Positions 1 through 41,127 of a stretch of 41,127 bases of DNA are shown one piece after another. The notes beneath the pieces were generated by a model. The model made no database searches, had not been told where the DNA came from, and was given only the letters and a program-made list of their open reading frames with translations. A program made the position numbers and the translations under genes. The stretch comes from Rhodothermus sp. (GTDB taxonomy: Bacteria > Bacteroidota > Rhodothermia > Rhodothermales > Rhodothermaceae), in the NCBI GenBank assembly GCA_015487635.1, contig WFPM01000216.1, forward strand, positions 1 to 41,127. Reading direction: 5' to 3'. Numbering within the stretch: the stretch's first letter is position 1; every line of letters starts with the position of its first letter.

Positions 1-149
1 CGTCCGGAGACTCCGCTCCCCCTTACAGGGGGAGCTGCCGCGCAGCGGCTGAGGGGGGCCACAAAAATGCCCCGTTTCAGGGGGAGCGGGCCCGAAGGGC
101 CGGAGGGGGCTGCCGGAAACTATCGCCGACGCCCGCAGGCGCAAACCCA
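1..149 (+). repeat. Partial copy of a ~300 bp palindrome-rich intergenic element (left end cut by window)
   Basis: Bases 14 to about 98 repeat almost exactly at 287-372, including a perfect hairpin GCTCCCCCT-TAC-AGGGGGAGC followed by GCTGCCGCGCAGCGGCTGAG. The first bases also match the stretch just before the second copy, so the element probably extends upstream of the window. Short open frames here (67-282 plus and several minus) lie wholly inside the repeat, lack family features and are not called as genes. Confidence 0.7.
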
Positions 150-480
150 GGTGCCGAGAACAACCGGGAATCACCCTCCCCCTGACCCCCTCCCTGGCAG
201 GGAGGGGGCAGTACCTGAGCAGAAAGGCTCGGTGTTGAGACGCGCACAGGCGCCTGCTTCCACCGCCCGCCGTCGTCCATAGACACCGCTCCCCCTTACA
301 GGGGGAGCTGCCGCGCAGCGGCTGAGGGGGGCCACAAAAATGCCCCGTTTCAGGGGGAGCGGGCCCGAAGGCCCTGAAGAGGATGCTATAGGCCACGGCT
401 CCCCTGAAGTCTTGCGGCCTGTCCCTGAAGCTACAGAGCAGGGGGCGGGGGATGCCGCGCACATGCCCCCTGATCCCCGA
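150..480 (+). repeat. Palindrome-rich intergenic element, complete-looking copy
   Basis: In order it contains a hairpin CCCCCTCCCTGGCAGGGAGGGGG (about 185-207), a less conserved spacer, the hairpin GCTCCCCCTTACAGGGGGAGC (about 288-308), the GCCGCGCAGCGGC palindrome, and a distal block with CTGTCCCTGAAGCTACAGAG near 421-440. The same blocks recur in the same order on the minus strand at 13664-13985. No transposase or convincing coding frame is present, so this is best described as a REP/BIME-like or MITE-like non-coding element. The boundaries are approximate and set by where the two copies stop resembling each other. Confidence 0.7.
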
Positions 481-597
481 GAAATCGCCTAAGGGGCCGT
501 TATTGCATCACAAAAAACGAAACGGTATCATAAGCGGAGTCGCCGGCCTGGGGCCGGCTTGAGCCGAAACCTTGAAGCGTTTATCTGAAGCGGTTCC

Positions 598-1386
598 ATG
601 GAACTGGTGCAAACACACATTGAAACGCCGATTGCGACGCTGACGCTCAACCGGCCGGACAAGCGCAACGCGTTGAGCGGGGTGCTGGTCACGGAACTGG
701 CCCGGGCGCTGGCGGCCGTGGCCGAGCAACCCGAGGTGCGCGTGGTGGTGCTGACCGGCGCAGGGAAGGTGTTTTCGGCAGGGGCCGATCTGGCGGAGCT
801 TTCGCGGCTTCAGGAGGCGACGGCCGAGGAGAACTTGGCCGACTCGGAGCGACTGGCCGCGCTGTTTCGTCAGATCGCCCATTATCCGAAACCCCTTATT
901 GCGAAGGTGAACGGCCATGCCATTGCCGGCGGGTGCGGGTTGGCCGTCGCCTGCGACTTTGCCATCGCGGCCGCCGGCAGCAAGCTGGGCTTTACGGAGG
1001 TGCGCATCGGCTTCGTGCCGGCCATTGTGGCCACGTTCGTGCTGCGCCGAGTGGGCGAGACCGTCGCCCGTGATCTGCTGCTGCGCGGCCGGCTCATTGA
1101 GGCGGAGGAAGCGGTCCGGCTGGGGCTGATTCATCAGGCGGTGCCGGCCGACGCGCTCGATGCCACAGTAGCGGCGCTGGCGCATGAGCTGGCCACCGAG
1201 ACGAGTCCGTCGGCCGTGGCGATGACGCGCCGGTTGCTGGCCGACTTACCGGGGTTGAGTCTAGATGCCGCGCTGGCCTACGCCACGCGGGTCAATGCGC
1301 TGGCCCGCGGGACGGCCGACTGCAAGGCCGGCATCCGGGCGTTTCTGGAAAAGCAGGATCCCCCCTGGCGCAAATCGCCTGCCTGA
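598..1386 (+). CDS. Enoyl-CoA hydratase/isomerase family protein
   Basis: A 262-residue crotonase-fold protein, the usual length for the family. The oxyanion-hole segments are visible: FSAGADL at residues 59-65 and AIAGGCGL at 108-115. FTEVRIGFVPAIV (132-144) carries Glu134 at the position of one catalytic glutamate. The following loop reads VPAIV rather than PGAGG, so the second catalytic Glu of classical enoyl-CoA hydratase appears absent. That pattern also occurs in methylglutaconyl-CoA hydratase-like and isomerase-like members, so the exact acyl-CoA substrate cannot be fixed. Hydration or isomerisation of an enoyl-CoA in fatty-acid or leucine breakdown is the likely role. The stop lies 3 bases before the next start, so the two genes are probably cotranscribed. 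The ATG at 598 begins the conserved fold directly. Confidence 0.9.
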   Translation: MELVQTHIETPIATLTLNRPDKRNALSGVLVTELARALAAVAEQPEVRVVVLTGAGKVFSAGADLAELSRLQEATAEENLADSERLAALFRQIAHYPKPLIAKVNGHAIAGGCGLAVACDFAIAAAGSKLGFTEVRIGFVPAIVATFVLRRVGETVARDLLLRGRLIEAEEAVRLGLIHQAVPADALDATVAALAHELATETSPSAVAMTRRLLADLPGLSLDAALAYATRVNALARGTADCKAGIRAFLEKQDPPWRKSPA

Positions 1387-1389
1387 GCG

Positions 1390-2202
1390 ATGGCGCTGAT
1401 TCGCCCCTTTTACGAGAAACCGTGGCCTGAAGCACTACACCCGGCCGCCCGGGCGCTCTGGCACTGGCACCTGGCGCTCCGGCGTCCGAACGTGCCGGAC
1501 GTCGATCCGGAAGGGGTGGCTGCCTTCCTGGAGGCGGAGGCGATGCGGGTACAGGAGGGCGGTCCGGTGCGCGTGGTGCCGGCGGCCGTGTGGCAGGCGG
1601 CCCGGGAGGTCGTGGCGCGGCACGGGCTGCCTGTCGAACTGCTGGCCGTACAGGTGCGGGCGGCCCGGGCCTGGGTGGGGCCGGTACGCTTTCCGAATGC
1701 GGCCGCCCTGGAGGCATTTCTTCGGGATTTTGCCGGAGCACACGGGCGGTTGCTGGCCCGACTGGCCGGAGTGGGCACGCGCTTCAACGACCCGCAGGTC
1801 GATGCCCTGGCGGCCGGCTTTTTTCTGACAGACCGGCTGACCCGGTTGCCGCGCGATCTGGCCGCTGATCGGCTGTTCATTCCGCTGGAAGATCTGGAGC
1901 GGGCCGGGGTCTCGGTGGAGCTGTTGCAGCGGGGGGCGGGCAATCCGGCCGTGCGGCGCTTGCTCTGGAAGCAGGTGGTGCGGGCGCAGGAAGCGCTGGC
2001 GCGGGGACGCACGCTGGTGCACGAGTTGCCGCGGCGCTATGCCCGAGCACTCCGGCGTGAGTGGCTGCTGGCGCTGGAAGTGCTGCGTACGATCGAACGT
2101 CGCAACTACGACGTCTGGCGCGGTCCCATTCGGCTTTCTCGCTGGCAACGCCTCCAGGTCGCCTACCAGGCCCGCTTCTCCCGCGTGGCCTTCCGGACGT
2201 AG
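1390..2202 (+). CDS. Squalene/phytoene synthase-like protein with a degenerate active site
   Basis: A 270-residue protein whose second half follows the trans-isoprenyl diphosphate synthase (squalene/phytoene synthase) pattern. The stretch around residues 144-173 matches the region of the second Asp-rich motif: RDLAAD at 155-160 keeps a DxxxD, followed by RLFIPLEDLERAGV. The first Asp-rich motif, normally D-D-x-x-D-D in the N-terminal third, is not there; the corresponding region (about 25-55) reads WHWHLALRRPNVPDVDPEG. The usual G-M-x-x-D motif is replaced by VRAARAWVGP (89-98). Known enzymes need both Asp motifs to bind Mg-diphosphate, so I infer a divergent or non-catalytic paralogue, or a partner protein. 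It directly follows the enoyl-CoA hydratase with a 3-base gap. Family membership is fairly secure; function is unknown. Confidence 0.7.
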   Translation: MALIRPFYEKPWPEALHPAARALWHWHLALRRPNVPDVDPEGVAAFLEAEAMRVQEGGPVRVVPAAVWQAAREVVARHGLPVELLAVQVRAARAWVGPVRFPNAAALEAFLRDFAGAHGRLLARLAGVGTRFNDPQVDALAAGFFLTDRLTRLPRDLAADRLFIPLEDLERAGVSVELLQRGAGNPAVRRLLWKQVVRAQEALARGRTLVHELPRRYARALRREWLLALEVLRTIERRNYDVWRGPIRLSRWQRLQVAYQARFSRVAFRT

Positions 2203-2327
2203 GCCCACACACTTCTGCTTCGGTAAGCCATGGTGCTTGCAGGCAATCGGAAGCCCTTTCTTTTTTGCCATTTTTTGTAAATTGCGAGCGCTTCAAGCAC
2301 CCCCCGGCAAACCAACCGACTCCAACC

Positions 2328-5300
2328 ATGCGTAAGCTGACGTTGTTGTTCATCGGCTGGCTGATCGTTCCGCTCTCGTGGGCCCAGATCGATACCGCGC
2401 GGGTGCACGGACTGACGGCGCGGCAGATCGGGCCGGCCGGAATGAGCGGGCGTGTTGTGGCGCTGGCTGTCGAACCCGGCAACCCGGACGTAATCTACGT
2501 GGGGGCCGCCAGCGGCGGCCTCTGGCGGAGCGAAGACGGCGGGGTGACCTGGACGCCACTGTTCGACAAACAGCCGGTCGCTTCGATCGGCGCCATCGCC
2601 ATCGATCCCAACAATCCGGACGTCATCTGGGTGGGTACCGGCGAAGGGACGCCCCGGAATAGCGCTTCGGTCGGAAATGGCGTCTACAAAAGCGTGGACC
2701 GGGGACGCACCTGGGTGCATCTGGGACTGGAAGAAAGCGAGCGCATCCAGAGCATTGTGATCGACCCGCGTAACTCCGACGTGGTCTATGTGGCGGCCCT
2801 GGGACCGGCCTGGCGTGACGGGGGCCAGCGCGGCCTCTACAAAACCACGGATGGCGGGAAGACCTGGACGAAAATTTTGGGCGGCAACGAACGGACCGGC
2901 GCCGACAAGATCCTGATGGATCCACGCAATCCGGACAAGCTGATCGTCAGCCTCTGGGAATACCGGCGCTGGCCCTGGTTCTTCAAGTCGGGTGGTCCGG
3001 GCTCCGGCCTGTACATTACCTACGACGGCGGGCAGACCTGGAAGCGCATTACAGAGAAAGAGGGGTTGCCGAAAGGGGAACTGGGACGGATGGGGCTGGC
3101 ACTGGCTCCGTCAAATCCGGATGTCGTGTACGCGCTGATCGAAGCAAAACGCAGTGGGCTTTACCGCTCGGACGACGGCGGGCACACCTGGCGGAAAGTG
3201 AACGACGAACTGAACCTGCACTACCGGCCGTTCTATTTCTCCCTGCTCCGTGTCGATCCGACCAACGAAAATCGCCTTTACTACGGCCAGTACGACCTGC
3301 GGGTAAGCGAGGATGGCGGGAAGACCTTCCGTACATTGGCTTCCCCCAGCATGGTGCATCCCGACCATCACGCGCTCATCGTGCACCCGGACGATCCGAA
3401 CTATCTGATCGACGGTAACGACGGGGGTGTGTACATTTCGCGCGATCGCGGGCGCACCTGGCGCTTCGTCGAAAACCTGCCGCTCGGCCAGTACTACCAC
3501 ATCGATTTCGACATGGAAATGCCGTACAACATCTACGGCGGGATGCAAGATAACGGCTCCTGGCGCGGGCCGGCTTATATCTTCCAGCGCGGGGGCATCC
3601 GCAATCATCTCTTTCAGGAAGTGGGATTCGGGGACGGTTTCCACACGACCTGGGATCGCAGCAACCCGCGCTACGGCTACAGCATGTCGCAGCGCGGCTT
3701 TTTGATGCGGTATGATCTGGTCACCGGCGAACGGAAGGATATCCGTCCGGCTCCGCCCGCCGATACCGTGGAGCTGCGCTTTAGTTGGAACGCCGGCTTT
3801 GCCGTCGATCCGTTCGATCCGCAGACGATTTACCTGGGAAGCCAGTTCGTCCACAGAAGCAGGGATCGCGGCGAAACCTGGGAGATCATCAGTCCGGACC
3901 TGACTACCAACAATCCGGAGTGGCAGCGGCAGCTCGAAAGCGGCGGATTGACCTACGATGTAACCGGTGCCGAAAATTTCACGACCATCACGGTGATTGC
4001 GCCCAGTCCGGTGCAGCAGGGCGTGATCTGGGTGGGAACGGACGACGGCCAGGTGCAGCTCACCCGGGACGGGGGAAAAACCTGGGTCAATCTATCGAAG
4101 CGCATCAAGGGCGTGCCGGAATTTACCTGGGTGCCGCACATCGAGCCTTCGCCGTTCAACGCGGCCGAGGCATACGTCGTGTTCGACAACCATCGCCGGG
4201 GCGACTGGACACCCTACATCTTCAAGACGACCGACTTCGGCCGCACGTGGACGGCGCTTTCGACCGAAGGTGTCCGGGGTTACTGCCACGTGATCCGGCA
4301 GGATCCGGAAGAACCCCGGTTGCTCTATCTGGGCACCGAGTTTGGACTCTACATCAGCACGGACGGCGGGCAGCACTGGACGCAGTGGCATGAAGGCATC
4401 CCGACCGTGCCCGTGCGCGACATCCGGGTCCATCCTCGGGAGCATGACCTGATCGTGGGCACCCACGGCCGCAGCGCCTACGTGATCGACGACATTCGGC
4501 CACTCCGTCTGCTGGCCCGTGAGGGCAACCGGGTACTGGAAGATTCGCTCCGCATTCTGACGGTGCGCGATGGCCTGGCGGCCACGCTGAAGTACGCCGA
4601 CGGGTCGCGCTTTCCGGCCCACGGGATTTTCCGGGGGGAAAACCGACCGCTCGGGGCGCTGATTACCTACCAGGTGCTGCCGAAAGGCGATCCGGACAGC
4701 GTGCGGGTTACGGTAGAGATCGTGGACGGGAAAGGCAAGGTGATCCGGCGCTTCCGGGGGCCGGCAAAGCCGGGCATCAACCGGGTCGTATGGGACCTGC
4801 GGCGCAAAGCTCCGGAGTTTCCTTCGCTGGAGGCGCCGCGTCGTCGGCCGGGCATGGACCGCCCCGGCGTCACCGTGCTGCCGGGTACCTACAAAGTGCG
4901 ACTGAAGCTGGAAGGCAAGATCGACTCGGCTGAAGTCCGGGTGCTGCCCGATCCACGACTGCCGGTCACCGAGGCCGATCGCCGGGCTAAGTTTGCCGCG
5001 CTCATGCGGGTGGAGCGCGACATTGAGACGGCGGCTGAAGCAATGAAACGTCTGCGCAAGACCCGGCAGGCCATCCGGGATCTGCTGGAAAAAATCCGAG
5101 AGCGCAAGGACTCCACCGCCCAGCAGGTACGTCAATCCGCTCGAAAACTCCGGCAGAAACTCGATTCGCTCATGTACCAGATCGTTCAGAAAGAGGTGCA
5201 GGGACTGCTGCGCGATCCCCGGGTACTCTCCGCCCAGCTGGGCTATGTATATCGCTCGTTTCAGTCGTCCTGGGATGCGCCGACTCCTGCGCAGATGAAA

Positions 5301-5459
5301 TACCTGGAGATCGCCGAAAAGCGCCTGGCGGAGATTCTGGAACAGATCAACCGTTTTTACGCGGAAGAACTACCGCCCTTCCGGGCACAGGTGGAGGTCT
5401 TGCAACTGGAATGGATCCCGGCACCTGAGAAGCCGCTCAGTATGCCGGAGCGGCAGTAG
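2328..5459 (+). CDS. Secreted BNR/sortilin-like beta-propeller protein (WD40/YVTN/BNR repeat family)
   Basis: A 1043-residue protein from the ATG at 2328. An open frame extends upstream to 2061, but only the 2328 start gives a signal peptide ([20 protein letters not shown]). Asp-box/BNR repeats (S-x-D-G-G-x-T-W type) recur through roughly residues 60-720, for example [48 protein letters not shown] and STDGGQHW. This is typical of the VPS10/sortilin-like propellers often annotated as glycosyl hydrolases in Bacteroidota. A beta-rich domain follows (about 720-870). The last ~170 residues are charged and helical, probably coiled coil. No catalytic residues can be assigned, so glycosidase activity should not be assumed. 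It is probably periplasmic or exported. Confidence 0.88.
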
Positions 5460-5478
5460 CCAGGAGGTATTTGGGCGG

Positions 5479-5499
5479 GCCGGCCTCCAGGAGGCCGGC
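5479..5499 (+). terminator. GC-rich hairpin after the BNR gene, possible terminator
   Basis: GCCGGCCTC-CAG-GAGGCCGGC is a perfect 9 bp stem with a 3-base loop, 20 bases after the stop codon of the propeller gene. No T tract follows, so it may be a 3'-end stabiliser or a factor-dependent stop rather than a classical intrinsic terminator. Confidence 0.4.
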
Positions 5500-5608
5500 T
5501 CGCCTGTTCATGGAGCCGAGTGCCATTGAACGGTTTTTCACACACCGTCCGTTTATATTGGGTTTGGTTCAGGCGTTGGATTGGAAAAACTGCCGGAGAA
5601 CCAGACCT

Positions 5609-6610
5609 ATGACGACCTACCGGGATGCCGGCGTGGACATCGAAGCCGGCGAAGCGCTGGTGCGGCGTATCAAGCCGCTCGTGCGTGAGACCTTCATCCC
5701 CGGTGTGCTGACCGACATCGGGGCCTTTGGGGCGTTCTTCGAGCCGGATTTTTCGGCCTACCGACGGCCCGTGCTCGTGTCGTCGGTGGACGGCGTGGGC
5801 ACGAAGCTGAAAGTCGCCTTTCTGATGAACCGGCACGACACGGTGGGGCAGGACCTGGTCAACCACTGCGTGAACGACATTGCCGTCTGCGGGGCCCGGC
5901 CGCTGTTTTTTCTCGATTACCTGGCTACCGGCCGACTGAAGCCGGACGTGGCCGAGCAGATCATCCGGGGTTTTGCCATCGCCTGCCGGGAAAACGGCTG
6001 TGCGCTGATCGGAGGCGAGACGGCCGAGATGCCCGATTTCTATGCGGCGGACGAATACGATCTGGCCGGAATGATCGTGGGCGTGGTGGATCGCGAGGCC
6101 ATTCTGGACGGAAGCCGGGTGCAGGCCGGCGATGTGCTAATCGGATTGCCGTCGACCGGGCTGCACACGAACGGTTACTCGCTGGCCCGCAAGGTGCTGC
6201 TGAGCCGCTTTTCGGTGCACGATCGGCCGTCCGAACTGGGCGGCGCATCGGTGGGCGAGACGCTGCTGGCCGTGCATCGCTCCTACCTGAGGCCGATCCG
6301 GGCGCTGATCGAGGCCGACTGCGTGCACGCGCTGGTGCACGTGACCGGCGGCGGCATTCCCGGCAACACGGCGCGCGTGGTACCCGAGGGGCTGCGCTTC
6401 GAAGTGGATTACGATGCCTGGGAGCGGCCGGCCATTTTCCGGCTCATTCAGGAGCTGGGCGAGGTGCCCGAAGACGACATGCGGCGCACGTTCAACCTGG
6501 GCATCGGCCTGATTGCTATCGTGCCGGGCGATTGCAAAGCCGAGGCGATCCGCGTGCTGGAAGCCCTGAACGAACACCCGATCGAAATCGGACGGATCGT
6601 GCCCGCCTGA
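5609..6610 (+). CDS. purM: Phosphoribosylformylglycinamidine cyclo-ligase (AIR synthase)
   Basis: Catalyses ATP-dependent closure of FGAM to aminoimidazole ribotide in de novo purine synthesis, in the cytosol. The 333-residue product is close to the usual ~345. Family signatures seen are [11 protein letters not shown] at residues 4-14, [55 protein letters not shown] and [14 protein letters not shown]. The frame is open from 5471, but the upstream 46 codons do not resemble PurM. The ATG at 5609 places the conserved N-terminus at residue 1 and has GGAG at 5595-5598 upstream. No other pur gene lies nearby. Confidence 0.97.
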
Positions 6611-6713
6611 TAGCCTGGCGTCCTTTTTGCCTGAAAAACCGCTTGCATGGAAACTTCCAATCCCGGAAATTCCGTTTACACAGAAACTGTATCTCGTTGC
6701 GGAAAAGGCAGCT

Positions 6714-7409
6714 ATGTTGTCGCTGATTGTCATTCTGTTTCTGAGCTATCTGGTGGGCTCCATCCCGGGTAGTGTGTGGGTGGGGCAGTTGATGTACGGC
6801 ATCGACGTGCGGCAGTACGGCAGCGGCAATGCCGGCGCCACGAACGTCTTCCGGGTGCTGGGCTGGAAAGCGGGTATTCTGGCAACCATTGTCGATCTGG
6901 GCAAAGGACTGCTGGCGGCCGGTGTGATTGCCACGTTGCGGATCGATGATCTGCCCTCGGGCTTTGCACACTGGCACATCGAAACCGTGGTGCGGTTGAT
7001 GGCAGGCATTGCCGCCGTGCTGGGGCACATGTTTCCCATCTGGGCCGGTTTCCGTGGGGGCAAAGGCGTCAACACATCGGCCGGTGTCCTGCTGGCGCTG
7101 ACACCGGTCACGACGTTGATCACGGCGGCCGTGTTTGTGATCGTGCTGTTGGTGTCGCGGTACGTGTCGCTGGCTTCCATCGTAGCGGCGATAGCGTTTC
7201 CTTCGACCGTGGCGATTCGCAAGTACGTGTTTGGTATCGAATCGTTGGACACCAGCCTGCTGGTGTTCGGCATCGTGCTGGCCGCCATTGTGATCTGGGC
7301 GCACCGCTCGAACATCCGGCGATTGCTCAGCGGCACGGAGAACCGCGTACGCACGTTCCGGCCGGCCCGTGGCATGCTCGGACGTGGCGAGCTGAAGCCC
7401 AGAGCATAA
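6714..7409 (+). CDS. plsY: Acyl-phosphate:glycerol-3-phosphate acyltransferase PlsY
   Basis: Integral inner-membrane enzyme transferring an acyl group from acyl-phosphate to glycerol-3-phosphate, the first committed step of phospholipid synthesis. 231 residues with about five hydrophobic segments. Family motifs: SYLVGSIPGSVWVGQ near residues 10-24, YGSGNAGATNVFRVLG around 36-51, and GGKGVNTSAGVLLAL in the second half. The ATG at 6714 is chosen because PlsY proteins start a few residues before the first membrane helix; an upstream ATG at 6627 would add 29 hydrophilic residues. gpsA, which makes its substrate glycerol-3-phosphate, lies 42 bases downstream on the same strand, so the two probably form a lipid-precursor operon. 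Confidence 0.96.
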   Translation: MLSLIVILFLSYLVGSIPGSVWVGQLMYGIDVRQYGSGNAGATNVFRVLGWKAGILATIVDLGKGLLAAGVIATLRIDDLPSGFAHWHIETVVRLMAGIAAVLGHMFPIWAGFRGGKGVNTSAGVLLALTPVTTLITAAVFVIVLLVSRYVSLASIVAAIAFPSTVAIRKYVFGIESLDTSLLVFGIVLAAIVIWAHRSNIRRLLSGTENRVRTFRPARGMLGRGELKPRA

Positions 7410-7451
7410 AGCGGAAACGGTTCCGCGCCGAAAACGACTTGCACAGGAACC

Positions 7452-8549
7452 ATGAAAGCACACGCCAGCCAGGCGGCCGGGCGCAAGGTGACGGTCTTTG
7501 GGGCGGGGAGCTGGGGGACGGCACTGGCCCTGCTGCTGGCGTCGAACGAACATGCGGTCACGCTCTGGGCCCGGCGCGCCGAAGTGGCTGAGCACATCCG
7601 CCGCACGCGGCACAATCCGACTTATCTGCCTGAGGTCGAGCTGCCGCACTCCGTGTATGTGACGGCCGATCTGCAGGAAGCAGCCGCCGATCGGGACGTC
7701 TGGGTGGTGGCCACGCCGGCCCAGGCCGTTCGCATCCTGGCCGAGCAATTGCGGCCCTGGGCGCACCCGGACCTGATCATCGTCTCGGTGGCCAAAGGGC
7801 TGGAAATCGCCACGCTGAAAACCACCACCCAGGTGCTGTCCGAAGTGCTGCCCGAAGTGCCGCGGGAACGAATCGGCGTGCTCTACGGTCCCAGCCACGC
7901 CGAAGAGGTGGCCGCCGGTATGCCCACGACCGTGGTGGCTTCGGCGCCTTCCTGCGCGGTGGCCGAGCAGATTCAGGCGCTGTTTATGGCCCCGACGTTT
8001 CGCGTGTACGTCAACCCCGACCTGATCGGCGTCGAAATTGCCGGGTCGGTCAAGAACGTACTGGCCCTGGCGGCCGGCATGAGCGACGGAGTGGGTTTCG
8101 GCGACAACGCAAAGGCGGCGCTGATCACCCGGGGGCTGGCCGAAATCCAGCGCCTGGGGGTTCGCCTGGGGGCCGATCCGGCGACGTTTGCCGGACTGGC
8201 CGGCATCGGCGATCTGGTGGTTACCTGCATGAGTCGCCACAGCCGCAACCGTTACGTGGGCGAGCAGATCGGCCGCGGACGCACGCTCGACGAAGTGCAG
8301 CAGGAAATGCAGATGGTGGCCGAAGGAGTGCCGACGACCGCGGCCGTCTACCGACTGGCCCGGGAGCTGGGCGTCGAAATGCCGATCACCGAAGCCGTCT
8401 ATCAGATCCTGTTCGAGGGCAAAAAGCCGCGCGATGCCGTCCGAGAACTGATGACGCGCGAGGCCAAGTACGAAGACTGGTTGCCCCACACGCCGGAAAC
8501 GACTCGGCCCGACGGGCTGGCTGCTTCAGAACCGACTCCTTCTCGATAG
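7452..8549 (+). CDS. gpsA: NAD(P)-dependent glycerol-3-phosphate dehydrogenase
   Basis: Reduces dihydroxyacetone phosphate to sn-glycerol-3-phosphate for phospholipid synthesis in the cytosol. 365 residues. The nucleotide-binding loop VFGAGSWGTALALLLA spans residues 15-30. Other GpsA blocks are HNPTYLPEVELP, SVAKGLEIATLKT, YGPSHAEEVAAGMPT, IAGSVKNVLALAAGMSDGVG (with the catalytic Lys) and GDLVVTCMSRHSRNRYVGEQ. The C-terminus runs about 20 residues past the conserved core. It follows plsY closely and is followed 17 bases later by the AlbA_2 gene. Confidence 0.97.
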   Translation: MKAHASQAAGRKVTVFGAGSWGTALALLLASNEHAVTLWARRAEVAEHIRRTRHNPTYLPEVELPHSVYVTADLQEAAADRDVWVVATPAQAVRILAEQLRPWAHPDLIIVSVAKGLEIATLKTTTQVLSEVLPEVPRERIGVLYGPSHAEEVAAGMPTTVVASAPSCAVAEQIQALFMAPTFRVYVNPDLIGVEIAGSVKNVLALAAGMSDGVGFGDNAKAALITRGLAEIQRLGVRLGADPATFAGLAGIGDLVVTCMSRHSRNRYVGEQIGRGRTLDEVQQEMQMVAEGVPTTAAVYRLARELGVEMPITEAVYQILFEGKKPRDAVRELMTREAKYEDWLPHTPETTRPDGLAASEPTPSR

Positions 8550-8566
8550 CCCGACGCGGTTCTGCC

Positions 8567-9223
8567 ATGACGCTTCAGGAACTGAACCGGCTGGTGGCCC
8601 TGGGTGAGGGGCTCACGCTGGAATTCAAGCGCCGCGTTCCCCGTCCCGAGCGGATCGCCAAAGAAGTCATCGCCTTTGCCAATACGCGCGGGGGACGACT
8701 GCTGCTGGGCGTGGACGACAGCGGTACCATCGTGGGCGTGCGCGACCCTGACGAAGAGGTTTACGCCCTGCGCCAGGCCCTGCGCCGATGCGCCACGCCC
8801 CCCATTGCCTTCACAATGGAGCGCGTTCAGGTGGAGCACCGACGAGAGGTGATCGTGGTGACGATCGAGGAGAGCGCCCGCAAGCCCCATTTCCTGCGTA
8901 ACGGCCGGCACCGGCAGGCCTACATCCGGGTGGACGACCGGAGCATCGAGGCCAGCCCGGAAGTGCTGGCGCTCATGCGGGCTGAAAAGAACCCCCGCAA
9001 CGTGGTGTTCACCTTCGGCGAGAAGGAGTTGTTGCTGATGCGGTATCTGGAGCACTACGGCCGGATCACCGTGCAGCAGTTCGCCCAACTGGCCAATCTG
9101 TCGCGTCGGCAGGCATCCCGTACCCTGGTGCTCCTGACGGAGGCCAACGTGCTGCGCCTGCATCCCGACGAGCCGCACGACTACTTTACGCTGGCCTACA
9201 ACGCTTCGTCCTCGGCCGCCTGA
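8567..9223 (+). CDS. AlbA_2 (Schlafen-like) domain protein with C-terminal helix-turn-helix
   Basis: 218 residues. The N-terminal ~125 residues match the AlbA_2/Schlafen-type domain: LTLEFKRRVPRPERIAKEV, AFANTRGGRLLLGVDDSG, then a conserved RNGRHRQAYIRVDDRS segment. Residues about 148-205 (FGEKELLLMRYLEHYG, TVQQFAQLANLSRRQASRTL) look like a winged-helix DNA-binding domain. Similar proteins are annotated as putative transcriptional regulators or ATP-binding proteins without firm function. It follows gpsA by 17 bases and may be cotranscribed, although the pathways are not obviously related. A regulatory role is inference. Confidence 0.8.
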   Translation: MTLQELNRLVALGEGLTLEFKRRVPRPERIAKEVIAFANTRGGRLLLGVDDSGTIVGVRDPDEEVYALRQALRRCATPPIAFTMERVQVEHRREVIVVTIEESARKPHFLRNGRHRQAYIRVDDRSIEASPEVLALMRAEKNPRNVVFTFGEKELLLMRYLEHYGRITVQQFAQLANLSRRQASRTLVLLTEANVLRLHPDEPHDYFTLAYNASSSAA

Positions 9224-9269
9224 CAGGGTGACAGACTGCTGTCACCGAAGCGCGGGTAAACTCGGGGCG

Positions 9270-9297
9270 GATACGGAATCCGTCCAGAATCCGTATC
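9270..9297. promoter_or_regulatory. Inverted repeat upstream of the topoisomerase genes, possible operator
   Basis: GATACGGA (9270-9277) and TCCGTATC (9290-9297) form a perfect 8 bp inverted repeat with a 12-base spacer, ending 45 bases before the subunit A start. It could be an operator or a hairpin in the leader. No regulator is identified. Confidence 0.35.
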
Positions 9298-9342
9298 TTG
9301 TTCTGTGCGTTCACCCGGAAAGTCTGTTATTGCAATGCAAAA

Positions 9343-11670
9343 ATGCCGGTTGTAGAAGTCATTCCCCTGCACGAGACGACGCGAGAGCGCTATCTGAACT
9401 TCGCGTTGTCCGTTATTACAAGCCGCGCCTTGCCGGACATCCGGGACGGGCTCAAGCCCGTCCAGCGGCGTATTCTGTACGCGATGTTTCAGCATCTGCG
9501 CCTGTATCCGGACGCCCGCTATCGCAAAAGCGCTACGATCGTCGGCGAGGTGATGGGTAAGTATCACCCGCACGGCGACGCGGCCATTTACGACGCCATG
9601 GTGCGCATGGCGCAGGATTTCTCGCTGCGCTATCCGCTGGTGGACGGGCACGGCAACTTCGGCTCGATCGACGGCGATGCGGCGGCCGCCATGCGCTACA
9701 CGGAGGCGCGGCTGCGTCCGCTGGCCATGCAGCTCCTGGAGGAGCTGCGACGCCAGACCGTCCCCATGCGACCCAACTTCGACGGCACGCTCTTCGAACC
9801 GGTGGTCCTTCCGGCCCGCTTTCCGAACCTGCTCGTCAACGGCGCCAGCGGCATCGCGGTGGGTATGGCGACCAATATTCCCCCGCACAACCTGGGCGAG
9901 GTGATCGACGCGCTCATCTATCTGATCGATGTGCCCAACGCGCCGCTGGAAACCATCCTGGAGCGGTTCATTCAGGGGCCGGATTTCCCGACCGGCGGCC
10001 GGGTGCTCAACACGCGCGAGGAACTGCTGGAAATCTACCGCAAGGGCGAAGGCCCGATCGAACTCCGCGGCGAATACAAACTGGAAGGCAAGACGCGCAT
10101 TGTCATCACGTCGATCCCGTACGGCATTGCCAAGGCCGATCTGGTGGAAAAGATCGCCGAGCACATCGCGGCCGGCAAGGTGCCCCAGCTTTCGGACGTA
10201 CGGGACGAATCGACCGACGAGGTGCGCATCGTGCTCGAGCTGCGCCGGGGTGCCGATCCGGAGGCGGCCATGGCCTACCTGTTCCGCCATACGCCGCTTC
10301 AGACGCGCTTCCACGTGAACCTGACATGCCTGGTACCGACGGCCAACCCGGAGGTGGCCGCGCCCCGCAAGGTCGATCTGATGACCATGCTCCGGGCTTT
10401 TCTCGAATTCCGCATGGAAGTGGTAGTGCGGCGGCTGCGCTACGATCTGGAGCAGCTCGAGCGCCGCATTCACATCCTGCGCGGATTCGAGAAGATCTTC
10501 GGGGCGCTGGACGAAGCCATCCGGATCATCCGCGCCGCGCGCGACAAGGCCGATGCCGCCCAGCGCCTGATGCATCGCTTTCAGCTCGACGACGAACAGA
10601 CCGACGCCATCTTGGAAACGAAGCTCTACAAGCTCTCGCGGCTGGAAATCGAAGCGATTCGTCAGGAACTGGAAGAAAAAGAACGTCAGGCGGCCGAGCT
10701 GCGGGCCTTGCTGGTCGACGAAGCCGCCCGCTGGGGCCTTATTCGCGAGGAATTGAAGGCCATCAAAAAACAGTTTGCCGATGCGCGGCGCACCGTCATC
10801 GCCGGACCCGACGAGGGCTTCGAGTACAATCAGGAAGCCTACATCGTGGACGAGGACGTGTACGTCATCGTCACGCGGGACGGCTGGGTCAAGCGCCAGC
10901 GCTCTTATACGGACGTGCAGAGCATCCGCGTCCGCGAGGGCGATGCGGTGGGCTGGGTGCTTCCGGGTTCAACGCGGGCCACCGTCGGCTTCTTCACGAA
11001 CTACGGGCGGTGCTACACCACGCGCATCGACGCGCTCCCCAGCACGACGGGGTACGGCGATCCGGTGCAGAAGTTGTTCGACTTTTCAGACCGGGAGCGC
11101 GTGGTCGGCGTCGTGGTGTTCGACGAGCGGGCACTTCCCCGGCCGGTTCCGGAGCCCGAAGTCGAACCGGCCCTGTTCGAAAACGGTGAGCAGGAAGCGC
11201 CCCGCGTGCACGTGGTGGCCGTCACGCGCAAAGGCCAGACGCTTCGTATTCCCATCGATGGCTTCCGGGAGCCGTCTACGAAGAACGGCCGACTTTTCAT
11301 GCGCCTGGAAAAGGGGGACGAGGTGCTGGGCGTCGAGGTGTCGGCCGGCGACGAGAACGTCTGTCTGGCTTCGCGTGGGGGCTACGTGCTCATTTTCCCT
11401 GTGCACCAGATCCCGCCGGTCAAGTCGGCGGCCAAAGGCGTGATCGCCATGCGACTGGGCAGGGGGGACGAGGTGCTGGGCTTTACGCTGGCTTCGGCCG
11501 CCCGGCAGGGCCTGGAAGTGGAGACCAGTCGCGGTCGTCGCGAAATTGTGCGCACCACGAAGTTCGAGGTGTCGCGCCGGGGCAATCGGGGCCGGCAGAT
11601 CATTCGGCGCGGCCAGCTCGTCCGGGTCATTCCGGCGCCGGTGGAAATTCGACTGAACGGACAGGGATAA
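9343..11670 (+). CDS. parC: Type IIA DNA topoisomerase subunit A (ParC/GyrA family, ParC-like)
   Basis: Breakage-rejoining subunit, 775 residues (E. coli ParC 752, GyrA 875). The winged-helix and tower region is clear: [21 protein letters not shown] (28-48), [19 protein letters not shown] (73-91) and AMRYTEARL with catalytic Tyr119. The C-terminal half carries beta-pinwheel blades. The GyrA-box (QRRGGKG) expected in the first blade, about residues 505-530, is replaced by [13 protein letters not shown] loosely similar RRGNRGRQ occurs only in the last blade. This favours a topoisomerase IV-like enzyme over a supercoiling gyrase, but gyrase cannot be excluded without the rest of the genome. ATG 9343 fits family N-termini; an in-frame ATG at 9298 would add 15 unrelated residues. 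Subunit B follows 12 bases later. Confidence 0.85.
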
Positions 11671-11682
11671 GCAGCAGGACCT

Positions 11683-13629
<1,947 letters not shown>

Positions 13630-13663
13630 TCGACAGAAATTTTTATATGATTTTCCGGATATC

Positions 13664-13985
13664 ATGGGGCAGGTGCGCGGCATCCCCTGCCCTGTAGCTT
13701 CAGGGACAGGCCGCAGGGCTTCGCCGTAGCCCGGGGTGCTCCCTCCGGCCCTTCGGGCCCGCTCCCTAGAAGGAGGGCATTTTGGTGAACCCCTCAGCCG
13801 CTGCGTGGCAGCTCCCCCTGAAAGGGGGAGCGGTGTTTATGGACGGCGGCTGGCGGTGGAGGCAGATGCCTGCGTGTATTTCAGCGCCGAGGTTTTCCGA
13901 TGATTCTTCCCCCTCCCTGCCAGGGAGGGGGCCAGGGGGAGGGTCCAATCCGGTGCTTTCCGCGCCGGGGTTCGGGGTCCGGGCG
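13664..13985 (-). repeat. Palindrome-rich intergenic element, inverted diverged copy
   Basis: Read on the minus strand, this stretch has the same order of blocks as 150-480: the CCCCCTCCCTGGCAGGGAGGGGG hairpin (13912-13934), spacer, the GCTCCCCCTTTCAGGGGGAGC hairpin (13811-13831), GCTGCCACGCAGCGGCTGAG, GGGAGCGGGCCCGAAGGGCC and CTGTCCCTGAAGCTACAG (13692-13709). It differs by scattered substitutions and a short indel, so it is an older copy. Together with the copies at 1-480 it flanks the 598-13629 gene block in opposite orientation. Confidence 0.7.
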
Positions 13986-14269
13986 TTGGCCCCGCCCATC
14001 TGGGGCGGGAAGCATGGGCGTAACCGGAGTGTGCCCCGCCCGGCCAGACGGCGCGCTTCCCACCCCGCGGGGGCGACTGCGGGTCTGCCCGGTCGTGTCG
14101 GCCGGGGTAGGTCCGGCACCCGGGGCGTTGCATCCTCATGCACCGGTAAATCGGCGATCACATATCAGGTATAGCCTATCGCATCCTGCGGACCGCCTAC
14201 ACGCTTGTCGGCAGGCACAGAGCAGGGGGGATGCTGTCCTGGAAAGCCCGGGTTCGTGCTCCCTGGGGC
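13986..14269. other. Intergenic remainder, no gene seen
   Basis: Between the repeat and the end of the EamA transporter gene I see no convincing coding frame. A small hairpin CCCGCCC-ATCTG-GGGCGGG lies at 13991-14009. Short open frames on both strands are low-complexity and match no family I recognise. Confidence 0.5.
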
Positions 14270-15157
14270 TCATGCGAATCGGGCACGGACGCGGGCAACC
14301 AGCCAGGTGCCGGCAAAGATCAACCCCATGCCCAGCAGGCTCATCGGCGTGGGGATTTCCTGGAAGAACAGCAGCCCCCAGAGTGCGCCGAAGACGACCT
14401 GCAGGTAGTTCATGGCGACCGCCCGGCCGGCCTGTTCTTCGGCCAGGCCACGGGTCATCCAGACCTGCGCGATCTGGGCGCTGAGTCCCACGCCCGCCAC
14501 CACGACCAGCCAGTCGATCGGTGAGGGCCAGACGGCCGTGGGCAGCGCCATCGGCAGCGAGCCGATCGTCGAGACCAGCGGAAAATAGAACACGATGGTC
14601 AGCGGGTGCTCGGTGCGGCGGAGTTCGCGCACGAGCGTATAGGCGCCGGCACTGAAGAGGGCCGCGCCCATGGCGGCGGCCACGCCCAGCGGATCCAGTC
14701 CGGCGGTATGTGCACTGAACAGAAAGCCCGGCCGGGCCACCAGCACCACCCCGAGCAGACTGAGCAGAATGCCGGCGATTTCGCGGCGGCCGATGGGTTC
14801 CTTCAGCCAGAGGGCGGCCAGCAGCGTGGTAAAGACCGGGCTCGTGTGCTGGAGCACCAGCGTATCGGCCAGCGGCAGCCGTGTCAGCGCAAAGTAAAGG
14901 CAACTCAGCGATACGAACCCCACCACGCCGCGCAGGATCAGCAGGCCCGTCCGCTGCCCGCGCCACGAGATCCGTTGCCAGCGGAGTAGCAGATAACTGT
15001 AGAAGAGGGTGACAATGCTGCGGATGAGGACGATTTCCTGGCTGGGCAGGTGGCGGCCGGCCACCTTCACGAACAGCCCCATCAGGCTGAACATGAAGGC
15101 CGAGCCGATCATGTAGCGCAACCCGCGCGAGAGTCCGAGTGTCGCCGGCGCCGTCAC
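14270..15157 (-). CDS. EamA/DMT-family transporter
   Basis: A 295-residue inner-membrane protein with about ten hydrophobic helices arranged as two EamA repeats, the normal size for drug/metabolite transporters. Recognisable segments are GLRYMIGSAFMFSLMGLFVKVAGR near the N-terminus, an SLSCLYFALTRLPLADTLVLQ stretch typical of helices 3-4, FTTLLAALWLKEPIGRREIAG at the end of the first repeat and GLLFFQEIPTPMSLLGMGLIF in the second. The substrate cannot be predicted. It stands alone, reading away from the tRNA-Lys gene. Confidence 0.9.
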   Translation of the reverse strand: MTAPATLGLSRGLRYMIGSAFMFSLMGLFVKVAGRHLPSQEIVLIRSIVTLFYSYLLLRWQRISWRGQRTGLLILRGVVGFVSLSCLYFALTRLPLADTLVLQHTSPVFTTLLAALWLKEPIGRREIAGILLSLLGVVLVARPGFLFSAHTAGLDPLGVAAAMGAALFSAGAYTLVRELRRTEHPLTIVFYFPLVSTIGSLPMALPTAVWPSPIDWLVVVAGVGLSAQIAQVWMTRGLAEEQAGRAVAMNYLQVVFGALWGLLFFQEIPTPMSLLGMGLIFAGTWLVARVRARFA

Positions 15158-15344
15158 TTCGCTGCGTCAGGTTCTGCACTTCAGAGGGAAACGCCGCAGA
15201 AACGCGCAGCCGGCCATTTTGTGGCTTGAATTCCAGAAAAAAGCGTCTGTCGTGGAGATTGCGTAAAAGTCCGGCAGAAGTCGGGAGTTCAACGGGAACG
15301 AAGCCGCGGGTGGCGGTGTTTTAGCGTCGCATTCAGAGATCGAC

Positions 15345-15417
15345 AGGTCCGTAGCTCAACTGGTAGAGCAGCGGACTCTTAATCCGCGGGTTGGGGGTTC
15401 GAGTCCCCCCGGACCTA
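15345..15417 (+). tRNA. tRNA-Lys (anticodon CTT)
   Basis: A full cloverleaf of 73 bases: acceptor AGGTCCG/CGGACCT, D arm GCTC-AACTGGTA-GAGC, anticodon stem GCGGA/TCCGC with loop CTCTTAA (anticodon CTT at 15378-15380), T arm GGGGG-TTCGAGT-CCCCC and discriminator A. The 3' CCA is not encoded. An intrinsic terminator lies about 80 bases downstream. Confidence 0.97.
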
Positions 15418-15871
15418 CAGCGATTTGCCTGTAAATTTCTGTTTGGGGCGCATTTCGGAAGCGGAAAACGCCAATTCCAAATTTTCCGAAAGCGAAGCCG
15501 ATGGGGACCTTGAGTCCATCGGCTTTTTTGTTTCTGAGGGGATTGCTTTGAGATCTGGCATTGCACGCATCTATGCGTGAGCCGTCAGGGTGCTGGGTCG
15601 GCCGGGGCAATAAACGGAAATAAGGCGCAAGATTAGCTCCGCCCGAAGTACAACGAACTTGGCAGTTCTTCAAAGCAGACTTTTGGTGTGTGTCAGTTCC
15701 GGAACGAAGAGCTTGCTCTCTTGCGTTCACCTGGCGCTTCACGCTTTTCACTGATTTCTTCCTTCGGGCCTGGGTGGCTCCCGATATGTTTCGGCGATTG
15801 TTCTGGCAAGCTGCTTTCACATTCCCGGAATCACCAGTTGCGTGTGCAGGAATCCGGGCATTTGCTGCGTG
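15418..15871. other. Intergenic region after tRNA-Lys, no gene seen
   Basis: About 450 bases between the tRNA and the DUF72 gene. It contains the inverted pair TTTCGGAA (15453-15460) / TTCCGAAA (15484-15491) and the terminator at 15495-15529. The rest is more A/T-rich than the neighbouring genes and shows no coding frame I trust. The 154-residue minus-strand frame across 15356-15820 is an antisense translation of the tRNA plus spacer. I see no duplicated tRNA end that would mark an integrated element. Confidence 0.5.
15495..15529 (+). terminator. Intrinsic terminator downstream of tRNA-Lys
   Basis: AAGCCGATGG (15495-15504) pairs perfectly with CCATCGGCTT (15516-15525) around an 11-base loop and runs into a T tract (15524-15529). 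This is a standard rho-independent terminator, about 80 bases after the tRNA end. Confidence 0.85.
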
Positions 15872-16603
15872 TCAGGTGGCGGCAAGCAGGCTTTTCAGCG
15901 TACGGGCGTTCTGAACGGCATGTCCGCCGATGTCGTTGTTGAAGTACACGTACACATCGCGGCCTTCGTCCAGCCACCGGCGAATCCGCCGGGCCCATTC
16001 CCGGAGCGTGGTCTCATCGTAACCGCCCGCGTAGCGCCCGGTCGTACCATGGAAGCGCACGTAAACGGCCGGACCGGTGGTCCAGTGCGGCACATCGAGC
16101 CGGGACCAGTCGTGGATGCAGAAAATCAGACCGTGCTCCAGCAGAAAAGCGTGCACCGCTTCCGTGAACCAACTCCGATGGCGAAACTCGAACACGTGCA
16201 GATACCCCGCGGGAAGCAGCGCAGTGAATGCTTCCAGACGCTCCAGATCGGCGTGCAGGCCGGGTGGAAGCTGATAGAGCACTGGCCCCAGATGTTCGCC
16301 AAGGGGCGTAATGGCGCCGAAGAAGGTCTGCAGCAGCTCGGCGCAGTCTCGCAAGCGCCGCTGGTGGGTGATCAGGCGGCTGGCCTTGACGGCAAAGCAG
16401 AAGCCCGATGGGGCCAGATCGTGCCAGCGCTGCACAGTAGTGGGACGGGGAAGATGGTAGAACGTGTTGTTGAGTTCGACGGTATCAAATTCACGGGCGT
16501 AGTAGGTAAGCCACTGGCTCGTGGGCGCATTTTCCGGGTAGAGTACGCCGCGCCAGTGGCGGTAAGCCCAGCCCGAAGTGCCGATCCAGACGCGTCCGCT
16601 CAT
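15872..16603 (-). CDS. DUF72 domain-containing protein
   Basis: 243 residues, full length for DUF72 (YecE-like), a predicted TIM-barrel family of unknown biochemical function. Signatures: WIGTSGWAYRHWRGVLYP (residues 6-23), EFDTVELNNTFYHLP (38-52), VKASRLITHQRRL (71-83), the FEFRHRSWF segment near the middle, and VYVRFHGTTGRYAGGY plus VYVYFNNDIGGHAVQNA toward the C-terminus. It is divergent from the cold-shock gene, with 157 bases between the two starts holding both promoters. No pathway link is evident. Confidence 0.92.
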   Translation of the reverse strand: MSGRVWIGTSGWAYRHWRGVLYPENAPTSQWLTYYAREFDTVELNNTFYHLPRPTTVQRWHDLAPSGFCFAVKASRLITHQRRLRDCAELLQTFFGAITPLGEHLGPVLYQLPPGLHADLERLEAFTALLPAGYLHVFEFRHRSWFTEAVHAFLLEHGLIFCIHDWSRLDVPHWTTGPAVYVRFHGTTGRYAGGYDETTLREWARRIRRWLDEGRDVYVYFNNDIGGHAVQNARTLKSLLAAT

Positions 16604-16760
16604 GGGAAAACGTCGGGTTGGCCGGAACCGACTATAAAACCGGCCGTTGCAGCGTAGTGTTCACCGTATTGTTTCACCGACCGGTGCCCTCTCGTTGGCT
16701 GCACGGCATTTCTGCCTGACAGGGCAAGAGGTCTTCCGGTCCCAGTACACAGGTTCAGTT

Positions 16761-16973
16761 ATGTCTCAGGGTACCGTCAAGTGGTTCAGCGCCGAGAAAG
16801 GCTACGGCTTCATCCAGCAGGATGGCGGGGGCGAAGATGTCTTCGTGCACCGGACGGCGGTGGCCGGGCTGGGCTACGGCGAAGAGCTGCGCAAGGGCGA
16901 GCGGCTGAGCTTTGAGATCCGTCGCACGCCCAAAGGACTCCAGGCCGTGAACGTGCAGCGGCTGGACGTGTAA
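16761..16973 (+). CDS. Cold-shock domain protein (CspA family)
   Basis: A 70-residue single-domain OB-fold protein that binds single-stranded RNA/DNA. MSQGTVKWFSAEKGYGFIQ carries RNP1 (KGYGFI, residues 13-18) and DVFVHRTAV carries RNP2. Family members are RNA chaperones, induced by cold or expressed constitutively. The frame is open upstream to 16647, but the ATG at 16761 gives the canonical N-terminus. It is monocistronic, ending 24 bases before a strong intrinsic terminator. The untranslated leader could be long, as in many csp genes, but no specific cold-shock element is recognisable. Confidence 0.95.
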   Translation: MSQGTVKWFSAEKGYGFIQQDGGGEDVFVHRTAVAGLGYGEELRKGERLSFEIRRTPKGLQAVNVQRLDV

Positions 16974-16997
16974 GCGCGCGCTGCGTTCGTACTCCCG

Positions 16998-17038
16998 AAA
17001 GGCCCGGCGTCCCTGTGATGAGCGCCGGGCCTTTCCTT
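16998..17038 (+). terminator. Intrinsic terminator of the cold-shock gene
   Basis: AAAGGCCCGGCG (16998-17009) pairs perfectly with CGCCGGGCCTTT (17023-17034) around a 13-base loop, followed by a T-rich stretch. The A-rich 5' side means it could also act from the other strand. Confidence 0.88.
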
Positions 17039-17215
17039 TAATCAACGAAGCGGCGGCTGTTCCCTTACATGCAATGAGGCCTTTCCCGGGGCACGCATCT
17101 GCCTGTTGTCAGCACGGCAGCATAGCCGAAACAACATGCTCAGGGACGCACGTCGCCAGCATGTGGCGGAAGCGAGCATGTCTACAACTGTCAGTAGGTA
17201 TTCTATTCAGAAAAC

Positions 17216-17665
17216 CTACCGGTTTGGAGCAGAGGACCAGTGGATGGCACCGATGCGCCAACCGTCGGGCGTGCGATGGAGCACCAGCAGTTCGGCACTG
17301 GACAGGTCGTAGGTGCGATCGCGATAGCTTCCCTGCAGTCGAGAGACGGTCGCTACGTAAGCCAGCGCCCCCGAAATATGCACCGTCTGCCAGGTGATGG
17401 TTCGCTTCATGGCCTGCAGAAAGGCCACATCCCGGGCATAGTGGTGCCCCAGATAATCACTTCGGGTTTCCCGGCGGCCACCTTCCAGAATCACGGCTTC
17501 ATCAAGGAGCAGAGCGGCCACCGTGGCACGGTCGCCTTCTGCCAGCGCTTCGTGAAAACGAGCGACCGTCTGCATCACGGCTGCTGAATCACGAGAAGAC
17601 GGTGCGACTGTTCCGGTAGCAAGAACCGATGTTATTAAGATCAACTGGGCAATCATAGTAAGCAA
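17216..17665 (-). CDS. Secreted NTF2-like (SnoaL/DUF4440-type) protein
   Basis: 149 residues. The N-terminal ~20 residues (MLTMIAQLILITSVLATGTV) form a likely signal peptide or membrane anchor. The rest follows the cone-shaped NTF2-like fold: SAAVMQTVARFHEALAEGDR, AALLLDEAVILEGGRRETR, SGALAYVATVSRLQGSYRDR and ELLVLHRTPDGWRIGAIHWS. Family members include enzymes and binding proteins; no catalytic residues are assignable here. It starts 2 bases after the DUF5676 gene and is the last gene of the apparent copper operon. The gene lies at the edge of the A/T-richer segment. A periplasmic function linked to metal stress is inferred from position only. Confidence 0.8.
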   Translation of the reverse strand: MLTMIAQLILITSVLATGTVAPSSRDSAAVMQTVARFHEALAEGDRATVAALLLDEAVILEGGRRETRSDYLGHHYARDVAFLQAMKRTITWQTVHISGALAYVATVSRLQGSYRDRTYDLSSAELLVLHRTPDGWRIGAIHWSSAPNR

Positions 17666-17667
17666 GG

Positions 17668-17934
17668 TTATTTTTTGGGATACCCCCAGCGACGAAAGAG
17701 CAAATTATAGATGACAGAAAACGTAAATCCAATATACACGCCCCATAAAAAGCTTTCAATCAGTCCCAACAGGAAACTTCCGAGACTGAGCCAAGAGAAA
17801 GCCGGCAAAACGGTTTCCAGAAATTGATGCATATGAATGGCTTCCGGTGTAATCAGGCCATAAAGCACACAGAGCAAGTAGCTGATCGCGGTAAAGATAC
17901 CCGCGCTCCACGTAACAAGTTTAACGTTAATCAT
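17668..17934 (-). CDS. DUF5676-family small membrane protein
   Basis: 88 residues with two clear hydrophobic segments (about 8-28 and 50-75) and a short basic tail ending RRWGYPKK. The pattern KLVTWSAGIFTAISYLLCVLYGL with a second helix containing GLIESFLWGVYIGFTFSVIYNLLFRRW fits DUF5676. I recall such proteins near heavy-metal ATPase genes, but I cannot search here. Two bases separate it from the 33-residue peptide upstream and two from the NTF2-like gene downstream, so translation is probably coupled. Biochemical function is unknown. Confidence 0.8.
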   Translation of the reverse strand: MINVKLVTWSAGIFTAISYLLCVLYGLITPEAIHMHQFLETVLPAFSWLSLGSFLLGLIESFLWGVYIGFTFSVIYNLLFRRWGYPKK

Positions 17935-17936
17935 GA

Positions 17937-18038
17937 TTAACTCTGATTTACGTTAGGATGGTTATGGCCAACCAGGTGCATAACGACGAAAGGTATCAGC
18001 ACTAGAACAAAAAACCAGTTGTCAATAAGCCATTCCAT
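17937..18038 (-). CDS. 33-residue membrane peptide (DUF2933-like small protein)
   Basis: A short gene with ATG at 18036-18038 and TAA at 17937-17939. The product starts MEWLIDNWFFVLVLIPFVVM and ends HLVGHNHPNVNQS. One hydrophobic helix (about residues 8-23) is followed by a His-containing tail (His21, His25, His27). This resembles the small MHLxGHGH-type peptides (DUF2933) that I recall beside copper and other metal-efflux genes. An AGGA-like ribosome site (AGGAATCCTC) precedes the ATG. It sits 12 bases after the FAD oxidoreductase gene and 2 bases before the DUF5676 gene, in the same direction. I infer a membrane accessory or metal-binding peptide. Confidence 0.7.
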   Translation of the reverse strand: MEWLIDNWFFVLVLIPFVVMHLVGHNHPNVNQS

Positions 18039-18050
18039 GAGGATTCCTGT

Positions 18051-19223
18051 TTACCGAGTTGTTTTAAGATAGCGTTGTACACATTGCTCCATAGCTGTCT
18101 TGTCCATATGTTTCCCATGTTTGCACCACAGGCAGGTACAGGACGTTTCTTCACAGCTTTGTTCGCGTAGATGAGGGTGAATACGACGTCGGGCAATTTC
18201 ATAGAGCAGTCGTTTAGAAGGAGAGGGTTGGTAGAGCTCACGGAGTTTGCCGAGTACGTCGGCGTTGGCCATGTGCCGTAAAACCCAGGTGTATCCGTGG
18301 TTGCCAAGCTGGCTATAGAGAAGGCGATTTGCTAAAGAAGCTTCTATCCAAGGCACAAGGTGTTGCTTGCACCAGGTGTCATAGTCGGCATTTTCAATAA
18401 TAGCTCGTGCTGCCAGATAGCCCGACCACAGAGCATACCGAAGACCGAAACCCCATAGTGCGTCCTGAAAACCTGCTCGTTCGCCCACAAAGTAGAGGCG
18501 ATTGTTCCGGGTCCAGGAAGAACGGATCTCAAAATTCGCATAGCCACCAAAGGTGCGAGGCGCTCGTACGTCCAGTTGGACCACTTTACTTACAGCGTCC
18601 AACGTACGTTCGAGATACCAATGGGCTAATGGGAAATCGTCGAAAAGGCAGGTGGCCAGTGTGGCTTTCCCTTGGTGGATTAGTAGATAGGCATAACCGC
18701 GGGGTGCAATACGGTCGTCCAGAAATCCAAAACAGGCATCCGGATGGCTGGTTTCGAAAACAATCCCCCGGGCAATGGCATCAGCGGCATAGGGACCTGT
18801 TGCTACAATTACTTTATCTGCTGTTGCATGGGTAATGCGCCGACCAAAGCGGATCTCAACCCCTGCATCTAGGGCTTGCTGTTTGAGGCCATGATCCAGA
18901 GTGCCGGGAGCGCTGCCTCGTTCGACCAGATAGAACCAAGGGCGATTGGTGCGAATGTCAAAACGCTCAAGACCAGGGCCATAAAATATACCGCCGCTAT
19001 AAGGTACACAGCGAAAATTGATAGCTATGCCGATAGATTTTAGGAAGCTGAGCACATCTTCAGGCGTGGACCAGTTTTCTAAACCCTGAAAGTCACCATG
19101 AAAGCGTTGACCGACATCTTGCGCTTGCTCAAACACCACCGGCTTGAAACCGGCGCGGGCTAAAGTTAACGCTGCAGTTAAACCGGCTGGACCGGCACCT
19201 ACAATGTGGATCTCGTTTTTCAT
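18051..19223 (-). CDS. FAD-dependent oxidoreductase with Cys-rich C-terminal tail
   Basis: 390 residues from the ATG at 19221-19223. That start overlaps the upstream cupredoxin stop by 4 bases (ATGA) and puts the dinucleotide-binding motif IHIVGAGPAGLTAAL at residues 5-19. A frame open to 19283 would add 20 residues unlike the family. GERAGFQDALWGFGLRYAL looks like the second FAD-contacting segment of geranylgeranyl-reductase/PHBH-type flavoproteins. The last ~35 residues hold Cys357, 362, 364, 367 and 381 plus His residues (C-x4-C-x-C-x2-C), a likely metal-binding appendage. The gene is conspicuously A/T-richer than the chromosome around it (18061-18120 has 24 G/C of 60). A redox role in copper handling is inferred from context; the substrate is unknown. 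Confidence 0.82.
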   Translation of the reverse strand: MKNEIHIVGAGPAGLTAALTLARAGFKPVVFEQAQDVGQRFHGDFQGLENWSTPEDVLSFLKSIGIAINFRCVPYSGGIFYGPGLERFDIRTNRPWFYLVERGSAPGTLDHGLKQQALDAGVEIRFGRRITHATADKVIVATGPYAADAIARGIVFETSHPDACFGFLDDRIAPRGYAYLLIHQGKATLATCLFDDFPLAHWYLERTLDAVSKVVQLDVRAPRTFGGYANFEIRSSWTRNNRLYFVGERAGFQDALWGFGLRYALWSGYLAARAIIENADYDTWCKQHLVPWIEASLANRLLYSQLGNHGYTWVLRHMANADVLGKLRELYQPSPSKRLLYEIARRRIHPHLREQSCEETSCTCLWCKHGKHMDKTAMEQCVQRYLKTTR

Positions 19224-19618
19224 GGCCGGGAGTGCAGATGCTCCGACACAATGAGTGCCCCTTTCATGCGTCCAAGGGCACACGAAAAAGTGAAAGTGCC
19301 GGGTGATGCAGGAAACAATTCTACCTGAGCCTGTGCGGTATGATCAAAGTAGACTTTTTTGCCGAAGGCTAGCAGGTGCAGGCGTCCCGTACAAGCAGGG
19401 GCTTCTGGCTGGCGATAAAACGTCAAGCGTACCGGATAACCTGCTTTTACCCGAACGCGACGAGGGTGGAAAGCATCGGCTCCTATGACAATATGCGCTT
19501 CCTGATATCCATCCCCGCTTGGCGAAGCATCTACGCACCGCCCCTGCCATGGCCAGAAAAGGAGCACGATAAGAAGTAGGCCTGCCAGGCCCGTGGCTAT
19601 TAGCCAGATACTTGTCAT
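19220..19618 (-). CDS. Membrane-anchored cupredoxin-like protein
   Basis: 132 residues. An N-terminal hydrophobic anchor (about 4-24) is followed by a periplasmic domain with the beta-sandwich pattern of cupredoxins: AFHPRRVRVKAGYPVRLTFYR (49-69) and ELFPASPGTFTFSCALGRMKGALIV (100-124). Candidate copper ligands are Cys76, His81, Cys113 and Met118. The FSCALGRMKG loop parallels the FxCxMxMxxG loop of small copper-export cupredoxins. The full type-1 His-Cys-His-Met set is not clear, so an electron-transfer centre is unproven; copper binding or delivery is more likely. Its stop overlaps the start of the FAD oxidoreductase by 4 bases, and the CopB gene ends 73 bases upstream. Confidence 0.85.
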   Translation of the reverse strand: MTSIWLIATGLAGLLLIVLLFWPWQGRCVDASPSGDGYQEAHIVIGADAFHPRRVRVKAGYPVRLTFYRQPEAPACTGRLHLLAFGKKVYFDHTAQAQVELFPASPGTFTFSCALGRMKGALIVSEHLHSRP

Positions 19619-19691
19619 GATCGTATGACTTTGCCAGCTGGTCTGCCTCTATACAGACGCCAGACAGATTATTGAGATTACAGAACCAGCA

Positions 19692-21773
19692 TCATTTTTC
19701 GACCTTCAAAAAACGGGCGTTGATTGAAACGATCACGGTACTGGCCGACATGAACACGGCTGCCACTGCCGGTCCCAGTAGCAGCCCCAGCTTGTAGAGC
19801 ACGCCGGCGGCCAGTGGAATGGCAATGATGTTGTAGCCGGCCGCCCACCAGAGGTTCTGCACCATCTTGCGGTAGGTGGCGCGGCTCAGGCGCAGAATCG
19901 ACACCACGTCGCGTGGATCGTTGCGCACAAGCACGATGTCGGCCGTCTCGATGGCCACATCGGTACCGGCACCGATGGCAATGCCGACATCGGCCTGGGC
20001 CAGCGCCGGCGCGTCGTTGATGCCGTCGCCCACCATGGCCACGCGCAGGCCGCGCTGTTGGACTTCCTTGACCTTAGCCGCTTTCTGGTCAGGAAGCACT
20101 TCGGCGAAATAGTCGTCCAGGCCGATTTCACGGGCGACCCAGGCAGCCACGCGGCGGTTGTCGCCGGTGAGCATCATCACCTGCAGCCCCATCGCTTTGA
20201 GCTGGCGCACGGCCTCTTTCGATTCTGGACGGATCACGTCGGCCAGCGCAATCGCCCCGGCTACCTGTCCGTCCCGGACGACAAACACCACCGTTTTACC
20301 CTGTTCGGACAGCCGGTCTACGCGTTCATCCTGCACCTCCAGACCATGCTCGCGCAGATAGCCCGGACTGACCACGCGGACTTCCTCGCCATTGACGCGG
20401 GCTCGGGCTCCTTTGCCCGGGATAGCCTCGAAGTCCTCGGCGGCCGGGGGATGCGCCACGGCTTCGACGATGCCGCGGGCAATCGGGTGTTCAGAATGCT
20501 GCTCCACGGCCGCTGCCAGCTTCAGCAGTTCGTCCTCGGAGAGCCCATCCTGGAAAACCAGCGTATCGGTTACGCCAAAGCGTCCTTCGGTGAGCGTGCC
20601 GGTTTTGTCGAAGATCACCGCCTGCAGATTGCGTGCGTTTTCAAACGCCGTGCGGTCTCGGATAAGCAACCCATGCCGGGCCGAAAGTGCCGTGGAAACG
20701 GCCACCACCAGCGGTACGGCCAGCCCCAGCGCATGCGGACAGGCGATCACCATGACGGTTACCATGCGCTCCAGCGCAAAGTCGAACGGCTGGCCCATGA
20801 CCAGCGTCCAGACGGCCAGCGTCAGGGCGCCGCCTCCCAGCGCTACGGCGGTCAGCCAGCGGGCGGCCCGATTGGCCAGGTCCTGCGTGCGCGATTTACT
20901 TTCCTGTGCCTGGCGAACCAGTTCGATCACCTGCGACAGGTAGCTTTCGGCACCGGTTTTCTGCACCTCAATCGTAAGCGAGCCTTCACCGTTAATGGCA
21001 CCGCCGATCACCGGATCACCGACCTTCTTTTCGACCGGCGCCGATTCGCCGGTAAGCAGCGCTTCGTTGACCGTGGTGTGGCCTTCGACGATCACGCCGT
21101 CGGCCGGGATTTTTTCGCCGGGGCGCACCAGTACGCGATCGCCCACCTGCAACTGATCGAGCGGTACATCCTGGATCGAGCCATCTGGCATCACCTTGTG
21201 GGCCTCGGTCGGCATCAGACGAGCCAGCTCTTCCAGCGCCCGTGACGCTCCCAGCACCGAACGCATCTCGATCCAGTGCCCCAGCAGCATCACATCGATC
21301 AGCGTGGCCAGCTCCCAGAAAAAGATTTTTCCGGCCAGTCCGAACACCACTGCGCTCGAGTAGAGATAGGCCACGCTGATGGCGATGGCGATGAGCGTCA
21401 TCATGCCCGGATTGCGCCGGCGCAGCTCATCGGCAAAACCTTTCAGGAATGGCCAGCCGCCGTAGAAAAACACGACAGAAGACAGCGCCCAGAGCACCCA
21501 TAGGTCGCCCGGAAAGCGCAGGGCATCGCCCAGTCCCAGGAAGGCCTGGATCATGGGCGAAAGCGCCAGAATTGGTACCGTCAGCGCCAGCGAAATCCAG
21601 AACCGCCGCCGAAAATCTTCCACCATGTGCGCATGATGCGCATGGTGGTCGTGGTGGTCGTGGTGGTCGTGATGGTCGGGCTTTTGATGGGCGGGAGCGT
21701 GATGCCCGGTATGATCATGGTGTTCGTGCGCATGATGCGTGTGAGCATGGGAGGATTGGTCATGCGGGGCCAT
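19692..21773 (-). CDS. copB: CopB-type copper-translocating P-type ATPase
   Basis: 693 residues, close to CopB of Archaeoglobus fulgidus. The first ~50 residues are a His/Asp-rich metal-binding tail with no CxxC domain. Core motifs: TGES (241-244, actuator), CPH in MVIACPHALGLAVP (345-347, transmembrane metal site), DKTGTLTEG with phosphorylated Asp389, SEHP (427-430), MLTGDNRRVA and VGDGINDAPALAQADVGIA (581-599). YNIIAIPLAAG and MSASTVIVSINA are the last helices. CPH instead of CPC places it in the P1B-3 (CopB) group, which exports copper (Cu2+ preferred in characterised members) across the inner membrane. It follows the sigma-factor gene by 30 bases. Its base composition is chromosome-like, unlike the A/T-richer genes downstream. 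Confidence 0.96.
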   Translation of the reverse strand: MAPHDQSSHAHTHHAHEHHDHTGHHAPAHQKPDHHDHHDHHDHHAHHAHMVEDFRRRFWISLALTVPILALSPMIQAFLGLGDALRFPGDLWVLWALSSVVFFYGGWPFLKGFADELRRRNPGMMTLIAIAISVAYLYSSAVVFGLAGKIFFWELATLIDVMLLGHWIEMRSVLGASRALEELARLMPTEAHKVMPDGSIQDVPLDQLQVGDRVLVRPGEKIPADGVIVEGHTTVNEALLTGESAPVEKKVGDPVIGGAINGEGSLTIEVQKTGAESYLSQVIELVRQAQESKSRTQDLANRAARWLTAVALGGGALTLAVWTLVMGQPFDFALERMVTVMVIACPHALGLAVPLVVAVSTALSARHGLLIRDRTAFENARNLQAVIFDKTGTLTEGRFGVTDTLVFQDGLSEDELLKLAAAVEQHSEHPIARGIVEAVAHPPAAEDFEAIPGKGARARVNGEEVRVVSPGYLREHGLEVQDERVDRLSEQGKTVVFVVRDGQVAGAIALADVIRPESKEAVRQLKAMGLQVMMLTGDNRRVAAWVAREIGLDDYFAEVLPDQKAAKVKEVQQRGLRVAMVGDGINDAPALAQADVGIAIGAGTDVAIETADIVLVRNDPRDVVSILRLSRATYRKMVQNLWWAAGYNIIAIPLAAGVLYKLGLLLGPAVAAVFMSASTVIVSINARFLKVEK
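21644..21679 (-). repeat. 9-base tandem repeat encoding the His-rich tail of CopB
   Basis: GGTGGTCGT occurs three times perfectly plus a fourth imperfect unit. On the minus strand it encodes repeated His-Asp-His triplets (residues about 33-43). It could change length by slippage and so vary the number of metal-binding histidines. Confidence 0.75.
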
Positions 21774-21803
21774 GGCTGTTTCCGGTTGGTTGTGCTTTTT
21801 CTT

Positions 21804-22346
21804 TCAGCAACGGCAATCGGCGTGATTCTGGGGGATGCACTCCGTGCAGAGGTCTTCCAGACGCGCTCTGAGTTGACGGCGCGCTCGATGAAGGCGCACG
21901 TTCAGGTTATTGCGCGTGATGCCCAGCTGTTGTGCCACTTTCCGAGGGTCTTCTCCCTCAAGATCTATTTTTTCAATTAAGAAACGGTAGTCTTCTTTCA
22001 GGGAAGGAAGCAGCGCACGAAAGCATTCACAGATCAGAGTAGCATCTTCGGGAGGAATCACTTCCTGTTCGGCTATATAGTCGGCCATATAGGTTTGATA
22101 CGCCCGTTGCTCGCGGGCGCGTTGGCGCTGCACATCCACAATAGCATGCTGTACGATGCGGTAAAACCACGGCACCAGTTTTTCACGGCTCCGCAGACCT
22201 GGGGCAGCCTGTAATGCCTTGAGCAGGCTATTATGCAAAATGTCTTCAGCCATCTGGGGATCAGATACTTTCTGTTGAATATACTGCAACAGGCGCTGGC
22301 GCCCTTCGGCAAGTAACACTTCCAGTTGCTGATCTATGGAAGTCAT
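21804..22346 (-). CDS. ECF-type RNA polymerase sigma factor with Cys/His-rich C-terminal tail
   Basis: 180 residues. Region 2 spans about 15-80 (VSDPQMAEDILHNSLLKALQ, KLVPWFYRIVQHAIVDVQR) and region 4 about 108-160 (IEKIDLEGEDPRKVAQQLGI, TRNNLNVRLHRARRQLRARL). The last residues carry Cys167, Cys170, His175, Cys178 and Cys180 (pattern C-T-E-C ... H-A-D-C-R-C), and the linker has Cys106 and Cys108 (CEC). Cys-rich tails of this kind occur in metal-sensing ECF factors such as copper-responsive CorE of Myxococcus, which need no anti-sigma factor; none is encoded nearby. Being 30 bases upstream of copB, it is probably the direct copper-responsive regulator of this operon. The gene is A/T-richer than the chromosome. 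Confidence 0.88.
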   Translation of the reverse strand: MTSIDQQLEVLLAEGRQRLLQYIQQKVSDPQMAEDILHNSLLKALQAAPGLRSREKLVPWFYRIVQHAIVDVQRQRAREQRAYQTYMADYIAEQEVIPPEDATLICECFRALLPSLKEDYRFLIEKIDLEGEDPRKVAQQLGITRNNLNVRLHRARRQLRARLEDLCTECIPQNHADCRC

Positions 22347-22389
22347 AGCCGGTTCTCCTGCTTGCCATACAGCGTTAATGGAATCCTAT

Positions 22390-22437
22390 GGTCGTCTTTC
22401 ATTAGGAATAGACGCTGGACGACCTGTAATGATTACA
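22390..22437 (-). promoter_or_regulatory. Palindrome and hairpin upstream of the sigma-factor gene
   Basis: TGTAAT-G-ATTACA (22425-22437) is a perfect 13-base palindrome overlapping the stop of the DUF2231 gene. GGTCGTC (22390-22396) and GACGACC (22418-22424) form a 7 bp inverted repeat with a 21-base spacer next to it. Together they occupy most of the 86-base gap before the sigma gene and could be an operator or an RNA hairpin controlling sigma/copB expression separately from DUF2231. Confidence 0.4.
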
Positions 22438-23509
22438 TCATGGGCATTGCCGTAATCGGTCGGGCGCTCAGTAGGCTCAGTTTTATAATGCCCTTGCCTT
22501 TCAAGTATAGCCCAGCCGGGCCGGGGTTGGCTGCAGGACCATGTCCATGGACCAGCAGACGACCATTCACGTACCCACGAAAGTGGGTACCATAGGCAAC
22601 GGCCCGCACCTCAAGCCATCCTTTTTCTTGCAGGGGGGCCTCGTCAAAAAGACGTATTTGACCGTTTATGAGCCGCCCCTGGCGAATGGAAGTGGCACCA
22701 ATCTCTACAAAATCATAATTCTTAGCATCCTGCAGATGATAAACCAACCGAACAATTCCCTGCAGGCTATCGCGGTGCAAACGGGCCGTAATTTCAGTCC
22801 CGGATAGCGAGCCCGGTCCGGTAAACAGAAGCTCCTGATCGGTCAGCCCCAGGGATAGGCCTTCGGCTCCGCTCTGAGCCTTCACCTCGGTGAAATCGCC
22901 CGCTTGCAGGGCAAATGAATCGACAAGCACCTGTTCGGCACCCGGGCCGGGCATCCAATGCCAGCCTCCGTCAGGTAGCTGCTCGAATTGTGCAGCAGCC
23001 AACAGGAGGCGGAGCTGTTGCGCTAAGGAATCGCGCTCTGCTTCCAGTTCATGGACGGTGGAAACGCCCAGCCCATGGGCATAGACCAGTTCGGCACCAC
23101 GCTCGCCGGTCTGGTAGACCAGCCACAGGCCGCCTGCTCCCAGAAGGAACAAAAGGCCGTGTACCCATCCTGCACGGGCCAGCGGGTGGCGCCACCAGGC
23201 CAGCACCAGACGGACCAGCGCAAGGATACCGAAGAACCAGAGGGTGCGTTCGGCCCAGTCGGCGTGCGTGGTGACGGCCGGAATGACCGCCGTGGGCAGG
23301 TCCAAGCTGTCGGCCGCAGCCCGTCCGGTCAGAAAAGCCACCAGCGCCGAAATAGCACCCAGCGCATAGAGCACGGCCGTTACCCGTAGCAAAGCCACCG
23401 GCCGGCCCAGCAGCCAGGTAACCAGGTCAAATCCGACGGCCAGAAAAAGCAGGGCGATGGGAAAATGCACGACCAGCGGATGCAGGTTCGGTGCCCAGTC
23501 AGGAAGCAT
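22433..23509 (-). CDS. DUF2231 membrane protein with C-terminal lectin-like (LamG-type) domain
   Basis: 358 residues. The N-terminal ~150 residues are a DUF2231 module with four hydrophobic helices and conserved-looking histidines: NLHPLVVHFPIALLFLAVGF (8-27), the TGRAAADSLDLP and THADWAER loops, and GAELVYAHGLGVSTVHELEA (138-157). A short coiled segment follows (about 155-172). Residues about 180-350 look like a concanavalin A/LamG-type sandwich: QAGDFTEVKAQSG, GIVRLVYHLQDAKNYDFVEI, EKGWLEVRAVAYGTHFRGYVNGRLLVHG and GPAGLYLKGKG. The domain combination is unusual to me. It is the first gene of the run leading into sigma and copB, 86 bases before sigma, and may be cotranscribed. Function is unknown; the histidines could bind heme or metal. 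Confidence 0.78.
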   Translation of the reverse strand: MLPDWAPNLHPLVVHFPIALLFLAVGFDLVTWLLGRPVALLRVTAVLYALGAISALVAFLTGRAAADSLDLPTAVIPAVTTHADWAERTLWFFGILALVRLVLAWWRHPLARAGWVHGLLFLLGAGGLWLVYQTGERGAELVYAHGLGVSTVHELEAERDSLAQQLRLLLAAAQFEQLPDGGWHWMPGPGAEQVLVDSFALQAGDFTEVKAQSGAEGLSLGLTDQELLFTGPGSLSGTEITARLHRDSLQGIVRLVYHLQDAKNYDFVEIGATSIRQGRLINGQIRLFDEAPLQEKGWLEVRAVAYGTHFRGYVNGRLLVHGHGPAANPGPAGLYLKGKGIIKLSLLSARPITAMPMM

Positions 23510-23549
23510 AGGATTTTCCAGGTTGGTTCTTCCAGTCTGTACGAAACAA

Positions 23550-23565
23550 CAGGGATATTACCCTG
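23550..23565. promoter_or_regulatory. Short inverted repeat upstream of DUF2231, possible operator
   Basis: CAGGG-ATATTA-CCCTG lies 41 bases before the DUF2231 start, in the 180-base region shared with the divergent thiolase gene. Five-base arms are weak evidence on their own. Confidence 0.25.
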
Positions 23566-23689
23566 AACATCCTGTATCCAACCTTAAAATTCGTTAAGCT
23601 CTCGCAAAGGTGCGGGTCAGGCGAAACCCGCTTTTCGGCGGGATCGTTTCGAGCACGGCGAAATCGCTTCCAATCAATCCGAATGCACC

Positions 23690-24883
23690 ATGCAGGACGT
23701 CTATATCGTTACCGCCGTACGCACACCCATCGGCAAATTCGGCGGCGTACTAAAGGACTACAGTCCGGTCGATCTGGCTGCGCATGCGATGAAGGCCGCC
23801 CTGGAGCGGACCGGGGTGGAAGGGAAAGACCTGGACGGCTACATCTTCGGCAACGTGTTGCGTGGGGGACACGGTCAGCTCATTCCGCGCCAGGCCGCAC
23901 TGAAGGCCGGCATTCCGAAAGAGGTGGACGGCCTGGCCGTCGATATGGTCTGCTCTTCGGGCATGATCAGCGTGATGACGGCGGCTACCATGATCCGCGC
24001 GGGCGAAGCCGACCTGCTACTGGCCGGTGGTGTCGAGTCGATGTCGCAGGCCGGGTTTTATCTGTCGGCGCGGGCGCGCTGGGGGTACAAGTTTCTGCTG
24101 GGGGCGCCGGAGCAGCTCGTCGATCTCTTGCTTTACGACGGCCTGACCGATCCCATGAGTGGCGAGGCGATGGGCGAGCAGACCGAGCGTCTGGCTGCCG
24201 AACACGGCATCACCCGCGAAGAACTTGACGAAATCGCGCTGATGTCGCATCGCCGGGCGGCCGAAGCCACCGAACGCTGCTACTTTGCCGACGAGATCGT
24301 GCCGATCACCTACCGGGAACGACGCGAAACGAAGACGCTGGACCGGGATGAAGGCATTCGGCCCGACACGACGCGTGAGGCGCTGGCTGCATTGAAGCCG
24401 GCCTTCAAGAAAGACGGGGTACTGACGGCCGGCAACAGCAGTCAGATCAGCGACGGAGCGGCCGCGCTGCTGCTGGCAAGCCGGGCAGCCGTCGAGCGCC
24501 ATGGCCTTCAGCCTCTTGCCCGACTTCTGGGCGGGGCCTGGGCGGCCGGCGAGCCGTGGCGCTTCCCGGAGGCTCCGGTGCCGGCCGTCCACCGTTTGCT
24601 GGAGCGGCTGGGCCGTCGCGTCGAAGACTTTGACCTGTTCGAAAACAACGAGGCCTTCGCCATCAACAGCATCCTGTTCCACCGCATGCTGGGCGTACCC
24701 TACGAGAAGCTGAACGTGCACGGCGGGGCCATTGCGCTGGGGCATCCGATCGGCTGTTCGGGCGCGCGGATCATCGTGACGCTCATCCACGCGCTGCGCC
24801 GCCACGACGGCACGCTGGGACTGGCCGCCATCTGCCACGGCACGGGCGGCGGAACGGCCGTCGCGGTGGAACGGCTTTCCTGA
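23690..24883 (+). CDS. Thiolase family protein (acetyl-CoA C-acyltransferase)
   Basis: 397 residues, standard thiolase length. The catalytic triad is intact: Cys88 in VDMVCSSGM, His352 in ALGHPIGCSG and Cys382 in AICHGTGGG. Other blocks are IVTAVRTPIGKFGG at the N-terminus, GGVESMSQAGF, VLTAGNSSQISDGAAALLLAS and the LFENNEAFA loop. It condenses or cleaves acyl-CoA with CoA, in beta-oxidation or acetoacetyl-CoA formation; motifs do not separate degradative from biosynthetic use. It is divergent from the copper cluster, and the DNA glycosylase gene follows 37 bases later. It might cooperate with the enoyl-CoA hydratase at 598, though the two are not linked. Confidence 0.94.
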   Translation: MQDVYIVTAVRTPIGKFGGVLKDYSPVDLAAHAMKAALERTGVEGKDLDGYIFGNVLRGGHGQLIPRQAALKAGIPKEVDGLAVDMVCSSGMISVMTAATMIRAGEADLLLAGGVESMSQAGFYLSARARWGYKFLLGAPEQLVDLLLYDGLTDPMSGEAMGEQTERLAAEHGITREELDEIALMSHRRAAEATERCYFADEIVPITYRERRETKTLDRDEGIRPDTTREALAALKPAFKKDGVLTAGNSSQISDGAAALLLASRAAVERHGLQPLARLLGGAWAAGEPWRFPEAPVPAVHRLLERLGRRVEDFDLFENNEAFAINSILFHRMLGVPYEKLNVHGGAIALGHPIGCSGARIIVTLIHALRRHDGTLGLAAICHGTGGGTAVAVERLS

Positions 24884-24920
24884 GGGGAGCGGGGTATGCA
24901 CGCGTCTTAGCGATCCCCGG

Positions 24921-25586
24921 ATGCAGGGTTCTGGGTTTGTGCCGGCCATGTTGCAGCCCCTGTCCGCCGCTTTTTTTGCGCGACCTACGCTGGAGGTGGC
25001 GCGGGATCTACTGGGGCGGTGGTTGGTGCACGAGCATCCGAGCGGGGTGCGGCTGGTGGGGCGGATCGTCGAGACCGAAGCCTATCGTCAGGACGATCCG
25101 GCCTGCCACGGCTGGCGACTGGTCGATCCGGCCACCGGAAGGGTGCGGCCCGAAGGACGCGCCTATGACCTGTTTGCATCGCCGGGTACGGCCTATGTGT
25201 ACCTGAACTACGGGATGTACTGGCTGCTGAACGTGGTGACCGAGCCGGAAGGCGTAGGAGGAGCCGTGCTCATCCGGGCTGTGGAGCCGGTGGCCGGGCT
25301 CGACTTCATGAAAGCACGCCGTCCGAAAGCCCGTCGGCCCCATGAGCTGACCGGCGGACCGGGACGGCTTACCATGGCGTTCGACATCGACGGGCGCTAT
25401 CATCGACGGCCGTTAACCGCTCCGCCGCTCTACTTTGCAGCCGGCGAGCCGGTGTCGGACGCCGAAGTCGCCACCTCACCCCGGATCGGTCTTTCCCGCG
25501 GAACCGACCGCCCCTGGCGTTTCTACATCCGCGACAACCCCTACGTGTCGCCGGGTCCGCGGGATAAAAGGAGGCGTGGACGATAG
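24921..25586 (+). CDS. DNA-3-methyladenine glycosylase (AAG/MPG family)
   Basis: Base-excision repair enzyme that removes alkylated purines. 221 residues. Matches to the family are FFARPTLEVARDLLGRWLVHE (19-39), RIVETEAYRQDDPACHGW with the catalytic Glu in VETEAY, YVYLNYGMYWLLNVVTEPEG, AVLIRAVEPVAG, the LTGGPGRLTMAFDID substrate-pocket segment, and SPRIGLSRGTDRPWRFYIRDNPYVS at the C-terminus. A second in-frame ATG at 24948 gives a 212-residue form that begins closer to family N-termini; no ribosome site decides between them. The short Arg/Lys-rich tail is typical. Confidence 0.93.
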   Translation: MQGSGFVPAMLQPLSAAFFARPTLEVARDLLGRWLVHEHPSGVRLVGRIVETEAYRQDDPACHGWRLVDPATGRVRPEGRAYDLFASPGTAYVYLNYGMYWLLNVVTEPEGVGGAVLIRAVEPVAGLDFMKARRPKARRPHELTGGPGRLTMAFDIDGRYHRRPLTAPPLYFAAGEPVSDAEVATSPRIGLSRGTDRPWRFYIRDNPYVSPGPRDKRRRGR

Positions 25587-25717
25587 TGGGTAGCAGCCCG
25601 TGTGTCTGCGTGTTCTGCCCTCTGGTGGAGCAGCAACCGGAAGCAGCGGATGCCGATCCTGTAAGGGAGCAGTCCGGCGTACGCCGAAATTCACACACAT
25701 CATATCACAACACATAT

Positions 25718-25755
25718 AAAAACCCCGCGATTCTGGGCCGAATCGCGGGGTTTTT
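25718..25755. terminator. Bidirectional intrinsic terminator between DNA glycosylase and tRNA-Phe
   Basis: AAAAACCCCGCGATT (25718-25732) pairs perfectly with AATCGCGGGGTTTTT (25741-25755) around an 8-base loop. A-tract and T-tract flank the stem on both sides, so it can end the plus-strand glycosylase transcript and the minus-strand tRNA-Phe transcript. The stretch 25587-25717 before it shows no gene. Confidence 0.88.
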
Positions 25756-25766
25756 TGGTGGCTCTG

Positions 25767-25839
25767 TGGTCAGGGGCGGAATCGAACCGCCGACACCGGG
25801 ATTTTCAGTCCCGTGCTCTACCAACTGAGCTACCTGACC
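25767..25839 (-). tRNA. tRNA-Phe (anticodon GAA)
   Basis: On the minus strand, a 73-base cloverleaf: acceptor GGTCAGG/CCTGACC, D arm GCTC-AGTTGGTA-GAGC, anticodon stem CGGGA/TCCCG with loop CTGAAAA (anticodon GAA), T arm GGCGG-TTCGATT-CCGCC and discriminator A. CCA is not encoded. The plus-strand open frame ending VRGGIEPPTPGFSVPCSTN is the familiar antisense reading of a tRNA, not a protein. Confidence 0.97.
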
Positions 25840-26006
25840 CCTTGCAGCGCTCAAATATACACCGTTTGCGTTGCCGGAAGCAACAAACGTCACGTCGGCG
25901 TGCGGGTTTCATGAAGGTTTGAAGGCAGCCTTCACCCCGAAGCACGGAATGGATACCGCTGCGGTTTGGGAGGCCGCAGGAAACGGGGATGCCAGCGCAT
26001 GGCGCA

Positions 26007-26879
26007 TTAACGGACGCCCCACATCAGCTTGGAGCGCAGCGTCTGGAAATAATGCTGCCCGGGCAGTTTGACGAGGTTGACCGTGTGCTCGGCCCTGCGG
26101 ATGGTGATGCGCTGGCCTTCGCGATGGATGAGCTGGCTGCGGCCGTCGGCTGCCAGTACGTAAGGCTGGCCGCCCGTGTAGACGCGGGCCTCGATTTCGA
26201 CGGAAGCCGGCAGCACGATGGGGCGTAGCGTGAGCGTATGCGGAGCGATGGGGGTCAGGATCACCACCTCGCATTCCGGCGAGACGATCGGGCCGCCAGC
26301 CGAAAGCGAATAGGCCGTGGAGCCGGTCGGCGTGGAAAAAATGAGCCCGTCGGCCCAGTAGCGGGTCAGCGATACGCCGTCCACCGTCACATCGATCGTG
26401 ATCAGACCGGCCAGGCCGCTGCGGTCGATTACGAACTCGTTCAGGGCCCAGGGTAGCTCCGGCTCGGGGCCGTCTTCCAGTTCGGCTTCGAGCACCATGC
26501 GGGCTTCCAGGTGATAGTCGCCTGCTTCGATCGTGCGGATTGCCGCGCGCACCTGTTCCACGTCCACATCGGCCAGAAAGCCCATGCGCCCGATATTGAC
26601 CCCCAGTACGGGAGTCCCCCGACGGCCGGCCAGATGCGCACTCTGCAGCAGCGTGCCGTCCCCCCCGAACGAAAGCAGCAGGTCCACTTCGGCCGCCAGA
26701 TCGTGCGCCGTAAGCGCAGCCGCCTCGTCTTCGGGGAGCAGGCCCCGTGCAACCAGTCCCCGGGCGACGTCCGGATGCAGACGCGCCTCCAGTCCCTGAT
26801 GGGCCATCCAGCGAATCAGTTCGCCGACCGGCGCCCAGAGTTGCTCTTTTTGGGTGTTGCCCGTGATGCCGTAGATCAT
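26007..26879 (-). CDS. nadK: NAD kinase
   Basis: Phosphorylates NAD to NADP using ATP or polyphosphate, in the cytosol. 290 residues, typical length. The GGDGT motif lies at residues 72-76 in LLLSFGGDGTLLQSAH. The NE/D motif appears in WALNEFVIDR (144-153). The Gly-rich conserved region FSTPTGSTAYSLSAGGP (181-197) is complete, and ITPIAPHTLTLRPIVLP follows as usual. It is divergent from comM; the two starts are 152 bases apart, in an A/T-rich intergenic region that should carry both promoters. Confidence 0.96.
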   Translation of the reverse strand: MIYGITGNTQKEQLWAPVGELIRWMAHQGLEARLHPDVARGLVARGLLPEDEAAALTAHDLAAEVDLLLSFGGDGTLLQSAHLAGRRGTPVLGVNIGRMGFLADVDVEQVRAAIRTIEAGDYHLEARMVLEAELEDGPEPELPWALNEFVIDRSGLAGLITIDVTVDGVSLTRYWADGLIFSTPTGSTAYSLSAGGPIVSPECEVVILTPIAPHTLTLRPIVLPASVEIEARVYTGGQPYVLAADGRSQLIHREGQRITIRRAEHTVNLVKLPGQHYFQTLRSKLMWGVR

Positions 26880-27031
26880 GGCCGGATAGCAGGATCAGCC
26901 TTATTAAAGGTACAGGCCCTCAGGTTCATTGCTGATATTGCGGCGAACTTTTCGGCAAAAGTTTATTCGGAAAAAGAAAGTTACGAAAGCCCGGCAATGG
27001 TGTCTTATCGCAAAAAAAACCGTCCCTGTCC

Positions 27032-28573
27032 ATGCTGAGCCGGGTCTGGAGCAGCACGACGCTGGGCATCGAGGCCATTTCGGTCGAGATCGAGACGCAC
27101 ATTGAGTCGGGCATGCCGCGCTACACGGTGGTCGGATTGCCCGACGGGGCCGTGCGCGAAAGCCGCGATCGCATCTGGGCAGCCCTGCGCAACAGCGGAT
27201 TGCCGCTGCCACGCGGGGCCATCACGGTGAATCTGGCGCCGGCCGATCTGCGCAAAGAGGGCGCAGCGTTCGATCTGCCCATGGCGCTGGGACTGCTGGC
27301 CGCCAGCGAAGGACAGCCGAATCCGGAGGCGCTGGCGCCGTTCGTCATCGTGGGGGAACTGGCGCTCGACGGCAAGGTGCGGCCGGTGCGAGGCGTGCTG
27401 CCCATTGCCATGCAGGCGCGGCGCGATGGGCGCCGAGGGGTGATCGTGCCGCTGGACAATGCCGAAGAGGCCGCGCTGGTGGAGGGGCTGGAGGTGTATC
27501 CCGTCGCTTCGTTGCAGGAGGCGGTGGGCCTGTTGACGGGCGCGGTGTCGCGTGAGCCGTTCCGGCGCGATCTCAAAGCGCTCTTTGCCGAGGCGCAGAC
27601 CTACGAGGTGGACTTTGCCGACGTGCGCGGGCAGGAGAACGTCAAGCGGGCGCTGGAGGTGGCGGCCGCCGGTGGCCACAACGTGCTGATGGTGGGACCG
27701 CCCGGGGCCGGCAAGACGATGCTGGCCAGGCGGCTGCCTACGATCCTGCCGCCGCTGACGCCCGAAGAAGCCCTGGAGACCACCAAGATTCATTCGGTGG
27801 GCGGCAAATTGAACGGGATGGGATTAATCGCCCGGCGGCCCTTCCGAGCGCCGCATCACACGATCTCGGACGCCGGACTCTGTGGAGGCGGGGCGCACCC
27901 CATGCCCGGCGAGATTTCACTGGCGCACAATGGTGTGCTGTTTCTGGATGAGCTCCCGGAGTTCAAGCGGCAGGTGCTCGAGGTGCTCCGGCAACCGCTC
28001 GAGTCGGGCCGCATCACGATCAGTCGGGCGCGCTTTTCCGTCGAGTACCCGGCGCGGTTCATGCTGGTGGCCAGCATGAATCCCTGTCCGTGTGGACACC
28101 TGAACGATCCCCGGCGCACGTGTGTGTGCACGCCGCCGCAAGTGCAGCGCTACCTGTCGAAGATCAGCGGGCCGTTGCTGGACCGGATCGATCTGCATAT
28201 CGAGGTGACGCCGGTACCTTTCGAGGAGTTGAGTCGCAAGCAGGAGGGCGAGCCGTCGGCGGCGATCCGGGCGCGGGTGGTGGCAGCGCGGGAGCGGCAG
28301 GCCGAGCGGTTTCGGGATGTGCCGGGCGTCTACTGTAATGCGCAGATGCCGGCGCGGCTGGTGCGCCGTTATTGCACCCTGGACACCGAGGGACAGCAAC
28401 TCATGAAACTGGCCATTCACCGACTGGGGTTGAGTGCCCGTGCCTACGATCGGATCCTGAAAGTGGCGCGCACGATCGCAGATCTGGCAGGCAGCGAGCA
28501 GATTCGGCCCGAGCACCTCTCGGAGGCGATTCAGTACCGCTCGCTGGATCGGGAGGCCTGGTTTCTGCGCTGA
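27032..28573 (+). CDS. comM: ComM/YifB family Mg-chelatase-like AAA+ ATPase
   Basis: 513 residues, the family's normal length. In characterised homologues ComM is a hexameric helicase promoting branch migration during natural transformation and homologous recombination. The N-terminal LonC-like domain starts [20 protein letters not shown] and includes [16 protein letters not shown]. The AAA+ core has Walker A GPPGAGKT (222-229), [17 protein letters not shown] (271-287) and Walker B GVLFLDEL (301-308). Four Cys (352, 354, 364, 366; NPCPCGH...TCVC) form the zinc-binding insertion. The C-terminal [21 protein letters not shown] is the Mg-chelatase C domain. It ends 5 bases from the convergent ExbD gene. 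Confidence 0.95.
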
Positions 28574-28578
28574 GCGTT

Positions 28579-28992
28579 TCAGCGACGCGGGCTTACATCG
28601 GGGCGCTCGGTAGCCATCAGGATCGTCATGCCAAGCGCTTTGGCCGTGCTGGCTACATAGGCGAACTGATCAACGGTCGCCTTACGGTCAGCGCGAAGCA
28701 CGAGGGTATTCCGGTCACCCTTGACGGCCCGTAGCGTGCTGAGCAGGTCCTCGCGGGCTACCTGCTGCTGTTCGACGTAGAAGCGGCCGTCTTCGGTGAT
28801 CACGACGGTCACGTATCGAGCCTGCGTGGGCGCTCCGGCTTCGACGCGAGGCAGGTTGACCCGGATGCCGAACTGAGGAATGAAACTGGAGGTGAGCAGG
28901 AAGAAAATCAGCAACAGCAACACAATGTCGGCCAGTCCGGCCAGCGCGAACGTGGTCAGCGGCTTGCGTGCGGTGGAAAAGTCCAGTGGCAT
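28579..28992 (-). CDS. ExbD/TolR-family biopolymer transport protein
   Basis: 137 residues with one N-terminal transmembrane helix (about 17-36). The key Asp22 lies in LAGLADIVLLLLIFFLLTSSF, the proton-path residue of ExbD/TolR. The periplasmic domain follows (VNLPRVEAG, ITEDGRFYVEQQQV, LRADRKATVDQFAYV). With the ExbB/TolQ homologue ending 4 bases upstream it forms a proton-motive-force-driven stator that energises an outer-membrane partner. It is the last gene of the envelope operon. TonB- versus Tol-type function cannot be decided from sequence. Confidence 0.92.
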   Translation of the reverse strand: MPLDFSTARKPLTTFALAGLADIVLLLLIFFLLTSSFIPQFGIRVNLPRVEAGAPTQARYVTVVITEDGRFYVEQQQVAREDLLSTLRAVKGDRNTLVLRADRKATVDQFAYVASTAKALGMTILMATERPDVSPRR

Positions 28993-28996
28993 GGCT

Positions 28997-29713
28997 TCAG
29001 AGCAGGGTTTCGGGTTGGCGACGCGGACGCGGCACCGGCTCCTGGAGCAGGTCGATGAAGTCCGTGGCGGACCGTTCCATGTCGTTGACGAGCCGATTGA
29101 TGCGCGTCAGCAGGAAGTTGTGGCCGAACAGGGCCAGAATTCCTACCACCAGACCGAACGCCGTGGTGAGCAGCGCCTCCCAGATGCCACCGGCCAGCAC
29201 GCTGGGGTTCACGTTGCCCTGCAGGTTCTGGATCTGCTGAAACGCCTCGATCATGCCGGTCACCGTGCCGAGGAAACCCAGCATGGGGGCAATGCCGGCG
29301 ATGCTGGCCAGAATGTCCATGCGTTTTTCCAGCTCAAACGCCTCATACTTGCCGGCCGCTTCGACGGCATCGCGGATTTCTGAAATCGGGCGACCCAGCC
29401 GTTCCAGTCCCCGGCGCAGGATGCGCGTGATGGGTTTGTCCTGCGCCTCGCAGTAGGCTAGCGCGCCTCGGATGTCGCCGGCCTCCACGTAGTCGCGCAC
29501 GCGATCCATGATCTGGCGCGGGTCGATCTTGGCGCGCTGCACGGTGATGAGGCGCTCGACGATCAGGTAGATGGTAAGCAGCGAGAGCAGCCCGATGGGG
29601 ATCATGATCCACCCGCCCTGCACCAGGATGTCGAGCAGCGACATGGAGGTGGCGGGCGGTGCCATTGCGCTCAACGTGTCAGTCGGCAACGAGACGGCTT
29701 GCAGCAGCACCAT
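28997..29713 (-). CDS. MotA/TolQ/ExbB proton-channel family protein
   Basis: 238 residues with three transmembrane segments (about 34-53, 134-158 and 178-201). Family signature: ASIAGIAPMLGFLGTVTGMIEAF and the third helix EALLTTAFGLVVGILALFGHN. The cytoplasmic loop between helices 1 and 2 (about 55-130) is typical. Partner of the ExbD-like protein 4 bases downstream. The first ATG (29713) gives an 18-20 residue hydrophilic leader; Met17 or Met24 are alternative starts. It begins 12 bases after the HU/SPOR protein gene, suggesting a shared transcript. Confidence 0.93.
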   Translation of the reverse strand: MVLLQAVSLPTDTLSAMAPPATSMSLLDILVQGGWIMIPIGLLSLLTIYLIVERLITVQRAKIDPRQIMDRVRDYVEAGDIRGALAYCEAQDKPITRILRRGLERLGRPISEIRDAVEAAGKYEAFELEKRMDILASIAGIAPMLGFLGTVTGMIEAFQQIQNLQGNVNPSVLAGGIWEALLTTAFGLVVGILALFGHNFLLTRINRLVNDMERSATDFIDLLQEPVPRPRRQPETLL

Positions 29714-29725
29714 GTCGGGGTCAGA

Positions 29726-30829
29726 TTATTGCGTCGTGGAAGGTAGCCGAAGCACCCAGGCATCCGGAGGCAGCACGTCACCGAGTTGGCGTTTGGCGGC
29801 CAGCGCTTCCTCCGGCGAACTATACCGTCCAACCGCCACCCGGTAGCGGGTGGTTCCACCTGTCGTAGCGGCTACGATGGTAACCGGCAGGCCTCGTTCG
29901 GACAGCGTGCGGCGAAAGCGTTCCGCAATGCGTTCGGCGGCCGCCTGGCTGGTTACCGATCCAACGATCAGCGCATAGTCACCGGGAGCCGGCGGGGTAG
30001 GCGGCGGTGGGGCCTCGATGGTCGGGGTGGAGGACTCGGCTGCCGTGTCGGCAGCGGGCGTGGCGGATGCGGCGGTCGTTTCGGGCGGTGTGGTCGGCTG
30101 AACTTCAGCCTGAGGCGACGCAGGAGGAACGACCTCCGGCTCTGAGGGTCGCGAAAACAACAGGAACCAGACGGCCACGGCACCGAGCACTACGATAAGC
30201 AACGCAGCCGGAACCCAGACGGGCAACCCGCGACGCCGCTCTTCCTCGACACGAAAGCGAGGAGGCCGCGGAGGCCTCAGTGAAGGCTCAGGTGGTGGCG
30301 TTGGCTCCGCCGACTCGGCCGAGGCTTCCGGCTCCGGCTCAGGCTCGGGCTCAGGTTCAGGCTCAGGCTCAGGAGTCGGCGTTGCAGGCGCTTCTTCCAC
30401 GGCCACCGAAGCCGCCTCCTCAGCTTCGGAAGGAGGCGCTTCCGCGTGTGGTGGTGCTTCAGGCTTCACCTCGTAGAAAGGCGAAGTGGAGGCTTCTTCC
30501 GTGGCTTCAGCTTCTTCGGTCGCTTCCGATTCTTCGCTTTCCGGTAGAACGACTTCTGTCTTGCGGTACGCCTGCGCTGAGGGTGGCTCCACGGTTACCG
30601 GCTCCAGTCCGGCAAAGCGATGGTTGACGGCTTGCGCCAGCGAAGCGTCGGGCTCGAAGCGCAGCCCTTCTTCGCTGCGAATCAGGTGGCCCAACCCGGG
30701 CAGGATGGCCTGTCCTTCCTGCGCCAGTTGTTCCTGAAGGCGGGCAATGTACTGGCGAAGCGACGCTTCGGCGGCTTCAGGCGTGCAACCGAGTCGTTCG
30801 GCCAGCTGATCAATCAGAGACGTGGGCAT
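29726..30829 (-). CDS. HU-like (CCDC81-type) domain protein with transmembrane helix and SPOR domain
   Basis: 367 residues. The N-terminus (about 1-75) resembles the HU-CCDC81-type domains seen in Bacteroidota SPOR proteins (LIDQLAERLGCTPEAAEASL; GQAILPGLGHLIRSEEGLRF). An acidic low-complexity region follows, with a Pro-Glu repeat at 153-168. One transmembrane helix spans about 204-225. After a Pro/Thr-rich linker a SPOR domain (about 284-362: DYALIVGSVTSQAAAERIAE ... TTRYRVAVGRYSSPEEALAAK) should lie in the periplasm and bind denuded peptidoglycan glycans. The HU-like part would be cytoplasmic. It is a plausible bridge between cytoplasm and cell wall, perhaps in division or envelope organisation; DNA binding is not shown. 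Confidence 0.85.
   Translation of the reverse strand: MPTSLIDQLAERLGCTPEAAEASLRQYIARLQEQLAQEGQAILPGLGHLIRSEEGLRFEPDASLAQAVNHRFAGLEPVTVEPPSAQAYRKTEVVLPESEESEATEEAEATEEASTSPFYEVKPEAPPHAEAPPSEAEEAASVAVEEAPATPTPEPEPEPEPEPEPEPEASAESAEPTPPPEPSLRPPRPPRFRVEEERRRGLPVWVPAALLIVVLGAVAVWFLLFSRPSEPEVVPPASPQAEVQPTTPPETTAASATPAADTAAESSTPTIEAPPPPTPPAPGDYALIVGSVTSQAAAERIAERFRRTLSERGLPVTIVAATTGGTTRYRVAVGRYSSPEEALAAKRQLGDVLPPDAWVLRLPSTTQ
30330..30371 (-). repeat. Hexanucleotide repeat encoding the Pro-Glu stretch
   Basis: Seven units of GGCTCA with single-base variants. On the minus strand they encode alternating Pro and Glu (residues about 153-168 of the SPOR protein). This is a rigid, periplasm-spanning type of linker in TonB, but here it lies before the membrane helix, so it is predicted to be cytoplasmic. 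Confidence 0.75.
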
Positions 30830-30853
30830 GCGGCGATTCCGGTTGGTGGCAGG

Positions 30854-31060
30854 TCAGGTAGCTTCCGGAGTGAAGGCGGGCAGATCTCGTGGCGGATGCA
30901 GCACCACGCGTCCGTCCGGTAGCCGTTCGGTCGTGCTGCCGCGGTGGTCCACGTAAAACGTCCCGAGACCGGGCACATGCACCGACTCACCGCGCATCAG
31001 GGCATCCTGCACCAATTCGGCGAGTGCCTGCGCTACCTGTTCAGGAGTGGGCGTTTCCAT
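30854..31060 (-). CDS. Small HU-family-like protein
   Basis: 68 residues, shorter than HU (~90). It resembles the HU/IHF fold: EQVAQALAELVQDALMRGESVHVPGLGTFYVDHR (helices and first strand) then PDGRVVLHPPRDLPAFTP (residues 48-65), where HU has its DNA-binding arm and PAxxxPxFxPG end. The arm is very short, so ordinary HU-type DNA bending is doubtful. It lies 24 bases upstream of the second HU-like domain protein, in the same direction. Two adjacent HU-like genes suggest they might pair with each other; this is inference. Confidence 0.75.
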   Translation of the reverse strand: METPTPEQVAQALAELVQDALMRGESVHVPGLGTFYVDHRGSTTERLPDGRVVLHPPRDLPAFTPEAT

Positions 31061-31122
31061 CTCGGCGTGTTGTTAACGGCAGGTTACCTAAAACTACAAC
31101 GAAAAATACTTCAAAGCCAGGC

Positions 31123-32856
31123 CTACCAGCGAATTCGCATGCCGGCGCTGAAGATGGCTGAAGGTTCCGGGTAATAAAGCCAGCGGGTGCGGTAGCGTCG
31201 GGGCGCCAGGTTTTCCAGGCGTGCCACGACGCCGATGGCCTGTGTGAGCTGATAAGTGGCCTGCAGGTCCAGGTCCAGATAAGGCGATAGCCGATCCTGG
31301 TGGTTGAACGCAGCATAGCGAACGCCCTCATAGCGGCCCAGCAGCTGAATAAAGCCGCGCTGCCGGTCAAACCGATAGCTCAGCAGCAGATGGGCCAGCC
31401 AGTTCGGCTCGTAGGGGACGCGCTGATTGCTTTCCTGCAGATTGACCTGCTGGAACGTCAGGCCCAGGGTGCCCTGCACACCTGCAGGCAGCGTCAGCGT
31501 GGCCGCGGTGCGAAGGTACAGGCGGCGCTGCTCGGCGTAGTTCAGGCGGGTGACCGAGACGACCGGCGGGAAAGACCGTCGGATCTGGTAGCGGTAGCGT
31601 TCCAGAGGGGCCTGCGTGAAGCCCGCAGCCGTCTGCAGGCGAAGCGCACCCAGGAAAAAATCCCCGCCGACTTCCAGGTCGACGCTGCGTAGCGCAGGTT
31701 GGGGAATGAGCGGCTGATCCAGCACGGGCGTTTCCTGCAGGAGCTCATCGAGCCGGTAAGCCTCAAGCGATGGTTGCTGGCGCACATACAGTCGCGTTCT
31801 GGAAGCCGGAAACAGCGCCAGTTCCAGCACGGGCGACACGTAAAGCGCCCGCGTGTTCGTAGGCGTGGCCTTCAGGCCCAGCAGGCGGCCGCCCACCGTC
31901 AACTGTAGCGTGGGTCCGAGGGCAAATTGCCAGGTGGCTCCGACGGCCAGCGAGCGTACGTCGGACTCCAGAAAAGCCTGCGGATCGATGCCGGCCACGT
32001 GTCCCTGCACGTCGAACGAAAGCGTGCCGGCGGAGAACGGATAGCGGAGCGTTCCGTTCAGGTCCAGTCGTCGCTCCAGCAGGGCCCGTTCTACAGGGGT
32101 TTGGCCGCCGAAGAAGCCGGCCGGGTAGGTAGTCGCATAGCGGATCGTGCTCAGCCGTACCTGAAGGAAACCTTCCAGATCGTCCTGCGCAGAAGGGGCT
32201 ACCCGGAGTTGCACGTAGCCGCCTTGACCTTCGCGGCGCGGCGCACTGTAGATCAGGTCACGCACCAGACCATAGAGGCGATAGCGGTGGGCGAAGCCTC
32301 CAAGTTCCAGGCCTGCTTGCAGGCGACCGGTGTAGGGCAGGCCGGTTCGGGCGTCGAGCAGATCGTACGGCGCTTCCAGGTCGGAGCGCTCGGCAAACGG
32401 CTGAAAGCCGCTGCTCCCCGTGTAGATGAGCGCGGCATAGGGCGTAAGGCCTCCGGTCAGCGGATATTCCAGATAGCCATTGAACGAGCGGGTCAGGTAG
32501 CGCCCCAGGGTGCTTTCGAACAGGCCGTTGGCCGGGTTGCCGCGGCCGATGGTGGCAATGGGGGGCGGTTCAGGCCGCTGCAGCGAGACCGGGGAGAGGG
32601 CGGCGGCCGCCTGGCGATAGGGCTCCACGTACGGCTGGCGATCCGGCGGAATCTGGGGCACCAGCGGCGGTGGGTTGAAGCCGATGAGTGGCTGGCGTTG
32701 CAGCGACGGAAACGAGATCTCCAGCGTGCCCCGGATTTCCACCTCGCGGGGTGCCAGATCCGGCAGGATGACCTGCGCCGTATCGCGCACCTGAGCCAGT
32801 GCCGGAGCGGCGATCGCCCAGCTCAGGAGCAGAAAAATCCTGCAAAATCGCGGCAT
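31123..32856 (-). CDS. TonB-dependent-receptor-like outer-membrane beta-barrel protein
   Basis: 577 residues with signal peptide (MPRFCRIFLLLSWAIAAPALAQ). After a Pro-rich N-terminal region (about 45-105) the protein is a series of amphipathic strands, for example NGYLEYPLTGGLTPYAALIYTG, GYVQLRVAPSAQDDLEGFLQVRL and SPYLDLDLQATYQLTQAIGVVARLENL. It ends in an aromatic residue (AGMRIRW) typical of outer-membrane barrels. The C-terminal strands resemble TonB-dependent receptors, but no plug domain or obvious TonB box precedes them, so it is a plugless relative. It starts 3 bases after the TPR gene and shares the operon with ExbB/ExbD. Confidence 0.85.
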   Translation of the reverse strand: MPRFCRIFLLLSWAIAAPALAQVRDTAQVILPDLAPREVEIRGTLEISFPSLQRQPLIGFNPPPLVPQIPPDRQPYVEPYRQAAAALSPVSLQRPEPPPIATIGRGNPANGLFESTLGRYLTRSFNGYLEYPLTGGLTPYAALIYTGSSGFQPFAERSDLEAPYDLLDARTGLPYTGRLQAGLELGGFAHRYRLYGLVRDLIYSAPRREGQGGYVQLRVAPSAQDDLEGFLQVRLSTIRYATTYPAGFFGGQTPVERALLERRLDLNGTLRYPFSAGTLSFDVQGHVAGIDPQAFLESDVRSLAVGATWQFALGPTLQLTVGGRLLGLKATPTNTRALYVSPVLELALFPASRTRLYVRQQPSLEAYRLDELLQETPVLDQPLIPQPALRSVDLEVGGDFFLGALRLQTAAGFTQAPLERYRYQIRRSFPPVVSVTRLNYAEQRRLYLRTAATLTLPAGVQGTLGLTFQQVNLQESNQRVPYEPNWLAHLLLSYRFDRQRGFIQLLGRYEGVRYAAFNHQDRLSPYLDLDLQATYQLTQAIGVVARLENLAPRRYRTRWLYYPEPSAIFSAGMRIRW

Positions 32857-32859
32857 GGC

Positions 32860-35800
32860 TTACAATCGGGCTTTTTCCTGGGCAGCAATGTGGGCAAACG
32901 ACGTGTTGGGAAATTCGGTGATGACCAGATCGTAGAGGCGGGTAGCTTCGCCGCGCTGTCCGAGCGCAAGGAAGGCGCGCGCTTGGGTCAGATAGCCTCG
33001 GGCCAGCCATTCCGGATAGCCCGGGAAGAGTGTGGGCAGGCGGCTCAGCTCTTCGATGGCCCGGTGCGGGTCGCCCCGGCGCAGCAGCAGTTCCCCGAGG
33101 CGATAGAGCGCCTCGGCACCGGCTTCGTCCTGGGCGCGCTCGACTACCGTTCGGTACAGGCGTTCCGCTTCGTCCAGGCGGCCTTCGGCCTCGGCCAGGC
33201 GCGCCTGACCGAGCAGCAGGATGGCGGGCTGGCCCTCTTTCGGAAAACGCGCCTGTGCTTCTGTGAGCGCCTGGCGCGCCCCGCTGAAGCGGCCCAACTC
33301 CAGCAGGGCGACACTCTGGCCGTAGAGCGCGCGGGCCAGCAGCTCGGAGCGCTCCGGCGCCAGTGACGTCAGGCGTCGGAAGCTCACCAGGGCCGTTTCG
33401 TAGCGTTCCTGCTTTAGCTGGACATTGCCCAGCAGGAGCAGTGCCTCGGGCACCCTTGGGTGCTCGGCATAGGCGGACAGCAGTTGCTGCAGTGTGCGTT
33501 CGGCCTCGTCGTACCGCTCCTGTTCTACGTAAAGCGTGGCCAGGTAGTAAAGCGCCTCGCCCATCAGGTCCGGCGCATGGCTTCCGCGCACGAAGGCTTC
33601 GAGCGCCTGGATGGCCTCTTCGGAGCGGCCGCTGCGGTAGAGCGCCTCGGCCCGCCGAAAGCGCAGTTCGTCCACGATGCGCGTGTTCGGGTAGGCCGTG
33701 GCGAACGAATCGATCAGCGCCTGTGCGCGCGCTTCGTTGTCGGCAGCGATCAGCGCAAAGTGGATGCTGGTGGCGGCGTCGGCCACGAACGGACTCTGCG
33801 GGTAGCGCTCCAGCACACGTTTGTAGGCGTTGACGGCCGCTTCCAGGCGGCCCGCATTGAAGAGCGCGTCGCCGATGCCGTACTGCGCCTTGGCGGCCAG
33901 CGGATCGTTCGGGGCCAGTTCAATCAGCCGCCGGTAGGCCGCAATGGCCTGCTCGTATTCCTGATTCAGGAAATGGATATAGCCGATCTGGTAAAGTGCC
34001 TCCTCGCGCCAGGTACTTTCAGGATGTTCGTTCAGCAACCGGTTGAAGGTGCGCAGGGCTTCCTCATAGTTGCCCGCGTTGTAGTAGGCTTGACCGATCT
34101 GGTAGAGTGCATAATCGCTTTCGCCTTCGGCAGCCGCCTGGCGATAGTAGTGGATGGCCTCGGGATAACGCTTGAGTGCGTAGTAACTGTCGGCCAGCCG
34201 GAGCAGCGCATCGAGCCGGTAGGGGACCGCCTCTTCCGTGCGACGATAGGCCCGCAGAAACTGCTGGAAGGCCTGAATGGCCGCTTCGTACCGCTGCTGG
34301 CGGAAATAGACCCAGCCCAGCGCGTAGTGGGCGGCTTCGACATGGGCGCCATCGGGAAAACTCCGGAGGTAGTCGCGGAAGAGCGCTTCGGCGCGGTCGA
34401 GCCGGCCCAGCTGGTAGAAGCTCTCGGCCGCCCAGAAGAGGGCATCGCCGGCTTTAGGGCCCCGGGGATCCTGCTGGTACAGTTCCAGAAAGGCCTCGCT
34501 GGCAGCCGCGTAATTCTGCTGGCGATACTGGAGCCAGGCTTTCTGGAAGGCAATTTCGGTGCGGAGTTGCGGAGAGGCGGCCTGCAGGGCAACGGCGCGG
34601 TCGAAGCTCTCGTAGGCCTCGTCGAAGCGGCCGAGCGCGATGGCCGTGTAGCCCCGCATCCGGAGCGCGTCGCCGAGCAGTTCGCTGTCGGGGTAGGTGC
34701 GCACGAGAAAGTCGAAAGCGTCGTGTGCTTCCTCCCACCGTCGCATTTCGTAGAGCAGCAGCGCCAGCTCGTACTGTGCGTGGGGGGCCAGCGGACTATC
34801 GGGCCATTCGAGTACGACGGAGCGGAACAGCTCGAGCGCCTGCTGCGGCTCGCGGGCCAGCTTGCGACAGACCGCCTCGTAGTAAGTGGCCTTCATGGCG
34901 AGCGTGTCGCGCCGGCCTTCGCGGACCTGGCGGAAGTGGTCGGCCGCCCACTGGTAGACCCCTTCGAAGTAGTAATTCCAGGCCAGGCCGTAGAGCGCCC
35001 GGCGGTAGTAGGGACTGTCGGGGTCTTCCAGCACGCGGCGGTAGTAGACGATGGCGTTTTCGCTGTCGCGGAGCTGGTTGTAGGACTCGGCCAGCAGCAG
35101 CCAGGCCAGCTGCTGCGCCTCGCCCTCCAGATCGGGCAGGCGGCGTTGCACTTCGTCGATGGCGCGGCGATAGTCGCCCAGTTCGTAGTAAACCTGCGCC
35201 AGCGCCAGGCCCAGATTCCGGGCTTCAGGGGCACCGGGATAGCGAGCGGCCAGCACTTCGAAGGTGCGGGCGGCCTCGTTGTAGGCGCCCATTTCCACCT
35301 GCGTGTAGGCCATTGCCAGCAGCGCCTGCGGGGCCAGCCGCGTGTTCGGGTACGTGTCGGCCAGCCGTCGATAGTAACCGATGGCCTCGTTCGGACGTCC
35401 CAGCCGTTGCGCCGACTCAGCCATCCAGAACAGCGCCCGGGCGGCCTGTGTGGCGGGCACGCCGGGACGCAACGCCTGACTGAAGGCCTGGCGAGCGTTG
35501 TTATAGCGCCCTGTATCGAAGAAGTACTTGCCCAGGGCAAGCTGGGCCTCGTAGACCAGTGGATGGGTCGGATAGCGGGCGGCGAACACGCGGAGCAGGG
35601 TAGCCGCCTCGTCGGTCTGTCCCAGCGCAAGCCGTGCCTCGGCCTCATAGAACAGCGCCTCGGGGACCCGCGGATCGTCCGGGTACGTGCTCCGAAACTG
35701 TGCAAACGTCTGGGCCGAGAGCGTGTAGAACCCGTCGCTGTGCAGCGCCAGGGCATGAGCGAACGAAACGGCCGGACCCAGCGGTGCAGGCTGCGCCTGC

Positions 35801-35862
35801 AGTGCCACAGGTCCGAAGAACAAGATGCTCAGCGTGCAGAGCCGCCCGATGATGCGCAGCAT
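32860..35862 (-). CDS. Large periplasmic tetratricopeptide-repeat protein
   Basis: 1000 residues with signal peptide (MLRIIGRLCTLSILFFGPVALQAQ). Nearly the entire mature protein is TPR repeats with Tyr-Pro at repeat turns, for example YPDDPRVPEALFYEAEARLA, FAARYPTHPLVYEAQLALGKYF, GRYNNARQAFSQAL and YPNTRLAPQALLAMAYTQVEMG; I estimate more than twenty. The style is that of YbgF/CpoB and BamD-like TPR domains, which scaffold envelope complexes. It is the first gene of the envelope operon, translationally close (3 bases) to the outer-membrane barrel. A partnership of the two proteins with the ExbB/ExbD motor is plausible but inferred. Confidence 0.92.
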   Translation of the reverse strand: MLRIIGRLCTLSILFFGPVALQAQPAPLGPAVSFAHALALHSDGFYTLSAQTFAQFRSTYPDDPRVPEALFYEAEARLALGQTDEAATLLRVFAARYPTHPLVYEAQLALGKYFFDTGRYNNARQAFSQALRPGVPATQAARALFWMAESAQRLGRPNEAIGYYRRLADTYPNTRLAPQALLAMAYTQVEMGAYNEAARTFEVLAARYPGAPEARNLGLALAQVYYELGDYRRAIDEVQRRLPDLEGEAQQLAWLLLAESYNQLRDSENAIVYYRRVLEDPDSPYYRRALYGLAWNYYFEGVYQWAADHFRQVREGRRDTLAMKATYYEAVCRKLAREPQQALELFRSVVLEWPDSPLAPHAQYELALLLYEMRRWEEAHDAFDFLVRTYPDSELLGDALRMRGYTAIALGRFDEAYESFDRAVALQAASPQLRTEIAFQKAWLQYRQQNYAAASEAFLELYQQDPRGPKAGDALFWAAESFYQLGRLDRAEALFRDYLRSFPDGAHVEAAHYALGWVYFRQQRYEAAIQAFQQFLRAYRRTEEAVPYRLDALLRLADSYYALKRYPEAIHYYRQAAAEGESDYALYQIGQAYYNAGNYEEALRTFNRLLNEHPESTWREEALYQIGYIHFLNQEYEQAIAAYRRLIELAPNDPLAAKAQYGIGDALFNAGRLEAAVNAYKRVLERYPQSPFVADAATSIHFALIAADNEARAQALIDSFATAYPNTRIVDELRFRRAEALYRSGRSEEAIQALEAFVRGSHAPDLMGEALYYLATLYVEQERYDEAERTLQQLLSAYAEHPRVPEALLLLGNVQLKQERYETALVSFRRLTSLAPERSELLARALYGQSVALLELGRFSGARQALTEAQARFPKEGQPAILLLGQARLAEAEGRLDEAERLYRTVVERAQDEAGAEALYRLGELLLRRGDPHRAIEELSRLPTLFPGYPEWLARGYLTQARAFLALGQRGEATRLYDLVITEFPNTSFAHIAAQEKARL

Positions 35863-36058
35863 GGTGAGTCCGATTGATGGCAGGGACGATTAGCAAACGC
35901 AGCACGCGCCTTTGAAATTATTTTCCGGACAAACGCGCCACTGTTAACAATGTTGTAATTGTCGAAGGTGTCGCGGAACGTTCGGTCCCGGTTGCTGAAA
36001 AAATACAGCGAAGTCGCTACAAAAACTTCAGCGCAACCTCTAAAACGCGGAGGACGCA

Positions 36059-36265
36059 ATGGTAGAACCGGCCGACAAGGTGCAGGAGCCTGCGACGGAA
36101 GCGTCGCGCGCTGCGCAGGAGCAATCCACCCCACTGGAAACGCTGGAGCAGACGGCCACTTCCGGGCTGGAAGCGGTGAAGACGTGGGTGCGGGAAAATC
36201 AGGTGGTGGCCATGGTGGCCGCCTTTGCGGTAGGGGTGTTCCTGGGAGCGCTCTGGCGGCGATAA
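36059..36265 (+). CDS. Small DUF883/ElaB-like tail-anchored membrane protein
   Basis: 68 residues. A hydrophilic N-terminal part with Glu/Ala-rich helix (about 5-45) leads into a single C-terminal membrane helix, VRENQVVAMVAAFAVGVFLGALWRR (44-68). This matches the ElaB/YqjD/DUF883 pattern of inner-membrane proteins that in E. coli bind ribosomes in stationary phase. A strong ribosome site GGAGGA (36049-36054) lies 5 bases before the ATG. A second, larger relative follows after 37 bases. Confidence 0.78.
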   Translation: MVEPADKVQEPATEASRAAQEQSTPLETLEQTATSGLEAVKTWVRENQVVAMVAAFAVGVFLGALWRR

Positions 36266-36302
36266 TCGGAAGCATTGAACGCCAAAACCGGAGGAGGTAA
36301 CC

Positions 36303-37001
36303 GTGGCGGAACGGAAAAAACAGACGCAGGAAGCGCAGACTGAAGCGACGGGTGGCGGGTTGGGCGAAACGTATGACAGGGCGCGTCAGGAGCTGGTCGA
36401 TGCCTACGAGAAGACGCGCCAGGAGCTGAACGAGGCGTTGCAGCGGCTGCGGGAGCAGCTGGCGCGGCTGGATGCGCAGGCGGCCGCACAGCGGGCGCGC
36501 AACTGGGTAAGCGAGAATCCCACGCTGGCCCTTTTACTGGCGCTGGGGGCCGGCGTGCTGGCCGGACGCCTGGTGGCCATGGCGCTACAGCCTTCGCCGC
36601 CTCCGCTGACTGAGCGGGCGCGGCGCCAGGCCGAGCGACTGGCCCGCCAGGCACGCAAGCGGGCGCGTCTGCTCAGTCGCCAGCTCGCCGAACAGGTGGA
36701 TGAGCTGAGCGAAGCGGTGGCCGAGCGGGCCCGCGCGTTGCGGAAAGAATTGCCCGAACAGGCGGCCGAACTGAGTGAGCGCATCCGAACGCAGGCCGAG
36801 GCGCTCAGCAAGATGCTGGCCGAGCACGCCTCGGAAACCGCCGAATCCCTGGAAGAAACCGCCCGCCACACGTCGAAACGCGTCAAACGGGAAGCGCGCC
36901 GCGGGCTGGACGCAGCTGAGACGCTGCTGGGGGCCGCGGCAACGGCTGTGGCCGCCGCGACGCTCAAGAAGCTGAACGACTGGATGCGGCGCCTTCGCTA
37001 A
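36303..37001 (+). CDS. DUF883-like coiled-coil membrane protein
   Basis: 232 residues, starting with GTG at 36303 behind a good GGAGG site (36292-36296). The N-terminal half has a long charged helix (LGETYDRARQELVDAYEKTR ... LREQLARLDAQ) and then ARNWVSENPTLALLLALGAGVLAGRLVAMAL (about 65-95), the same end-of-domain plus membrane helix seen in the 68-residue neighbour. The remaining ~135 residues form an apolipoprotein-like amphipathic coiled coil rich in Arg, Glu and Ala (LARQARKRARLLSRQLAEQV ...). It may organise the membrane or attach to ribosomes or lipids. No enzyme motif is present. Confidence 0.78.
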   Translation: MAERKKQTQEAQTEATGGGLGETYDRARQELVDAYEKTRQELNEALQRLREQLARLDAQAAAQRARNWVSENPTLALLLALGAGVLAGRLVAMALQPSPPPLTERARRQAERLARQARKRARLLSRQLAEQVDELSEAVAERARALRKELPEQAAELSERIRTQAEALSKMLAEHASETAESLEETARHTSKRVKREARRGLDAAETLLGAAATAVAAATLKKLNDWMRRLR

Positions 37002-37049
37002 TTTGCCGAAAAAATCGGTCCGGTGTGCGTGCCACCGGCACAATTACTG

Positions 37050-37057
37050 TATCTTTG
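37050..37057 (+). promoter_or_regulatory. Candidate -7 promoter element (TATCTTTG)
   Basis: TATCTTTG matches the TAnnTTTG -7 consensus described for Bacteroidota primary sigma factors. I see no clear -33 TTTG at the right distance, so this is tentative. Transcription would start near 37063, just at the hairpin that follows. Confidence 0.35.
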
Positions 37058-37061
37058 CGTA

Positions 37062-37097
37062 GCGTGCGAGGACAGCCGGAGCGTTGTCCTCGCATGC
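37062..37097 (+). promoter_or_regulatory. Leader hairpin upstream of the PfkB kinase gene
   Basis: GCGTGCGAGGACA (37062-37074) pairs with TGTCCTCGCATGC (37085-37097), 12 Watson-Crick pairs plus one G-T, around a 10-base loop. There is no T tract, so it is not a terminator. It would form the 5' end of the kinase mRNA and could stabilise it, attenuate it, or hide an alternative ATG at 37094. Confidence 0.5.
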
Positions 37098-37132
37098 TTT
37101 TGTCCAACCGCACGCAGCTACCGGCAGATACG

Positions 37133-38089
37133 GTGAGCATTCTGGTCGTCGGAACCGTTGCGCTTGACTCGGTCGAAACGCCCTTTGGCGCCGCACACCG
37201 ATTGCTGGGCGGAAGCGCCACGTATCTGGCTCTGGCGGCGCGCTACTTCTGGCCCGAGGTGCGCCTGGTGGCCGTCGTCGGCCGCGATTTCCCCGAAGCT
37301 TATCGGCAGGTGCTCCAGCAGGCCGGGGTCGATCTGGAAGGGCTTGTCGTCAATGCACAGGAGGACACTTTTGCCTGGGGCGGACGCTACCATTATGATC
37401 TGAACGAACGAGATACGCTCTACACGCACCTGAACGCGTTGGCCACGTTCGATCCCGTCCTGCCCGAGGCCTATCGCGACAGTCAGATCGTCTGTCTGGG
37501 CAATCTCGATCCGCACCTGCAGCAGCGCGTGCTCGATCAGGTCGAAGCGCCCGCGTTTGTGATCTGCGATACGATGAACTACTGGATCGAGCATACGCCC
37601 GAGGCGCTTCGGGCCGTGCTGCGCCGCGTCGATTGTCTGGTGGTCAACGACGCCGAGGCGCGCCAACTGGCCGCCGAGCCCAACCTGATCCGGGCTGCCC
37701 GTAAGATCCAGGCGATGGGGCCCCGCATTGTGATCATCAAAAAAGGGGAGCACGGCGCGCTGTTGTTTTTTGAGAATGAAATTTTCAGCGCACCGGCCTA
37801 TCCGCTGGAAGACGTGTTCGATCCCACCGGCGCAGGGGATACGTTCGCCGGAGCAATGGCGGGTTTCCTGGCCACGCAGCAGCGCTTTGACGAGGCGGCT
37901 TTGCGACAGGCGGTCATTTACGGAAGCGCGCTGGCCTCGTTCGTGGTCGAACGCTTTGGGCCGGAACGATTGCTGGCGCTCACGCCGGAGGAAATCGCGC
38001 AGCGCGTAACGGCCTTCCGACGGCTTACCATGTTTCCGGAAGTGGATTTGCAGACATTTGTACTACCAAGGCTGAACTATGCAACCTGA
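37133..38089 (+). CDS. PfkB-family carbohydrate/nucleoside kinase
   Basis: A ribokinase-fold kinase, 318 residues from GTG 37133. This start gives SILVVGTVALDSVETPFG at the N-terminus, the way Bacteroidota homologues I recall begin. ATG 37094 (331 residues) and GTG 37025 (354) are alternatives; 37094 lies in a leader hairpin. Other family parts: LLGGSATYLALAARYF (substrate Gly-Gly region), VNDAEARQLAAEPNLIRAAR, IIKKGEHGALLFFENEIF and the anion-hole/catalytic DPTGAGDTFAGAMAGFLA, where Asp of GAGD is the general base. The substrate (sugar, adenosine or other) cannot be told. It overlaps folB by 11 bases. Confidence 0.9.
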   Translation: MSILVVGTVALDSVETPFGAAHRLLGGSATYLALAARYFWPEVRLVAVVGRDFPEAYRQVLQQAGVDLEGLVVNAQEDTFAWGGRYHYDLNERDTLYTHLNALATFDPVLPEAYRDSQIVCLGNLDPHLQQRVLDQVEAPAFVICDTMNYWIEHTPEALRAVLRRVDCLVVNDAEARQLAAEPNLIRAARKIQAMGPRIVIIKKGEHGALLFFENEIFSAPAYPLEDVFDPTGAGDTFAGAMAGFLATQQRFDEAALRQAVIYGSALASFVVERFGPERLLALTPEEIAQRVTAFRRLTMFPEVDLQTFVLPRLNYAT

Positions 38090-38495
38090 TCCGGCTTCGA
38101 CTTCGATCATACCGGTAGCGCCGGGCCGGTCGCGCGGCATTGTGCGTCTGGTCAATGCTGTTTTCTACGCGCACCATGGTGTTACGCAGGAAGAACATCG
38201 CATCGGTGGGCGCTATGAGGTGGACGTGGCGATGGAACTGAACGTGGAAGAGGCGGCCCGGGCCGATGCCCTGGAGAAAACCGTCGACTACGAGGGCGTC
38301 TACCGCCTGGTGCGCGAGATGGTTACCGGAAATAAATTCTATCTGATTGAGCGATTGGCCTACAGGATCGCGCATCAGATCCTGGAGGCCTACCCGATCG
38401 TCGAGGCCGTCGAGGTAACGGTGCGCAAGCCGAACCCACCGGTCGGCGGGGCCTGTGATCGGGCCGAAGTGACCTACAGTTACCGGCGGGCCTGA
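38079..38495 (+). CDS. folB: Dihydroneopterin aldolase
   Basis: 138 residues. Converts dihydroneopterin to 6-hydroxymethyl-dihydropterin plus glycolaldehyde in folate synthesis. Family motifs: LVNAVFYAHHGVTQEEHRIGGRYEVDV (24-50), TVDYEGVYRLVREMVTGNKFYLIERLA (68-94), and VEVTVRKPNPPVGGA with catalytic Lys117. The N-terminus is about 15-20 residues longer than in the shortest homologues. The gene begins inside the last codons of the PfkB kinase (11-base overlap), so the two are translationally coupled even though the pathway link is unclear. Confidence 0.93.
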   Translation: MQPDPASTSIIPVAPGRSRGIVRLVNAVFYAHHGVTQEEHRIGGRYEVDVAMELNVEEAARADALEKTVDYEGVYRLVREMVTGNKFYLIERLAYRIAHQILEAYPIVEAVEVTVRKPNPPVGGACDRAEVTYSYRRA

Positions 38496-38512
38496 TTCAA
38501 AAAGTTACGACC

Positions 38513-39388
38513 ATGGAGACGACGCTGACGCTGGAAGGACAACGAGCGCTGGATGTGGCGCAGACCGAGGAGCTGTTGCGCAGCGTGTTGATCCCGCCAC
38601 GTCCGACGTTGCTGGTGGCCGTGCTGGAAGAGCAGGGCAAGCCGGATCCCGATCTGGATCGCATTGCCGAGCTGATCAGTGAAGACGTGGCGCTGGCGGC
38701 CAGTACGCTCAAGCTGGTCAACTCGCCGCTTTTCGGACTGGCACGTCCGGTGGTGGACATCCAGCACGCCGTCCGGATGCTCGGCCTGAAGAATATTGTC
38801 AGCCTGATTACCGGACTGCTGCTGCACCAGGCGTTTCGCAACCTGCGGAGCGCCTTCATGGAGCGTTTCTGGCGCCGAGCCGAGGTGATGGCTCGCACGA
38901 CGGCGCTGATCACGCGCTGGTGCCCCCGCGTCCCCCGCGAGGAAGCCTATGCACTGGGCCTTTTCTGCGACTGTGGTGTGCCGCTCTTGCTACAGCAATT
39001 TTCGGCTTATCCGGGGGTTTATGAGGCGGCCGAGCGGGAAGCCCACCAGCGGCCGTTTATTGAGGTCGAGCACGAACGCCTGCGCACCGATCATGCGGCG
39101 GCCGGTTTTCTGCTGGCGCGTACCTGGAAGCTGCCCGCCGATCTGTGCCAGGCCATTCTGCGCCACCACGACGCGCTCGACTATTACCGGCGCGAGGAGC
39201 CCGATCCCACCGTCGACAAGCTGGCGCTGCTATTGACGGCGCAGCACGTGCTGCGGCTTTACGCCGAGCAGCCACCTGCGGCCGAATGGCAGGCCGTGGG
39301 GCAGTCGGTGCTGGCCTATCTGGGACTGGACGAAGCCACCCTGTTTCAGCTGGTCCGGGACCTGCATGAGTTGAACGAGCAGGCCTGA
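38513..39388 (+). CDS. HDOD-domain protein
   Basis: 291 residues. An HDOD domain fills about residues 20-220: SVLIPPRPTLLVAVLEEQG, AELISEDVALAASTLKLVNSPLFGLARPV (typical D-x-x-L-x-x-x-L-L-x-x-x-N-S), IQHAVRMLGLKNIVSLITGLLL and AYALGLFCDCGVPLLLQQF. HDOD proteins resemble HD phosphohydrolases but usually lack the metal-binding HD pair, as seems true here, and act as signalling adaptors. The start is 17 bases after folB. It ends 1 base from the convergent aguA gene. Confidence 0.9.
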   Translation: METTLTLEGQRALDVAQTEELLRSVLIPPRPTLLVAVLEEQGKPDPDLDRIAELISEDVALAASTLKLVNSPLFGLARPVVDIQHAVRMLGLKNIVSLITGLLLHQAFRNLRSAFMERFWRRAEVMARTTALITRWCPRVPREEAYALGLFCDCGVPLLLQQFSAYPGVYEAAEREAHQRPFIEVEHERLRTDHAAAGFLLARTWKLPADLCQAILRHHDALDYYRREEPDPTVDKLALLLTAQHVLRLYAEQPPAAEWQAVGQSVLAYLGLDEATLFQLVRDLHELNEQA

Positions 39389-39389
39389 G

Positions 39390-40463
39390 TCAGACGGCCG
39401 GTACCTGCTGCGTCAGGCAGTGCAGGGCGCCGAGCCCGCGGATGATGGCCCGGCAGTCCACGGACACGATCGTTCGCTCCGGAAAACACTGCTGCAGGAT
39501 CTCCCGGGCCGTTTCGTCGCGGGTATCGCCGTAGGCCGGCAGGAGCACCAGGCCGTTGGCGATGTAAAAGTTCGCATAGGTGGCCGGCGCGCGCTCGCCG
39601 GCAATCTCCAGGGGCTCCGGCATGGGCAATTCAATGATCCGCAGTGGACGGCCGTCCGGGAGCCGAAACGCCCGCAGGCGCTCCAGATTTTCCTGCAGCA
39701 CGTCGTAGTTCGGGTCGTGCGGGTTCGTTTCGACGGCGGTAACCACCACATCTTCGGCCACGAAGCGCGTCAGATCGTCCACGTGTCCGTCGGTATCATC
39801 GCCCTCCAGGCCGCGTCCCAGCCAGAGCACCTGGCGGATGCCGAGAAAATCCTTAAGCCGCTGCTCGATGGTCGTGCGGTCGAGATGGGGGTTGCGATTG
39901 GGGTTGAGCAGGCACTGCTCGGTGGTCAGCAGCGTGCCGGCGCCGTTCGTATCGATGGATCCCCCTTCGAGGATCATGCTGCCGTCGAAGGTCGGCACCT
40001 GAAGGGCGTCGGCCATACGTCGGGCCACCTGCGCATCCCGATCCCAGGGCGGGTATTTGCCGCCCCAACTGTTGAAACCCCACACGGTAGCCGCCAGCAT
40101 ACGCCGCTGCGGGTGCACTACGAAAATGGCGCCGTGATCGCGGATCCAGGCGTCGTCAGTAGGAATGTGAAAGAAACGCACCGGGCCGCTCACGCCGGCT
40201 TCGTCAAGCAATTGACGAACGTGCCGCTCGTGCGCCGCGTCGTTGACGTTGATGTAAACCGCTTCGCCGTGGCTGAGCAGGCGCACGACTTCGGCCATGG
40301 TGCGCTCGACCTGCTCCAGTTCGTCGGGCCATGTTTCCCGGTTGTGCGGCCAGGAAAGCCAGGTAGCCCGGTGTGGAGCCCACTCCGGCGGCATGCGGAA
40401 GCCCTGCGTGGCGGGCACCGTCTCAGTCGCGGGCGTCGAGGAAGCGGCGGGTGAGCTCGGCAT
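39390..40463 (-). CDS. aguA: Agmatine deiminase
   Basis: Hydrolyses agmatine to N-carbamoylputrescine plus ammonia. From the ATG at 40461-40463 the protein has 357 residues, the normal size; the frame is open to 40643 but the extra stretch runs through aguB. Signatures: GFRMPPEWAPHRATWLSWPH, DDAWIRDHGAIFV, GFNSWGGKYPPWDRD, ILEGGSIDTNGAGTLLTTEQCLLNPNRNP, GDDTDGHVDDLTRF (catalytic Asp/His region) and LGALHCLTQQVP with nucleophile Cys349. The start overlaps the end of aguB by 41 bases; GTG 40418 or ATG 40394 are alternatives, but 40394 would cut the conserved GFRM. aguB encodes the next enzyme of the pathway. Confidence 0.94.
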   Translation of the reverse strand: MPSSPAASSTPATETVPATQGFRMPPEWAPHRATWLSWPHNRETWPDELEQVERTMAEVVRLLSHGEAVYINVNDAAHERHVRQLLDEAGVSGPVRFFHIPTDDAWIRDHGAIFVVHPQRRMLAATVWGFNSWGGKYPPWDRDAQVARRMADALQVPTFDGSMILEGGSIDTNGAGTLLTTEQCLLNPNRNPHLDRTTIEQRLKDFLGIRQVLWLGRGLEGDDTDGHVDDLTRFVAEDVVVTAVETNPHDPNYDVLQENLERLRAFRLPDGRPLRIIELPMPEPLEIAGERAPATYANFYIANGLVLLPAYGDTRDETAREILQQCFPERTIVSVDCRAIIRGLGALHCLTQQVPAV

Positions 40464-41127
40464 AGGCGTCGATGCGTCGATCCCGGAAAAACGGCCAGGT
40501 GGTACGAAAGCGGTCGATGAACGACAGATCCAGTTCGACCACGAGCACGGTCTCCTTGTCGACGGGGGCACGGGCCAGCACGGTCCCGTCCGGCGCGGCC
40601 ACGAAGCTCTGTCCCCAGAAGCGAATGCCCCGGTAGGTCGCACCCGGGGGCGCCGGCTCGAAACCGGTCCTATTGACGGCCACCACGTAACAGCCGTTCG
40701 TGATGGCGTGCGCCCGCTGTACTAGTTCCCAGGCCTCGTGCTGGGCGGCGCCTTCGGACGCCTCCTCTTCCGGCAGCCAGCCGATGGCCGTGGGGTAGAA
40801 GAGAATCTGCGCACCCTGCAGGGCCGTCAGGCGGGCCGCCTCAGGAAACCACTGATCCCAGCAGATGAGCGTGCCGATGCGTACGCCGGCTGTGTCGAAC
40901 ACGCAGAAGCCCAGATCTCCGGGCGCGAAGTAATACTTTTCCTCGAAGAGGGGATCGTGCGGTATGTGCATTTTGCGGTATTTGCCCAGGTAGCCCCGCT
41001 CGGGGTCGAGGACGGCCAGCGTGTTGTGATAGAGTCCGTCGGTGCGTTTCTCGAACAGGCTGGCCAGAATCGAGACGTTCAATTCGGCGGCCAGTCGGGC
41101 CAGCGCTTCGGTGGTCGGACCCGGCAC
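40423..41127 (-). CDS. aguB: N-carbamoylputrescine amidase, C-terminal part (5' end outside window)
   Basis: 234 residues of a nitrilase-superfamily enzyme that hydrolyses N-carbamoylputrescine to putrescine, CO2 and ammonia. The gene runs off the right edge, so the N-terminal ~60-70 residues with the catalytic Glu are missing from view. The catalytic Lys is in LGKYRKMHIPHDPLF and the Cys in GTLICWDQWFPEAARL. YFAPGDLGFCVFDT, RAHAITNGCYVVAVNRTG, FWGQSFVAAPDGTVLA and IDRFRTTWPFFRDRR are all typical of plant/bacterial AguB. It lies upstream of aguA in the same operon. Confidence 0.94.
   Translation of the reverse strand: MPGPTTEALARLAAELNVSILASLFEKRTDGLYHNTLAVLDPERGYLGKYRKMHIPHDPLFEEKYYFAPGDLGFCVFDTAGVRIGTLICWDQWFPEAARLTALQGAQILFYPTAIGWLPEEEASEGAAQHEAWELVQRAHAITNGCYVVAVNRTGFEPAPPGATYRGIRFWGQSFVAAPDGTVLARAPVDKETVLVVELDLSFIDRFRTTWPFFRDRRIDAYAELTRRFLDARD

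Follow-up and report, generated by a model that had tools for sequence, protein, structure and literature searches.

The 41,127-nucleotide stretch that we analysed (the window) carries a block of eight minus-strand genes which, judging from sequence comparisons, is quite likely a locus for copper detoxification, activated by a CorE-like sigma factor of its own. The switch, a Cys-tailed ECF sigma factor together with copB, is of a known type. Less expected at the locus are a promoter signature, a flavoprotein that recurs in copper clusters and carries a Cys tail, and a CupA-like cupredoxin. In order of transcription, the features are as follows:

22433..23509, minus strand: DUF2231 membrane protein, C-terminal part possibly LamG-like (Pfam PF09990, 54.2 bits)
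22410..22436, minus strand: P1, putative sigma-dependent promoter GTAA-N18-CGTCT; overlaps the DUF2231 stop codon, sigma start 63 bases on
21804..22346, minus strand: CorE-like ECF sigma factor, 180 aa (Pfam regions 2 and 4, CXC, Cys tail)
19692..21773, minus strand: CopB-type copper P-type ATPase, His-rich N-terminus, CPH motif (TIGR01511 and sequence)
19655..19681, minus strand: P2, putative sigma-dependent promoter GTAA-N18-CGTCT; cupredoxin start 36 bases on
19220..19618, minus strand: CupA-like cupredoxin, hydrophobic N-terminus (Cupredoxin_1; phmmer to 2mry/4f2e)
18051..19223, minus strand: flavoprotein, geranylgeranyl-reductase-like fold, Cys tail (Pfam FAD folds; fold match)
17937..18038, minus strand: 33-aa membrane peptide of the MEWLxENW...MHLFGH family, DUF2933-like (relatives in nine other loci)
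17668..17934, minus strand: DUF5676 two-helix membrane protein (PF18926, 54.6 bits, cut-off 27.6)
17216..17665, minus strand: SnoaL/DUF4440 NTF2-like protein, place in the transcript uncertain (Pfam DUF4440); starts at TTG, or at ATG 9 bases further in

Gene content and spacing

All eight open reading frames of the initial annotation exist and are placed correctly. Seven have Pfam matches (DUF2231, Sigma70_r2/r4_2, E1-E2_ATPase, Cupredoxin_1, FAD folds, DUF5676 and DUF4440). The 33-aa peptide has none over the cut-off, DUF2933 (PF11666) included. Its relatives are 38–67 aa long; the one in locus L045 reaches 19.4 bits for DUF2933 against a cut-off of 21, the one in L044 has no match, and DUF5676 adjoins the peptide in six of the nine other loci. 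As annotated, at least five products have metal-binding features: Cys or His clusters, as possible ligands, occur in the sigma factor, ATPase, cupredoxin, flavoprotein and peptide. The label "lectin" for the DUF2231 protein is backed only by a weak LamG-like match (E 0.06).

The genes had also been described as running almost without gaps. Their coordinates limit tight spacing to the last five genes, with the annotated 4-base overlap between the cupredoxin and flavoprotein genes, 12 bases between flavoprotein and peptide, and the annotated 2-base gaps at peptide/DUF5676 and DUF5676/SnoaL. The first three joints are wider (DUF2231/sigma 86, sigma/ATPase 30 and ATPase/cupredoxin 73 bases). An Rfam search found no family in the block, the window's two matches being tRNAs, and generic scans for sigma-70 promoters and terminators gave near-chance counts (3 vs 2.7 and 9 vs 6.9).

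The sigma factor and its inducing metal

The sigma factor consists of regions 2 and 4 only (Sigma70_r2, 35.0 bits; Sigma70_r4_2, 39.2 bits; both over cut-off). Between sigma2 and sigma4 lies a linker CXC (C106-E-C108), which PMC8999054 states as a feature of CorE-like sigma factors. The tail reads C167-x2-C170-x7-C178-x-C180 and its last Cys is the C-terminal end; the spacing equals that of CorE C181, C184, C192 and C194. In a chosen alignment of sigma factors, all six of these cysteines, two in the linker and four in the tail, occupy invariant columns (20 of 20 rows), and 18 rows share the tail spacing C-x2-C-x7-C-x-C, with x5 in L032 and L034.

A midpoint-rooted tree, built with the CXC and tail columns removed and without CorE and CorE2 themselves among its rows, places 26 motif-bearing rows and one other on one side of a 100/99 branch. 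Five of the genome's remaining ECF sigma factors and three SigZ-like rows fall on the opposite side. Among the members of the group are proteins encoded on plasmids of Phenylobacterium zucineum, Roseovarius and Roseobacter litoralis, all of them organisms named for CorE-like sigma factors in PMC3107203; judged by organism and gene order, these are probably the genes listed there. Membership of SigZ was rejected (TIGR02959, 98.9 bits vs a cut-off of 168.65).

By these marks the protein is of the CorE-like type (former ECF44, now ECF238), and its kind of regulation is already known. CorE of Myxococcus xanthus is a copper-activated ECF sigma factor with a Cys-rich tail that drives copB without an anti-sigma, and it is on with Cu(II) and off with Cu(I) (PMC3107203). 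The 21 group members of that paper come from four phyla, none of them Bacteroidota. According to PMC8103513, CorE and CorE2 were, as of 2021, the only group members studied experimentally.

The initial annotation took the sigma factor to be the sensor, and this is probably right: the CXC, the CorE-spaced tail, the lack of a linked anti-sigma and the place within the 100/99 group all argue that it senses copper with its own cysteine tail. In addition, the suggested check of synteny found a P-type ATPase in the nearby stretch at 16 of 17 places with a motif-bearing, Cys-tailed homologue, in 12 genomes. The AlphaFold model (mean pLDDT 80.0, pTM 0.43) leaves residues 171–180 below pLDDT 50 and is silent on metal geometry.

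The window protein shares with CorE and CorE2 the two-domain architecture, the linker CXC, the identical tail spacing, the lack of a linked anti-sigma and copB among the controlled or adjoining genes. Unlike in those systems, the genome is Rhodothermus-like, and a CupA-like cupredoxin and a flavoprotein replace the multicopper oxidase as neighbours. Unlike that of CorE, the tail stops at the last Cys and has His175 at the position of Cys189. Near relatives have His, Tyr or Phe there, and more distant ones Cys (e.g., L030, L031, L043, L072 and L073). Cys189 is the main residue for copper activation of CorE, but it is not a defining feature of the group, since only 11 of the 21 members have it (PMC3107203).

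Because of this His, the inducing metal could differ from copper. The same sensor logic would then respond to zinc, cadmium or silver, in the manner of CorE2, for which Cd(II) and Zn(II) are the activating metals (PMC9023288; PMC8999054). We regard such an inducer as rather unlikely: Cys174, which PMC9023288 reports to set CorE2 metal specificity, is missing here (the residue after C170 is Ile), and the genes alongside encode a copper-type ATPase (TIGR01511) and a CupA-like cupredoxin.

Promoter signature and transcription units

The signature GTAA-N17-CGTCT turns up at this one spacing in CorE-like loci of three phyla, with 26 matches among 18 independent loci, compared with a mean of 0.6 at other spacings. 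It is absent from eight of the 18, including seven of the nine Rhodothermia-type loci outside the genus. None of 19 copper loci that lack the sigma factor has it at N17. In the window, the spacer is N18, not N17, both at P1 (before the sigma gene) and at P2 (before the cupredoxin gene); one N18 match also lies in L102, a copper locus that lacks the sigma factor. The whole 3.03-Mb genome contains three matches, two of which are P1 and P2, and the reversed control gave two.

Four genus-mates (L022, L023, L024 and L026) have a site equivalent to P1. In genus-mates, the P2 spot falls in a strong hairpin that resembles a terminator (folded for L023 and L026), and we therefore set aside the P2-like signature of L023, L024 and L026 as unproven; these three are not counted among the 18 independent loci. 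The holoenzyme would read P1 and probably P2. A literature text search on the motif letters returned no title on CorE-like sigma factors. Both the signature and the gene toolkit may be new.

The single eight-gene operon of the initial annotation is doubtful, since a separate promoter probably serves DUF2231, and since the three genes at the end (peptide, DUF5676 and SnoaL) differ between relatives. The promoter signatures lie inside the block, the DUF2231 upstream region is common to a genus-mate without the sigma factor, and in L023 an opposite-strand gene separates SnoaL from the flavoprotein. DUF2231 is also kept beside CopB in relatives without the sigma factor. It appears to be a neighbour outside the sigma-driven unit.

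Of the six genus-mates compared, three (L023, L024 and L026) have sigma factor, ATPase, cupredoxin and flavoprotein as a set. A sigma factor match is absent from genus-mates G001 and G002, the latter of which retains DUF2231 and CopB. A scan of genome contigs with the sigma factor as the single query protein gave one distant Bacteroidetes locus, L021, which was left out of the further comparisons. Judged by the recurrence of the four-gene set in genus-mates and of the peptide in nine other loci, the grouping exceeds chance.

A mosaic of independently regulated genes, assembled by chance or as an island around a sigma factor that serves genes elsewhere, would accord with the range of gene GC (0.40 in the peptide to 0.63 in CopB), with the varying gene content of relatives and with the uneven identities (CopB, 91–94% in five of six genus-mates; flavoprotein, 69–70% in the three that have it). 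We find it hard to reconcile with the genome-wide distribution of the signature and with the linkage seen again in other families and phyla, and consider it improbable. The idea that DUF2231, as a membrane protein encoded directly upstream of the sigma gene on the same strand, restrains the sigma factor as an ordinary membrane anti-sigma can be dismissed as very improbable: its relatives are found in copper loci that lack the sigma factor (L063, L064, L067, L068, L070, L103 and L108), none of the block's eight products matches an anti-sigma family in Pfam, and in four genus-mates a methyltransferase gene intervenes between DUF2231 and sigma.

Probable copper-handling proteins and the proposed circuit

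The ATPase scores 654.8 bits for the copper ATPase family TIGR01511 (cut-off 397), and its CPH motif is that of the CopB type. The cupredoxin matches the CupA structures 2mry/4f2e (phmmer, E 5.6e-7). Its C76 and C113 align with the Cu(I)-site residues C74 and C111 of CupA and are invariant in five of five rows; Met113 and Met115 of the second CupA site are replaced by Leu and Arg. In sequence, it thus resembles the Cu(I) chaperone CupA, which reduces Cu(II) to Cu(I) via two cysteines with an unknown electron source (PMC5646241). As in the pneumococcal cop operon (CopY, CupA, CopA), a membrane cupredoxin with both Cu(I)-site cysteines is paired with a copper ATPase; unlike there, the regulator is a sigma activator, not the CopY repressor.

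The flavoprotein adjoins CopB in 10 of the 11 genomes that have it. Its nearest solved fold is that of geranylgeranyl/digeranylgeranylglycerophospholipid reductases (3oz2, E 3.9e-19, TM 0.63). Unlike these, it has an invariant four-Cys tail (C357-x4-C362-x-C364-x2-C367), and its score for the geranylgeranyl reductase family stays under the cut-off (TIGR02032, 52.5 bits vs 158.8). The model has pTM 0.77; we claim no placement for the Cys tail, because residues 347–373, which include it, are poorly modelled.

The block also recalls the merR-copA-cupredoxin-DUF2933-isoprenylcysteine methyltransferase islands of Alteromonas and others (PMC8478169), with which it shares a copper ATPase, a cupredoxin and a short, His-containing membrane peptide. 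It differs from them by a CorE-like sigma in place of a MerR-type regulator and by the added flavoprotein, DUF5676 and DUF2231. Their methyltransferase is found in four genus-mates and has no match in the window genome. The initial annotation did not recognise the sigma-CopB-cupredoxin-flavoprotein combination as a described one. A Cys-tailed ECF sigma that drives copB has been published (CorE, PMC3107203). We met no report that names the pairing of a CorE-like sigma with this flavoprotein, in a search without the flavoprotein as a term, and do not claim its absence from print.

In the copper-switched locus that we favour, excess copper would bind the sigma thiolates C167, C170, C178 and C180, perhaps with H175 and the linker CXC. 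The copper-bound factor would become competent for promoter DNA without an anti-sigma, as CorE does. At P1, the holoenzyme would drive the sigma gene itself and CopB, making this loop self-amplifying; at P2, it would probably drive the cupredoxin, the flavoprotein and the small peptides. From their families, the CupA-like membrane cupredoxin may take up and reduce copper and pass Cu(I) on, the ATPase may export it, and the Cys-tailed flavoprotein and His-bearing membrane peptide may assist.

A closed copper-redox circuit is a more speculative version, to which we assign a low probability. The sigma factor would drive the CupA-like protein, encoded in overlap with the Cys-tailed flavoprotein; the latter would be a cupric reductase, an electron donor acting through the CupA-like protein, and the Cu(I) product would feed the exporter and turn the sigma factor off. 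Mercuric reductase would be the analogue.

If this circuit is true, the flavoprotein represents a new family of copper reductases across Bacteroidota and Proteobacteria. The signature ties in an uncharacterised flavoprotein family that could explain the electron source for cupric reduction and, being common to three phyla, would make CorE-like regulons partly predictable from sequence. With 180 residues, a probable thermophile as its source and a tail ending at the last Cys, the sigma factor is also a handy structural target for the study of metal activation.

The gene block and its genomic site

The eight minus-strand reading frames of the initial annotation are all present on one contig (C216). 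The genome comprises 233 contigs totalling 3.03 Mb; it looks like a Rhodothermus, and its phylum is read as Bacteroidota in the GTDB sense. The tight spacing it described was found in the 4-base overlap of the cupredoxin and flavoprotein genes and in the 2-base gaps at the end of the block; the first three joints measure 86, 30 and 73 bases. Pfam and NCBIfam confirmed the product families except that of the 33-residue peptide, which gave no match over a cut-off.

17216–23509, minus strand: block of genes for DUF2231, sigma factor, CopB, cupredoxin, flavoprotein, 33-residue peptide, DUF5676 and SnoaL
22410–22436: P1, putative promoter before the sigma factor gene
19655–19681: P2, putative promoter before the cupredoxin gene

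The order sigma factor, CopB, cupredoxin, flavoprotein, SnoaL is conserved in three genus-mates. A fourth (L022) shows only DUF2231, a methyltransferase, the sigma factor and CopB, and the genus-mate genome G002 has DUF2231 and CopB alone. The genomic site is the same, with a thiolase flanking it in L022, L023, L026 and L063 (the G002 locus).

DUF2231 likely lies outside the sigma-driven unit: the region upstream of it lacks the promoter signature and also occurs in G002, a genome without a sigma match. In G002 this gene matches in two different frames (L063, 6111–7165) and looks broken. Between DUF2231 and the divergent thiolase we observed a palindrome-like sequence, CTTAACGAATTTTAAG (23583–23598), present in the same or near form in L023, L026 and sigma-less L063; it is possibly an operator of another regulator.

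The 33-residue peptide is a real gene: relatives of 38 to 67 residues (MEWLxENW...MHLFGH) occur in nine other loci and adjoin DUF5676 in six of them. The two genes (17668–18038) have a GC content of 0.40 (peptide) and 0.43 (DUF5676), against about 0.64 in the window, and were not found in the stretches of genus-mates, suggesting that they were recently inserted as a pair.

A CorE-like sigma factor and its neighbours

The sigma factor has a linker C106-E-C108 and a tail C167-x2-C170-x7-C178-x-C180. The tail spacing is that of CorE, whose cysteines 181, 184, 192 and 194 are described as conserved in all 21 group members (PMC3107203), and a linker CXC is reported to characterise the former ECF44 group (PMC8999054). 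In an alignment of the window protein with 19 chosen relatives, with the SigZ-like L037 and L038 left out, the six cysteines are invariant (20/20 rows), and x7 holds in 18 rows, with x5 in L032 and L034. In a midpoint-rooted tree built without the CXC and tail columns (near-copy L028 of L027 and partial L039 dropped beforehand), a branch with 100/99 support separates 26 motif-bearing rows and one plasmid row from three SigZ-like rows and five of the ten other ECF sigma factors found in the same genome. The group includes plasmid proteins of Phenylobacterium zucineum, Roseovarius AK1035 (filed under TM1035) and Roseobacter litoralis. These organisms are among those listed in the CorE paper (PMC3107203), and organism and order suggest that the proteins are the genes listed there.

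A point against a CorE-like response to copper is that Cys189, reported as the main residue for copper activation of CorE (PMC3107203), corresponds to His175 in the window protein. This position is His, Tyr or Phe in near relatives and Cys in more distant ones. Cys174, which is reported to set CorE2 specificity (PMC9023288), is absent too.

The sigma factor was matched in 14 of 60 genomes, its own included (E 1e-15). Two of these (L037, L038) lack CXC and tail; the remaining 12 hold 17 motif-bearing places, and 16 of these, the window's own locus counted, have a P-type ATPase within the fetched stretch. At the lone exception the sigma gene itself is cut by the contig start. The ATPases are 41–95% identical to the window CopB, that of L030 being truncated by a contig edge. 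Matches were found in 7 of 296 genomes in a wider draw of the phylum (1e-20) and in 8 of 395 in a profile search (1e-28), where one, G155, lacks the motif. Of two further loci, L072 has an adjoining ATPase and L073 has none within 9.7 kb. Among 72,556 plasmid records, 33 gave a sigma match.

In L032 (8001–8760 as scanned) and L033–L036, five loci from two other families, the reading frame of the motif-bearing sigma factor extends into a heavy-metal-associated domain (GMTCGGC); for L032, the one locus scanned, the Pfam HMA match has E 2.9e-7. The product is a fusion of a sigma factor with a copper-chaperone-like domain, and all five adjoin a P-type ATPase. A sixth, partial fusion occurs in L039. 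In L043 (5548–7516) a copper-type ATPase, annotated as a hypothetical protein and a HAD hydrolase, matches in two frames beside the sigma factor of Candidatus Manganitrophus.

The putative promoter signature

Intergenic comparison of the window and genus-mates revealed GTAATC...GCGTCT before the sigma gene (P1) and the cupredoxin gene (P2), GTAA and CGTCT being 18 bases apart at both sites. In the window's own genome, GTAA-N17..19-CGTCTRT has three matches, two of them at this cluster (reversed-pattern control, two).

In 18 sigma-bearing loci (283 kb) not used for spotting the signature, GTAA-N17-CGTCT gave 26 matches, 25 of them distinct in sequence, whereas 33 other spacings (5 to 40, with 16–18 excepted) averaged 0.64 matches and reached 2 at most. 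Relatedness among some of the plasmid islands makes the Poisson figure of about 1e-32 an overstatement. The matches fall in six Alphaproteobacteria plasmid loci (18), a Nitrospirota locus (2), nine Rhodothermia-type loci of other families (4) and two other Bacteroidota loci (2). At least one was found in 10 of the 18 loci and none in L027, L029, L030, L032, L033, L034, L036 and L072, the last having one at N16. Where the sigma factor is absent (19 copper loci, 254 kb), N17 gave no match and N18, the window's own spacing, gave one (L102).

Across 11 whole genomes GTAA-N17..18-CGTCTRT had 21 matches. By coordinates, eight fall at copper loci that carry the sigma factor, and one more precedes an ATPase on a contig of G054 that stops short of the sigma gene; the other 12 are no more than chance would give, as the reversed control has 17. 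This stricter pattern has no match in G036, a genome with three motif-bearing sigma genes. Six of 36 signature matches were flagged within a long reading frame.

P2 is a weaker case than P1. Its spot in L023 and L026 forms a hairpin resembling a terminator (z −4.5 and −4.9); the window P2 has no hairpin (z −1.2) and keeps both signature elements.

Probable copper-handling partners and the proposed circuit

The window ATPase has a His-rich start and a CPH motif, which we take to indicate the CopB type. The cupredoxin is related to Streptococcus pneumoniae CupA (E 5.6e-7) and has both cysteines of its Cu(I) site, whereas the two methionines of the second site are Leu and Arg. CupA is reported to reduce Cu(II) to Cu(I), with the electron source described as unknown (PMC5646241).

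The nearest solved fold to the flavoprotein is geranylgeranyl reductase. The flavoprotein's tail, C-x4-C-x-C-x2-C, is invariant in 15/15 rows and recurs in all nine further Bacteroidota loci. The gene adjoins CopB in 10 of 11 genomes of relatives, its own included, and the cupredoxin in the eleventh (G027). A tandem pair of copies adjoins CopB in G026 (L025, 633–2959). The flavoprotein was matched in 14 of 395 phylum genomes (1e-60). Among the nine Bacteroidota loci from outside the order, eight carry one or more further toolkit genes (ATPase, cupredoxin, methyltransferase or DUF5676) within the stretch, and L107, a 7.5-kb contig, carries none. Seven of the 72,556 plasmid records match, six of them among the 33 with the sigma factor. 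Of the four opened, L046 includes a copper ATPase close by; DUF5676, DUF2933 and the methyltransferase are present in L047 and L048, with no copper ATPase in the stretch; and L049 (Halomonas) has a YHS protein with neither sigma factor nor copper ATPase within 12 kb.

Four genus-mates have the isoprenylcysteine-methyltransferase-like gene between DUF2231 and the sigma gene, and other families have it close to CopB. It had no match in the window genome, an empty result that is little evidence alone; at 22347–22432 it is missing, so that the signature adjoins the sigma gene. Alteromonas islands are described in which copA, under MerR, has a cupredoxin, DUF2933 and this methyltransferase as neighbours (PMC8478169). 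Between them, the Alphaproteobacteria plasmid loci L044–L048 hold CorE-like sigma factors, FabI, cyclopropane-fatty-acid synthase, DUF3141, DUF5676, DUF2933 and several signatures, perhaps a membrane-lipid stress regulon and not copper export alone.

This kind of regulator is already known. Its linkage to the flavoprotein was not found in the literature searched, where the flavoprotein was not a search term, nor was the cross-phylum signature; as the CorE motif, in a figure of the CorE paper, lay outside the comparison, the signature may be an extension of one already known. Family, motif, linkage and signature are established at the level of sequence. In the proposed circuit, copper bound by the tail would activate the sigma factor, which would transcribe its own gene and CopB from P1 and the cupredoxin–flavoprotein unit from P2, and copper would be captured, reduced and exported.
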